Below are positions 1 to 64,000 of a stretch of 64,000 bases of DNA, one piece after another; positions within the stretch are counted from its first letter, which is position 1; each line of letters starts with the position of its first letter. This DNA comes from Sabellastarte sp. h YS-2021 (taxonomy: Eukaryota; Annelida; Polychaeta; Sabellida; Sabellidae). Location: the NCBI GenBank assembly GCA_964017235.1, contig OZ024935.1, forward strand, positions 31,165,596 through 31,229,595, given 5' to 3'. Both the position numbers and the translations under genes were made by a program. The notes beneath the pieces are model-generated. The model searched no databases, was not told the DNA's origin, and worked only from the letters and a program-made list of their open reading frames with translations.

Positions 1-429
1 ATCTATTGTGAACTTTTACTTGAGTAAGAATTTGCACTTCAACAAACTCTTGTTGATATTTAGATGTTGTTACGTTCCTTTAACCCAAGTCATTAAGACA
101 ACTGTTTAGACAATTCTTCATATTAGTTTACTTCTTAAGTGGTAATAAGCAACAGGGTCGATCATATTTAAAAAGGCAATTGCCATGTTGGAGATCAGGT
201 GCTGTTAAGGTTTTACTAGATTACATTTTAGGTCAAAATCATTGTTTCTGTTCACTAGCGCATTGCTTTTAAACTCTTTGTTAATCACATTCTCTTTGAG
301 AGTACTGTAATTTTCTTGGGGCCAATTTGACTTTGGTGCTTTATCTTGGGGGCCAATTTAATGGGCCTTATTTTGTAAAGCCAATTGCCCTTTAGTGAAT
401 AGATTCAAAGTGAAACATCTATGTAACAG

Positions 430-830
430 TGAAATACATAGGTTGATTATCAACTTAGTAACTTGATAAATCGAGATACCTAAGTCGATTAATCGAGCTA
501 GTATGTAGCATAGTAAGTGCATTTATCGAGATACTAACTTGATAAATTGAGATAGCTTAGTCGATTTATCAAGTTAGACTCTCAATATATAGAGATAACT
601 AAGTCAATTTATATAGTTAGTAAGTCAATAAATCGAGATAGCTCAGTAGATTTATCGAGTTAGTATTTCGATTTATTGAGAATTACTTTAGTCGATTTAT
701 CGAGTTAGTAAGTCAATAAATTGAGATAGCTAACTTGATTTATCGAGATACTAAGTCGATAAATGGAGTAAGTGACTTAGTAAGTTGATAAACCAAGATA
801 TCTAAGTCTATTTATTGAGATAAAAATTTC
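430..830. repeat. Degenerate palindromic minisatellite
   Basis: About 400 bp of degenerate repeats built from GATAAATCGAGATA and its complement-like partner TAGTCGATTTATCGAGTTAG. Successive half-units are inverted, so several neighbouring pairs can form hairpins. An example is the block around 537-575, where AACTTGATAAATTGA faces TCGATTTATCAAGTT. Spacing is roughly 40-45 bp. No ORF overlaps it. Confidence 0.75.
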
Positions 831-1226
831 TCATGTTATCTCTTCTACTCTCCTGTACAAATACACTTATTACTAAGTTACACATCTTACACATTTCTGT
901 ATGAGTTATGATAGTTTCATGAATAAAATACCTTGTTCTAAAATTGTTTCTTGTAGTCTTGAATAGAATGGATAATCCCCTGCCATTATAGGTATGATAT
1001 TTACTTTATAACCAATGTCTGTTAGAAGTGACCTCCAATGTGTTTTTGTCACTCTCAAGCCTTCTTTTGAGTATTCTCCATAAGTGGGTTTTCCTTTTGA
1101 CTTTGGTTTTTAATCCAACAAAATTCAAGAATAAGTCTGTTAATTTTCTTGCAATACAGCATTTGGTACTGAATTAGAATGGTAAAAATTTTTTCATATT
1201 CTTGTTCATGTTGAAAATGTTAAAAT
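831..1226. other. AT-rich sequence without recognised features
   Basis: No coding potential, RNA gene or clear repeat is seen between the minisatellite and the LINE. Part of it may be LINE 5' sequence, because no exact 5' boundary of the LINE is visible. Confidence 0.5.
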
Positions 1227-2336
1227 TTGGCCAATGGAAGAGGGCTAATGTTGTTACTATTATTGGTCGAAAATGGGTCCCTCAACTCTGGTCCACTTAC
1301 ACTGGGTGTATTGAATACCAGATCTGTAAAGAATAAGGGCCCTCTCCTTGCCGATATTGTAGCATCAAATGACCTTGACATTCTTTGTCTCACCGAAACA
1401 CATGTTCGTCCCTTTGATCTAAATAGCCTTTAACGATTCATTCCTCCTACTGATTACATATTTCCTCAAAGGCCTCGTCCGCTAGGTATCGGTGGCGGTG
1501 TTGGTTTTTTCATTAGATCATCCTACAGCCTACATAAATTGGAATCTTCTTTCTATCAGTAATTTGAGAACATGATGGTGTCTCTTGGGCTTCATGGCCG
1601 TTCATTGTTGCTTGCCTGTGTCTATCGCCGATCATGTACCTGCAATTTTCAGGAAGAATTTATGTCCTTTGTAAGTTTCTTGTCATCCATCAACTCCTCA
1701 TATCATATGTTTGGTGATTTCAACATCATGTCGATGTACTAGGCGGTGATGGTTATAAATTTATGACCTTTCTTGACTCATCTGATCTGCAATAGTTAAT
1801 CAACCTACCCATTTGCATGGTCACACACTAGATCTCATTCTTTCTCAAAATCAGGATACTATTGTTGATGTCAAAATTTGTGATTTTGTATCTGATCATG
1901 CATTAGTCAAATGCTCAATCGTCCTGCTTCATCAAGCTGCTCATACTAAAAATAAGGTTCAATACAGAAGGTACCACCGTATCAACATGTCAAATTTCCA
2001 CTCTGATCTTAAAAATACTTCCTTTGTCAAATCTCCTGCTAATGCTGTTGTAGACCTTTATGAGCAATATGTACATGACTTGGTGGATGTTCTCGACAAG
2101 CATGCACCACTGATATCTAGACTGAAAAAGAAAGATTCTGCAGATTGGGTGTCTGATTCGTATCAACATGCTAAGTCCCTTAGACGTCAATTTGAAAGAA
2201 CTTGGTGTAGGACCAAGAATCCACTGAACAGAAGTCGGCTTCATCACCAATTTGCTCGGTGTAATTCACTTGTTAACAAGGATAAGCTAGACTACTATAC
2301 TAAACTTATCTCTGATAATAGGCAAGACCCTAGAAA
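1227..2336 (+). pseudogene. LINE APE-type endonuclease, frameshifted
   Basis: This would nick target DNA to prime reverse transcription. The first open segment (1227-1433) contains 'LGVLNTRSVKNKG' followed by 'LDILCLTETHV', the start of the endonuclease fold with its conserved N and the E of 'LTET'. A second open segment (1813-2364) contains 'HTLDLIL' and 'SDHALVKCSI', the last endonuclease motif with its catalytic SDH. Between them the reading frame carries 'GDFN' remnants near 1715 but is interrupted by stops and a frame change. The later part of the second segment, including 'DKHAPL' near 2095-2112, is the linker to the RT. Identification as a LINE endonuclease is firm, and the copy cannot encode a working enzyme. 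Confidence 0.85.
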
Positions 2337-2339
2337 ACT

Positions 2340-4079
2340 ATGGCATGTGCTGCAAAAACCCTGAGTAGGGTCTCTGAAGTGACACTTTCACCTCACGAGT
2401 CTGACAAGACATTGGCTGACCAGTTTGCCTCCTTTTTCCATAATAAAATCAAGACAATTAGAGATACTTTCATCCCCTCTAACATTGAAAAGAAGGTTCA
2501 TCCTTCTTCTGATCCTCCAAATATTACTGCCTTTACAGAAGTTCATCAAGACACAGTCAATAAAATCATCAGAAACTCGCCTACCAAATCCTGCCTGTTG
2601 GATCCTTGGCCTACATTTCTCATCAAACAGTGTAGTGACATACTCTTACCATCAATTACAAAGTTGGTTAACTGCCTACTTATAGAGGGTTGCGTCCCTT
2701 ATGGTTTCAAACCTGCTGAAGATAGTCCTCTTATTAAAAAGGCTACTCTTCCTGCAGATGATTTTAAGAACTATTGTCCTGTATCTGGCCTTAGTTTCAT
2801 ATCTAAATTGGTTGAAAAAGTGGTTGCTAAGCAACTGTTAGAACATATTCATGTCCATACCTTAGACAATCCAAATCAATCGGCATATAAAACAAGTTAC
2901 TCAACTGAGACAGCTCTTCTTTTTATTAAAAATGAAGTTCACCTATCTTTGTTAATCAATTGATCATTCCACCCTTCTTCATTGTCTTCAGATCTGGTTT
3001 GGAATTGGTGGTTCTGTTCTGAAATGGTTCACTTCCTACCCATCTGAGCGCTATCAGTCAATAAAAAGTGGTTCTACTCTCTCTGATCTTTGTAAACTCC
3101 TGTTTGGTGTGCCCAAAGGCTCTGTATTGGGTCCTTTATTATATTCTCTGCATACAACAACCTTAGTTTGGTTATTGGTAAACACAAAGGAGTAAAGTTT
3201 CATTGTTATGCAGATGACACTCAAGTCTATATCCATCTATCCCAGAAGAATTCATCTGCTGCCTTCAAAAAGTTGAACAGGTGCCTGGAAGATATAAAGG
3301 AGTAGATGTCAGCCAGGAAACTCAAACTTAATCCAGATAAAACTGACTTTATTGTATTTGGTTCAAAAAGACTAAGGGACAAATTGAAAGCATATTTTCC
3401 ATCTACCATCTTGGGTAGTCTTCTCTGCCCTGCTAAGTCAGTCAAGAATCTGGGTGTGTGGTTCGATTTTGATTTTTCCTTGTCCAAATGTGTTCACAAT
3501 GTCTGCAAAAGTTGTTTTGTGCAACTCCGTGATTTTAGACATGTCAGGCGGTTTCTTACATATGATGTTTCTGTACTTGTGGCCAATGTTCCTGTTCGTA
3601 GTCAGTTGGATTACTGTAACTCACTTTTCAGGAGTCTCTCTAAGTTCAATCTTCGTAAATTACAGTACATCCAAAACAATACAGCTAGAATTATATCAAA
3701 TACCAGTAGATACACTAGCATAACCCATGTTCTTAAGAAACTGCACTGGCTTCTTGTTGAACATCACTCAGTCTTTAAAATAGCCACCCTTGTTTATAAG
3801 TTTCTCACACTGGTTTTCCCAAGTATTTTGCTCCATACATTTCTTCCTACAGCAGTTCCTACAGTACCAGGCGCAGTCAGAGTGGTGGTAATTTCCTTGT
3901 CGTTCCCAAGTTTTAACCCCCAGTCCATAAATCCATCAAACAGTCTGGTTATAGTTTTGCTTTTGATGCTCCCACTGTTTGGAATGCTCTTCCTGAGGAG
4001 ATTCGTGCGCCCCCCTCTCTTGCCTCCTTCAGAAAACGCCTCAAAACCTACCTTTACACCAAGGCATACCCTTACTTAG
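2340..4079 (+). pseudogene. LINE reverse transcriptase, missing motif A region
   Basis: The enzyme copies LINE RNA at the nicked target. N-terminal RT motifs are present ('DFKNYCPVSGLSFISKLVEK', then 'NQSAYKTSYSTETALL' near 2871-2920). After about 2960 the sequence jumps to 'DHS..LH' and 'FGIGGSVLKWF', so the stretch that should carry motif A (the LDLSAAFDT-type aspartate) is deleted and the frame changes. 'GVPKGSVLGPLL' follows near 3100. The catalytic YADD box is intact at 3207-3218. From 3306 one frame runs to 4079 through 'KLKLNPDKTDFIVFG', 'LDYCNSLF' and 'HVLKKLHWLLVEH'. The result is a clear but inactive RT. Confidence 0.87.
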
Positions 4080-4639
4080 TCTTACTTAGATGTTCTCTGT
4101 GGTGCTTGGACTCTTCTCTGTCCCTGGGTATTGAAATTGGTTAACTGTTTTTGTTTTGTTGCACCTTAGAGTCTCCTTTGAATAGGGTAGATTAAGCGTT
4201 ATAAAAGTCCAATTAGAATTAGAATTACTGGCCAAAATATGAACAGATGGATCAGTTTAGGTAAGAACAAAGTTTTGATCAGTGTTGTCTTACCAAAGGG
4301 AGTCAATAATCTATCTTTCAAATTCCCTATTTTCAATTTTTGTGCAATGTCTCCGTTAAATTAATGTATGTATGAAATATCCTTCAAAGTAGTAGAAAAA
4401 TGAAGTCTTAACATGGAAAAATCGGTATTGCCCCAATTCAAGCTTAAATTTTACATCCTATTTGTTCTTACAAAAAGGTTTTCAACCTGTCCAAATAACT
4501 TTTGTTTTTTTTCCTTTTTCTTTTTTAGTCCTGAATATTCTCCGAAAATTTCAAAAGTAAAAGTGCAAAAATTCTAGAGAGTGTTTTGATACATCAATGA
4601 TAAGATATATGTTTGATTTTTATTTTGGTCCAGTGCCTT

Positions 4640-5760
4640 TTTATCAGCCTGGAAAGGTCAAAATGGCAAAATCTGCTACAATGGGCGTGTGAGGCTCATA
4701 CTGTTGTGGCCCAGAGTGGGTTTCCTAATTATCAATCAAGTAAGATAAAAGTTCGAACTGTATTGAAAAATTTAAAATTAAAGGACACTTTGTGGAAATT
4801 TTAAGGACCAGCTTCCTCCTTTATTACTTAGAGTATGGTTTTCCTTTGTGTGTGAGTAAGATTTTGTATATAAACAGGTATTTCAAAATCATCGGTGAGA
4901 ACCCCTTGGATATTGATGCTTATTTTGCCATAGAACTTCAACTAATTGCCATTGTGGGCCCCAGTAATGATTCCCCTGATTTCACCTGTATTATCTAGGC
5001 CAAAACCAAATGACATATGTCATGTGATTGTCAATGTAAGTCCCCCCTATGGTGGATCAGTCATTGACTTAATTGAGAATGATTGGTGTGATAGCATGCC
5101 ATAAAAACTTAAGTATCCATCTGTAGACAATATTTTGGAAGCTGTGTATGATCTGCGTCATGATGTATTACTGTCAAAATATACATTAGCAGATCCTTCA
5201 GGAATTTAAGTATTGACCCAATGGACCTTTTAGCCCTTACATTTAGATATAAGCATGCTACTGGTCATTGAAATGGGCAGTTCCATCTGTCAACACACTA
5301 CAGATGTATTGCATCATGTCATGACATCAGGACATTAGCTATATAGATGACGCCATACATATGCACAAGCATCAGAAAGTTAACACCGAATTTGAGACTC
5401 TAATGTCTGTATTTGAGTTCCTAAGTATACCGGTTAATCCTAAAAAGGTAGTTTCGCCAAGCAGATCCCTTCTATTGTTATTGATAAAGACTTGGACCTT
5501 CAACAACTTTGTATTCCACAGGAAAAAAAGACTGGAAATCCTTGATATGTGCCGCTCGTTTGTAAATAAAAATATGTTTCCAAAACACAGTTGCAGAGTC
5601 TCTTAGGCAACATGCTCTCCATCCACAGATGTGTATCTCCTACAAGGAAATGTTTTAATAGGTTAGGAATGCTACCACCTGTCTTAAATTAGATTCAGAA
5701 TAAAAAAAGACATTTTCTTTTTTTAACCTTTCTAGCAGATTTTAATGGAAAAGTTATTTT
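4640..5760 (+). pseudogene. Decayed reverse transcriptase of a DIRS/Ngaro-type element
   Basis: Joined across many stops and frame changes, this stretch follows the order of the better RT copies at 51.3-52.9 kb and 57-59 kb. It has 'LEYGFPLCVSK' (about 4828-4860), then 'DAYFAIELQLIAIVGP', 'HVIVNVSPPYGGSV' (about 5019-5060) and 'KLKYPSVDNILEAVYDL' (about 5107-5155). It ends with 'KTQLQSLLGNMLSIHRCV' (about 5583-5630), matching the 'TKRQLQSLLGxLLYVxKCV' block that joins RT to RNase H. No tyrosine recombinase is seen downstream, so this is a truncated and much older copy. The assignment rests on motif order only. Confidence 0.72.
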
Positions 5761-7287
5761 TGGGATTTTTAGGCCTACATTGGTATTTGTAGATTATTGA
5801 ATATGACCCCTTCTTCCAAACTATTTGATCCTACCTGTAATTTTTTACATAGTGATGTATCTTTAGTGCTCGTGGGTCCCATTTTATAGTTAAGCGGCCT
5901 AAGGCTTTACAAGGTTCAAACAAGTATCAGATTATCTAAATCCCATTCCTCCATTCTTCCCCCTTTGCCTTGTTGTGGCCCTGAATTTTCTCCCTTCCAC
6001 TGTTAAACCTCCTGCACCCCCTTTTCCTCCTCTTCTAGATCCTTCCCCATTTTGGTTCCTATGATCAGCTCAACCCTCTCCAAACTCCTGGCTTCTGTGA
6101 ACTTGATCCAGCATACTATGGGTTCCATGTCTTTTATAGTTCTGCTGTGTCATGGACAGTTGATAATAATCTTCCTCTCCAAAATCTTGATACCCATGGT
6201 GGTGGCCTTCCGGTGTGTTACATATATGGGCACTGTGCCAGTGCATTGCTTAATCTAAGCTTTATGTCTACATATTACCATATAAGATAATTGGGTTAGT
6301 GATTCTTTTTATGTGTTATGAGGCTTATTGATATATTTATAGACTGGTGGAATCCCTCTGGTCTAACCTCAGTGATTCTATTAATATATTTGGGTAACCC
6401 TATTGGCTACCTGTAGGTTCTAGAACTTCCTTGGTGAATCTGGTAAAAGGTGTTAAATTTAAGTTAGTTCTATAACTGTCTGGAAGTTTTTATGCTTGTA
6501 TATAAGCACTGTACACCTGGCCACAGATGAACATAGTGTTCGCTGGCTATACAAAAGGCTAACTGTGTCTTAGAGCTACATTGTACTATCAACTGGATAT
6601 ATACTTTTTGTGTACTTTGTGGACTATTACTGGCGCGACCTGGATACAGTGTCTGGATAGATTTGCTGTACTTTGGATACTTTTTTGTCTGCACACAGTG
6701 TGTTGTTCTACCAGAGAGTGGATTTATTGCAGTTGGGACATTGTCCATAACTTGAAGCGGACAGTACAGTTGTGCAGCCTCTCTGAATATTTCTATACAG
6801 ACATTTGGTGTGATTGGATATGAAAATCATCACAGGATAAGGACATTTTGTATTATCGGATATTGAACAGATTATAGGATACGGGTATCTGTGTTAGTGG
6901 ACATTGGACGGATTACAGGACACATCACAGGACAGATTGATGGATGCAGTGGACAAACTTAACTGTCAGTTACAGTGGCAGGGTCAGATTGGTTTCATTG
7001 TTGTATCATTGTATGTACTATTGAGAGCATACCAATTGACTGTAATCAATATTTTAAATTTTTAAATGAATTTGTTAGTTAAACTTTTTGTCTTTTCCTG
7101 TTGCAACTTAAGTTTTATTATTACAAGTTGTTTTTAGTTTTTTATCACTATAGTACGTTTATACTTGCTTTTATAGATTTTTGGTTCCCTCTACTAAAGC
7201 TTTTCAGACCCTCTGTACAGATGCGAGAGGTTGCAATTATCTCACAGGGACTATACACAATTACTGTACAAAAACGAAAATAATACA
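5761..7287. other. No recognised gene; one unexplained open frame
   Basis: Mostly unassigned sequence. A frame on the plus strand, 6039-6290, is open for 83 codons without an ATG at its start and reads like a normal protein segment ('GFCELDPAYYGFHVFYSS', 'GGGLPVCYIYGHCASALL'). It does not match any family I recognise and may be an exon or a transposon fragment. 6480-6990 holds loosely repeated GGACA/GGATA motifs. Confidence 0.4.
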
Positions 7288-7290
7288 TTA

Positions 7291-7314
7291 TAGCCAGGTC
7301 ACACTGTGGCGATG
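7291..7314 (+). repeat. Left terminal inverted repeat of Harbinger-1
   Basis: TAGCCAGGTCACACTGTGGC followed by GATG; it pairs with the complement of 11672-11695. A weaker inner match (TGGCGAATATG) extends the similarity. TTA precedes it. Confidence 0.9.
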
Positions 7315-7798
7315 TTTAATGGCGAATATGCGTGATCCTGATATTCTTCCCTGTTCTTACCTGGTTCTTGGTCCATCTTCACTGTTCTCCACCATTCCCC
7401 GTGGATGATCATCTGGCTAAGACAGTTTCAAACTATTCAAAACTATTGCTCCCCCCCCTTTTGACCAGTTCTTTACAATTCTCCACAGATGGTGGTGGTT
7501 TTGTCAAATTCGTTGGCCATTTTGTTGCTTCTCGGTAGGCTTCTTTATTGTCCTTCACTGTTCTTCAATTTTCCTTTGAAGATTGTCATGTGAAAGATGA
7601 AGAATATGCAATGATATTCACATATGCCACATATGAAGAATATGCCACGAACCCGCAGAGATATTCGGCACCATTCTCAGCCAGTGTGCAGCAAACATCT
7701 GAGTAGATCGTCGCTGACTGGCAAACTGGCTATGCACTGGAAGAACTGGCTACCAATCAGCTGTGATATTCATGGCCTACATCGAACTGGCTGGAGAG

Positions 7799-7807
7799 TA
7801 TAAAAAG
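7799..7807 (+). promoter_or_regulatory. TATA box of the Harbinger-1 partner gene
   Basis: TATAAAAAG lies about 160 bp upstream of the partner coding remnants. All three full-length Harbingers here have a TATA-like box at an equivalent place. Function is inferred. Confidence 0.5.
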
Positions 7808-7959
7808 AGGGCCCCACGAACAATTTGCATCACTTGCTAATTTTTCTTCCATGCATTGACATCGACGAACTTTGGCTTAATTTTTGGAAATATTTCTGAA
7901 GAGACCTGAAATAGGAAAGAGAAAGACCACCATTCAGCCTCACAGTGAAGAAGTAGATC

Positions 7960-8780
7960 AGCTTGAACAGCCTGAATAGCCAGATGAATTGCCTGCACAC
8001 AAGCCTCAGACCCCGGGGATACAGCCACCCAGGCCACCCAGCCAGAGGACACGGAGCAGTTGGAGGAGGCCACCCAAGGCCCACACCTTTCCACAGATTT
8101 GTGTCCCATCAGACGAGCCTGTGGAGTCAGGATACCTGGGTGAACCCAGAGTTTGTAGCACCCCTCCTCCAGGTATTAGCCTCTCCACAACAACAGCCAG
8201 GTGGATCACCAGGAGAAGCATTAGTCCTGAGTCTGAGCTCCTGGACAAGATGTGTGAACAAAGTGACAACATGGAGGCTCAGACCAATGCCAGGACTGCT
8301 TGGGCTGGCTGAATATCCAGTGCCATAGGGGGATCCATGAGGGCATCTGGCCAAGCTACCAGATGAAGAGTAAGGACCTCCGGAACCAGACCCTCATGGA
8401 GTCCAAGCTGCTGGCACAGAGGGACGTGCAGAGGCAGAAGCTGGACAAAGAGAAGATACTTAATGACAGGCAGAAGCAACTGAACAACAGGCAGAAGCAG
8501 TTGGACAGCATGCAGCAGTAGATAAAGCTTCAGCAGCAGCAGCAGCTACAGCAGCAACAACTTCTCTTCCAGCCACAATAGCAGTCCTCTATTAGACAGA
8601 TGCCTCCTCCACCCACACCAGGACCTGTAACTGTGGCTTTCAACTCCAGTTCCCTAAGCTTCAGACAACAAGGGTCAGACCACTGTAATTTTTCAGACTC
8701 TATCGGCACCCAGTACTTTTGGACAGTCAGCAGGATCAACATCTGGTAGCTCAGGCACCAAGTTTGTCATCACAGACACT
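7960..8780 (+). pseudogene. Harbinger-1 partner protein (Gln-rich coiled coil), broken
   Basis: In Harbingers a second protein, usually Myb/SANT- or MADF-like, binds DNA and helps the transposase act in the nucleus. Here only the later part can be read. It has a Pro-rich stretch (about 7989-8110), then 'NMEAQTNARTAWAGW' (about 8269-8310) and a long helical region rich in Q and K ('QRDVQRQKLDKEKI', 8300-8520). A poly-Gln tract coded by CAG/CAA (about 8530-8570) and a Pro/Ser tail follow. Several frame changes and stops, for example TAG at 8518-8520, break it. No DNA-binding domain is recognisable, so the assignment comes mainly from position opposite the transposase and from composition. Confidence 0.6.
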
Positions 8781-8924
8781 GAAGGAAGGATAATAGGACT
8801 CTTTGATCTTAATTTGTCTGCTTAATTTGCTGGTATTTCCAATGTGCCTTCAATATCCATGGCACCTATGACTTTGATTAATCAGGATGATTCTCAAATT
8901 TCTTAAATTTTTGGCTTAAAAGTA

Positions 8925-9190
8925 GTCTTGTGACATGTTAAAACTCATTTTGTGACATATGAAAAGTAATTTAGTGACATGTGAAAAGTAATTTTGTATA
9001 AGTCTAAAGTAATCATGTAATAGTTTTAAATAATTTTGTAATACTCTTACAATAACTTTGTCACAGTCTGAAAATAATTTTATAACAGTCTTAAAATAAT
9101 TTTATTATAGTCTCAACATGTGACAGTGACAGTCTTGAAATAATTTTGTCAAAATTTAAAAATAATTTTCTGAGAGGTGTAAAAACATTT
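8925..9190. repeat. Degenerate ~30-bp tandem repeat in Harbinger-1
   Basis: Variants of GTGACATGTGAAAAGTAATTTT and ACAGTCTTAAAATAATTTTA recur about every 30 bp. The array fills part of the gap between the two convergent genes. Confidence 0.65.
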
Positions 9191-9194
9191 TCTT

Positions 9195-9380
9195 AGAGGT
9201 TTGGGTGTAGTAAACCAAGTTTCACTTTATATTTTCAACCACTACTGTAAGTTCAACCTCCTGTGGTGTGTAGTAAACCAAGTTTCACTTTATATTTTAA
9301 ACTACTACTGTGAGTTCAGCCACCTATGGCGTGTAGTAAATCAAGTTTTATATTCTGTGAGTGCAAATGTCTGTGGCATG
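9195..9380. repeat. ~66-bp minisatellite, about 2.7 copies, in Harbinger-1
   Basis: The block TAGTAAACCAAGTTTCACTT recurs at about 9209 and 9268, with a shorter third copy at about 9335. It includes the shared phrase ACTACTGTRAGTTCA. It gives a repetitive ORF (9201-9383) that is not treated as a gene. Confidence 0.8.
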
Positions 9381-9383
9381 TAA

Positions 9384-10270
9384 TTGTTTATTTGCATATT
9401 GGGTAAAGTGATTCCAGGTGTCTCTGGTACTACATGGTGACATTATTGTGATATTATGCACAATTCCAGAATCAAATCCAGAAATGGATTACAAACAAAT
9501 TTTAGCAGGTGGCCAATGTTAAAATTTGCATATAGCCATTTCAGGATTTCATTATGCTCTTCATCCAAGGCAGTTTGTTTCGGCTGAATAGAGATAGGAG
9601 TTTTGACCTTTCAATGTCTTGACCTACAGTTTGGCTTTGACCTCGATTGAAGTCTGATCTCTGTAACCTATTTTGGCATGTGGTGGTTCAGTTGTTCAAG
9701 ATTTTGTGTGACCTGTTCAGGCTTTTGTTGGACCCTTTGCTTGTTTTGGTTTGTTCTGAACTTGACCTCTCTGACCTTGATAACAAGACAAGCCACAAAA
9801 TCAAATGTAATATCATCATAACTTTATTTTAACACACCAGAGCTGTAACTGTATTTCAAGTATATAATGCCCAATACACAAAGTAACACAGATAATGATG
9901 TAGCACTGAATAAGGAAATGACTGAAGATAATACAGTCATTGTCATATGTCAAAATAAAAATGTCCTTGGCCAATGTGAAAGTCTCAAATCATGTTCCTT
10001 TGCCATGTGTTGGCACCTACTGGAGCATTATAATATTGATACAAATATCAAATACAGCCTCTGTCTCTTGGCAACCTGTGTATCCCTATTGCCACCAGCC
10101 ACATCCTCCATGTCCTGCAAGCCAGCACCTTTCCTCCACTGTCTCAGATAACACTGTGGTTGTCATCTTCTTCATCTGCTATTGCCTGGTGGATTTCTGG
10201 ATACCTGGGTCTCATGATGTTGTGAAAGGTGCAATAGGTTAATACAATATAGGTAACAGTCTCTGGATTC
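9384..10270. other. Harbinger-1 interior without recognised gene
   Basis: Sequence between the minisatellite and the transposase 3' end. Open frames at 9867-10242 show no family features and are overlapped by the transposase 3' region. Nothing else is supported here. Confidence 0.5.
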
Positions 10271-10274
10271 TGAC

Positions 10275-11426
10275 TCATGGTAGTGAGAAGACAACCAAAT
10301 CTGTTGGCCTGATACCAAAGGCATTCTCCACCACCCTTCTGGCACTAGACAGTCTGTAGTCAGTCCTCTGACACAAAATGGCTTCATCAACCAGGTTCTC
10401 AGGGAGAAGGCATGAGAAAACCAATGAGAAAGTATGGCATATCACGGTCATCACCATGCAGTTGCTCTAATAAGATTCATTGAAGATCTGGGCATCAGAA
10501 CTGGAGCCATTGGTGCTAACATCCGCCCACAGAAACTTGTACTTGACACCCACCAGAGCCAGAAGTACGATGGAATGGAAGCTCTTGTAGTTGTAATAGA
10601 GGGAGTCACCATTCTTGGGACACCTGATTGCCACATGCTTGTCATCTCTGGCCCCCAGGGTGTGGTGGAAATTCCATCTGGAAGAAAATTTGGTTGCAAC
10701 CTGCTTCCAGGCATCACTGGTACGGGGACACTGCAGGACTTCGTCACCATATTCTGCAATGATGGCCTCACAAGTCTGTCATACAATGACTGAGATGGTG
10801 TTGTGTTCTACCCTGAAACAAAACATCAGACTGCTGTACTTCTCTCCAGTGGCCAAGAAACGGAGTGTGATGGCAAGTCTGAATCCAGGGTTGATGGACT
10901 CTCTGTACCATGTGTCATATTTCTCAATTCTGGGCTCCACCCTCTGCAAGACCTATCTGAACATGGCTGGGTCTATCCTGACAAAATTCCTGAATGTCAC
11001 CATATCCTTGGCCTTCAGCTTCCTCATCAAACGATCATAGCGACTAAAGTCCAGCCTCCTAGAGAGCCAGGGCTTCACCCAATTCCTCCTGGGCATTGCT
11101 CAATGCCTTTTCTGTCTGTCAACCAGTATCTGGGCCACCATAATTTGATTCTGTAGATTGCAATAATCTGAGTCTTTGTAGATCCATAGCCTTTGATGTA
11201 CTGTCCGACGTCCAATGAGAAATAAAAATGAATCCAGATGATCCGGAGGGTTTATATATGGATCTGCAGTGTTCCCGATTTGGTCGCTATATCTTCTCAG
11301 CATGTTCTTCCTCCTCGTCATGGGCTCGTCACAGCTTCCTTGACCCTCTACTATGTTCTTGGCTGAGTCCACGAATATCTCACCAGATTCACAGCAATTT
11401 GCATCACTTCGTAGGTACCTGTGCAA
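10275..11426 (-). pseudogene. Harbinger-1 transposase, a few stops
   Basis: A DDE transposase that would cut at the TIRs. One minus-strand frame can be followed from 11426 to 10275. 'MPRRNWVKPWLSRR' starts at 11096, the usual basic block before the fold, then 'FRNFVRIDPAMFR'. The DDE core follows: 'RWNFHHTLGARDDKHVAI' (first D), 'YYNYKSFHSIVLLALVGVKY', 'FLWADVSTNGSSSDAQIF' (second D) and '[10 protein letters not shown]' (catalytic E). Internal stops lie upstream of 11096 (11100-11102), after 'PAMFR' (about 10957) and before 'QTCEAI' (about 10790). All three acidic residues survive, but the stops should prevent a full product. 'GARDDKH' replaces the usual 'GALDGKH'. Confidence 0.87.
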
Positions 11427-11671
11427 AGTTCTTCACATATTCCTTGGTGTTCTTCAGACGAATAAGATATTCTCATCCAGGTGATGAGAATGTTGCAGCA
11501 GCATCGTCAACAAGGTGAAGATGATTGTAGCCCATGGTAGCAGGATCGCAGTAATTCTTCAAATTTTCAGATTTTGACCACGTGTCCACACTTTCCAGCC
11601 TTTTCTGTGGGGAACCACCACAATTTCAAAATCATATCAATTTTTCATATTCGCCAGTTTTATCGTAGCGG

Positions 11672-11695
11672 CATCGCCACAGTGTGACCTGGCCA
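11672..11695 (-). repeat. Right terminal inverted repeat of Harbinger-1
   Basis: CATCGCCACAGTGTGACCTG then GCCA; the complement of the left TIR apart from the second base. TTA follows at 11696-11698. Confidence 0.9.
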
Positions 11696-11698
11696 TTA

Positions 11699-13429
11699 CA
11701 GCAATTACATACAGGACAATATGACTCTGGTGAAATTAATATACATGTACATGTATTTCATTTGGTGAGGGAACAATATTTTTGATGGGGAAGAGCAACA
11801 ATAATTTACTATTTCAAGTATTATAACAGAGGGAGAAAAACGAACTAAACATATATATATAAAGAGCACAAATTTCTATTTACGGTTTCTTTATTTTATA
11901 AATTGGTGAAAGTGTGGTCTGGGTGTTTTATTCCTATTCAGTTTGTGTTTTCTGTTCATGCTGACATTTGTTGAGTATATGTACAATATCTAACCCTTTA
12001 CTATGTCATAACTCATATATATGTATGTGTATGTAAGTTGCTTACTATTTTACGTAACTTTTTATAGTCTGTGTTGGGTCCTTTTCGTGTTCTTGTATGT
12101 TTACGGGACACAAGTATTTAACCCTAAATTTGACTAAACCATTTGGCAAAGTGTTTTTATTGAATATTGATTGCATCATTTTGAAGTGAAATATATGTGT
12201 AGTAAGAAGCCATATTTTTATTTCTTTAGTGTACAGATACACAACGACATAATAACCGATTCTCCAGATAACTTGTTATTAATTACATAACTTGTGTTTA
12301 AATCCTTAAATAATATTAAAATTATGATTAATCTTAAAAACCTAACTGAATTATGACAGGAGGTAAAATCATCCTTCTGTGGTTCAGAGATCAATGCCCT
12401 TTTGAAAAAGTGCGACATCTGGCTGACAAGTGGTGAATCAATGTTGGCTAAATCACATACAATCTTAGACACAGTTGGTGACAAAATTATGGATATGAGG
12501 ATAATACTAGGGTACAAGCCTTACACAAAAGTTTGAAAAATCCACAAGCATCAGTTTCTTGATGGCCAAATTGTGAAAAATAATCATATCATAAAAAGTC
12601 GTTATCCTCTTGAGTCAGATTTGTGTTTTGCAAATGATCAGGTGTGATTATTGACATATTTGTCAAAGTAATATTGAGAGGCACATCTAGAAAACCATTC
12701 CACTAATTACTCTTGTATATTGCTATGCATGTTTAAACAATATTCATATAATAATAACAGTAACTATTGAACTAGCATTGTATTGTAGCACACGTATATT
12801 TTCTACATCAAACAAACATTTTAAGAAAGTTGAAGTGCATTGTGGAACTTGCACTCAAAAGGCGTAGTCATTGAAAAATTTATATTTCTCTCATTCGTAT
12901 TTCTGGCAATTAATTCCCCTTGTCAGCCATGTTTCAAAGTGTATTTTCAGCCAGTCAAATGTTACAGACTCCAGACTGTTGTGATCAAATTCCAAATAGT
13001 TTTATATACAGAGTTATTTTGCTTGTGGCATTCTCCCTATCGAATTTGGCACCACACAGATGAGATGCATTTGAAATTACACATCACCGAACAGTGGGTG
13101 ATGTAAACTTTGTTTACACAGCAGTACATATTTTTGTTAAATGTCACAAAGCTAAGGAACTACCAAAAGTTTCTTAAATTGGTAAAGATTCCTTGCTTGA
13201 AATATCAGTTCATGTGTTATGTCAGAGCTTTAAGAAACATGATTCATGTACAAAATATTCAAGGGAACCGGCCGCTCTTTGGCTTTTGTCACAGGAAAGT
13301 TATTGTTCCTCTTGTGGCACCTGGTATTAGAACTAACCTTATGCTTATACCCTCACAATGATGTTTAGATCAGTTAAATTTTGCTTACATGCTCTCAGAA
13401 GGTTGGAAGTTTCTTGTACCTTCAACCAC
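11699..13429. other. AT-rich gene-free sequence
   Basis: No gene, RNA or clear element is seen. Short open frames (for example 12840-13361) have no recognisable features. Short AT-rich simple repeats occur near 11850. Confidence 0.5.
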
Positions 13430-14480
13430 AATATGGGATTACAAAAGCATTAAAGTATGTAGGGGATGGTGACGCCATTTGGACCCTCCTGCCAAATACT
13501 CCCGCAGCTTAAAAGTAAAACAGTAAAAAGCTAAAACTTTTCAAAGCAGTGTTTCACTACTCTAGCAAAGGAGCGGCACATTGTGCATATACCGATGAAC
13601 TTTAGCAATATAGCTTAACTGTAAAATGTGTTGTTTTAATATGGTACTTAAGCTTAGTAGGAGGCCACACCTTGTTAATTGCTGGAGTATTTATGTGTCA
13701 TGCAGTACGTATTGTCACGATCCTTCATTTTTAACCTCATTGCTTAATATAATAGTTAAAAACTTGGATATGTTTTCGAAATTACAGTTAACACCTTTGA
13801 TATACTTTGTATTATTTACTGCAACATGTTGTCATAGTCATTGTCCACAGTCCTCAAAATACTTACTCATTCTCATTTTAGACTCTTTACCTAAACACCA
13901 AAATCTATATGTATTTTTATAACAAATTTATAAACATTCAATTTAGAATTGTAATAAATTAATTTACAATCACCAGCAAATCAACCTTTTCCATGAATGT
14001 TTTGATGTTAAAATGTGTGACTTGTATTAGCTTTCACTCAATTTGCATTTGGTTGTACAGTTTATATATTTCTTTATCTCCTACTGTCTATTTTTTCTTT
14101 CTCTGGTTGATCCTTAATTCTAGTCTCTTTTGTAATCTAACATGATCTGCTTCAATTACATCTGCAACTTTATCCTCATACAATTTGCCAGTGTGTGCCT
14201 TTTGCCATATATGTCAAGCATTTATCAAACATTATCTGATTTATTCCTTATCTCCGACATCCTCTAGACTTTTGTTTTTGTCGGAGATGTCAGGAGATTT
14301 TGTTGGCTTGGCTGTTTTTCACTAGAGTCTTTGTAGTATTGGTTGAATGAGTTTTCAGTGATCAATTTGGCTTTGTTTCTGTTTTTACATTGTTTCAGCT
14401 TGTGTCAGGTGTCACAGACTCATGTGAATACATGGTACTGATAGCTATGGGTATGAGTGGTGGTATCGTTGTCTCTCTCT
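13430..14480. repeat. Diverged ~1 kb duplication, copy A (pairs with 41390-42415)
   Basis: This stretch aligns in the same orientation with 41390-42415. Examples are TTGTTTTAATATG (13630 and 41559), CTGAAAC/CTAAAACTTTTCAAAGC (about 13535 and 41468) and CAACTTTATCCTCATACAAT against CAACGTTATCCTCATACAAT (about 14165 and 42075). Differences and small indels are many, so it is an old duplication or a repeat family. The right edge reaches the last codons of the minus-strand ORF at 14445-15062, so copy A may be that gene's 3' flank. Confidence 0.75.
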
Positions 14481-15062
14481 GTCCTCCAAAGATTGGAAAT
14501 CCTTGCAAGAAAAACAATCACGAATTGCCTTACACCACCTATAGGCACATACACACATTTGACACATTTTACAGACACATGCAATCAGTCGATACAAGAT
14601 GCGGAGACAGGAAAGCAATTGACACAGGCAGCTTCTTTCTTCCCCCTGTTTCTCACAACAGCAGCTCTCTATGACATCACCAATGCCAGAAAGCACAGCA
14701 AGTATGATGATAAAGGACTGTGAAAAATTTGTAGACAAATATTTATCCTTGTAAACAAGTGCCGTTGTCACTGACAAAACAGAAAATGACATTGGATGTA
14801 GCCAATACCATTTTCGTTTTGTCTTTTTGTGGATCATATACAGGTGAATCATCCAATGTACAGATCCACAGACTGCAAATATGATGGATGTGTAATTGCA
14901 ATCCTCATGGCAAAGTGACCTTGTCCAGTCCAGTAACCATTCCAGGGTGACACTGGTGAGTAGATTATACACCAATTTACATATGTATGAACTACAGCTC
15001 CTCAGATGACACATGACTACCACTGTAAATACAATAAGTGTACATAAGACATATTGATTCAT
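14445..15062 (-). CDS. Predicted four-helix membrane protein, unknown family
   Basis: An intact 205-codon ORF beginning with ATG and ending with TAG. Four hydrophobic segments can be seen: about residues 4-20 ('VLCTLIVFTVVVMCHL'), 58-76 ('TSIIFAVCGSVHWMIHLYMI'), 85-105 ('YWLHPMSFSVLSVTTALVY') and 113-130 ('QSFIIILAVLSGIGDVIES'). The tail is rich in Cys ('SCCCEKQGEERSCLCQLLSC') with a charged C-terminus, suggesting a cytosolic, possibly palmitoylated or metal-binding end. No family is recognised. It is the only long ORF here free of transposon features, so a host gene, or its single or last exon, is likely. Introns cannot be excluded. Its 3' flank is duplicated near 42.4 kb. Confidence 0.6.
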   Translation of the reverse strand: MNQYVLCTLIVFTVVVMCHLRSCSSYICKLVYNLLTSVTLEWLLDWTRSLCHEDCNYTSIIFAVCGSVHWMIHLYMIHKKTKRKWYWLHPMSFSVLSVTTALVYKDKYLSTNFSQSFIIILAVLSGIGDVIESCCCEKQGEERSCLCQLLSCLRILYRLIACVCKMCQMCVCAYRWCKAIRDCFSCKDFQSLEDRERQRYHHSYP

Positions 15063-15633
15063 GCTTTTAGGTCTGTATTAAGGTTGCAGATAACCATTGT
15101 ACATAACTGTCCCTTTCTTTGTGATATAGGAGAGTTTTTAAATACCATGAAAATATGCAACTGATCATGAAAAAAGCAGTCACGAAATAATGTACCACTC
15201 ATGGAAGTATCTGTACTCCATGAACATTGACAAACATACAAAAGCACAGTTCTCAGTCATTTTTAATTTCGAGGTGAAGTAACTTTGGTTTCAAATATAA
15301 GGTGGACAATCATTGTTGAAGAACAAAAGAACCGACAAATATCAGTATACAACCAATTCAAACATGTATGCAATATTCAGAGAGTGAAATTTGTCACCCA
15401 CTGATATTTGTCACTTACCTTCAAATAATGAATGTAGAAGAAGCATTTTTATTTAAACAACTAGAACAGTATATTGAGTGCCTTCAACAGTGAAATTTTA
15501 TTTCACAGTGTTAGTTTTTATATTGACTACAATAACCACGGGAGACCACTTACTGAAAAATTTCCATTCTTAAACAGCAAGGTTTAAAGGTACTTGCAAT
15601 GGTTTGCCCCTCGCTTGCATGTTTTATGAAATG
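15063..15633. other. Gene-free sequence before the transposon nest
   Basis: No recognised feature. A promoter for the minus-strand membrane ORF might lie here, but no clear TATA box or start context can be assigned. Confidence 0.4.
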
Positions 15634-15662
15634 GGTGCTGTGGGTGTTCTGTTGGAGCCAAC
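15634..15662 (+). repeat. Possible left terminal repeat of Harbinger-4
   Basis: TGGGTGTTCTGTTGGAGCCA (about 15642-15661) resembles the complement of 34648-34671 (TGGGTGCTCCGCTAGGGCTG), with mostly transition differences. A short duplication (GGTGCTGTGGGTGTT) blurs the true end. Confidence 0.4.
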
Positions 15663-15708
15663 CCTAACTGACTATAGGACTGGCAAGACTGGACATGAGT
15701 CTGGGTAA

Positions 15709-15730
15709 TGCAGTGTTTCCACTGGAACTG
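15709..15730 (+). repeat. Left terminal inverted repeat of Harbinger-2
   Basis: TGCAGTGTTTCCACTGGAAC begins the element directly after TAA; it matches the complement of 20764-20783 except one base. The TTCCACTGG core also occurs in the MITE TIRs at 28145 and 29432. Confidence 0.88.
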
Positions 15731-15734
15731 ATTC

Positions 15735-16030
15735 TACGACCCTATGGTTGGTTGCAAAAGTCATAGGGTCATAGAAAAAAAGGCGCGAAAATGATGAGTT
15801 GGTTATAAAATCCCTGACAGGACAGTAATGTTACAGACAGGTCGTAATGGCCATCCTGACAAGTCGTAGGGTTGGAAACCTTTTTTACACGGCCAGTTGT
15901 AGAACTTCTACGACAAGCCCTAAACCCCTCAGAGACAAGCCAGATCACAAGCCGTAAAGAGAAACAGACAAGCCTGGAGCATGTTCCCGACCCTTCAAGA
16001 CGGGACTGATTGTTTTTGTGGGTCGGTATC
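15735..16030. repeat. Left subterminal repeat region of Harbinger-2
   Basis: Short repeats in both orientations around TCGTAG, GACAGG, GACAAGCC and GACCCT; related motifs crowd the right subterminal region (20150-20600). Such arrays are commonly transposase-binding sites in DNA transposons; the function here is inferred. Confidence 0.6.
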
Positions 16031-16066
16031 TGTAGTCGAGATCCAGAATCAGGATCCTAATCACAC

Positions 16067-16073
16067 TATATAA
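16067..16073 (+). promoter_or_regulatory. TATA box of Harbinger-2 transposase
   Basis: TATATAA about 210 bp upstream of the first recognisable transposase residues, followed by a C-rich run. Placement matches the TATA box of Harbinger-3. Function is inferred. Confidence 0.5.
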
Positions 16074-16276
16074 CCCCCCCTCCCTATGATGTACCATTCA
16101 TTTCACACTTGAAAGATGACAGGAACACATCAAGAACAACTGATAGATCACTTGAGGATCCTTCTGTTTTTTATTGAGTTAAATTTATTTTTATATGATG
16201 TGATTACAACATACAAAGGACAGCCAAACCTACTCATCCCCCCACCACCCATAAGGAGAAGGAAACCACAGAATCC

Positions 16277-17395
16277 ATGGGTCCTGCCCTGATACTGCAG
16301 AGAGAGGAGAAAGGTTGTTACAGTACACTCTTGGACGAACTGATCACTAGTGACATACCAGGCTACAGAAATTTTACCAGGATGGAGCCACCATTTTTTT
16401 ATTTGATTGAAGAAAGAATCACCCCACCTCAGGAAGTCAATCACCATCCAGCCACTGGAAGTTGGCTTGAAACTGGCAGTTACTTTGAGACACTAATCCA
16501 CAGGGGAAAGCTACACCTCACTGCAATACAACTAGAGGGTTGGAAGATCGACCATCTGCAAATTTATCCCCAAGGCCTGCAAAGCCATTTTGAAAGAATT
16601 TCAGCCAGAGTATCTTGTGTGCCTCACTGATCCTGAAGACTGGAAGAAAATTGAAGAAAGATTTAGGAACAGATGGAATGTCCCCCATGCAGTTGGTGCA
16701 TTAGATGGAAAACACATTGCTATCAAGAAGCCCAAGAAGTCAGCAGTGAAGATTTCAACTACAAGGGTTACTTCTCCCTGGTACTTTTGGCTTTAGTCGA
16801 TGCAGATTACGTGTTCCTGTAGGTCAACGCAGGGGCCAGTGGATCATCATCTGATGCACAGATTTTGAACCGCATCAAACTGAAAAGAAGAATTGAAAAT
16901 GGAACCTTGGGACTACCACCACCTGAACCACTTGGACCTGGGGGGCCAAATCTACACTACTTCCTGCTGGAGGACGACGCCTTTGCCCCGATGCCTTGAC
17001 TGGTCAAACCTTCCAGTAGATGCCAACTGACCAGAGAAGAAAGAATAGCCAACTACAGGATATTCAGGGCAAGAAGGATGGTTGAGAACTCATTTGGTAT
17101 ACTTGTCAAGAGATTCAGCCTGATGTTGACCAACATAGAGCAGAGGCCAAAAGTTGTGAGAGACATTGTGTTAACATGTGGGGTTCTATATAACATGTTG
17201 AGAAGCCATCAGGGGAGAGCAGACAGACCACCCACTACAGCCAATGACATACAACCACCACAGGGGGACCAGGGGGAACAGAGATATCAAGAAAACTTCA
17301 GAAATCCATTGAGGGAGGCCAAACATCAACGAGACCTACTGAAAGACTACTTCAATCATGTGAGGGCACTGGTTAGGCAGGAGGACAAAGTTTAA
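16277..17395 (+). pseudogene. Harbinger-2 transposase with lost catalytic residue
   Basis: DDE transposase in two frames. The first part (16277-16440) reads 'LILQREEKGCYSTLLDEL' and 'DIPGYRNFTRMEP'. After a frameshift, 16590-16796 reads 'WKKIEERFRNRWNVPHAV', then 'GALDGKHIAIKKPKKS' (first D). The next block has a stop where Trp is expected, and Asn in place of the second catalytic Asp ('L*VNAGASGSSSDAQIL', about 16813-16863). 'PNLHYFLLEDDAFAPMP*' follows with another stop. 'ARRMVENSFGIL' (catalytic E) begins the last open part, 17078-17395, ending 'NPLREAKHQRDLLKDYFNH'. The stops and the D to N change make it inactive. The missing start and N-terminal residues are probably upstream of 16277. 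Confidence 0.87.
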
Positions 17396-17929
17396 GAATA
17401 CTGAGGGCAGAAGATTGAGGGCGAGAACATGCTGTCATATATCAGTCCTTTTCAGGACTACCCAAATAATCCAAGCACTTTTATTTAGCAAAGTGTCGCC
17501 TTCCAAAAATGACCTCAAGTTTCCAACAATTTAATTCAAAATCAATTTCATCAAAAATATTCCCCATTACATACACCAATCCATCCCAGACTCAGTTGAA
17601 AAAAGTAAATTATATCACTTAACGATTCAAACCCAGTTCCTTACTAAAAAAGTTGACATCCCACCCAACATGACCTGGCTTTATTCTCTGAAAAAATAAT
17701 TTACAAAGTAGTATTAAAAAAGTTCCCAAAGGAATACCTGAAAATATTTCATGCCAAGAAATAAAAAAAATGCTAGCAAATTTGCAAAACAAAATGATAA
17801 GTTTTGCAGTCCCAGTTAAATTTTTTTTTTCAGTTTATCAATCCGTTGCCACTCACATTTTTGAATATTTTGTTAGGCCTCACATTTGTTGGTCTGTGAA
17901 TGTGGATGTAGCCTTTTATTTAAAGTTGC
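17396..17929. other. AT-rich 3' region of Harbinger-2 transposase
   Basis: No coding feature; homopolymer runs of A and T near 17760-17830. It leads into the minisatellite. Confidence 0.5.
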
Positions 17930-18245
17930 GTTTTGGGAGACAGGGACGTGGGTTTCAGTCTGGATCTTGGTTTTTGGGGACGTGGGTTTGAGTCAACATC
18001 TTGGTTTTGGGGGTTGTGGGTTTGAGTCCAGATCTTTGTTTTTGGGGGGATGTGGGTTTGAGTCTACAACTTTGTTTTTGGGGGGTTGTTGGCTGAGTCC
18101 CCATCTTTGTTTTTGGGGGTTGTGGGTTTGAGTCCACATCTTTGGATTTTTGGGGTTGTGGGATTGAGTCCACATGTTTGTTTTTGGGGGGGTTGTGGAT
18201 CTGAGTCCACATCTTTGTTTTTTGGGGGTGGGGGAGTTTTTTTTA
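17930..18245. repeat. ~35-bp minisatellite between convergent genes of Harbinger-2
   Basis: About eight copies of a G/T-rich unit containing GGTTGTGGGTTTGAGTCCAC and TCTTTGTTTTTGGGG. The repetitive ORFs in all frames here are artefacts of the repeat. It sits between the transposase 3' end and the partner 3' end. Confidence 0.88.
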
Positions 18246-18518
18246 AAATTTGGTTTTGGGTGGTGGTGGTTTTACTTAGGGATTATTTTTTTAGGGAATT
18301 TTTTTTTTGTTTTGAGGTGGAAGTATATTTATATTTGTTTCACACATTCATTCACACAATTTTGTTTTGTACTGAGGGGAAGTGTAAATGTTGGATGGTG
18401 CGCTTTTTTGTTTTTGGGCATAGACATGTAGCTTGTTAATTGTTTTTGTAAGTTTTGGGTGGCCCTTAAAAGGGCCGGGTTTGGTGCGACTTGTGCAGGC
18501 TAATCCGCTGATTTGGGC

Positions 18519-19763
18519 TTACTTTGACTCTGCTGACTGGACTGGCTGGGAGGTATCGAATGTTCCTGATGAGTTGAAGATGGCACTGGTGACTGGTTGA
18601 AGTTGAGAGGATGAAAATGGCTGTGGTGTGTCCATCTGTTGATACTGAAGCACACTGGGAATAGCTGTGAAGAGACTGGATAGTGTTGTTCTGACTCTCC
18701 TGTTGTGAAGGTGCAACTGAAGGTGGGTTGAAAATCATCTGTCAGAAAATCCCAGGCTGTTGGTCATCCACAACTATGGAAGAAATTGGCTGTGCTAGCA
18801 ATGATGAAGACCCCGATGGTTGCTGTACTTTCACAATCACTGAAACAGGCTGTCCTGTGGTAGTCTGTTAAGGCTGCACAACTGGAATGGTGACTGGTTG
18901 AGTTTCCGGGATGGTGAGTACGTATACCCATCTTGCTGTGGACTGTGATGCTTCTGGAAGTTGATATGTGGTGACCTGTTGACTTGTGGTGACCTGTCTC
19001 TTGCATTCTTCAGCCTTGTACTGTATTACACTGAGAAGCTTCACTGTCTCGTTCCTGAATGTTAGAAAGTCCCTTTCTTCAAGATGTTCAATCTCAGAGT
19101 GGAGATAGTTGCAGAACAACTGTCGAGGACTTGGAGTGGGGTTCCAACGTTCACCCAGAAATGTAGAAATTATCGACCTCATCTGCTGGAACTGATCTAA
19201 GACTGAATCTGCAGACATGGTGGCAGTCGCGACTGGAGGCTGTCGTCGCTTGGGACTGTTGGTCGAATGCTGATGAGTAATATCTAATGCAATGCTGATA
19301 TCCATCTCAGATTCTGTGTCCCTGGATGTATCTCAAACTGAAGCTGAAGCTATGGCTGCAGAGGGCCTCTGGTGTAACTTGTATGCAGAGGACTTGGAAA
19401 CTCCCTTCCTTCTGATGTGACCTTGTAGAAAACTGAAACTGTTCTTCAGCCAAGCCTGATGTTCTGTACTCTTCTCATCTGCTTGTCCTAACTTCGTCTG
19501 AGTGAGCTTGCCATATCTGGTATGTTGAGTGTCAAACCACTTCTTCACAGTTTTCACAGGTAAGTTTCTGCTAGCTGCTCCCAAAGTCCTTCCTTCTTCT
19601 GCTTGTCTTTGAAACTGTTGTTGGTCTTGTCATAAAGTTCCTCATGCTGTTTAAAGAACTCCACGATGGCTTTTTCATCTGAATCACTCAGGAAAATGGA
19701 CATCATCTGGCCCTTCTGTCTGGATTGAGTTGATTCTACATCAGTATCCGTATCAGTTGGCAT
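18519..19763 (-). pseudogene. Harbinger-2 partner: MADF/Myb-like DNA-binding protein, broken
   Basis: The partner protein binds DNA and assists the transposase in characterised Harbingers. The ATG at 19763 starts an acidic lead ('MPTDTDTDVESTQ') followed by a MADF/Myb-like domain: 'DEKAIVEFFKQHEELYDK', 'FKDKQKKEGLWEQLAETYL'. A frameshift near 19565 is followed by 'VKTVKKWFDTQHTRYGKL' and 'SFLQGHIRRKG'. A TGA at 19333-19335 interrupts, then 19305-18868 gives 'VLDQFQQMRSIISTFLGE', the C-terminal helical part shared with Harbinger-3 ('ILEHFDQMRTLISGFLQQ'). A Gln/Ser-rich tail continues to about 18519 in another frame. The family match to Harbinger-3 is clear; the copy is inactive. Confidence 0.82.
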
Positions 19764-20150
19764 TCTCTTCTCTCCTCTTTCCTGGCTCTCTTCCCTCCTC
19801 TCTCTGTCCCTATCCTCCTGTTCAATCCTTTCTCTCTCATCCCCTTCTCTCTCACTCCTCCTTCTCTCTATATCCTTAGCTGTATCTACTTATTCAAACT
19901 GTGGTTGAGTATCTCTGGGTACTTAAATCTTTCCCTTTCTGCCTCTTGGCATGATGATCAATCAATCAATTGTACAGCTTGTTTTAAAAAAACAAAAACT
20001 TAAAATAAAAGTGAAGCCTCACAGAACAGATTTCACTCCCAACCAGTCCAGCCTAGCTCAGTACTTAAGCTAATTTCCAAAAAGTAAAAACCTAAAATCA
20101 AAGCTGCACACCAAGTTGTCACTCGACAAGTCAAAGCCCAAAGATACGCA
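19764..20150 (-). other. 5' region of the Harbinger-2 partner gene
   Basis: CT-rich on the plus strand near 19765-19870, giving a Glu/Arg-rich reading on the minus strand, as in the N-terminus of the Harbinger-3 partner. No complete upstream exon can be proved. Confidence 0.4.
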
Positions 20151-20169
20151 GATTGTCTACTGACTAGCC

Positions 20170-20177
20170 TTTTTATA
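20170..20177 (-). promoter_or_regulatory. TATA box of the Harbinger-2 partner gene
   Basis: TATAAAAA on the minus strand, about 400 bp upstream of the partner ATG at 19763. Inferred from placement. Confidence 0.45.
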
Positions 20178-20179
20178 CC

Positions 20180-20630
20180 TACAGATTTTGAAACCGACAG
20201 GCCATAAGACACAAAAATATTGCTGTCCTGTTGGTTACAGTTTTCTGCTTCTCTATTAGTGTTACAGGCCTGTCGGTTGTTATTTATGGCTTGTCTGTTT
20301 CAGTTTACGGCCTGTCGGTTAAAAAATTTTCTCTACACTAGGACCCAGTCTGTAAAAGTTACCGACTGGCTTGTATAGTTTACAGACCTGTCGGGAACAG
20401 TTACAGACAGGCCGGCTACAGTTACCAATTGTACTGTAACACTTCCCACATGGTCAGTGAGTCATCACATACAGTCTGGAAGTCCCTATTTGGGACAAGT
20501 CAGATACTTCTTACAGAGGGCCTGTTTGATTAACCTACAAACTGGGAAGTGTAACCGACAGGCCGTTAAGTTAACTGACAGGCCTGTTGCTAGGTGGATG
20601 AAATTAGGATCAGATACAAAGGTCAGCAAT
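20180..20630. repeat. Right subterminal repeat region of Harbinger-2
   Basis: At least ten variants of the motif ACAGGCCTGTCGGTTA, in both orientations, for example near 20196, 20267, 20290, 20311, 20388, 20401, 20565 and 20578. Many halves are palindromic (CAGGCCTG). A similar motif density is seen in the MITE at 28145-29432, suggesting related elements. Confidence 0.75.
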
Positions 20631-20636
20631 GGTTGT

Positions 20637-20664
20637 AGAAATATCAAACATGTTTAGTATTTCA
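20637..20664. promoter_or_regulatory. Near-perfect palindrome shared with Harbinger-3
   Basis: A palindrome centred at 20650.5 with core AAATATCAAACATGTTT; two adjacent bases in the right arm break the symmetry. The same core is in Harbinger-3 at 26234-26267, at practically the same distance (about 132 bp) from the right end of its element. Protein binding or hairpin formation is inferred. Confidence 0.75.
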
Positions 20665-20763
20665 CCGACTCTCCCTTACAGGCTGAGAACTTGCAATTGA
20701 CCCTAACCGATCATGTAAACATTGGTACTGACTCTCCAAAAATGCATAGTTACCGGCCTGTCG

Positions 20764-20783
20764 GTTCCAGTGGAAATACTGCA
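20764..20783 (-). repeat. Right terminal inverted repeat of Harbinger-2
   Basis: GTTCCAGTGGAAATACTGCA, the complement of the left end with one mismatch. CAA follows, one base from the TAA at the other side. Confidence 0.88.
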
Positions 20784-21022
20784 CAATTGTAGCACAGGCA
20801 AATGAAGGTTCAGTTGAACCTCCAGGACATAGTACATCTTGGCTTATCTGGATCTGTCTCTCCACATGCCTTGGGGTACGACTGCTTTGGAGCATGATCA
20901 AATATGAATATCCTAGGACAAGCTGTAGAGACACACAGACAATTCCTACCTGGTCACAATAATCCCCAATAATTTGTGCTGTTGGGATTGCCAGTCAGTA
21001 CTTATTAGTTCTAATTGTGAAG

Positions 21023-21657
21023 ATGCCAGCTGTATATCAAAGTCACTTTGTACATCAGCTCAGGACCCTGTTGCGTTTTACTGAGTTGATTATTTCTTTA
21101 TCACTCCAATTTGCAGACAAAGAAGGACACATTTGGAACACTTCAACACAGGACCAGCACCTGCCAAACAGCAACCACATGCAATACATGGCCCACAACT
21201 ACCCAGATCAAGACGAAAGGCACATAACTACGGAGTTTTACCAAGGATAGGCCATAGGAAGCCACCATTTTCTAGAAACCTTTATAAGTGGGCTTAAAGC
21301 TGGCCATTACACTCAGCTCAGGCACCTAACTTCTGTAGAAACTTACAAATCATTGGTTTATTACTTGAGGTTGGGACAAATCACTAAATGATAATTTGTA
21401 CCTCACATCTGCAGGGTCATGGTTGTTAACTCCCAGGAAGGTGCTTAGCATGTCATACCAATCTTGAAGAATGTAGCTAGATTGAGGGAAAATTTTGTAA
21501 CATATGGAATGTTTCCCATGCTGTTGGTCCTATAGATGGGAAACATTTCGCCAAAAGAAGCCTTATACATCTTGCAGCAAATGTTATTTTTTTATATACA
21601 AGAGATTATTTTTTCTGGCTCTGTTAGGCTTAGTTAATGCTGAATACAGATTCCTTA
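21023..21657 (+). pseudogene. Harbinger-4 transposase, N-terminal part
   Basis: The ATG at 21023 opens a segment that lines up with the start of the Harbinger-3 transposase (Met-Pro, then 'HQLRTLLRFTELI' against 'QQLRAFLVFIQLH'). The middle is heavily decayed. It becomes clear again with 'CNIWNVSHAVGPIDGKHF' (about 21496-21548), which contains the first catalytic Asp, then 'YKRLFFLALLGLVNAEYRFL' up to the TTA where Harbinger-3 is inserted. Several frameshifts and stops are present. It continues at 26386. Confidence 0.75.
21655..21657. repeat. TTA target duplication, left of Harbinger-3
   Basis: TTA here and at 26383-26385. Keeping only one of them restores the reading frame of the interrupted Harbinger-4 transposase across the junction. 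Confidence 0.88.
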
Positions 21658-21683
21658 TGCCCCTGTTCCACCAAAGGACTAAG
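21658..21683 (+). repeat. Left terminal inverted repeat of Harbinger-3
   Basis: TGCCCCTGTTCCACCAAAGG followed by ACTAAG; pairs with the complement of 26357-26382 with a few mismatches. Confidence 0.88.
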
Positions 21684-22010
21684 CCCCGATCCTGTCCACG
21701 ACCCTTAATCATGGACGGTTGGTGAAAAAAAGGTAAAATGGGCGGGAATACTGAATTGGTATTAAAGTCTGGGATTAAGTTCAGATCCGCCGCAGGAAGA
21801 CTGAGGAGGCCGCACACAGTCCCCAACTCTTCTGGGACTAAGAACCGATTAAGCCATTTTTCTGGTCACTTTGAACCACGATCTAGTCGTAGACATACCA
21901 ACTGGGTCCCAAGACGCCTCAGGCCTCCTGGGACTAAGCCCTGACTAACGCTCAATTAAGTCCCGGCTTCCTCAAGCATCCTGAGGCCTCCTCAGTCTTC
22001 TCCAGACCAT
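21675..22010. repeat. Left subterminal repeats of Harbinger-3
   Basis: Repeated GGACTAAGCCC, GAGGCCTCCTGGGACTAAG and CTCAGTC-type motifs. The same motifs crowd 25800-26360. This is a different motif from the one in Harbinger-2. Confidence 0.7.
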
Positions 22011-22052
22011 GATGGCCGATTCTTGTTTTGCAAAATAACTGGATTTTCTGGG

Positions 22053-22064
22053 TATATATATAAA
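22053..22064 (+). promoter_or_regulatory. TATA box of Harbinger-3 transposase
   Basis: TATATATATAAA about 45 bp upstream of the ATG at 22108. Function inferred from placement. Confidence 0.6.
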
Positions 22065-22107
22065 TTCCAGGATGTAATTAGCATTAGTTTTTTAGGAACA
22101 CAGCAGG

Positions 22108-23262
22108 ATGCCACCTTTTAATGGAAGACAGCTTCAGCAACAACTTAGGGCTTTTTTAGTTTTTATTCAGTTACATATAATGATGTATTTGCTATTTCTA
22201 TGTCGATCACAGCAACCACCACCATCAGCACCTCCACCACCACCACCACCAGCCAGACAGAGACCTAGAAGAAAACAAAACATGTGGGTCAGGCCATGGC
22301 TACTACAGAGAGAGGAGAGGGCGGCTTACCACAGCATTATGGCTGAACTGTATGCCACAGACATTCCAGGATTCACCAATTTCATGAGGATGACCCCAGA
22401 AATCTTTGAAATGATAAAGACCAGACTGGAACCACATCTAGCCAGGCAGGCCACCAACTACAGAGCTCCAATCACCATCAGATATCTGGCCACTGGAGAG
22501 TCATACACATCATTTTCCTGTCAGTTCAGGGTTGGCAGATCCACCATTTCCAAGATCTGCAATTCCATCCAGGATGAGTTCACCAGCAAGTACCTCAGAT
22601 GTCATACTACTCCAGATGAGTGGAAAGAACTGGAAACGGAATTCAGGATCAGGTGAAATGTTCCACATGCCCTGGAAACCTTTGATTGCAAGCATGTGGC
22701 CCTGAAGAAACCCAAGAATTCTGGAGTCCTGTACCACAGCTATAAGGGATTCTTTTCAATGGCCTTGGTTGATGGACAGTACAAGTTCAGATGGGTACAG
22801 CTGGATCTTTTTCAGATGCCCAGATATTTAGTACCTGTCACCTGAAGAGGAAGATTGATGATGGCAGCTTCCCTGACTCAGCACCTATCGCCCAGGGTGG
22901 TCGAGATGTGCCCTACTTCATCCTGGCAGATGATGCATTTGCCCTGAAGACCTGGTTAATGAAACCCTATCTACAGAAACTACAGAATATCAAGGGGCAG
23001 GAGAGTTGTTGAGAACGCTTTTGGCATCCTGGTTTCAAGATTTAGAGTCATGATGACCACCACTGAACTACCCCCAGAAACAGTCAGGGATATGGTCTTG
23101 ACCTGTGTGGTTCTGCACAACATTCTGAGAAGCCAGTATCAAGGTCAACATGGTGGTCAACAGCCTGGTGATGATGATGATGTGCCTGGTGATGGTCGGT
23201 TGATTGGTGGTGCTGCTGATGGTGGTAAGGACAGAAACCCTGCCAGAGAAGCCAAAGACTGA
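22108..23262 (+). pseudogene. Harbinger-3 transposase, stop and motif deletion
   Basis: ATG at 22108 starts a long open segment to 22656. It has a Pro-rich linker (about residues 38-48), 'RPRRKQNMWVRPWLLQREER' and 'DIPGFTNFMRMTPEIFEMI'. The open segment ends in TGA where Trp of 'RWNVPHA' is expected. After it, '[17 protein letters not shown]' retains the first Asp, although Gly of DGKH is Cys. Near 22790 a small deletion removes the residues around the second catalytic Asp and shifts the frame. '[20 protein letters not shown]' and 'DVPYFILADDAFALKTWLM' follow (22791-23012). A further shift leads to '[18 protein letters not shown]' with the catalytic Glu, and the sequence ends near 23262 after 'NPAREAKD'. 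It cannot make an active enzyme. Confidence 0.9.
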
Positions 23263-23395
23263 GGGATTACCTCAGGGACTACTTCAATAATGAGGGAGCA
23301 GTGGCCTGGCAAGATGGCAGATTATAACTGCTACCGTAGTAACCAGTCCTTTTCAGCACTACCAATTATTCCAAAAACAATTAATCAGATGTGCT

Positions 23396-23800
23396 TGTTC
23401 CAAATATCACAACCATTTCCCAACATAAGTCACCCACCAACAAACAGACAAACCCAATGCCAAACATAGGTCACCCAACCAAGAAACAGACAAACCCAAT
23501 GCCTAACATAAGTCACCCAACTAACAAACAGACAAACCCAATGCCAAACATAAGTCACCCAACTAACAAACAGACAAACCCAATGCCAAACATAAGTCCT
23601 CAGCTAACAAACAGATAAACCCAATGCCAAACATAAGTCACCCAACTAATAAACAGACAAACCCAATGCCTAACATACGTCACCCAACTAACAAACAGAC
23701 AAACCCAATGGCAACCATAATTCCAAAAAATAACATACAAACCCAATACCAAACATAAGTCCACCAACCAACAAACAGACAAACCCAATGCCAAACATAA
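23396..23800 (+). repeat. 42-bp minisatellite in Harbinger-3
   Basis: About nine copies of a 42-bp unit containing AAACAGACAAACCCAATGCC and CATAAGTCACCCAACTAAC. Some units are shortened. It lies just after the transposase. Confidence 0.93.
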
Positions 23801-24039
23801 CTTGCTAAATGGAATAAATATTGCATATATTTTGAAAGCTACACCCTAATTTCACTTACATTTGGAGTTTATTCTGGAAAAATAACTGAAACTGAAATGT
23901 TTTCCTTTATTGCAAATCTCAAAATTAATTTTTTTTATTCCACTTCAAAAATATTTTAAAAATATAACCACCCAAATGGTTCTCTTTACAATATGGTTCA
24001 TCTGACGGTTGGTTGTGGGGAGTTATGTTTGCAAAATTG

Positions 24040-24150
24040 TTTGTCAGTTCGTTGGTTGGGGTTATGTTTTCTATTGGGCTTGTCTGTTTGTTGGTTGGGG
24101 CTTAAGTTTGGTATTGCGTTTGTCTGTTTGTTTGTTGGTGGCTATGTGAT
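24040..24150 (-). repeat. Inverted copies of the 42-bp minisatellite unit
   Basis: GTCTGTTTGTTGGTTGGGGC and similar phrases are the complement of the 23396-23800 unit, giving two to three diverged copies in opposite orientation. Together with the forward array they form a large imperfect inverted repeat at the meeting point of the two genes. Confidence 0.75.
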
Positions 24151-24373
24151 AGCATAATATCTTTTAAACTCTAGGGGTGGTGTAAGTGTTGGACTTTTTT
24201 GTTACAGATTTAAACCAATCTTATGGATTTTAAGCTACAAATGGGCTGATTATTGGCCATATTAGGAGTTTATTTATCTTTTTTCTTCTATATGTCCTTC
24301 TGTTGTTATGTGTATTACCATTGGTTATTTGTTTCATGTTTGGGGTGGTGTGGGTGTTGGGGTTATTTTTGTT

Positions 24374-25579
24374 TTATTTTGTGATAAGTATTAGTACTGA
24401 ACTGTTATGTTTTGGGAGGGGAATTTGAACAACTTCCAGCTTAATAATTGTTTTTGGATGATTTGGGCGGAAAAAGGGTCTATTGGGGGTACAAGACCCA
24501 CTTACTGTGGCCGTTGGAGGGTTTCCAGAGCCAATGGGGCTGGGTGTGTAGTAGCCATAACTGCTGGAACTGCTGCCTGCTGCTCCCTGGGTGGAACTAG
24601 ATGCCTGTTGAGTAGTTGTTGGCAGTATTCTGACCTTCTGTGACTCTCTGGTAATAGTTGCTGATCTCCTGGGTAGTACTTGATGTCTATGAGTGTTCTT
24701 TACTGCTTCAATGTCTCTACAAATCCTGCCCTTGAGGTCCTCAAACTCCTCTTGGGTCATCTTTTCAGCCTCTGATGCCACACAGTCAAAGAACTGCTGC
24801 CTGTCTGACTTCTGCTGCAGGAAACCTGAGATCAATGTCCTCATCTGGTCAAAGTGCTCGAGTATCTTGGAATCTGTAGAGACTGGTGTAGATGTAAGTA
24901 TTGGTTGACTCCTACTCTCTCTCAGGACACTGGACTGAAGATGTTCTGTATCAGTAGTAGATCCACAAGATTCTTCATGCCTGTTGGTGTTCGGACTGGC
25001 CTCGAACCCAGAACTTCTGTTGGCCCCCTTGTGTCTGATGTGGGTCTTAAGGAAACCCATCTGCTGGTAGATACAGGACTGTCTCTTGGTCATCTCCCTT
25101 GGGGCTTGGCCAGACTGTTGCTTGGAGAGCTGGCCATAACGAGTTCTCTGTGACTCAAACCACCTTCTGACATCAAAGGGCTGGAGCTTCAGTTCTGCAG
25201 AGATATCTGCCCAGAGAGCCTCCTTCCTCTGTCTGTCGTGGAAACGTCCATGCTCCTTGTCACACAGCTCTGGGTGCTCCTTCACAAACTCTACAATGGC
25301 CTGTTCTTGGCTGTCAGTGAATGTAGCACAAACTCTGGCTCTCTTGGCTACTGAGTGGCACTCTGATTCTTCCTCACACCTCTCATCTTCTTCACAAGTT
25401 TCCTCAGTAACTTCTAATCCTTCCCCTGTATCCTCTATCCTCTCTTCTGTACCCTCCTCTGTCCTCTCCTCTGTCCTTTCCTCTGTCCCCTCCTTCAACT
25501 CTCCACCTTCCTTCTCCCTCTCCTGTTGCCTCTCATCCATCTTCTTCTTTCCTCTCTTTCCTCCTTTCTCTTTCCTCAT
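24374..25579 (-). CDS. Harbinger-3 partner: MADF/Myb-like DNA-binding protein, intact
   Basis: A complete 401-codon ORF; ATG at 25579 is the first in frame (a GTG lies six codons upstream). N-terminus: long Glu/Arg/Lys-rich, low-complexity region (about residues 1-80). Then a MADF/Myb-SANT-like domain, about residues 85-150: 'TDSQEQAIVEFVKEHPELCD', 'RQRKEALWADISAEL', 'VRRWFESQRTRYGQL'. A linker follows, then a conserved helical block near residues 240-305 ('ILEHFDQMRTLISGFLQQ') and a Ser/Thr/Pro-rich tail. In characterised Harbingers this type of protein carries the transposase to the nucleus and binds DNA near the TIRs. Unlike all nearby transposases it has no stop or shift, so it is young or has been kept. 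The tail past 'FFRPNHPK' may be read-through of non-coding sequence. Confidence 0.85.
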   Translation of the reverse strand: MRKEKGGKRGKKKMDERQQEREKEGGELKEGTEERTEERTEEGTEERIEDTGEGLEVTEETCEEDERCEEESECHSVAKRARVCATFTDSQEQAIVEFVKEHPELCDKEHGRFHDRQRKEALWADISAELKLQPFDVRRWFESQRTRYGQLSKQQSGQAPREMTKRQSCIYQQMGFLKTHIRHKGANRSSGFEASPNTNRHEESCGSTTDTEHLQSSVLRESRSQPILTSTPVSTDSKILEHFDQMRTLISGFLQQKSDRQQFFDCVASEAEKMTQEEFEDLKGRICRDIEAVKNTHRHQVLPRRSATITRESQKVRILPTTTQQASSSTQGAAGSSSSSYGYYTPSPIGSGNPPTATVSGSCTPNRPFFRPNHPKTIIKLEVVQIPLPKHNSSVLILITK

Positions 25580-25755
25580 AACTCCAGTGAATATCACAAA
25601 AAAGTAAAAAAAATACTGAAATGTGTCTCCTAACTGTTAAATTTGCCCAAGTAAAATGTGAAATGTAAAAAAAAAAACTGAAAATCCCTAGTAGTAAGTA
25701 ACACACATCTCTCAGCAGCCAACCAGTCTAAACACAGAAAGCGTGTGTGCGGTCT

Positions 25756-25763
25756 CTTATATA
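25756..25763 (-). promoter_or_regulatory. TATA box of the Harbinger-3 partner gene
   Basis: TATATAAG on the minus strand about 180 bp upstream of the ATG at 25579. Inferred from placement. Confidence 0.55.
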
Positions 25764-25799
25764 GTCCCAGACCCCCTCATTGCCTCTTTTTGGTTTCAA

Positions 25800-26360
25800 G
25801 CACTCGCAAAAGAGTCTGTACTTAATCGGTACTTAGTCCCATGCCTCCTGGGGCGTCCTCAGACTGTCACAGACTAAATTTGTGTGGTCCCAGGTGGCCT
25901 GAGGAGGCTGGCTTGGATCGGTTTGGATTGGCTTCTCTTAGCCGGGGCTTAGTCCCAGACCCAGATGTCTTAGTCACAAGACACCTGAGACGGTCCGAGG
26001 CTTCCCGGGACTAATGAAACTGATTCTCTTTCACAAGCATGAAATGTCAAAAATCTGTTATAAGTTGGAGACTGACAACAGGCTTCCTCGGACTAAGCTA
26101 CGGATGCCTGGGACTAAGGGTCGCAGGAGGCCTGAGACAATATGGGACTGTGTAAATTTGGGTCTGAGGAGGCCTGAGGAAGCCTGAGACTAGACATTTT
26201 GTTGACGGTGGAAAACAAGAATCAGTTTGGGTCGTGAGAAATATCAAACATGTTTGATATTTCTCACGGCCTCAACTGACAACTACCGATCCATACAGAA
26301 AGCCTGGGACTAAGCAAATTTGTCAAACCGACCACAAAAAACCCTTAATCGGGAAGCTTA
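25800..26360. repeat. Right subterminal repeats of Harbinger-3
   Basis: More than ten variants of GGGACTAAG, GAGGCCTGAGGA and CCTGGGACTAAG in both orientations, matching the left subterminal region. Likely protein-binding arrays by analogy with other DNA transposons. Confidence 0.72.
26234..26267. promoter_or_regulatory. Perfect 34-bp palindrome in Harbinger-3
   Basis: Centred at 26250.5; arms GTGAGAAATATCAAACA and its exact complement. It lies about 132 bp from the right end and about 490 bp upstream of the partner TATA box. The core recurs at the matching place in Harbinger-2 (20637-20664). It could be a binding site for a dimer, or a cruciform or hairpin; function is inferred. Confidence 0.85.
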
Positions 26361-26382
26361 GTCATGTGGTGGAACACCCACA
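26357..26382 (-). repeat. Right terminal inverted repeat of Harbinger-3
   Basis: CTTAGTCATGTGGTGGAACA then CCCACA; complements the left end. TTA follows at 26383-26385. Confidence 0.88.
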
Positions 26383-26385
26383 TTA

Positions 26386-26690
26386 GGGTAGATATTAGGT
26401 CCAGTGGATATTCATCAGATGCAAAAAATTTTAACCATTGCAAGCTGAAGAAACAGATGGAGGATGGCACCATAGGGTTCCCCCACCTGAACCCCTTGGG
26501 GAAGGAGAGCCTTGTTCAGACTATTTCTTGATGGTTATGAGGCTTTCCCTTGAAGCCAGGGCTAGTGAAACTATACAGCAGAACACAAATGATAAGGGAA
26601 GAGAAGTGGATAATGCTTTCGGGATATTAGTTTGCAGATTCAGGGTCCTGCTAAGCAAAACGGAACTAAGACTGAAGGTTGTTTGAAACA
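26386..26690 (+). pseudogene. Harbinger-4 transposase, C-terminal part
   Basis: Direct continuation of 21657. With one TTA removed, codons read from 'NAEYRFL' into 'RVDIRSSGYSSDAKNF', which holds the second catalytic Asp. 'LKKQMEDGTIGF' follows. From 26438 another frame gives 'PPEPLGEGEPCSDYFLMV' and 'REVDNAFGILVCRFRVLL', where the catalytic Glu is replaced by Asp. The frame closes at 26684-26686, followed by 'MVLTYVV', the decayed '[11 protein letters not shown]' block. The joined reading supports the nested insertion. Confidence 0.85.
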
Positions 26691-27639
26691 TGGTATTGAC
26701 ATATGTTGTTATTTTATTGGTTTTTCAATTTAGACCAGAAACTGTTCCAAATATTTCAATCTTGTTAATCTTGACAACAAAGATCTCTCGAGTCATCTGT
26801 CTTTATCTTGAGTTATGTGTCTCGAGTCTGTCTTTATTATTATTATTATTATTATTATTATGTTTTAAAATAAATAGGATATGTGTACAACCTGGACCTT
26901 ATAAACGGGTATGATGTCGGATCTCCTTGTTATCATCCCTATCATTATAAATTCTCACAGGAAACCTCTGCAGTACTGCTGCTTTTATATTGCTGATGGA
27001 TATCTTCATTCACTTTATACAATCTGGGCCAAAACCAAGGTGTTTAAGTACTTGATACAAACATTTCAGGAGACAGAGCCAAAGGCCTTTTCGAAATTTA
27101 TAAACATTACTAATCCATCACTTTCTGTTCTGTGTAATTAATTTATTAAAATATTAGTCGAGTTCTCTCACCTTTCTATTTGTTATTACTGTGCCATCAC
27201 AAAGCGTAATCTCTTAATGGTATTTTCAATAAGTTTATTGTTTTCTAGATTGTAGCCTGCTCTTGATCGTCTTATCATTTGATCAAAGTATTTGAGATTC
27301 ACTATACTGTTTGGGTTATTCTTGCTTAAGATTTAAACTTACTTAATAGTACAGGTTGATTTGTCTTTTAGTAGTTGTTCTATTTATGAAATTAAGTGTA
27401 CCTACTCAGTTTGTCACTCTTTTAAAGTTAACTAGTAAACTTTATCGTATTTCGTCTAATTTTTAACAATAATGTTTTTACAAAAACGTCATCCATTATT
27501 GTAAAATATATATTTATATCTGGTTCCGAAGCAAGATTTTATAAATCATAAACTAGTACTGCATATTGTTGTTCACTGTTATAAAAAATGAATCATTGAT
27601 TAGTTTTAAATAGTGTGGGTTTTTCTATAGACTCCAGTT
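26691..27639. other. Gene-free interior of Harbinger-4, with (ATT)n
   Basis: AT-rich; an (ATT)n microsatellite runs at 26834-26861. No partner-gene body is recognisable, although this is where one would be expected, so it has probably been deleted or has decayed. Confidence 0.5.
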
Positions 27640-27860
27640 CCAAATTTCCCAATGCTTTTACCCTTAATAAAAGTGCTTAGCATTATGTCAGTGTCAATCT
27701 CCAAAAAATCAAAAAGGAGTCCTTCATTCTGTATCTTCTCCTGTAGTCTCTCTTGCCTCTGTGGCACCACCTTTTCTGTCTATCGTCTTTCATCTATCTT
27801 TAGCCTCTCTGTTTCACCCCCCTCTCTCTCCTTGATCCCCTCTCTAATCCCCTAGATGTC
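27640..27860 (-). pseudogene. Possible N-terminal remnant of Harbinger-4 partner gene
   Basis: CT-rich on the plus strand (27720-27855), so the minus strand reads as a Lys/Arg/Glu-rich segment across frames ('RGSRRERGVKQRG', 'KRWCHRGKRDYRRRYR'). This resembles the charged start of the Harbinger-3 partner in composition and in distance to the right end once insertions are removed. No DNA-binding domain remains. Composition and position are the only support. Confidence 0.3.
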
Positions 27861-28144
27861 AAGCAGCCGTATGCTGAAGTGTGTCCAGGGGGACTTTTGT
27901 CTTCTTGGGATTCTCTCTTGCCTTCTTTGGAACCATCATAAAACAATATGCTGTAGCGTTTAAAAAACCAAACAAAGCCTATCAGATGGCCAGCAGAAGT
28001 TATGTCTGTACACTTAATCCAAACTTTATTTGACAACAAAATCGACAAGCCTAACTCAACACCACTTGTTATCTGTTAGTGTACAAATTATAAATGATGC
28101 ATTCTGTGTTTTGACTTGCCTTTCTATGGGCATAGATCTCATAA

Positions 28145-29432
28145 CGCAGGTGCTCCAGTGGAGCTGACCTGTCGGTAACTAAGAATTTTTGGAGGGTCGG
28201 GAACAATGTTTACATAGTTGGTTAGGGTCGGTTGCAGTTTCCAGGCCTGTTGGGGAGAGTCGGACCTGACCTAGGCTCCAACCCCCTGGTAACAAGCTTG
28301 TCCTAGTCACTTCCCGTCTTGACTTATTACTTCCAGGCTTGCCTGTAACCCTTCCAAGTTTGTCCTTATCAATTCCAGGCGTGTCCTAACATGAAACCGG
28401 CTTGTCTTTTGCAACATAAGTACTGCTCATTTGCAGTCAATTTCCAGCATGTTGTGAGGTGAAAATATGACAAAAAATTATGTCAGGAAAGGCACAAACC
28501 AGTGCAAGTGATCATAATTTTTAAGTTAAGAGATAGTAAAGGTCCACATGCATGCTTTAAATAATTGAGAAACCTTAAAAAGTGGTTTATTTACATAATA
28601 ACCAGATTCTCGGCAGAGAACTTAACATTGGTACATATGTGGATCCCATCACATGACTAGAACTACAGGATTTTTTCCCTACATGTCCAGAAAAATGAGC
28701 CTCGAAATTATTTGGTATGAATGTGTAGGAAAAGTGCTCAGAGGGACGGAATTTTGAAGGGGTCCTTCCCAGAAGCTCGAAATTGAAGTATAAAAGGAAG
28801 CAACAAGCAAGATGGTTTTATTGCCGAGTGAGATATTGTTAGAAGCATATCTCTCTCTGCTTGTTTGCACAGGACATAACAATTTTATTGAAAATTTCAT
28901 ATTTTAAGTGGCATTTTTGTTCATAATCTAAAGCAGACATACATTGATTTATTTCTCATTAAATATTAAAGCAAAAAAATGAAAACTATAATTAAAATAA
29001 CAAAAAAGTAAAGTTGGGCCTTTAGGTCACGTGATGGGATTAAAATATTTACTAGTGACCTAGTTTAAGATTGGTTTATTGGACGACACTTGATCTTCCT
29101 TTTTCCCAGAAATTCATCAAAATTTGTATTAGCAATACCGACTGCACATCTGGTCGTGGGGTTCTGTATGTTTCTGCAGGCCTGTCTGTTTGTCAGTACA
29201 GCTTGTCGGGACATGCTACGGCTTGTCTGTTTAGGGCTTGTCCTGGTAGTTTCCCAACCAGTCCTGTAGAAAACATCCGACCCCAAGGCAGGTCTGCCTC
29301 TAGATACAGACAAGTCCGGATGTTTCAGGTCCTGTTGGTGAGGTGCAACCGACCCAGTATTTTCCCGCCCTTTTTGTGGATTTTTGTCCCCAACCCCCAA
29401 CTTTAGTGGTCAGCTCCAGTGGAACACCTGCA
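28145..29432. mobile_element. Non-autonomous Harbinger-like MITE
   Basis: 1.29 kb with inverted ends: GCAGGTGCTCCAGTGGAGCT at the left, and GCAGGTGTTCCACTGGAGCT as the complement of the right. TAA flanks both sides (28142-28144 and 29433-29435). No transposase is inside. Subterminal regions carry CCTGTCGGT and CAGGCTTGTCC motifs like those of Harbinger-2. A TATA-like TATAAAAGG is at 28791. It may be a deletion derivative of a Harbinger-2 relative. Confidence 0.85.
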
Positions 29433-29696
29433 TAACCTACAATACATTACAGGAAGACATGAAGAAAAACGTGTCCCATATACCTCAAGGCTTATCTGTT
29501 TCTGTAACTGATTTTTGGTGTCTTTTTTATGTATTGTCCTGTTAAGCTGCCAGGTTGCCTTCCTGGAATAAAACCATATCCATGAACAAATTCATGAAAA
29601 GTTCCCATCTTGACATAAAGCCACCAAGTCTAGTTTTACTGTATTAGGACAGGCCAGTTTCTTTTCAAGTATGGTCGGTGTTGTTTTGGGAGCTGT

Positions 29697-29966
29697 TGAA
29701 GTAAAACTGCCACTTACCCTGCTTTATAACAGGATCTAAACTATCTGCACACAGTAGTTCTGTTGATTCACTGTAAATACCTGGACTGTGCTTTATAAAA
29801 CACAGTCCAGACGTCTCTCCAGTTGAATTTGTGACAATATTTATATTTGCTTCTTGTCTTCTTGAATTCAAACCAAAGAGTGCCTACTTCCGGTACTCAC
29901 GTCTTTAAGCTGGTCCCCGATCTTCGGCGACTGCTAAACCCCGGATCTCAACCCCGGATCACCACA
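29697..29966 (-). repeat. 3' LTR (left copy)
   Basis: 270 bp, almost identical to 34157-34413 except for a 13-bp duplication (29948-29960, repeating ACCCCGGATC-type sequence) and a few substitutions. High similarity means recent insertion compared with the surrounding Harbinger-4. Confidence 0.9.
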
Positions 29967-29982
29967 TTCTCCTCTGTGGTGT
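29967..29982 (-). promoter_or_regulatory. Polypurine tract-like sequence
   Basis: On the minus strand ACCACAGAGGAGAA directly precedes the TGTGG start of the 3' LTR, the position of a plus-strand primer (PPT). Confidence 0.55.
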
Positions 29983-30415
29983 TTTTTGGTTATCCTTTAG
30001 ACGCTAAGGTTAGGCAATTATGAACTACTGTAGCCACCTCGATGGCTACTTAATAAAACATTTAAAGTTACCATAACTACTATAAGGAATTACTTTGGTT
30101 AAATATATCTAAGACTTTTTGGTTAAAACTATTTTCTACTGTTGTTGTCTGCATATTTACATGTTCAAAGTTATATTCAATAGTCCATTAAATTTACTTT
30201 TATTAAAAATACTTTTTTTTCCAAATTATTACTTTGTTACATAGACATTTTACTTTTTTTATTTATAATCTTATGAATTTAATTTTACACATTTTGCCTT
30301 TACCTTTTGGTATGTCAGCTTGACATACCCTGAGAGCATTGGGTAGCTCTCCCCACACCTGAGTGCTAAGGAGTGTCGGCGTAACGACAAACCCAGCAAC
30401 TCTCCCCCTCCCCCT
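29983..30415 (-). other. AT-rich 3' untranslated part of the LTR element
   Basis: No coding feature. T-rich runs near 30205-30260. It lies between the nuclease stop and the PPT. Confidence 0.5.
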
Positions 30416-31811
30416 TCAATGTGAGAGGTTGTAGAATCGCCTGGCGTTGTCCGAGGTGGCCTTGATGACATCTTCCACCTGCAGACCCTTCAAGTCGGCG
30501 ATTCGTTGTGCAACACACAGAATGCCAAATGGTGTGTTAAAGTCACAGATAGCATGCTCTGGTGCTGTTAGGTGTGGTGCATCTGTTTCTAACAGAATTC
30601 TATCCAATGGCAGTTTCTTGATGACATCACTGACTTCGCGATGACGTTCCGGCCTGAGGATTAAAGCAGTAAAGCCGAACATTATGCTAGGGAAACTTTG
30701 ATGCCATTTTTCCATTTCCTTCACTAGTCCATTGAAACAATGCCTGTGTATTTTACATCTTTTCAGGTCGCAGCCTCACAACTTGTTTTCAATTGTTTTT
30801 AAACACAGGTCACTTGCATCAGGAGAGTTGTTATAATCCCTACAATGGATAACCAGAACTTTTGACCACAGTTTTGACTCTACGTAAAATGAGAGAATAT
30901 CCTCTAGAAGTTTGGTTTGATATTTGATGAGGGCACTGTGGCTGGACGTACGCTCAATATCAATTTCTCCATTGCTACACATCTGGCTTCTTTCAGTATT
31001 TTGTCCTTGATGGCTCCCACACGGTGTTGATTGACATACTTCGCGTGTTTCGGATGTACGCCAAAGGCAAAACTGAGACAATGATCTCGTTTCAACATGG
31101 GTAATTTGTCCCAGGTTGGAACCTCATCACAGAACACAGCGACGGCGGCTTCCAATTGAGAGGGTATATGAGGCATAGGGCCATGTATCATGATGGGATC
31201 CAAACGATCAAGCCCTGTTTTCCTCTGCAGCCTATCCATATGGAAATGTGTGTCGACAAATGAAATTTTTTGGTGAGACCTCAGGTAAGCTAATTTATCT
31301 GCTCTGCGGTCTGCCTCCTTTTCATCATATGCAACACCAATGCTGTTTTGGTTCATCTCCCTACTTATCTCACAAGCCCGTAATAAGGCTGCTTTGAAGT
31401 CATTTTCTTTCCTTCCCCTGTACTATCACCAGTGTCTGATGGTTTTTTACTGGGTTCACTGGAAGGTTTTGATATCGGGGCGACATCACTGGCTGCAATA
31501 TCCTTTTTACTGGGACGAGTTGGTGATTTAGTGGAGCTACTTGTTGGCTTTGCTGATGATTTCGAGACGATTTCATCAGTGTCCATTGGTTCTTCACCAA
31601 CATCACTAGAAGGTCCTGCTTCTGTGGTTGATGTTGTAGCCAAACTTTTATCTATTGAAGCCAATAGAGTGTCATCATCTGGTACAACTATCACTTTTTC
31701 TGCCTCCTTAGTGTTAGAGTCCTCCTTTTGTCTCACCTTTCTACAGACTTTAGAAGTTCTGTTGGGTTCAATCCCAGGTACAGGCAGATACATAGTGGCT
31801 CGGATGACCAC
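30416..31811 (-). pseudogene. TATDN2-like TatD nuclease domain of the LTR element, frameshifted
   Basis: TatD enzymes are metal-dependent DNA nucleases. Reading 31811 to 31365: an acidic Ser/Thr/Pro-rich linker. From 31356: 'SFVDTHFHMDRL' with the HxH metal motif (about 31241-31255), then 'LSFAFGVHPKHAKYV'. A frameshift near 31000 leads to 'NGEIDIERTS' (metal Glu), 'VLVIHCRDYNNSPDASDL' (His), a TGA at 30776-30778, 'KIHRHCFNGLVKEMEKW' (His), 'SIMFGFTALILRPERH', and 'PLDRILLETDAPHLTAPEHA' (Asp) with the C-terminal 'RRFYNLSH'. 'KIHRHCFxG' and 'GFTA' are closer to animal TATDN2 than to bacterial TatD. All ligand motifs remain, but not in one frame. It was probably captured from a host gene; the start of the nuclease product cannot be set. 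Confidence 0.85.
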
Positions 31812-31814
31812 TTA

Positions 31815-32055
31815 AAATGGCGGTCCTCTGTCATTGGGTCCTATCCCCAGTGGCAGGTTAAAGAACCTCAAGGACGTTGATAAATGGTCATCCTTGAGCC
31901 TCTATCTTCCAGTTAGGGGAATGTGAGTTACTTGTGAGTTGGAGCTGTACCTGTACAGTCGGATTGGTTAAATAGCGCTTTGAGTCCTGTAGTATATGGA
32001 GATATTGCGCTGAGTATAAATACATAATAATAATAATAATAATAATATAATAATA
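31815..32055 (+). mobile_element. LINE/SINE-type 3' tail inserted in the LTR element
   Basis: Plus-strand sequence with AGGTTAAAGAACCTCAAGG, AAATAGCGCTTTGAGTCC and ATTGCGCTGAGTATAAATAC, ending in (AAT)n at 32027-32055. This is the usual form of a short CR1/L2-related 3' tail. It interrupts the minus-strand reading between 'DVVEEPE' and the nuclease linker, so it came after the LTR element. Exact left boundary uncertain. Confidence 0.7.
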
Positions 32056-32850
32056 ATTCTCTGGCTCTTCAACTACATCTGTTGTTGTTGTCTCGGATGT
32101 TTGTTCAGTCTGTATACTGACTTGTAGAGTTGGCCTTGCAACTTCAAAATGTTCCTCACCAATGACATTGATGACGCAAGCGGCAATCCTCCAGTGGAGT
32201 AAGGACTCAATGACATTAGGTGGATCGATGTTTGGTGTCTTTCCAACTGATTCAGGGTGTCTCCACTGATGGAAATCCTGCATCATTTTGCGATCCTCCT
32301 CAGATTCATGAATGGTCATTCCCCTGGTATCCGGGTATATGTGATCCTTCAGAACCTTGTTCATTAGCTCTCCATTGTCATGGCACTTAAGTTGATCCCT
32401 CGCGACTTTAAGAAATTGTTCTAATGAGGCCATTCTTTGTGCTAGTTCCATGTCTGTGCCTGCAAATCCTGCTGGCAAATGCGCTTGTATGACATGGCGT
32501 CTCATATGTGATTGTTCTTCTCTGCACGATTTAATAGGACATTGCGGACGACGCTTTCTTTTCGGTGCAGGCTTTGGTGTTTGAGACGGATTTGGCCTCT
32601 TTTGAACATCCTGTTCCTGAACATTCGATCTGCTCGAGTCCTTTTCATGTTTGTCAGACAGCTTACTCGTCGGCTTCGAGTACTGTTGATGTTTTGGGGC
32701 CTGTTTCCATTTACTAGACCCTTTCTTTGATCTGACCGTCTGCCAGGCATATTGACTTTTCCTATAACGTTCCTGGCGCCTGGGAGGTGATACTGCCCTG
32801 GTTTGAGCAGGCCTGTTTGTGCGTCTTAATTCGGCTTCCTCCTTGGGCAA
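32056..32850 (-). pseudogene. C2H2 finger-containing middle region of the LTR element product
   Basis: Open minus-strand frame reading from 32850 (no ATG; likely joined to the upstream frame by a shift) to the inserted tail. First comes a Lys/Arg/Gln/Ser-rich basic stretch of about 90 residues. Then 'RPQCPIKSCREEQSHMRRHV' followed by 'IQAHLP' (about 32470-32545), a C2H2-like zinc finger. A helical region with 'LEQFLKVARDQLKC' and 'IHESEEDRKMMQDFHQWRHP' follows, then 'LHWRIAACVINVIGEEHF'. I know no family for the helical part. It sits between the gag-like knuckle and the TatD domain, apparently in one ancestral ORF. Confidence 0.65.
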
Positions 32851-33077
32851 TCGCGTGAAAAATGTCCTTTTTCCCCATACTCATAACAAGCCATTTGACT
32901 AATACTGGGTTGCTGTGTTCTGGTTGGTGAACGATTCAGTCCACGAACTAATTCACTCAAAGTCTTCTCCAGTCGGTCTATTTTATTCTCCATAGATTGC
33001 TGGTCAGCAAACTGTACCTTGGGCTTGATATCGGTACTTCTGGGTTGAGTTAACTGTCTAAATTTGGCGCCTTCCAC
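32826..33077 (-). pseudogene. Gag-like segment with CCHC knuckle, one Cys lost
   Basis: Minus-strand frame with 'MENKIDRLEKTLSELVRGLN', a short coiled coil, followed by 'MACYEYGEKGHFSRDCPRRK'. The last part is a retroviral-type zinc knuckle CX2CX4HX4C in which the second Cys is Tyr. A stop follows at 32826-32828, and the downstream frame overlaps it (32850). No capsid fold can be recognised upstream, so the gag is short or decayed. Nucleic-acid binding and RNA packaging are inferred from the knuckle. Confidence 0.65.
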
Positions 33078-34139
33078 TTGTCAACCGTCACCACATGCAA
33101 CTTGACTATTCAATCACAATTTGTTATTTTAATCAAAAATTGATGCACGAATCAGCTGATTTCAATTTTTCATGCAAATCAATTCCAAAATTCACTCAGC
33201 AATAAGCACTGATTGATCTTACTTATATATTAGTATGTACTGAATTCACAGTACGATTTTATGCAATATGCAAAATATTCAATAATAATAATTTTCAATA
33301 TAGTTTCAATACAAAATCTATACTGTTCAAAATAAATTCAATATCGACAGCTCAGAAATTACACAATATTAATGTAATTGAACTATGACCAATCTGTCGT
33401 CACAGTTACTATTTATTTTATTATTTTTTTCAAGAAAATACTGTCGACAAATTACTGTTCTAATTACTAACAGTAACAGTATCAATAAATATTCAAATAA
33501 ACTAGAAATGTCAGTCGACAAACTAGCTGCCAGAAATTAATTCAAAATATGAACCAAATTACTGATTCACTTTAATTCAATAATTCACACACACGGTATG
33601 AATAAAAAATTAATTCACACAGGAGCTATATGTGTGACAGTGAGAAATGTCAAAATCGACACTAATTCTATTTTATTTCCAAAGAACCTGAACTACCAAC
33701 AACAGTAATTCAGAATAAATTCAATTACAAATAGTTCACACTATATCAGCATGAATATGAATTACAATAACAACAGTAAGTATTGCAATATCACTCACTG
33801 TAAATATATATATATTTTTTAATTATTTTCCAAAAAATTCACACCAAAGTATGAATAAAATAAACAGTAAGTATGAATTTTAATAATAACTCACTGTATT
33901 TTCAACTTCAGTATCAAATATCACACATATAATATTTATCTGCTACTGACAGAGTTGATGAACAGAGTTTTACCACTATTTAAAACTACCAAATCACGGT
34001 AATTTAATGTGTGAATTACCGCGAAATGTCGCTAAACAAGTCAGTTAAATATATTTCTAACTACTATCAACTCTGTTACATAATATTTTTAAAGTGACAA
34101 TATGGCTACCAGTGTAAATAGGTCACAAATCCGTGCCAA
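33078..34139 (-). other. AT-rich leader of the LTR element
   Basis: About 1 kb with no ORF, rich in AATTCA/TGAATT and ACAGTAA motifs. It lies between the 5' LTR and the gag-like segment, where a long packaging leader would be expected. Confidence 0.5.
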
Positions 34140-34156
34140 TTTATTTCTGGTACCAG
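34140..34156 (-). promoter_or_regulatory. tRNA primer-binding-site-like sequence
   Basis: On the minus strand, one or two bases after the ...ACTTCA end of the 5' LTR comes TGGTACCAGAAAT. Beginning with TGG (complement of tRNA CCA) at this place is typical; the sequence resembles initiator-Met sites (TGGTANCAGA), with differences. Confidence 0.55.
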
Positions 34157-34413
34157 TGAAGTAAAACTGCCACTTACCCTGCTTTATAACAGGATCTAAA
34201 CTATCTGCACACAGTAGTTCTGTTGATTCACTGTAAATACCTGGACTGTGCTTTATAAAACACAGTCCAGATGTCTCTCCAGTTGAATTTGTGACAATAT
34301 TTATATTTGCTTCTTGTCTTCTCGAATTCAAACCAAAGAGTGCCTACTTCCGGTACTCACGTCTTTAAGCTGGTCCCCGATCTTCGGTGACTGCTAAACC
34401 CCGGATCACCACA
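34157..34413 (-). repeat. 5' LTR (right copy)
   Basis: 257 bp; on the minus strand starts TGTGGTGATCCGGGGTTTAG and ends TTTTACTTCA. Contains TATAAAGC (minus; near 34180-34190), a possible promoter element. CTGT follows on the plus strand at 34414-34417. Confidence 0.9.
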
Positions 34414-34647
34414 CTGTCATGGAGTGAGGCCAGGGTACTTGAGCAGGACATGCCAGCAATTGTTTAAAGATAAGACAGTTTGTGCACAGGGTTGGTCTGG
34501 AAGGGTCAAGGACAAGACTGTTTTATTGTGGGTAGAGCCAGGGTCAGGATGGAAAGACGTGGAGAGTCGGTGAAACCGACCCTTAAAGTAGAGTCGAGAA
34601 ACTATAATCAAACCCAAAACAAACCAAACTGTACCTAGAATTGTGGA

Positions 34648-34671
34648 GAGTCAGCCCTAGCGGAGCACCCA
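34648..34671 (-). repeat. Unpaired Harbinger-like right terminal repeat
   Basis: GTCAGCCCTAGCGGAGCACC then CA, followed by TAA. It is of the same type as the MITE TIRs (GGAGCTGACC), but its left partner is not adjacent. It is best explained as the right end of Harbinger-4. Confidence 0.6.
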
Positions 34672-34674
34672 TAA

Positions 34675-35584
34675 GTTACAATTAATGAATTTGTTCATTT
34701 CACAAAATGGGCACGTCAGTTGCCGATTGGATTGGGGTTAACATGTACATAACTTAAATAAATATACATAAATATTAAACCATACTGACCTAGAAAATCC
34801 CTTGACTATCCCCTGTGTCAATTTTTCTTAGCTCAGTGCTCTGCCTTTCCTCTCGCGTGGAAGATATTGCGCCTGTAAAACAGTAGTTGAAATCAGGTAA
34901 TTTATCCAAATGTTTCAGAAACATTGAACACATAGAATAACTATTCAAAAACGAATACCAGTGACTTAAACACTTGAAAGTCCTGAAAATTATCTATTAC
35001 AATCCCTTCATCGACCGAGACAACAAACAGACGCCACGTCAGCCAACATGATCAATTTATATATATATGCATGTTTGAAGGTGTTTTAACTCTATAAAGG
35101 AACTGAGTCATTGATTTGGTATTTCAAAATTTCCCCATCTATAAATACCCTCTTTCATATTTTTTTATCCAAATTGTGGTACTTGTGGTGTTATTGGCAA
35201 CAAAATAAGTGCAAGGAATCAGTCATAGTGAGCGTAATTCAAGAAGCATGGCGATGAAGTATGGTTAAGAAGTATTAATGTCTTTTTTTGTTTTGCTTTT
35301 TTTGTTCGAGTTTATTTCATGAAACCCATTATTACCCACCACGTGTGTTAAATTTTACAGTATAGTGTTTCACTTCCTCTCAGGAAACTGCCTTAAAACA
35401 ATTTTTAAACATAAACTGGATACAAAGCCTGAATTTCAACGTTTATTAATTGGATTTTAAGCCATGAACCACTATGCTCAAACAATAAACATCTTACCTT
35501 TCAAGTTATCTTGCCCAGATTTAACAACATCAGTAAATGATCGAGGTATCTTGATAGTGCTGTTACTATGTGGGTGATGTTTCT
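34675..35584. other. Gene-free sequence after the nest
   Basis: AT-rich; no gene, RNA or repeat recognised apart from ordinary homopolymer runs. Confidence 0.5.
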
Positions 35585-36560
35585 ATAAACCCAGGTCACA
35601 CTAAACTTGGCTTGCTTAATGTGCGATCCACTAGTAACAAGGGTCTTTTCTTGCCGAACAACATCTTCACTTGAATTGTACATCCTTGGGCTCATTGAAA
35701 CTCGTGCTACTGCTATATAATTTTAAATCTGTCTAGGTTTTCCCCACAGGTTGTGGTTGGGATGGTGTTGCTTTTTTCAATAATTGACTTGCCTTTCTAT
35801 TAGTTTTTTATAAATGTTGTGTCTGCATGTTTCTTGATCAAGCATTATCATTGGCATATTTTTATCACTAATAGATTCATGTACAGCCCCCTTTTTGATG
35901 TTCAGTGGTGATCTTAATGTTTATGTGAACATCCCTGGCAGTGACAGTACAAAGTTCAATTCCCCCCCCCCCCCCCCGCAACACATGCAAGCAATCAATG
36001 TCAATATGACAAGTTTCAGGACTGATATTATTGAGGTCTCTCCGAAAACTCCAACAAAAACTACGTGTGAACAGTAGTAATAGTACATGAATGATCTGTT
36101 TGTTCTATATGACAAGCATGCTCCACTTATATTGAGGTCCCCCCGAAAAGGAATGGCTTTCCGTATCTTAACACAAGGCAAAGTAAACAGATTATGACCT
36201 GGTCATCAAATTGCAAGGTGTAACCGAACAACAAAGAAGGACAAGTCAGACAGAAAGCTTAACTGTGACCAGGACCATAATTCAAGACAGTCAAGGCATG
36301 GGCTGCATAAAGCACTGCACAGTGTTTCCTGTGCAATACCTAGCAACTCATCAATTAAAAAGACACTGGCTGGCTAGATGACTGGTCTGACAAAATTCTA
36401 AAGGTTTCAGATTATTTCATTCTGTAGATCTAGATAGTACTGCATGACCTTGTATTATTCCAGTCAAATCCATTTGCCCGTATCTCTGAGGAAGAGATCC
36501 ATAACATTATCAGTAAATATACCACAACCTGTCAGCTTGATCGTCAGACAGAAATTCATG
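35585..36560 (+). pseudogene. Second CR1/L2-type LINE fragment (endonuclease to RT start)
   Basis: Reading in several frames shows 'TKLGLLNVRSTSNKGLFL' (about 35598-35655), the same start as the LINE at 1290 ('LTLGVLNTRSVKNKG'). 'SGDLNVYVNIPGSDSTKF' follows (about 35900-35955), the GDFN/H endonuclease block. 'LYDKHAPLILRSPRKG' (about 36100-36150) and 'NPFARISEEEIHNIISKYTT' (about 36468-36525), the link to the RT, come next. Stops are frequent and no YADD follows. A run of 16 C (35962-35977) interrupts it. It is old and dead. Confidence 0.75.
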
Positions 36561-38929
36561 TTAGAGAATGGCAAAATATCCTCCCCATCTTCTAATAAAA
36601 ATGACCGCACAAAAGCATTTAGATGCATGACCCGAAGGCTTCTGGGACAAATGAGAAAAGTCAATTCAATTTACCCTGCATATTACACTTAGAAATGGCT
36701 AACATTCTAGTTGCTGTGAGGACATGGTGTGTAGGGTCTCGTAAGGTAGGTCTATATCCTGATATGTTGCAATGACCAGGAAGTAATGTCTGAAACTCTG
36801 AAAAGACTACAGATTTAACAATGACCAAAACGACCAAAAATGTTGTATATAAGAGCAAGCGTGTGTAAGAAGAACCCTCACGCACGAGTATTGTCCAAAT
36901 CATAAAAAAATCTAGATTCAAAACCCACAGCTGGATCCAGATCATCTTTGAGGAAGGCCAAACCACAGGTAAAATCCACCTTGTGTGAACCTATAACTCA
37001 AATCCAGCACATAGTTTGCAAGACAAACAGAGTTAATAACAATACATATTTAAGTCAGGAGAAAAATACTGATATTTTTTCCAGATGAAGCATTCTACAT
37101 AACTCAATATCAGATTTGGCAGTGTTTTCCAACATCCTCAGATGATCCAGGTTCATGCAAAAATTTGTAATTAACTGGAATATTTGATTTTCAGGCTGCA
37201 TAACTCCATATTCGGGTGGTTCACACACTCATTTGTAGCTAGCCCTCATAGAATGTTTAGAATGGATTTTGTTATAACCTGGAGATAATGACAAGTATAT
37301 AATTACAAACCAGAATATCCATTGCTCAGCCCTGTTTGGCTTTTTGTCCAAGTTGAAACAGATAACTATAGTAATTATATTGCCACATTGCACCAAATTA
37401 TACCAACTACTAGTGAGATTATATCAATATAATCAATAATTATGTGATCAATAATTACTTGACAATAAAATACATTTTTCCAAATAAAAAAAAATCCAGC
37501 AATAGAAATCACTGCTCAACAAAAGACCTGTACTAATGAAATTTTTTTGTTATTGTTTCTCATTGATAAACTCAACACAAAGAAGCCATTTCAGCCAATA
37601 GGATTGTGACACTAATTGTATCTATTTTGTTAAAAGTCTTCGATAAAAAAAAACAAACATTCAAAAAGTCATTCCCTTAGTATTTTAAAATTTTGACATC
37701 TATAAACACTTCTGTAACAATTTTTATTTAATTTGTGCTATTTAAAATATAGACAATTTTGGTTTGATAGATTTGGAAAGGTGTTAGTAAAATGCATAAT
37801 ACAGGTTTAACTTTATTGATGTTACTTCATACCTCTTTCTACCTCTCAAGCTTGACTGAGTCAAAATAATACTCATTTAAGTCTGTCACCTACCGATAGT
37901 AAATTGGAAAACATGGCTTTGTTGTGATTCTGTGACACCTACAGCTTTAGTTATTTGATCAACTTTCTTCACTAATCATTGAAGCTACTTGCATACATGG
38001 GTTACATATATTTTGTGATCAATATCTCTTTGATAAACAACACTTCTATTTGCTCTTTACAATAAAACAAATATCATAATGCTGAATTGATGATTGGAAA
38101 TATATATGATTTAGTTCTAATTACTGCAACGTGTATATATATATAGGTATACAAAACCTGCTTATTTTGGTGTTCTTGAAGTTGTATGTTCACATTATGA
38201 ATTACTATTTATTTGAAAATCATCAATGAAATAAATTGGAGAGCAAAGTTGTGACAGGAAATAACAAAAGTTTTCAAATTAACTTGGATAAATTTGGATG
38301 GATAAACTGAACAAAGTAAAGAGATTGCTTGGAAGGGAAGTGTGCAGAATAAAATTCAGTAAATAAATAAATTGATTGGTTTATACCCAGGTTACACCTT
38401 TTCATGCTGGGGTCACAAGCTATAAATGGACGGGTTTGGGTTCCACACAATTCAGTGGGATTTGCATCTGTTTAGGACATCCCTGTCACAACAGGAACAG
38501 GATTCTTGTTTGGGATTGCCTTTTTTAAATATTTGAAAATCTCACACTGGTCTAGGAAAGCCATACTTAAGTGTATAAGTTGCTTATTCTACAAATTGCA
38601 TTAGATAGATACGAGGTCTCTGTTTAGAACCATAAGACGAGATTGTCAATTGCAAAGCAAATATGCACAGAATGGTTTAACCTTGGCGTTACTAATTCAT
38701 CTCTAAAACAAGCACTGAACTAAATAATTTGTTACGATCAGATTTGTTTCTTTGAACAGTTAACTCCAACATAAAACATTAGTGGATTGTCCAGCTGCTA
38801 ATTAAAAATAAAGTTGAATACTTATACTTTCCATTGTGTGGGATATAGTTATGTCGTGTATGATTTACACAGCTGTATATTTGATGTTCTATAATTATAT
38901 TATTTTTCCATTTAATCTTAACTTATCTT
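36561..38929. other. AT-rich gene-free sequence
   Basis: No convincing ORF, RNA gene or element is seen. Short TATATA runs occur near 38140. Confidence 0.5.
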
Positions 38930-39082
38930 ACTTATTTCATACCAACAGTTGACCTAATATGTTACAAAACGGTGCTCAGAATTTTGACAAGATTTCAGGG
39001 TGATACAAAATGAGTTGATAATACAAAATAAGCTGCAATATAGACAACTGTTTTGTATCACAGAGTTATTTTGTATTATCAG
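38930..39082 (+). repeat. Left arm of a 2.2-kb-spaced inverted repeat
   Basis: About 150 bp that matches the complement of 41046-41192 (shared phrases CAGAATTTTGACAAGATTTC, TATAGACAACT.GTTTTGTATCA and ACTTATTTCATACCA). Copies of an ATACAAAATAA motif recur in both arms. Confidence 0.82.
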
Positions 39083-40030
39083 GTTATGAAACTCCAGACT
39101 GTGTAAGAAAATTTGTTTTGTAAACTGTGGGACTCTTTGTTTATTCATTATTTTATGTTACATTAAGACGTTTGCATAGATTACACTAAAACATAGATCA
39201 TAAGTTAGAAAATACATCCACATTGTTATAATTTTCAAATATTTGCCTCTTATTAGCCATTCCATGAAAAACTATGCAATTTTCCTTTCATGTGTAGCCA
39301 TTCCTATTGCAAATTGAAGATCCTAGGACATCTAAAAATGTCTGGGTAGAATTATGTGAAGCTGAGTTTGATTGGTTTAATGTTAAGAATATTTTAGAAA
39401 TAATATTAATGAACGATTTTTTCTGGCATATTATGATTTTGTCACAATGATATTTCGTGTATTATTTTCTTTATAAGGGGTTTGTAAAGTTGCATTTAAT
39501 TCACCAGCGTCATTGAAAATAATAAGAATATTACAGTATGGATTACAACAGTATTTCCTAAGTATTCAGAAAGGCACATGAATATCTCGTTTTTATAAAA
39601 GTATAGCAATTGTAACACAACTATATAATATGAACTTGTCAATCAGGAATTTTTCAGGCCATTTGACCTGAAAGAGTTTTATTATCAAGGACAATAACAT
39701 TTATTCTATGATCATTTTGTGGTTGAATTTGTTTGCGTACAAGTTAAAACTTGACATTATATTTTCATCCTTTTCATGCAATTTTCAAGATAATAAGAAT
39801 TGGAAGTTGCACAGAAGAAATGGAAAAATTGTATTTATCCCTGAAATTTTAGTACTTACAAAGACTTTGGTAATGAAAATGAAACACAGCCATTCTTGTT
39901 TTCTTTCTGATACCTACAAAAATTCTTAATGCTGTCAATGGATGAACACATTTCTCACCTTCTCTCCTATATTCTATTGAATAATGCTGAGCTGACATGC
40001 GATTACTGTTTGCCTGTTGTCTACAGAATT
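39083..40030. other. Interior of the inverted repeat, no gene
   Basis: AT-rich; the short open frame at 39708-39929 has no recognisable features. Confidence 0.45.
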
Positions 40031-40130
40031 GGACATTTTACATAATAGAATTGCAAGTATTGTTGTCACCCATGGTGTCAGGACATTTTACATAATAGAA
40101 TTGCAAGTATTGTTGTCACCCATGGTGTCA
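40031..40130 (+). repeat. Perfect 50-bp tandem duplication
   Basis: 40031-40080 and 40081-40130 are identical (GGACATTTTACATAATAGAA ... CATGGTGTCA). No difference at all, so it is recent or an assembly artefact. Confidence 0.95.
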
Positions 40131-40565
40131 GGCTGGGCAGTTGGGCGGTCTCTCAGCCAAGTGGGAGGGCTGGTTCAGTATTAACTTGTCCCTGCTGTAT
40201 CTCATAAACCATAAGGGGTAGGATGTTGAGCCTTGATAGAGACATTGAGAGACACTGGTTAGGGGGTGTAGTTGTGCAACATCATAGTATGACTTTGATT
40301 TGACCTTTGACAATGCAGTAGTGACTTTGGGGTTTAAAGTCTTATCTGGCCCATATCTTTCAAACTGTAAAGTGTAGGAGGTTGATACTTGGTAGGGATA
40401 TTGGTTAGGAAGTGTAGGTTAGCAATGTGTAGTTTAAGTTGTTGACCTTTGACCTCGCCATAGCAATGCTGACCTTTATAGTCTTTAGAAAGTTGATACT
40501 TCACATGAACATTGGCTGGGGCCAGGTGTATTGTTCAACTTCATTGTCTTAAATCAGTGCTCCCT
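40131..40565. repeat. Probable interspersed repeat with TTTGACCTTTGACC motifs
   Basis: Two internal near-repeats (about 40200-40320 and 40355-40460), each with TAGGAKGTTGAKMCTTG and TTGACCTTTGACMWYGCMAT. Sequence of this style occurs as dispersed repeats in many invertebrates. Family not named. Confidence 0.5.
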
Positions 40566-41045
40566 ATAACTTTTACTCTGCAATGTTGAACATGAGTATA
40601 ATATTTAGGCAGATGTTTCTTGAGTGTACAAAGTGTACATTTTAATATCTAATCTTATGAAGTTCATTGATTTTCCCAAAGGTTGTGGGATCTGGGCATC
40701 TCTGATGAAATTTTCATCTGGAAACACTACATGTTTGTTGCTACCAGTTGCAGCATTTTAACTTTTTAATGCTTTATTTGATTCAACAAGGGCATTCATA
40801 CTTCCAGAAATATATTCCTGTCCAAGATTTAACACCAAACTGAAATTAAATTATGGATGCAAATATAATTATCAATATACTACTGACCAGTCTAATCAAT
40901 TATATCTCTGTGAAATGTCAGTGCTGAAAATAAGAATTACTATCAGGCAAATGGTAAGTGGACTACAAGATTTAATACAGTAAGGATTAAATTCCTTTGA
41001 GTCCATCCTTTGATGGAGACAAGGCACTGTAAAAAGGTGAATTGA

Positions 41046-41192
41046 AATTACTACAAAATAAGTTAGTGATACAAAACAAGTTGTCTATAGAGCAGTTTAT
41101 TTTGTATTATTGACTGTATCACCCTGAAATCTTGTCAAAATTCTGCCCACCATTTTGTAATATATTAAGTCAACAGCTGGTATGAAATAAGT
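41046..41192 (-). repeat. Right arm of the inverted repeat
   Basis: Complement of 38930-39082 with about one change in eight. It is followed (41193-41370) by more TACAAAATAGGT/ACAAAATAAGTTG repeats. Confidence 0.82.
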
Positions 41193-41370
41193 CAAGCATG
41201 TAATGCAAAATAAGGGAATTTTACTACAAAACAAGTCAGTAACACAAAATATGTCAAAAATTGATACGAGTCAGGTCAGGTAATACAAAATAGGTTCTGA
41301 TGCAAACATAAGTTGTTACATGTCAGGTAATACAAAATAGGTAACTGATACAAAAATAAGTTGTTACACG
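41193..41370. repeat. Degenerate ACAAAATARGT repeats
   Basis: TACAAAATAGG and TAAGTTGTTACA recur about every 30-60 bp (near 41284, 41330, 41352). They are likely part of the same repeat family as the inverted arms. Confidence 0.6.
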
Positions 41371-41389
41371 CCTTCAACCACATACGAAC

Positions 41390-42415
41390 TTGCAAAACAT
41401 TAAAGTACATTTACGCCATTAAGTCCTACTTGTACTACTACTCTCACAGCTTCTTATGTAATAGCTGAAACTTTTCAAAGCGCTATTGCGCTACTCTAGC
41501 AAGGATTTTAGACATTGTAAATATACAAATAAACTTAGCAATGAAGCTTAACTGTAGTATTTGTTGTTTTAATATGACACTAATGTTTACTAAGAGCCAA
41601 AATCTTGTTATTTGCTGCAGTGTGTGTTATGCCTTACGTTCTTTGTTTTAAACTTATGGCTTAATGTGATAGTTAAAAATTTGTCTAGGAAATAACAGTT
41701 GACATGTTTAATATATTTGGTATTATTTATTGTGTCACATTGTCATGGTCATTGTCCATAGTCCTTAGAATAACTATTCTTTCTTGGATGTACATCATTA
41801 ACAACAACATCATTAACAAAAAATTGATAAACAGTTACTTTAGAATTGTAATTAGGTAATTGTCAATCATCAGTAAATCTTTACGTCAAAGTCAACATTT
41901 TATATAAGTGTTGTGATTTTAAAACAGTTAATTTGGATCAGCTTTTGCTCAATTTGCCTGTAGTTTTTGAGTCTATACATTTCTTTACTCTATAGTTTCT
42001 GTCTCTGATCATTCATTCTCTTTGTCATCCTAGTTTCTTTTGTATTTTCCCCTGATCTGCTTCAATGACATCTGCAACGTTATCCTCATACAATTTATCA
42101 GTGTGTGATTTTTGTGAAATCATATATGCCATTTCATTATGTCAATCATTATCTGATTTATTCCTAGGACAGCCACTAGACCAGATGTCTCTTTTCAAAG
42201 CTGTACTTTTATTAATTTAAGAGATTTTGTTGACTTGGCTGTTCTTCATCAGAATCTGTGTGGTATTGGTTGCATGAATTGTCTTCAGTTCGGCTTTGTT
42301 TTCATTTGGACGTTGTTTCAACTTGATTCAGGTGCCAAAGGCTCCATGTGGATGTCAGGGTACAACCAACTATGTCTATGAGTTGTTGCATCATTGCATT
42401 TCTCTATCCTGAACA
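41390..42415. repeat. Diverged ~1 kb duplication, copy B (pairs with 13430-14480)
   Basis: Same orientation as copy A, 28 kb away. It ends shortly after the point that corresponds to the stop of the minus-strand membrane ORF in copy A (GGTATGAGTGGTGG against TCTATGAGTTGTTG). The rest of that ORF is absent here, so this may be the stranded 3' flank of a lost paralogue. Confidence 0.72.
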
Positions 42416-42459
42416 AAAAGTGGTTATGAAGGAACATATCACTTCTGGAAATTTGAGTA

Positions 42460-42509
42460 CTAAGTAACTATTTAAGAACAATTTCTAAGTAACTATTTAA
42501 GAACAATTT
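42460..42509 (+). repeat. 25-bp tandem duplication
   Basis: Two identical units CTAAGTAACTATTTAAGAAC plus AATTT. Confidence 0.9.
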
Positions 42510-43107
42510 GTTTCAGGCTGCATCACTTCTTGTTGGGACTGTCTAAGCACTCTGTTGTAGCCATCCATCAGAAAATGTATCTCTATGCATGTTGAACATA
42601 TGTCCTATTGATAATTTCTACCTAAATAATAAAGAAAATGCAAAAACATAACTCTCGGTGGACCACAGAAAGCACAACATTTTAAGTGTGTTCCACGATA
42701 TTTTCACCAGTTTAAAACGTCCAGAATAAATTTGACCATAAATCTTGCAGTGAACGGTTTCAACAAACTAAAATATAAAGCAACATGATGTCAGACTGTT
42801 TTTAAATGGCTGTGCATCAGTACTGGCTTTATTCACTGAACTACCCCATATAATATAATCTACGTGATGTGGTGGAACTGGAAAATAAAATCAAACTATA
42901 ATTTTTACAAGAAAATATTATATTTTGCAAAACAAGTCATCAAGGAAACAAATTCTACATGATGCTAGGTCACACTCCTTCATTTGAATGAGTCTGATTT
43001 AAGAATGTCTTCATTTAAATAGTGCACGTCAGAAGAGGAAGGAAAGAAGGTGAAGACGGTGAACGGCTTTATTTTTCTTTGTACTTTTAAGTATATTGGA
43101 AAATTTA
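42510..43107. other. No recognised feature
   Basis: AT-rich sequence without gene or clear repeat. Confidence 0.45.
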
Positions 43108-43655
43108 GGACCGGTTTCACAAACAACATAGCCTGGATTTAGGCCAGAAGTTAAGTCTTTTGTCTTAAATTCAGGCTAAGCCTGTGGTCTTAGGCTGAGA
43201 GAGTTTCACAAAGTTGCTTTGGCAACTTTTGTCTAAGTCTCTCTGGGAATGGGTTAACTATTGTAAACAAAGACTTAAATATGGCCACAAAAATGTTTTC
43301 TCACTTCAAAATTTCAAATGCCTCAAAACAAAGAATAAACTTTTTGGACACCTCCCTAAATTAATCTCAGGACATTTTTATGAGTGGTTACGAGGCTTTC
43401 CATTGAAAAACAGCATTTTATCAACGATAAAACGACTGAAACAAAGAAAATATGTCACCAGTAAAATATTTTCATCAGAAATAAAGTGTCATCACAGAAA
43501 AACTACCATGGTTACTTGACAACCTTGGACTTACCTAAGTCACTCTTTGTGAAATCTATTTAAGCCCAAGCCAAAGCTGAGACCAAAGCCTAAGATTGAA
43601 GTCCTGATTTAGCCTAAGTCAGGCCTAGTCTAAAACACTTTATGAAACCGGCCGC
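43108..43655. mobile_element. MITE with CCGGTTTCA inverted ends
   Basis: About 550 bp bounded by GGACCGGTTTCACAAA at the left and TTTATGAAACCGGCC at the right. Inside the ends, AGGCTAAGCC/GGCCTAAGT-type motifs are inverted between left and right (CTTAGGCTGAGA against TAAGCCCAAGCC). An internal ORF (43214-43519) shows no family feature. Superfamily undetermined; no clear target duplication seen. Confidence 0.7.
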
Positions 43656-43985
43656 AGGTAAACATAGTTCTGACATCATTTTGGTGTTTGTTAAATATAG
43701 TTGTGGTAGTCATGATAATTCGGAAGACATTTTTCTTAAACTTTATGAAACAATGTTAAGCTGTGTTACAATTATTTTCCAATAATTTGTAAATGGGACA
43801 CATCAAGGGTTCTCATAGGTAAAATGTAAGTGGCTTTTAGATCGTATTAGTTACACAACCTTTAAAATATTGTAAGTTTAACATACAAGTTTTATAATAA
43901 CCTCATGTGCACATATTTTTGTCACGTCCATCATGAATTTAAGTAGATACAGATGTGGAAGAACCAGTACAAATTAATGAAACTA
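43656..43985. other. No recognised feature
   Basis: AT-rich spacer. Confidence 0.4.
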
Positions 43986-43989
43986 GGGA

Positions 43990-44220
43990 GGGGGGGGGTC
44001 AGTGGTGTAGTGGTTATAGAGTGCTCGCCTTCAACCTCTAAGGTCTCCAGTTCAAATCTCGGCCCAGCCACTTCATGTTGGAAAGTCGTTAGTTACCTGC
44101 TGCTGCCCAGTGCTATACAGTGGAGAATCTTGACCAACTAGTATTCACCGGTTCCTCCACCCAAAAACTACCCGTCACAGTATGACCTAGGTTATGAATA
44201 CGACATAAAACAACAAGTAA
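43990..44220 (+). mobile_element. tRNA-derived SINE, plus strand
   Basis: Starts after a G run. tRNA-like head: GTGGTGTAGTGGTTA (A-box type) and AGTTCAAATCTC (B-box type), about 50 bp apart. The body contains TTGACCAACTAGTATTCACC and AACTACCCGTCACAGTATGA. It ends ACATAAAACAACAAGTAAAT. Head, body and A-rich tail are the standard parts of a Pol III SINE. It shares its body with the copy at 44920-45165. Confidence 0.75.
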
Positions 44221-44915
44221 ATCAAAATAAACAGAATTTTGAATGAAGAAATCCACAACAAAGTCTTTTAATATCATTTCTATTTTAGTTGAATGACATC
44301 AATGTTCGAGGGTTTTGCATTCGTTCATGTGACACTTCAAATATGAACCTCTAAAAAGTAAAGAGTTGGCCAGTGTTATTATTATTTGTTTAGTGTGTTG
44401 AATTTGATGCGTGAAGTGGTTTTCATAAAAAAATACATAAACATGAAGACTCAGATTAAAATGGGAGACACATATATTTTACATTAAATAGACTCTTGAT
44501 AACATGCAATTGGCTTTATTATTAGTGCTGGGGAAACCTTTAAATATTGCACAATATATTGTGTGGGCGAAGATCAAAATGCAAGTCACTGTAATAAATA
44601 AATTAAGTTGATAATTTGATACATACATGTGATAACTAGTCTTTTGTCATTTGAGTGTAATTATATGAGATAATATGTTTGTAGAATAGGTTATATTTGA
44701 TTCAGTAGATTTTACAGCAAGATACTTGCAATAATTTGAACATCTCAACTCAGATTTCATGACACAATGTAGTTGTATTATACCATACATATAGGTCATA
44801 TAAGATTATTTCATATGGAATGTTGAACTGATGAAACCAAAAATATAATTATGTGGCACAAACTGGAAAGTTAAAAATGTGTTTTAGTTTTTTCTAAAGG
44901 TTATTTCTTTAGATT
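44221..44915. other. No recognised feature
   Basis: AT-rich spacer between two SINEs. Confidence 0.4.
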
Positions 44916-44919
44916 TACT

Positions 44920-45165
44920 TTTTTATTTATTTATTTATTTGGGGTTTTACAACACTTTCAACACTGTACAGGTCATATCACATTGGGTAGTTTGGAAGGC
45001 AGAGGAAACCAGTACATACAGTTGGTCAAGGTTCTGTACTGTAAACTGCCGACCAATGGCAAGCAACTGCCAACTTTCTCACTTGAGGTCAGGCCAGGAA
45101 CCTAACCCCAATCTTAGAGGTGGGAGGTGAGAGTGTTACCACTCTGTCACCGTCGCCCCTCTTCT
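44920..45165 (-). mobile_element. tRNA-derived SINE, minus strand
   Basis: Read on the minus strand: a tRNA-like head with GACAGAGTGGTAACACTC, a B-box-like GGTTAGGTTCCTGG, then the body CCTTGACCAACTGTATGTAC and TTTCCTCTGCCTTCCAAACT. The tail is (AAAT)n, seen as (ATTT)n at 44922-44940. The body corresponds to the plus-strand SINE at 43990. Confidence 0.72.
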
Positions 45166-45206
45166 TTAGATTTACATAATATACGCTAGATGAATTCACA
45201 TATATA

Positions 45207-45345
45207 GAATTCTAATTCTAATTTAACTTTTATAGCGCTTAATATCCACTGAATAGTGGACTCTAAGGCGCAACAAGACAATAGCAATATACAAATTCAA
45301 AGTCCAGGGACAGAAACAGGTCAGCACCACGGAAATAAACAATGA
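45207..45345 (-). mobile_element. 5'-truncated LINE 3' tail (same family as 1227-4232)
   Basis: Minus-strand sequence shows GTGGTGCTGACC, CTGTCCCTGG, TTGTTGCGCCTTAGAGTC and ATTAAGCGCTATAAAAGT, ending in AATTAGAATTAGA. It matches 4100-4232 phrase by phrase, including the AATTAG tail. A very short copy, as expected from incomplete reverse transcription. Confidence 0.85.
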
Positions 45346-47279
45346 AATTCCTTAATTTGTGTTTTTCATTCTTTTTCAAATTAACAATTTAGCAAGTTCA
45401 CTTCTATGTTTTCAGAGTCCCCTGATGCCCTCCAAGAGAATCACACAGCAGCCAGAGGGTACTGATAATTTCCATTGCACAATAATAGGTATATATGTTG
45501 TATTGAATGAATAATAATGTATTGGATGAGTAAATGTTCTAACTATGTCGTGATTAATAAATGATTTATAAGATATAAAGAAAGTTAAGAACACTGAGAG
45601 ATTAAATGTATAGAATTTATGTCATGACATATACGTTCATTAATGTTTAACCATGTTACAGACTGATCCCTTTTTATATCAATTCCAGGAATGTACCACT
45701 TTTATTTTTCATGTTAATTCAAGGTAAATTCAATGCATGATTATACAAAACCATAATGACACAATAGCTACATGAGTACATTGTACATACACAATTGTAA
45801 TCTAACACACAAAATGTCTCGGCGGCAATTTAGGCCACTGGTTGCCGTCCTGGCTGCTGAAGGGCTACCATGTGGACTACCATGAACCAATGGGTAGCAG
45901 CATGGCACTCAAGTTAAGAAGTAGGTAACATTATACAATATAAGAATAACTGAGCAATAAGTGCTAGTGGTAAGCAACTATGATGAATAAGAAAATGTTT
46001 AGGAATATTGTCATTGTGACTTCTGGGATTAAGAGGGGAGAATGAGCAACCCTCTTTTGATTGTGTTATAATAACAAAATGTTTGAAATAAAATAGGAAG
46101 TTGTAGGACCATTTTGTCAAAATAATCCTTAATAAGATGAAGACATCCTTCCACAAAGGGTAAGGTTCTGCATTTTGCCAACAGCAGGGCATAGTTAAAA
46201 TCATAGTAATACAGTAACTAAAACTGGTGTATTACGATACTGTGGCTATAAAACGACAAATTATGTACAGTAGAGTAAACCCCCTTCAAGTTAATTCCAT
46301 AGGACCAAACGTTTAAAATAAACTAAAAATTATAGGATTATTGTGTCCAAATAATCTGTAGCATTCCCCTCACAAGGAGGGGAAGGTTCTTCTTTTGTCA
46401 ACAGGAGAAACTGCTATTTATTGACACTGCTAACAAAACTGGAGAACAATAATTAATAATTGCTATGTTATAATTGGTTGCTATAAAAGTATAAATTTGT
46501 AAGTCAACATTATGTAGACTGTTTGTAGTACTCAGTCAACTTAGTTAAATGTCTCGGTTTTTCTAGTCAAACTGAAAAGTCTGTGTCAAAAAATTACTTT
46601 AACTAACAGAGCAAAATAAATTGAGTTGGCCAAAGTGGGAGTTGAATACGAGTTGAATCTTATAAAGTTTGTATTTGGAGTTGTAATGCTTTGCAAGAAT
46701 GTTAGAAAGGTTGAGATCAAATTGTGTGGGACCTAGCCATTCAAGCACTCCAAGAGGTATAAAATAGCGAGTGAAAGACATGTACATATAAAATTGTTAT
46801 CATATTAGGAGTTTATTTGTTTGTATATACCCAACTAATCTTATAGTATAAATTACTATAAGTAAGAAATTTATAATCTTAAGTATCACAATGTGGCAAT
46901 AACAGCAACCAATAAGTAATAACTTAATGTCAAGTTCATAAAGATGTCAAAGACAAAAAAGCGATGGTTATTCTTCAGCTAATATTACGAGGAGTAGCAT
47001 GTGGTCATATGTAAGCGTCAAATTATTAGTATGAAGATCAGAACAATTTATTTTTGTTCCTTAGGTAATGATAGTCTAATCATTATAATGATGTTATTGT
47101 CACTTAACATAGTTTCTGTGCTGACTGTACTAGTTTGATTGTTGAGAGCAACATGTAGCTGCACTGTTGGCTTGAAAATTATATAATGCTACCTCCTGAA
47201 CATTTAATTAGTAAATTTAAATATTATGTGAAAGAGTAAACACACTGACAGAGCTGAGCCAGTGTCTTTATTTTCATGG
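45346..47279. other. AT-rich gene-free sequence
   Basis: Only short open frames without features. Two related phrases, AACCCCCTTCAAGTTAATTC and neighbouring ATAATC blocks (about 46120-46400), hint at an old internal repeat. Confidence 0.45.
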
Positions 47280-47295
47280 CTTGTTACGAATCATA

Positions 47296-47440
47296 GACAA
47301 ATCGGCCCTTTGCCAAATCGGCCCCCGTCAAATCGGCCCCCAAAATGAAATTAGCTGGTCAAATCGGCCCCCTATAAAATAATTTATGGTCAAATCGGAC
47401 CCCTATAAAATAATTTATGGTCAAATCGGCCCCCTAGATA
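47296..47440 (+). repeat. 31-bp tandem repeat in the left arm
   Basis: Units beginning CAAATCGGCCCCC and continuing TATAAAATAATTTATGGT, three close copies plus partial ones. One unit has GGACCC for GGCCCC. Confidence 0.9.
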
Positions 47441-48431
47441 TAGTTAGATAAGTGTACATATGATTTATGTATTTTCACACAATTTCACATCCCTTAGATG
47501 TCGGGGTTAGTGGTGAGTTTTTTGCATCTATTTAGTTTATTATCTATCTATAATATAAAATTTTTAATTATAATAATAATGTTCTGCCATTGTTCTCTTT
47601 GATGCCCACAAGGGGGGAGATGAGATAATCCTCTGCATGCAAATCAAAAAGAACAATCAGCTTTTTATGTCTAATACTGTTTATTTAACATTTTAGCTAG
47701 TAATCCCTATATTAAACAAATACCAAAGATCACTAAATTTATAATCCCATCAGAGGCAGTGCAGACAATGTAATTGCACTTTTAATAATTCTAACATAAA
47801 CAAGTTATATTGCACATAGATTATAAGGGATTGATTTGAGTATCTTGACATCTTTCATTTGTGTTAATTACACTTAGTCAAACAACACATAAACTACTGG
47901 CACTATTGCCATAACATTGTCATGCATATTTATCCACCTATTATTTTAATAAGAGCCTGATTTCAATTAAATGATGCATTTCTTCTATAAAAGGGCTGCT
48001 TTTTTCTCCAATTATCAGTCAGCTTTGGAAGTTCAAAGTAACATGATATAATTATAAGAAAAACTGACCAATAAATTTATGTATAAGCTGTAAATTGAAG
48101 AAATATATCTATCAACCCAGTTGAATGCTCTCTGCAGATGTATAATTAAGTTCTAATTACAGAAGTTTTCAATTGGGGGCCGAAAGGAACACCATAAAAC
48201 ACTTAACTTAAATTAATCTGAAATATAACTTTCAAATAAAAGTGATAATAAAACAATTACAAATATATCTTAAATGTTGTAATACTAAAATATTTCCTTT
48301 TTATGTGTGTAAATATTGTGTATATCTTTGTTCCTTTGCAAAATGGTGAGCCCTGGTCACCACGGGGAAAGAGGCTCTTAACCCTCTACTCCCCATGTGA
48401 CTGGTGTACACAAAAAAAAAAAAAAAAAAAA

Positions 48432-48541
48432 TTGGGGCCGATTTGCCCAGGGCCAGTTTTTTAGGGGGCCGATTTGCCGAGGGCCGACTTTTTAAGGGGG
48501 CCGATTTGCCGAGGGCCGAATTGGCAAAGGGCCGATTTGTC
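48432..48541 (-). repeat. AAATCGGCCC repeats in the right arm
   Basis: Five copies of GGGGGCCGATTTGCC-type sequence with GAGGGCCGA spacers, the complement of the left-arm motif but with different spacing (about 28-32 bp). Confidence 0.88.
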
Positions 48542-48776
48542 CAGCTCCCCTTGTTACAATATTCCAGTAGGTTTTACACCACATGATAAGCAGTGATTCT
48601 GTTATCAGGCTGGAGCCTGCTACCACACCATCTAGGTGATGTATAGTGAATTTCCCCAATCAACTAGGAAAGTAGCTCAAGCGAAGAGAGGAAGCGAATC
48701 CAAAGGTGAGACGTACCTTAGTATGCAGATGACACTGATTGTACGAAGACAGGCATAACCTGCAACTGCAGCTTAC

Positions 48777-48933
48777 CAGTAAGTGCCTTGTCCCAAGTTT
48801 GTTGGTCAGGCATGGTGGGTGTCTGAACTGTCAGTGGCGATGGCAAAAAAATTTCTTGTTCTTGTAACCTCCTATAAATAATGGGGTCATGACCTCTAAA
48901 CTTTGTATTCCCGCCAAATGCAGCCATTTTCAT
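48777..48933 (-). CDS. Candidate host first coding exon (partial)
   Basis: Minus-strand ATG at 48933 in a context with a second in-frame ATG two codons later ('MKMAAFGGNTKFRGHD'). 52 codons follow, with normal protein composition ('IIYRRLQEQEIFLPSP', 'MPDQQTWDKALTG'). At 48771-48776 the minus strand reads GTAAGC, a good 5' splice site directly after codon 52 plus one base (CTTACTG|GTAAGC). No transposon motif is present. I do not recognise the protein. The next exon would be to the left, and the one candidate interval is occupied by the TIR element. It could also be chance. Confidence 0.35.
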
Positions 48934-49312
48934 TAATATTTAAGCTTTCAACAGGGAAACACCCCTTTTATGAAATCAAAAAATTTTACATGTCTCGATT
49001 TTAGTCGATTTTTAGTTAACTTTTGGAAACTCTGAAGCTTCAGATGCACTGATCCTCCAGAGTTTCAGTGTTCTTTCAGAGTTGTGGCTGATACCTGGGA
49101 CGTGATGTTGAAGATCTGATGTGACCTGATGTCGGATGTGGCTGTATAAATCTATCTCAGATTATTGAGACAGGCGATACTGGCTCTGGGGTGACTTGGA
49201 GCAGCTTTAAAGGGCTGTATAAATTTTTATTATTTACTTTGAAAGTCATCACAGACCTAGTACGCGTGAATCAGTGATCTGACCACACTATTTGTGTTTA
49301 TAGATCTGCAAT
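48934..49312 (+). other. 5' region of the plus-strand DIRS/Ngaro-type element
   Basis: No ORF. TATAAATTTTTATTA at about 49219 appears inverted at about 54560 (TAATAAAAATTTATA), which might be terminal inverted repeats, though the sequence is low-complexity. The left end of the element cannot be fixed. Confidence 0.4.
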
Positions 49313-50269
49313 ATGCCAAAGACATTTGATTGTAACGCCTGTGGGGACAGGCATCAGAGACCAATTAATAGTAAATGTACAAGAATTAGCGACAGTGAGC
49401 CAGAGGATGGCATTAGTGTTACCAGTGCGGGATAATCTGACATTAACTTGCAAATACTGAACAAGTTAAAAAGTTTAAGTGGTAGGATGTTAGCCGTGGA
49501 ACAAAGAGTTGACAAGGTGGAGAAGCCAGGCAACCAGTCAAATTCAGTGGCACCAGAAACCACAGCAGTTGCGTCGAGCACAGCGTCAAGTACAGCGTCA
49601 GACACTGTCATCCCTTCCATAGACTTCCTTAAAGCGTCGGACACCATTCAGGCCAGAGTGGACGACAGGATCAAGGAACTTCAAGCCATGCATCCACAAG
49701 GCAAGTTCAAATCACAAACGGGTGGTTCTGATACCTATTGGTGTAAAAGGGAGGTACCTTGGCCTCAAAATCATATTTTAAGTGGTACTAGCAAGTCCAG
49801 GGTATCACATGATAACTTTTCCATGGCCCAGTGGGTTTCTGGTTTTTGTGCTATTATAAAAGAGGCGAGTAATGTTCAAACGAAAAATAACAAGTTGAGT
49901 TATGTAGCAGATCTTATGGAGGACTGTCACGACTTTGGGTGGCAGTCACCCAAGGAAGCTCATGCTGTAGTACTTTGCCACATGGAGGAAAACAAAGTTA
50001 ATTGGGAGGAAACCAATAAACTTGACCGTCTTAGACGAGTCCATGCTCAAAGAAATCAAAATTCAAACATGTCATTGGGTCGAAAATTCAAATCCAAAGA
50101 TAAGGGCATTCCATGCTGTTTTTATCAAAAGGGCACATGTGGGCAGAAAACTGAACATGAAAATGGGGGACAGTTATATCTCCACATTTGTGAACATTGT
50201 TTTGCTAAAGGCAAGTCTCATCCCCACCCAGGCAAGGATTGTAGGCAAAAAGTACCAAAAAACGAGTAG
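49313..50269 (+). pseudogene. Gag-like zinc-finger protein, one in-frame stop
   Basis: ATG at 49313 opens 'MPKTFDCNACGDRHQRP' with a CX2CX3H-type start, also found in copy 2 ('NCWKCSEKHYPPTGRNC'). A single TAA at 49433-49435 interrupts; the rest is open to 50269. It has a coiled-coil-like stretch ('LKSLSGRMLAVEQRVDKVEK'), a conserved core ('VPWPQNHILSGTSKSRVSHD', 'MAQWVSGFCAII', 'EAHAVVLCHMEENKVNWEET', 'LDRLRRVHAQRN'), then Cys/His clusters 'CCFYQKGTCGQKTEH' and 'HICEHCFAKGKSH'. These match copy 2 in order. The role is inferred as RNA binding and particle formation. Confidence 0.78.
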
Positions 50270-50873
50270 GGCACTGCAGAATTGCAGTGCCAGAAAGTAC
50301 CAGTAAAAAATCTTTCAGTACTCGAGTTATTGTAAATAGTAATAAGTATTTTGTACAGAGTGAGAATTGGAGGCAGGATTGGTGGCTTGCCAATAATGTA
50401 TTGTATTCTGATGTCATTAAGAACAGAGGTAAACTTGTGGAAAATCATGGAAATGTTATCACTAAACGTGAAGCTAATGGGTAAAAACATCACAGTTTAT
50501 TGTGGTAAAAACATCACCAGAACCCGTCAAAAATGTCAATAGCAAACAAAAATATCAATATTGCTCATGACAACATGTTTAGGGACACCAAAAGTCATTA
50601 TTCCCGTGTCAAAGTTAGTCAAAAACCCCAAAAAACAATGGCTCATTACACAGACATGAAGAATGGTCAAAGGTGCGAATCTGACAATAATAGCCATTCA
50701 ATAAACAATGGTATTGTTCAGAGGTGCGACTCTGCAAACAATAGTCAAAGTCGCACCTCTAATCAAACTGGCAAAGCAAAAGTCAGGTTAATTACACAAC
50801 AAGTGTTAAAAATAGATTTTGGCCTTTATGTACTCAGGACAAGGTTAAGCCTAGTTCACATGGTCACGAACAC
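50270..50873 (+). other. Interval between gag-like and RT regions, copy 1
   Basis: Low-complexity open stretches rich in Asn/Ser/Lys with two stops; an internal repeat ('QRCESDNNSHS' and 'QRCDSANNSQS', about 50660-50760). It may be the spacer or N-terminus of the pol protein. Confidence 0.45.
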
Positions 50874-52862
50874 ATGGTGAGTGTCCGTGACAATGACAAA
50901 AATACAAATAAAAATGTGTCAGAACTTGTCAATCACAACAATAAGTGTCAACTCCCACTAGTAAAAGATACTAGGGCAAGTCAAAACAAAGTTGACAAAC
51001 AAGGTACAGTTTCAGCCCCTCAAAAGAAAGCTTCAGACATAGTGAACCAAAATGATCAAGTTACTGACAATGTTTCGGATCCGGACAAATATGCATTGGA
51101 CTTAAGATTTCGTCCTCGTCATAGGCTTAGAATTCAAGAAGCCAGAAATTGTCGGACTTTCAAGCTTTGGGATGAGCAGATGTCGGATAAATTCGGATAT
51201 ATCCCTCTCCAGGATCAGACTATTCCTAGTGAAGATAATAGAAAAGCAAGCATGACTGATGCTCTAAAAATGCATGAAATTATCAGTAAATCGAACACTT
51301 ATAATTTCGTAGATTGTCAAATACAGGTCCCTTCAGAATTAAATGCTGATGTCTGGGAGCAGTACCTGGAATATCTTATAAGATATGGATTTCCTTTAGA
51401 TTTCAACAAAAAAAAACATGTCTGTCTCATAAATTAGGTAATCATGGTTCAGGGAATAAGTATCCCACAGATATTGAAGCATATTTAGCAGAAGAAATGA
51501 AACATAATACCATTTTAGGCCCATTTCACACTCCTCCCATACCAGACCTTCATGTATGTATCCCCATTTATGACTCATGAAAAGCCAGGAGCCCCTCATC
51601 GCAGGGTCATTATAGACCTCAGCTTTCCTGCTGGCGAGTCTGTCAATGCTGGAGTTGACTCTGAACAGTATCTGGGTTCGAAATTCTTGCTTACCTTGCC
51701 CACCATAGATACAATCACTAATAAACTAGTTAAATTGGGTAAGGGAGTCTTACTTTATAAAATTGACATCTCAAGAGCCTTCAGACATGTTAAGATAGAC
51801 CCTGCTGATTATAAATATTTAGGTCTACACTTCCAAGACTACTTCCTTGATAGCTGCCTGCCATTCGGCTTTCGGCACTGTTCGGCCATCTTCCAACGCC
51901 TCAGTGACGCCGTCAGATATATCATGAGCACCAAAGGTCACAATGTGACCAATTATATTGATGATATCATCGGATATGCAGTTAAATCCAAAGCTCAGGC
52001 CTCTTTTGATACATTGTATACCCTCCTTCAGGACCTAGGTTTCAAAATTAGTACAAACAAGTTGGTAACACCCACCACGAAGGCCACCTGCTTAGGCGTC
52101 GAACTAGATACCGAAAACTCAACAATTGCTGTGCCTCAGGAAAAATTACATGATATTAGGCAAGAGTGTCAACAATGGCTAAGTAAAACTACTTGTACCA
52201 AGCGTCAACTTCAGTCATTGCTAGGAAAACTACTTTATGTCACAAAATGCGTCAGGGCCTCAAGACCCTTCCTAAACAGAATGCTAGATACCCTAAGAGC
52301 AGCCCATAAGCAGGATACTATTGCCATAGATTGTGACCTTAACTGGTTTACTAGGTTCTTACCACAATTTAATGGTGTAGCCTTCTTTAGTCGTAACCCC
52401 ATACATACACATGTCGAATTAGATGCTTCACTCCAAGGCTTAGGAGCCATGTGTGGTCAGGAAATTTATGCAATTGCACTCCCCAATGGCTACCAAAACT
52501 ATAACATTGTACACCTGGAGATGGTGAATATTCTAGTGGCAGTTCGAACATGGGCCCACCAATGGCAGGGTCGAAAGGTGGTGATTCACTGTGACAATCA
52601 GGCAGTTGTATCAGTACTGAGCTCCGGCCACACTAGGGATATGACCTTGGCAGCTATAGCTCGCAACATAAACATGATTACTGCATTTAAAGACATAGAA
52701 CTTCTTACAGTTCATATTGAAGGTAAATTGAATGTGGTAGCTGATACTTTGTCCAGATTGTCTATAAATCCAGGTCTAATTGAAAAAATTCCCGAATTGG
52801 TCCCTGGTCATATATGGATCACTCCTGAAGCCAATGCATTGATGTTGGACTGGTCTATTTAA
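50874..52862 (+). pseudogene. Reverse transcriptase-RNase H of copy 1, two compensating shifts
   Basis: N-terminal lead ('FRPRHRLRIQEARNCRTFKL', 'VWEQYLEYLIRYGFPLDFNK') to 51437. A run of nine A (51407-51415) marks a shift; 'LGNHGSGNKYPTDIEAYLAE' continues in another frame until about 51550, then the first frame resumes. RT: 'PHRRVIIDLSFPAGESVNAG', 'VLLYKIDISRAFRHVKID' (catalytic D), 'LPFGFRHCSAIFQRLSDAVR', 'NYIDDIIGYA' (YIDD box, about 51953-51985). RNase H: 'HVELDASLQGLGA' (D), 'IVHLEMVNILVA' (E), 'VIHCDNQAVVSVL' (D) and 'NVVADTLSRL' (D). The four acidic residues are all there. It would be active but for the two shifts. Confidence 0.86.
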
Positions 52863-52882
52863 TTGCAGGTTCCAATCCTCAT

Positions 52883-53847
52883 TTGACACTATTATACCGC
52901 AAGGCAGCTCGTAGAATGCATCAGGCTTTTGCAGATTCTACTAGAAGGTCGTATACAGTTATGTTCAGAACTTTTGTGGCTTTCTTAGCCTTCATCAACG
53001 TCCATCCACACCTTATTTCCTCCACCCACATTCTGGCCTTTTTAGAATTTCTGGTGTTCAACAAAGTTTCTCATTCACAGATTTCCAATTACCTGACTGC
53101 TATAAAAGCAAATTATTCTATGTTGGCCTTAGACACATCTCCCTTCTTTGACCAGAGAATCAAATACTTTACCAAGGCTGTCGCAAGGTGTGCCCCCCTT
53201 ACAGTTAAACTAAAAGCCATTGTCGAACCCCCTCTTCTCATCCAAATTATTCAACAGTGTGATTATCTGTACATGGGTTTCGTCTTTAAGGCTGCAATCC
53301 TTCTGGCTTACTTTGCATTTCTCAGGATGTCCAATTTGGTACCTCATACCATCACGTCTTATGACCCCCTTAAGCAGTTAGCCAGGGCTGATATATTTTT
53401 GCACACCCTGGGGCCCAGGTATTGTTAAGATGGTCGAAGACCAAGCAAATGAATAATTCTGTTAGGTTGATAAAAATTCCTGCCCTTGGGGCTTCCCCTC
53501 TCTGCCCTGTGTCAGCTCTCCAGGAATTACTGGTTAACACTCCTGATCAACCAAATAACCCCCTCTTTCAAGTAAAATGCTTTGGAAAATGGGTTCCTCT
53601 TACAGATACTAGATTGAGAAAAACTTTTTCCACAATTTTAAATAAGCTTCACCTCAGCCAATCAAATATTATTTTTCACTCACTTCGACGTTCAGGTGCC
53701 ACCCTGGCCTTTAACTCCAGTGTTCCCCTCCAAAACATTCAGAGTCATGGCACCTGGACGTCGGAGTGCATCTGGTCTTATATCACTCAAGACCAGCATG
53801 CCTCTGAGAAAGTGGCCTTAGCTTTCCAACAACTACTCCAACCCTAG
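52883..53847 (+). pseudogene. Tyrosine recombinase of copy 1, single frameshift
   Basis: Integrates the circular cDNA by strand exchange. First open part 52883-53428: N-terminal SAM-like domain ('ADSTRRSYTVMFRTFVAFLA', 'HILAFLEFLVFNKVSHSQIS') and 'AYFAFLRMSNLVPHT' with the first catalytic Arg. A one-base loss near 53424 shifts into 53422-53847: 'LLRWSKTKQM', 'IFHSLRRSGATLAF' (HxxR), 'QSHGTWTSECIWSYI' (His, Trp and the nucleophile Tyr). All of R-HxxR-H/W-Y are present. The end at 'LLQP' is shared in style with copy 2. Only the frameshift prevents expression. Confidence 0.88.
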
Positions 53848-54149
53848 ACTACCTGGGCTTTGGGGCTTTTCTTTCTAGTCCTCATATCTTATCTTATCTC
53901 TGACCTACAAGTAGTAAAATTTTCGTAGTTTACATTTGAACATAACCCTAAATTAAACCATACTATACTCTCAGTGTTGTCACTGGTTGACTCTTCTATA
54001 TTACTGTTAACCATATCCACAAGCTTTTAAGGCCACCTGAACTTAAAATCACTTTGCTCCATTTCATTTCAGTTATCTCTCAATCACTAAAATTTTAATA
54101 TCAGTAATATGTCCACTCACTATCCCTTAAAATGCATCATCTTAGGGTC

Positions 54150-54490
54150 ACCTTACGGCCACCCTAACTAGTATTTATAATTTCCTCCATTAGGGTCACC
54201 TTAAGTGAGCCCTTCTTCTCAGGTTTTTCAGATTAACATGACCTTAACTCTCTAAATTTCATCTGAAAAACTCGTAAACTTCACTTTAAGTTACAATTAT
54301 ATGATAACCATAAGTTCAATGTAAAATGTCAATTTATGGTCACCCTAAGTGACTGGTAAATGCTAATGTTCAGGGCACGTCGTGTCATGTGCTGTTTTTA
54401 ATGTAAATTGCTTTCTGTACATAAGGTCACCATAAAGTGACTTTAATGCTAATCTTTAGTGTTGTGCTATACGGCCACAATAAGTGGCAA
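54150..54490. repeat. Hairpin-forming GGTCACCTTAAGTGA repeats, copy 1 3' region
   Basis: Five variants: near 54154, 54193, 54337, 54424 and 54468 (GGTCACCTTACGGCCACC, GGTCACCTTAAGTGAG, GGTCACCCTAAGTGAC, GGTCACCATAAAGTGAC, GGCCACAATAAGTGGC). Each can fold on itself. They follow the recombinase gene. Confidence 0.75.
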
Positions 54491-55700
54491 TGTAAAGTTA
54501 TTGTCTGATTATGTATAAAGAGTAGTAAGAATAACATTTATTAGTAAAAATCTAATAAAAATTTATAAACCCCACCAGCTTGTGTTCTTGTATATAGGTC
54601 ACTGACAATAAAAATAGTAGAGTGACAAGCCCAGCTAGCAGTAGGGTCCAGCTAATATATATGAAGCTATAACCTGGAAAGTACACAGGCCACAGGAAAA
54701 TGAGGTAAAAAAACAAATCAATAATATACTAGAAATTTTAGCTTCTTACAAATTATCCTGCGTGACCTCCTGAATATCCACGAGTACATCCCCATCTTTG
54801 AAATTCCACTCACAACTTCAACAACTACTTTAATTAAAAACAAAGTGTAATCTAGCAGAAGGGAATTCCCTTTTAGGAAAAATAGCCCGAGACTGGTACA
54901 TGACCACAGCTTCAGATAGGGGCCAAAGGGACTGACTTCCCGAGTGCCTGAACACTCAGGAGGATCAGGTAAAGTCATTAGAATAAACAAAGACCTTTAT
55001 AAGAATGTTAGCTTTACAGCTTAACATAATTTAATATTTAAAAGTAAAACTTTGGTATCCCAAATGTACCCCTACATAACAATCACAACCTTCACAAGTG
55101 AATTGAGATAAAAGAGAATTAAATTGACAGCAGCAAGAACCATTGCAATGCAACAGTTAATGATGTCACTTAAGTGTAAAATGACTCTATAAAACGATAA
55201 GAAATACAATTATACATTTGCCTTTCATTTTATTGAAATATCCAATTTTATTTAACTGAAAAATACTCAAATGCATAGTCACACCAGAGCATAAGCTCCA
55301 AAATTGAGAAAAAAACCAGGAAGTTCTACCTCGCGGAAATTATTAACATATGCATGAAAAGCAATAAACTACCCGGTTTTATAAACCATCTTGAGGGGGA
55401 AGATGGGATATTAAACAGTGCATACCCTCAAGTGAAAATTATCAATTGTACAATAATATGATTTTTCATAGCCTTTAGAAAAATCATAATAAACAAGAGC
55501 ACTCACAGTCCCCAACTCCAACTACAAACACAGAGGATTAAAAATTTTATTATACACATTCATTAATTCTGTATATACAATACATAATCTAACTAATAAG
55601 TATATACAACTCTGAGATACATAACATAAATTGCACAAGATTTAATATTCTTTAAAAGTCGTTACATTTGCATAAAAAGTTACTGACTAGAAAAGTTTTT
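54491..55700. other. Spacer between the tail-to-tail retroelements
   Basis: AT-rich. No gene supported. It may hold the 3' ends of both elements; neither terminus could be fixed. Confidence 0.45.
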
Positions 55701-55704
55701 TAAA

Positions 55705-55905
55705 AGACTCAGTACTGACCTTAAAGGTCAAAGCTTGACCCGTAGGGGTCATGTGAACATCATTACCCTCGTGCATGGCCCCCGGTCAAAGGTCATGCAT
55801 GTGACCTGAGGTCAAATAAAATATATCTATGATTAAATCTTGACCTTGAGAGGTCATATGACTGCTTAACCTTGAAAGTTCATTTACTGACGTTGAAAGG
55901 TCACC
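55705..55905. repeat. TGACCTTNAAAGGTCA palindrome array, copy 2 3' region
   Basis: At least six short palindromes: near 55718, 55736, 55787, 55801, 55841 and 55886 (TGACCTTAAAGGTCA, TGACCCGTAGGGGTCA, GGTCAAAGGTCA, TGACCTGAGGTCA, TGACCTTGAGAGGTCA, TGACGTTGAAAGGTCA). They are next to the recombinase 3' end, as in copy 1, but with another sequence. Confidence 0.8.
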
Positions 55906-56070
55906 TACTACTGTAAATTTGATGTTTACTGCTATGGAAGTTATAATAAGAATGACTATGACAATGTCTATATCTAAAAATTACTCTTAGAAGCATGTAT
56001 TTGTATTATTATTTAGCATATAAAAATTCACCCAAACCCAAACCACAGTAGGTGTAGGGAAAGCATTCTA

Positions 56071-56943
56071 TCATACATTATTAAAGCATTTCCTGAACTT
56101 ATAGGAGACCTCACGGCCAGCAGTAGCCTGTGGACGAATGTACCGCCAGACACAATCAGACGCCCAGGTGCCATGCTCCTTAATTTCTTTCACAGGAGTA
56201 TCTATTTCATATGCCATTGAGACACCTGAGCACCTGAAAGCGTGGAAAGTATAAAAATTTGATGGTAATTGCATTGCCTGGTTAATCTTTGCTAGAACCT
56301 TCCTGATCCTCGAATCAGTCAATACCTGCCAACCCGCTGCAGCCCAAATTTGGAATAATGGAGATTAGTTCCCTGGGTTGTATAAGTCCATAATGTTTTG
56401 CAAAGCCCTGTAAGGGCAGATAGTTGAGGCCCCCAATTTGGGGAGGGAAATTAACCTGTATTCGTTTTTGTACTGGATAGTCTTTGACCATTTAAGCAAA
56501 AGCTGAACCTCTTTATCTCTGAAAAATATATCTCCCCCAGTGAAATGTCTGGTACAATCGAATTCCCCAATTGCATATGAGGCAATGTTTGACAACCTGA
56601 AAAATCCGAAGAAGGCGGTCAAAAATACTGCTTTATACACCATCGATTTAAAAAAATTTTGGGTAGCCGCAATGATCGCCTTGAGAGTGTTGAGATCAAT
56701 AATATTTCTTTTAGGCAATGCTATAGACCTGGTCAATTATGCTGATCTAACAAAATACTTGATTTTGGGGTGGTCCCATGTCCCATATGGGAGATCATAC
56801 AACACATACATGGCCCTAATTGCTGATATGTGATTACTGATCATATGAGCCGATACTCCATTATCTACTAAGAATTCTAAGTATGACAAAGCTTCTGACA
56901 CTGACAAGAGATTGAACTTTATTTTTGCACATAAAAGCCACAA
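56071..56943 (-). pseudogene. Tyrosine recombinase of copy 2, two stops in one frame
   Basis: One frame from 56943 to 56071 with stops only at about 56737 and 56367. 'ALSYLEFLVDNGVSAHMISN' and 'YDLPYGTWDHPKIKYFVRS' belong to the N-terminal domain. 'AFFGFFRLSNIAS' holds the first Arg, then 'LLLKWSKTIQYKNEYRLISL', 'FYTFHAFRCSGVSMAYE' (HxxR) and 'IKEHGTWASDCVWRYI' (His, Trp, Tyr). The catalytic set is complete. The part before 56943 is missing or in another frame. Two stops make it non-functional. Confidence 0.87.
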
Positions 56944-57201
56944 AAGATCGAAACAACATGCGATAACATTTAACAGTTCTTGGTCTGAAGGCCAACTTGG
57001 TCCTCTGTGCAGCCTTTCGTGAATATTTTGTCAAAGCCCCATTATCAGGAAATACAAAGCATAGTATCTGTGGCCATTGCTACTTTACAACCTTCCTAAT
57101 TTACAATGTGTGATCTATTTCTAACATGTCTACAGATACAGATAACCACACAGGGTTATTAACAATGCTTGTAACTGAGTAACATTTGCAATACTGTACT
57201 G

Positions 57202-59225
57202 TCATCTTGATAACAAATCAGCTACTACATTATTTTTCCCTAACACATGAACATATTGCAGATCAATGTCTGACAAGGCAGCTATGTACCACACATTACG
57301 TACACAAGCCCCCAGATAAGGGTCATGTGCTTTGCCTGCATTCAGGTCTTTTACGACAGCGTCATTGTCACATTTGACTAATACGCGCAAAAACTAATTT
57401 GCAAACTAATACTAATTTGCAAAAAGTCGCAAAGCCAACACGATATTAATCATTTTAAGATGTACAATATCTAGGTTTCTGAAACCTCTTGACAAAGTGA
57501 GGTGGTAACCAAAATTTTCCCACCTGCCCCCCAGACCCGTCAAGCAGGCATCAAGTTCCAAAATCGATTTTGAAACCTGATGTGCATACATTGAAATGCC
57601 ATTGTACTGAGGCAAGAACTGGTCAAACCAGCCTAAGTCTCTATGAAAGTCATCTGACAACATAATTTTTGCTGGATTGCTTACGTTATGTAACGTTTCC
57701 AACATTCTGTTGAGAAAGCACCTTGCTGGCTTGACACATTTGTGAACATAGAGTAATATGCCCAGTAACGACTGGAGTTGGCGTTTTGTGCAAAATTTTT
57801 TGCCTTTCCATTCTTTAACCATAATGTTTATATCTTGTAATTTTTCAGGTGGGATAGATACTGTGCCTTCGACTGTGTCTATGAGACTGCTTGCGTTGTT
57901 GGAGTCACTAACATTTTCTTACTGACAGTTATTCCCAATTGCGTCATGACGTCAAGTAATGCGTCATATGAGCGTCACGCAACATCCGACGTGCCGTACC
58001 CCAGAAAATCATCTATATAATTTATGAGGTTTGCGTCACATTGACGCATAACGTAACGCACAGCATCGCTTGTGCGCTGCATGAATTGGCTGCCATGACG
58101 ACTTCCAAAGGGAATTCTTGTGTTTATATACGTTCCATCCCAATTTAAACCCAACAAATCATAGTCCCTGGGGTCAACATTGAGATGCCTGAACGCCCGA
58201 CTGACGTCGACCTTGAAAATATGTGCCCCTTTGCCAATTTATATCAATTCTTTGGTCAAATCATCAATACTTGGAAAATACAACTTAAAATCCGCCCCCC
58301 AAGTAGCCATCTTTCTCTACCCCTGCATTCACAGATTCCCCCCTAGGCCAGCTAAGGTCCAAAATGACCCTTCTTGTATCTGAATTTGGCTTGTGCCTAG
58401 TCATGAATGGTAAATAATGCAAATTTTGTATGGGAGCTTCTTTGAACGGGCCTAGAATTGCCCAAATAATTTTTCTTCCTGAATATATTTTTCAACATCT
58501 TGTGGGAATTCAAGGGATGATTTATGATTTGCTTTGTCATGCTTTAATGGACACATTCTATTAAAACCCAAGGGGAAGCCAAATTCCAGTCATTGCAGTA
58601 GTTGCTGATCCCAGTAAACCCTGAGCAAAGCCTTTCAAGCCCCAATATTCATCTGTGAGCTGACAGGGATTCTGGCTCCTAAATAATTGGGCAAATTGTG
58701 TTTTTTGACTTCTTCATGCAATTTTATAGGGTCCAGAAACCTGATGTCTGATGTGGTTTCGGTAGTCGGGAGAATCGGATCCATGAGTGGTATAAATCCA
58801 AAATTCGCTTCAGACTGAACCCTCCACTGGTCAAAAGATTTACATTCGAGAGGGGCCACAAGCTTTTTATTGTCACTAAAAATGATAGAATTGATGAATT
58901 TGTCACCTTCTGTGTTTCTAATGTCAAACAACAATGTCTGGCCATCCAATAAACCTGAATTTGACTTATCATCGTCTGACCTACTATTGTTTTCATTAGC
59001 ACTGTCGACAACCCCACCACTCAGTACCTTTTCCCTTTGTAAAGCATCTGATTGTGTGTGGTGGACCTTTATTAGCTTGCCATTGCCTTGGTCATTTACA
59101 ATCGATTTGTGTTCACCCCGTGTCATCGACTCGCCTTCTATTGTGAGCTCACCGGATCGTGGTTTACTAATTGGTATTGGGTTTTGTTTACTCTCTCTGG
59201 AAGCCCAGAAAACGCCCCCTTGCAA
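57202..59225 (-). pseudogene. Reverse transcriptase-RNase H of copy 2, many shifts
   Basis: Lead region 59225-58635 ('FDQWRVQSEANFGFIPLMDP', 'DPIKLHEEVKKHNLPNYLGA') parallels copy 1. RT pieces in several frames: 'RVILDLSWPRGESVNAG' (about 58370-58320), 'FKVDVSRAFRHLNVDPRDYD' (about 58220-58160), 'TRIPFGSRHGSQFMQRTSDA' and 'NLINYIDDFLGYG' (58157-57975; YIDD box). 'CTKRQLQSLLGILLYVHKCV' starts the link to RNase H (57822-57412), with 'LELDACLTGLGGR' (D) and 'DIVHLKMINIVLALR', where the expected catalytic Glu is Lys. 'VKCDNDAVVKDL' and 'NNVVADLLSR' (57390-57202) give the last two Asp residues. Dead copy. Confidence 0.83.
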
Positions 59226-59684
59226 TATTTCTGCTTATCTGTTAGTTCTCTTGTTTTGCCCTTAACCACACAAGCATATGACCTGGCCACGACGTTTTGT
59301 GCATTAGCCTTGAAAATTTTAATGCTATGACTCAAGGGACGAACCAAAAGACTTTCAATTTGTGCAGGGGTTTGTTTTTTGTTATAGAAAACCCTACCTG
59401 AAACCGCTACCTTTTGTTCATGACCTTGACCCGATATGACCCCAGCCTTGTTAAAATTTCAGCTGTCACCATTGTATATGTTTGTGCCACTCACTTGGGT
59501 GCGTGTTTGTTTGATAGGTCGAGTTTGACCTTGGCCCGATATGACCTCTGCCTTGCCATTATCTGCATCACTGACTATCACATTTTTAGACATGTTATGC
59601 ATTTTTGAATTATACATTACATCAACAATATTTTCCTGAACATACATGCTGCCCCCCCCCCCCTTTTTATGGAAGGACAGCCAC
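59226..59684 (-). other. Interval between gag-like and RT regions, copy 2
   Basis: Open fragments rich in Asn/Lys/Ser without a known domain. Twelve C in a row (plus strand, 59652-59663) lie near the end of the gag-like region and may be a replication-slippage site. Confidence 0.45.
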
Positions 59685-60854
59685 TCATTCGTTTTTTTGA
59701 TTATGACGTTTGCTAAAAAGGCAATCTTTCTCTGCATGTCCTAACAATCTTCCTTGCCCTAAACAAAAAGAACAGATATGCTTGTGAGTTTTGCCATTCA
59801 CCTCATGATCTTTTGCAAAAGAACACGTCCCACTCTGAAATTGTTTGCAGTACCATGGTTTTGAATTTTTATCACTTTTTACCCATGTTCTGGTTGTATT
59901 AACATGTTTCTGGGCATGTGCCCTACGAATCCTATCGATTCTTGCTGTGTCTTCCCAATTTAGAGAACCCCTTTCAAATTCGCACAGCAATACAGCATGA
60001 GCTGCCTTGGCCCCCTGCCACGAAAAATAAGTTGCGTCTTCAAAAAGCTCCCCCATGTATTGAATCATATTCTCCCTAATTTTTTATCAGGTTCATCTAG
60101 TATATTTTTGCAAAATCCCTGAACCCACTGAGACATGCTTAATTGATCATACGACAATCTAGCCCTGGTTGTCCCTCCTAAGATTGCTTCATTTGGCCAA
60201 GCCACCTTATTTTTTACTAATACATCAATATTCCCCCCACGTTTGGACTTAATTTTTGTCCCAGTACCTGTAGCTTCACTTTGACGCTCAAGTTCCCTGA
60301 TTCTACTGTCTATTTCTTGTTGAATTTTGTCAGATTTTCTCATACAACTTAAACTTTGTATAGACTCGTCTTCTGACGACTCACTATCAGACCACCTATT
60401 TTTAACAGTTCTATGCGAAGTGCTACTTAACTTCTTGCCCTTAGATCCTGAGTGCTGGCTCTTTATGTGCTGTGACCCTGTTTCAATCCTGCCTTCCACG
60501 ACTTCCAGGTGCTGGCTGACTTGCTGTAGCTGCTCTAGGATCTGTTTTTGGATGTCATCTGGCCCTTCTGGAGTACTGCTTGCTTGTAATGTCTTGGAGG
60601 TACTGGAAATCACGTTAGAGTCCCTCTCCACTTCAGGCCCAGCTACCCTCAACTGCACTACTACTCATTCTAGTACTGTGCAACACTTCAGTCCTTTCAC
60701 AGTTACGACCCGTGGGTGGGTAATGTTTTTCTGAACATTTCCAACAATTTTTCCTCTGTTTCCCATATTTATACTTATAATTGTCACTGTTCAAATAATA
60801 CTGAAAATACACAAGAAGCACACCTCTCTCAGTGCTCTTAAATGACGGTTTCAA
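59685..60854 (-). pseudogene. Gag-like zinc-finger protein of copy 2, shifted
   Basis: Three overlapping minus-strand frames. 60854-60633 ends with 'KNCWKCSEKHYPPTGRNC', the N-terminal CX2CX3HX6C motif. 60658-60065 has a coiled-coil-like stretch ('IQKQILEQLQQVSQHLEVVE') and the conserved 'KVAWPNEAILGGTTRARLSY' and 'MSQWVQGFCKNIL'. 60068-59685 has 'AKAAHAVLLCEFERGSLNWE', 'RIDRIRRAHAQKH', 'PWYCKQFQSGTCSFAKDHEV' and 'HICSFCLGQGRLLGHAEKDC'. All conserved blocks of copy 1 are present in order. At least two frameshifts separate the parts. Confidence 0.78.
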
Positions 60855-61463
60855 AGCTTGATTTCATAAATTCCTGTATCAAATCTCAACCAATTGGTAA
60901 AATGACCAAAACACAAAGATAATAGGTTAGACCGTCCCTCATACGCCCCCCAAGGACAATGGAAATCAAGCCTGAGGATGTCAAACGAGAGCAAAGTGAT
61001 GGTGCTCAGCAAAGAACATCCTTAGCAGCAGTCAATATAACAGTTCATCTTCCAGCATCTCATATAACGTTCAAGTTTCTTCCACAACACCAGTTAAGAA
61101 AAATATATATTGTATAAAATAACACTAAAAACATAAAATTCCTTTTAAAAAAATAAATATCATTCACGAATCTGAAAGCCCTCAGAATAGCAAAAAGTCC
61201 ATCTAGAGTCTTCAGATTCCAATTCAATACTGATCTGTTCTGAATTTTGGTGGGAAATGCCAGGAAACAAACCCCTCAGCCAATGGGTTTGAAAGTCTCC
61301 CTGTTTTAGAATAATAAAACCCTTGATGACCCAAAGTTATTATTATGTAAGTAGACTGGTACCCCCAAAATTTTAAAATTATGGTTGGAGGAGGACTGAC
61401 TGGGGCAATGCCTTGACACTGCCCCCGAGAGATCGCAGACCTCCACCAAGGGAGCACATATCC
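60855..61463. other. 5' flank of copy 2, no gene
   Basis: AT-rich, perhaps including the 5' end of the element. Open frames at 61224-61488 have no features. Confidence 0.4.
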
Positions 61464-61660
61464 TGAAAATTTCATCATAACCGTCCATAACTTTTTGAGA
61501 TATCTGTCTCTAAAAATTACTTTTCATGGTTCCAGAAGATCCAGATAGTGATCCAGATCACTCCCAAACTTGAATGATTTCTTTCTTTTACCTTTTTAGA
61601 CATATCCTGAAAATTTAATCAAAATCCGTCCATAAGTTTTTGAGCTATCTTGTTCACAAA
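61464..61660. repeat. Two copies of a CCTGAAAATTT..CCGTCCATAA repeat
   Basis: ATCCTGAAAATTTCATCATA...CCGTCCATAACTTTTTGAG at 61458-61503, and ATCCTGAAAATTTAATCAAA...CCGTCCATAAGTTTTTGAG at 61605-61645, about 145 bp apart. This phrase, with a following ACAAACAAAAGCACAAACAAAC, is a common form of dispersed repeat tail in invertebrates. Confidence 0.65.
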
Positions 61661-63847
61661 CAAAAGCACAAACAAACAGTTTTTGTGTAAATACAAAATG
61701 ATGTAGTTATGAATGGTGACAGGCACCTACGACATACTATCAAGCCAAATTATGTATTAAAGAAGTAATAAATGTATAATAAATCTGAATATGCATTGTA
61801 AATACAATTGTATTACATATGTAATTAATAGTGTGTCAGTAACCCTCTTAAAATTGAAATTACTCAGTCTGTGAGTGTTTGTTTTTGCTGTTATAGTGAA
61901 AGACCTGCAGGTGTAGTTGAAGAGTGGGAAGTAAAAAGTTGACCACATATCTGGGATAGGGCATGAGAGCTGACTGAGACAAGTACATGCTGGAGAACAT
62001 GAATATAAAAAATTATATAAATCTACGTACTAAAGGTTGAGAAGAATTTACTACTCTCCTAATAGTAATTTGGCCAAAAATAATGAATATTGCTACCCTT
62101 TCTTGGTACCTCAACGCTCCACCAGTTCTGGTGTTTCTGTTGTTCCTGGGGTCAGTTGACCAGTTAGTCCCTGTGTCCAATGAGAAATCCAGGAAGTAGG
62201 GCAAGGGCACTTAATATATTTAAAATAACTCATTACTGTTGGCCTATGGTGACGTTGTCATAGCATTTTGAGTTAGTTTCAGATGATGGTCTTTACTGTT
62301 ATCCCATGTTTTTTTGTTTCTCATAGTTAATTGTCTCTGTATTTTGATATAAAAACGAAAATAACAATAACAGAATAATCAAACAGGAATATTTCAATAC
62401 ACTAAATTTACAATGTAGTATATTAGGTTGTTTCTACACCAAGCACAAAATTAAGCCATAATAAAATATTGTAAGAATTATAACAGTCATATTTATATGG
62501 CATATTATATTTTTTAGATTTCTATTTGAATATAATAGGGTTTCTCTTTGCATACAATAAGGGCATAATACATTGTATATATAAAAGACCACACATCCGT
62601 ATAGAGTCGTTCAACTTTTCATTTAACTTGTATGACATCCATAAGCATTGTATCTTATCTTTAATTAATATAACAAATTCTGAGAAAAATAATTCTGTTT
62701 ATACTTGACTTTTGTTTGTTTAGGTTCCATTTACCAAGTAGAATTAAATAGTTTATGGTAAAATCAACTCTGTCCCCATCATAAAGACGATTGGTTAAAC
62801 CTAAAAATGATATCACAGACTGTGAATCTTATTTTGACATCTGTTATTTTCTTTTTAATTTATGCTATTTCTTAACCTGCGGATAGCAACCACTCAGGGG
62901 AAAATGCTAAAGTGGTTGCTCTTAGCAGGTTCAGTTATGAGGACTATGAGTCAGAGTTATGTGTACTCTATCATTGTGTGCTACAAACCAAACATCTATG
63001 ATTTTAGAGGGTTTTTACATTTACTAGCAAGAGTATTATGCATGGGGAAAATCTGAAACATTGGCTAGTTTTTAACAAATTTATATATAAATTAAGTAAA
63101 ATGAGGAAAATATGAAACATTAACTACTTCTTAAAAAATTTATATATAAGTTTGGTAACTAAGGTATATTGAAAGTGTTATAAGTATTACAACTTTCAGA
63201 ACTGGACTGAAGACTACATGTCAAAAGATAATTTATTTTGATTTGCTTTTTATTTGTATGATGATAAAAGGAAAGGAAAAGGTCAATGCCAGTAACCATT
63301 TTTTTAACCAGGATGTTTTACGCAGCTATTTTTAACACAGCACACTTTTTACACCACCCATTGCAAATTCTATCAATTTACAATGTGGGATCAACCAAGT
63401 TGACACAAGAGGTGGAAACAAAGGTTAAGGCAAGGTCACCCCCTGCACATCAGGGAATACGTGTGAATTACAAGGCAAAGAAACCCAATATTTTTTTATA
63501 TTTTATTATACATTTTTACATTATTATGCTTATACAGAACCAAAATTTCGTTGCAAGATCATGACAAATTATACTGATAATAATACTTTCAGTGACTGGA
63601 TAGCGAATATGAGTAAAAATCCACCATGTATCATACAGTGTGACAGCAGGCAGGGCTGACCCTAGCCTTTAATTATTAAAAAATATGATTCACAAAATAC
63701 TAAGAAAGAACTGCCACACAAATAATACAATAAAAACCTGCACCAGCAGACTACCGTAAATGTATTAAAATTTCAGACACTTTCAGTACAGACCCCAAAC
63801 AGTGTTTTTTTTTCAAAAAATGGACTAAAGATCCCCCAAACCACCCA
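61661..63847. other. AT-rich gene-free sequence
   Basis: No gene or RNA recognised. Two similar blocks (about 63040-63080 and 63098-63140: TGAAACATTRRCTASTT...TTTATATATAA) form a diverged 60-bp tandem duplication. Confidence 0.5.
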
Positions 63848-64000
63848 TTAGGGCAGAAGATGTAGTTGAAAGGCTTGGGTAAGGGGAGAGATGGAGGTAT
63901 TTGAATTCTGTATATACCGCCAAACACAATCAGATGACCAAGTACCTTGATGTTTGATGGTTTCAATAGGGACTCCGTGTTCAAAGGCCCAAGAAGCCCC
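63848..64000 (-). CDS. Tyrosine recombinase C-terminus, third element (runs off window)
   Basis: Minus-strand frame open from the window edge to a TAA at 63848-63850. It reads 'GASWAFEHGVPIETIKHQGT' and then 'WSSDCVWRYIQNSN', matching the last catalytic block of copies 1 and 2 (HGTW and Tyr; here HQGTW). The tail is 'TQAFQLHLLP'. No stop in the 50 codons visible, so this copy could be intact beyond the window. The HxxR motif should lie just outside. Confidence 0.75.
   Translation of the reverse strand, partial: GASWAFEHGVPIETIKHQGTWSSDCVWRYIQNSNTSISPLTQAFQLHLLP

Follow-up and report, generated by a model that had tools for sequence, protein, structure and literature searches.

A Ty3-type LTR retrotransposon lineage with a predicted TatD nuclease as its third gene, and a deleted copy of it in an annelid genome

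The LTR element in the window (the whole 64,000-nucleotide stretch of DNA analysed here) has suffered two deletions and is a dead member of a Ty3-type lineage of LTR retrotransposons. It can be said with good confidence that this lineage encodes gag, then protease, reverse transcriptase (RT), RNase H and integrase, and finally a third open reading frame (ORF3) with a TatD domain, the window element being a deleted copy (Table 1).

Between positions 29000 and 35200, the sole repeat family of at least 40 nt consists of direct repeats at 29697-29952 and 34157-34412. The two LTRs have TG...CA termini and are identical at 248 of 251 bases in a gap-free comparison. Of the 13 bases of the primer-binding site, 12 can pair with the 3′ terminus, CCA included, of a tRNA-Leu(UAA) that this genome itself encodes, and a fitting 3′ end was found in all three tRNA-Leu(taa) loci scanned in the same genome. 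The polypurine tract also adjoins the 3′ LTR in two full-length copies (C8 and C18:29.2). With 42 matches of the window LTR in this genome (160 candidates, 40 scored), the element is confirmed to lie far beyond chance. An earlier note on this DNA had proposed an LTR element, and the paired repeats, their termini, the CTGT duplication, the primer site and the purine tract bear this out; nor are the repeats a local duplication, as the LTRs turn up at numerous loci where the target sites are different.

The interior of the window copy is heavily damaged. The Pfam TatD_DNase profile matches at 30416-30775(-) with an E-value of 9.5e-21, the N-terminal part of the domain is found at 30904-31422(-) (E 0.1), and a zf-CCHC match within 32826-33080(-) has an E-value of 1.1e-3, slightly below the curated cut-off. 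The CCHC knuckle, C2H2-like finger and TatD domain previously noticed between the LTRs were all located. A stop, frameshifts and a SINE-like insertion interrupt the gene; the insertion is missing in 4/4 other copies compared (L022, L024, L027 and L028), and the HxH, IHCR, HRHCF and ETD motifs of the TatD domain remain readable despite the breaks. Deletion 1 took about 3.0 kb out of the leader and gag, and deletion 2, of about 4.3 kb, runs from the end of gag across the whole of pol into the start of ORF3; together they removed most of gag. The polymerase is missing because these two deletions removed pol, so the earlier statement that the element shows none holds for this copy and fails for the family, whose full-length members have pol.

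Table 1. Features of the deleted LTR element, in window positions
Feature	Position	Strand
Target-site duplication CTGT, left	29693..29696	.
Whole LTR element	29697-34413	-
3′ LTR, 270 bp	29697..29966	-
Polypurine tract AGAGGAGAA	29967..29975	-
TatD nuclease domain, one in-frame stop and frameshift	30416..31422	-
Ser/Thr/Pro-rich ORF3 linker; open frame enters insertion from 31759 onward	31365..31811	-
SINE-like insertion within ORF3, TAA-rich tail	31759..32056	+
Middle part of ORF3, C2H2 finger and PPN..HWR motif	32057..32843	-
ORF3 C2H2 finger CPIKSC...HMRRHVIQAH	32479..32541	-
Deletion 2 junction, 7 bp common to both sides	32837..32843	-
Gag CCHC zinc knuckle	32844..32888	-
Deletion 1 junction	33075..33076	-
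Untranslated leader, ~90-94% identity to full-length copies compared	33076..34156	-
Primer-binding site TGGTACCAGAAAT	34143..34155	-
5′ LTR, 257 bp	34157..34413	-
Target-site duplication CTGT, right	34414..34417	.

Relatives with the same LTR (family A) measure 9-12.7 kb from LTR to LTR. Their LTRs are identical at 270/270 positions in C8 (target duplication GTAC) and C18:29.2 (ATAC) and at 269/270 in C1:79.3 (ATAG), and further duplications are GTAC at C2:8.4 and ATAT at C18:30.2. The full-length gene order is gag, protease/RT/RNase H/integrase and ORF3 with a complete C-terminal TatD domain. In the C8 and C18:29.2 pieces, profile matches were obtained for Retrotrans_gag (6.7e-7), CCHC (1.5e-6), protease (3.7e-7), RT (9.2e-29), RNase H and rve (1.4e-14); ORF3 opens 30 nt past the last pol codon, and its TatD match (E 3e-37) extends across 253/253 profile positions. 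The primer site TGGTACCAGAAGT and the same purine tract are both present in full-length family-A copies. The Ty3-type assignment is based on LTRs, tRNA primer site, gag CCHC, pol domain order and short target duplication: paired TG..CA LTRs with duplications, primer site and purine tract are found in family A, and the gag CCHC and protease-RT-RNase H-integrase order in its full-length copies, the window copy lacking that order through the deletion of pol. The related intact family that the earlier note had thought possible thus exists, with TatD present in the copies elsewhere.

The gag-pol-TatD order was found in six families (A, B, C, D, E and G). LTR pairs were seen in two of them, namely A and one of five B copies; none was found in the pieces retrieved for the four remaining B copies or for families C, D, E and G, in the latter perhaps because the pieces do not span an element. 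Around 126 integrase ends, an ORF3/TatD was listed downstream in 99, upstream (control) in 2 and on the opposite strand in 0; three more bring the downstream total to 102/126, and 3/3 fetched from the remaining 24 also have TatD. None of 150 PF22938 candidates scored in the same genome (of 2045) has a TatD place within 12 kb in the part of the TatD list compared, a weak indication that TatD is absent from other Ty3 elements of this genome.

ORF3 is composed of a C2H2 finger, a conserved PPN..HWR module and the C-terminal TatD domain, which is complete, with metal-binding residues, and is predicted to be an active nuclease. The metal-ligand motif positions (HxH, GE, H, H, D) are invariant in 10/10 aligned proteins; in a family-A database protein (P0013, cluster of 42), N replaces the first H of HxH. 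The dN/dS comparison started from 16 loci of family A and 5 of family B, leaving out any that lacked an open frame with both motifs and any with identical sequences. The median was 0.087 for TatD (39 pairs, 10 copies), 0.050 for the C2H2-HWR part (49 pairs, 11 copies) and 0.111 for the family-B TatD (5 pairs, 4 copies). The TatD catalytic domain is under strong purifying selection. Beyond this domain and the C2H2-HWR part, ORF3 evolves more rapidly. The gene order common to six families, the 102/126 downstream positions, the invariant active site and the low dN/dS together mark TatD, at the level of sequence, as an old and selected part of this Ty3-type lineage rather than a recent capture.

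The start of ORF3 resembles a splice acceptor. A pyrimidine tract followed by CAG immediately ahead of the ATG is found there in 4/6 families (A, B, C and E), and the same rule fits 20 of 1317 ATGs, those four among them; family D has an acceptor-like site 8 nt ahead of the ATG, and family G has none. The family-C example was taken from a copy in which another insertion interrupts ORF3. In the elements examined, the search for a splice donor gave candidates only. Retroviral env is made from a spliced mRNA, and the site at the ORF3 start in four of the six families suggests that ORF3 is expressed in the same way.

In the explanation that we propose, the element would move by reverse transcription with tRNA-Leu(UAA) as primer and by its integrase, with 4-bp target duplications, and ORF3, probably translated from an env-like spliced mRNA, would yield a protein that is taken into the nucleus. 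Acting in the nucleus or in the particle, the metal-dependent nuclease would trim RNA or RNA-DNA hybrids that form while the element is reverse-transcribed, integrated or transcribed, by analogy with the action of TATDN2 on R-loops. This hybrid-processing step is put forward tentatively, as a possible rather than a probable role. TATDN2 is described as an RNA nuclease, both 3′ exonuclease and endonuclease, with activity on R-loops (PMC12709183). The same description speaks against a second role, in which the ORF3 nuclease would repair or trim the element's cDNA as an AP-endonuclease or 3′ exonuclease, in analogy to retroviral dUTPase; the TatD enzymes TATDN1, TATDN3 and that of E. coli are reported to have AP-endonuclease and 3′ exonuclease activities (PMC10085689), and the HxH motif places ORF3 in group II (TATDN2/3), yet we regard this role as rather unlikely. 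Less likely still is that ORF3 counters host control, for instance by cleaving silencing intermediates such as small-RNA precursors in germ-line cells. The germ-cell expression of tatdn2 in teleosts and mammals, mentioned in PMC12709183, and the faster evolution of the N-terminal part of ORF3 (dN/dS 0.32, from a set holding one element twice, as L020 and L026) are consistent with it, but no sign of a host-control target was seen and the catalytic domain is under strong purifying selection.

The window copy holds only LTRs, knuckle and TatD, its gag knuckle being joined to the middle of ORF3 by the deletions with pol lost, and it therefore resembles a TatD capture. The earlier note had proposed a non-autonomous LTR element with a captured host gene; in its strong form, this would be a polymerase-less element that recently captured a host TATDN2 transcript and was mobilised in trans. 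A second short copy is known, on C19, with LTRs 4.57 kb apart and a target duplication ATAT. However, that copy is built differently and keeps the end of pol, the deletion-2 junction of the window was matched by one of 40 scored sequences (104 candidates), which was the window itself, and TatD stands at the same place in full-length gag-pol copies, which makes such a capture highly improbable. A non-autonomous LTR family of TRIM or LARD type was rejected, as no other copy with the deleted form was present among the 40 scored. That the TatD sequences are host genes in or beside which LTR elements repeatedly inserted is scarcely credible for the families studied: TatD places in tandem clusters, whatever their LTR context, exist (for example C11:99.80-99.83 Mb), but order and strand are fixed, the counts around the 126 integrase ends reject host-gene clustering, and in family A TatD lies between LTRs with matching target duplications.

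Regarding descent, a tree of 26 of 27 rows (the B. subtilis row being left out) places the LTR TatDs on the opposite side of a branch from vertebrate and shrimp TATDN2-like proteins, with moderate support (82/83), family G forming a long branch. Identity of the ORF3 TatD to the named fish and reptile TATDN2 listed is 30-33%, and a crustacean TATDN2-like query gave 30-38% matches in this genome (52 scored of 671 candidates); the suggested host TATDN2 donor is thus unproven. Integrase and TatD distances correlate (r 0.92; 66 of 720 permutations as high; family D represented by a copy with an integrase core, which the first D copy lacked), and r falls to -0.03 without family G. The correlation is due to that family alone, so that a single acquisition with co-descent is unproved. 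In this genome, 270 distinct TatD places, counted irrespective of LTR context, were listed from two merged lists. Elsewhere, four proteins encoded on short contigs (P0016, P0017, P0044 and P0047) have the C2H2-like/HWR-like/TatD make-up in common. Among viral contigs, P0016, P0017 and P0047 as queries found no relative, and profile A1 gave one TatD match (28%, L056); phage records had no match to the window TatD DNA or to family G pol, and among 54 plasmid records the six listed were all bacterial TatD hydrolases.

Text searches of the literature returned no report of LTR retrotransposons with TatD as a regular third gene. With this lineage, in which some copies have moved recently, the accessory genes of LTR retroelements gain a new class of enzyme, and there is a direct handle on how TatD/TATDN2 nucleases act on the nucleic acids of retroelements. 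A further suggestion is that genes annotated as "TATDN2" in many copies in animal genomes may belong to transposons; the giant squid genome paper names a TATDN2 gene inside the Hox cluster, together with other non-Hox genes of which some are transposon-like (PMC6962438). The whole reading, to which we lean slightly less than to its denial, would be a Ty3-type lineage with, at the env position, a spliced, nuclear, C2H2-targeted TatD nuclease needed in the life cycle for RNA-DNA hybrid or cDNA processing, acquired once long ago, present beyond this species and the first TatD to be a standing retroelement gene.

The lineage shares with Ty3/Gypsy elements the LTRs, tRNA primer site, CCHC gag, protease-RT-RNase H-integrase order and short target duplication, and differs in having a third ORF with a TatD nuclease. 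Additional genes are described in the Tat clade and in a clade of fungal chromoviruses, whose dUTPase the betaretrovirus dUTPase resembles; the passages on such genes in that source make no mention of TatD (PMC2774666). As in retroviruses and errantiviruses with env, the third ORF lies between pol and the 3′ LTR, with the acceptor-like start in 4/6 families, but it is a TatD nuclease by Pfam, and no clear transmembrane stretch was found in six ORF3s (top 19-residue hydropathy 1.43). Like vertebrate TATDN2, ORF3 has an HxH-group TatD at the C-terminus preceded by a long, poorly conserved region, whereas the LTR proteins stand on another branch (82/83), and the shrimp TATDN2-like row, in an alignment without fish rows, has neither C2H2 nor PPN..HWR at the aligned columns. 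Some retroviruses carry a captured cellular gene, and the gag part fused to a nuclease gene in the window copy mimics such a transduction. Unlike in those viruses, this fusion was left behind by a deletion, TatD having been part of the element beforehand.

The earlier note had placed an LTR element on the minus strand of the window, and this 4.7-kb element proved to be real. Its two LTRs are identical at 248 of 251 aligned bases, CTGT is found on either side, a primer site and a purine tract are present, and the interior contains a TatD domain (E 9.5e-21), a C2H2 finger and a gag knuckle whose match (E 1.1e-3) falls short of the cut-off. The accompanying proposal, that an element devoid of polymerase had captured TatD, was not borne out, since two deletions were mapped in the window copy by alignment to pieces of the copy on contig C8. 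About 3.0 kb is missing at 33075/33076 and about 4.3 kb at 32837–32843, where 7 bp are shared and the C8 reference carries 200 N. The latter junction is spanned by the window alone among 40 matches scored of 104 candidates. The polymerase was thus lost in the window copy itself, which did not capture the TatD.

A search of the source genome (assembly of 1.786 Gb in 647 contigs) with the window LTR yielded at least 42 matches (40 scored of 160 candidates), from whose listed spacing 15 LTR pairs can be inferred. The LTRs lie 9.0–12.7 kb apart in 13 pairs and about 4.5 kb apart in the other two, the window and C19 copies. Target-site flanks were examined for seven of the 15 pairs; the identical LTRs of the C8 and C18:29.2 copies (contig and position in Mb) indicate recent insertion.

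Features of the window and target-site duplications of the LTR family
Feature	Position	Strand	Details
LTR	29697–29966	-	270 bp
LTR	34157–34413	-	257 bp
SINE-like insertion	31759–32056		absent from four other copies
DIRS-like element	49436–53847	+	RT E 1.5e-11, RNase H, phage-integrase-like domain E 1.7e-7
DIRS-like element	56365–60664	-	frames resemble 49436–53847 element, by eye
PIF/Harbinger-like remains	17000–17395, 24374–25636	+, -	DDE_Tnp_4 E 6.5e-7; MADF/Myb-like protein E 1.5e-9
Histone 3' UTR stem-loop match	18436–18481	-	37.5 bits, above Rfam gathering score
Target duplication GTAC	C8 copy		LTRs 270/270 identical
Target duplication ATAC	C18:29.2 copy		LTRs 270/270 identical
Target duplication ATAG	C1:79.3 copy		LTRs 269/270
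Target duplication GTAC	C2:8.4 copy		LTRs 98.2%
Target duplication CTGT	window copy
Target duplication ATAT	C19 copy		LTRs 99.2% over 250 bp
Target duplication ATAT	C18:30.2 copy

Four elements of family A, to which the window copy belongs, and five of family B were obtained as two-piece fetches. The family-A gag (C8 copy) matches Retrotrans_gag (6.7e-7) and CCHC (1.5e-6), with an HHH_3 match (7.2e-4) below its cut-off, and the pol (C18:29.2 copy) comprises protease (3.7e-7), RT (9.2e-29), RNase H, rve (1.4e-14) and Integrase_p58_C (2.4e-8). The third gene, ORF3, opens 30 nt after pol and encodes a complete TatD domain (E 3e-37) within 978 aa from stop to stop, or 960 aa counted from the ATG that follows CAG. 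With its middle part as query, at least 94 matches were obtained (80 scored of 2327 candidates), and six of these lie in open frames of 978 aa. This gene order is repeated in B (TatD E 1.6e-36) and, by tblastn, in D, G, E and C, the ORF3 of the C copy being split by another insertion. In two D copies (L052 and L059), a biased sample as they were picked through TatD, the integrase core or most of pol is gone, and an 831-aa TatD frame is still open at both; a further D copy, L060, keeps RT to integrase. One of the five family-B elements, at C2:37.2, has an LTR pair (98.6% over 345 bp); no pair was found in what was fetched of the remaining four or in the C, D, E and G pieces. An unusually long gag-type protein (1118 aa) occurs in a fetched piece (L021:1936–5289); ahead of its capsid part are coiled-coil-type matches and, at the N-terminus, an HhH-like match that stays below cut-off.

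The association of TatD with integrase was surveyed using the integrase end of one family as query (126 places scored of 4432 candidates), against a list from two TatD searches plus 13 places from the ORF3-middle search. At 99 of the 126 integrase ends, a listed TatD/ORF3 match follows on the same strand no more than 6 kb downstream; two ends have one upstream, and none has one on the other strand. A further TatD search (137 scored of 786 candidates) adds, by reading, C20:11.99, C11:32.68 and C7:36.14 Mb, raising the downstream count to 102/126, and all three ends fetched from the remaining 24 carry TatD-containing ORF3s whose frames are broken. The union of the two TatD searches gives at least 270 distinct TatD places in the genome. 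Tandem TatD arrays are seen at C11:99.80–99.83, C2:3.52–3.54 and C19:30.98–31.06 Mb, with spacings of about 5.4, 3.8 and 26 kb.

On alignment, the C2H2 finger, the PPN..HWR module and the C-terminal TatD are common to all six families. A long basic N-terminus is found in every family except G. Four families (A, B, D and E) have basic clusters ahead of the finger, and C and G do not; the highest 19-residue hydropathy in the ORF3s is 1.43. A ten-protein alignment shows no variation at the HxH pair, the GE glutamate, two later histidines or the final aspartate; in P0013, a database protein of another family-A form, N replaces the first H of HxH. Median dN/dS, taken over pairs that are not independent, is 0.087 (range 0.042–0.271) for TatD and 0.050 (0.012–0.491) for C2H2-HWR in family A, and 0.111 (0.088–0.144) for TatD in B. 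A pyrimidine tract and CAG precede an ATG at the ORF3 start in A, B, C and E. In A this is the frame's second ATG, in the other three its first; in D a site of this kind lies 8 nt before the ATG, and none was found at the ORF3 start of G. The CAG-ATG rule, defined post hoc, passes 20 of 1317 ATGs in the fetched pieces, the A, B, C and E starts among them. In database proteins P0048 and P0049, the partner of TatD is a Ulp1-type protease or a CXXC finger.

In a TatD tree of 26 rows, one branch (82/83) sets the six LTR TatDs apart from TATDN2-like proteins of vertebrates (five) and a shrimp (one), as well as from two bacterial proteins. The LTR TatDs are joined on their side by eight unnamed proteins, including P0016, P0017, P0044, P0047 and P0059, which come from short contigs. 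The branches of G and P0047 are long, and the correlation between integrase and TatD distances depends entirely on G. A crustacean query revealed no clearly closer cellular gene in the source genome (30–38%; 52 scored of 671 candidates). It is likely, rather than proved, that TatD was acquired once, long ago, by the lineage.

Elsewhere in the window, the histone stem-loop match sits within a transposon-rich stretch. The tRNA-Leu(UAA) 3' end occurs at 95 places in the genome, most in tandem arrays at C1:174.83, C3:173.4–173.5 and C6:126.8 Mb, and the reversed pattern gave no match.

Gene order, conservation, selection and the LTR, target-site and primer anatomy are established. No description of TatD in an LTR element was found, by title and abstract start, among the papers listed in searches of the open-licence PMC literature. 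ORF3 would be made by spliced expression, and its product may enter the nucleus. As an alternative to hybrid processing, the nuclease could do AP-endonuclease or 3' exonuclease work, a reading based on an excerpt of PMC10085689. The proposed action of the ORF3 nuclease on RNA–DNA hybrids is suggested by analogy, because human TATDN2 is described, in an excerpt of PMC12709183, as resolving R-loops and as acting on RNA both as a 3' exonuclease and as an endonuclease.
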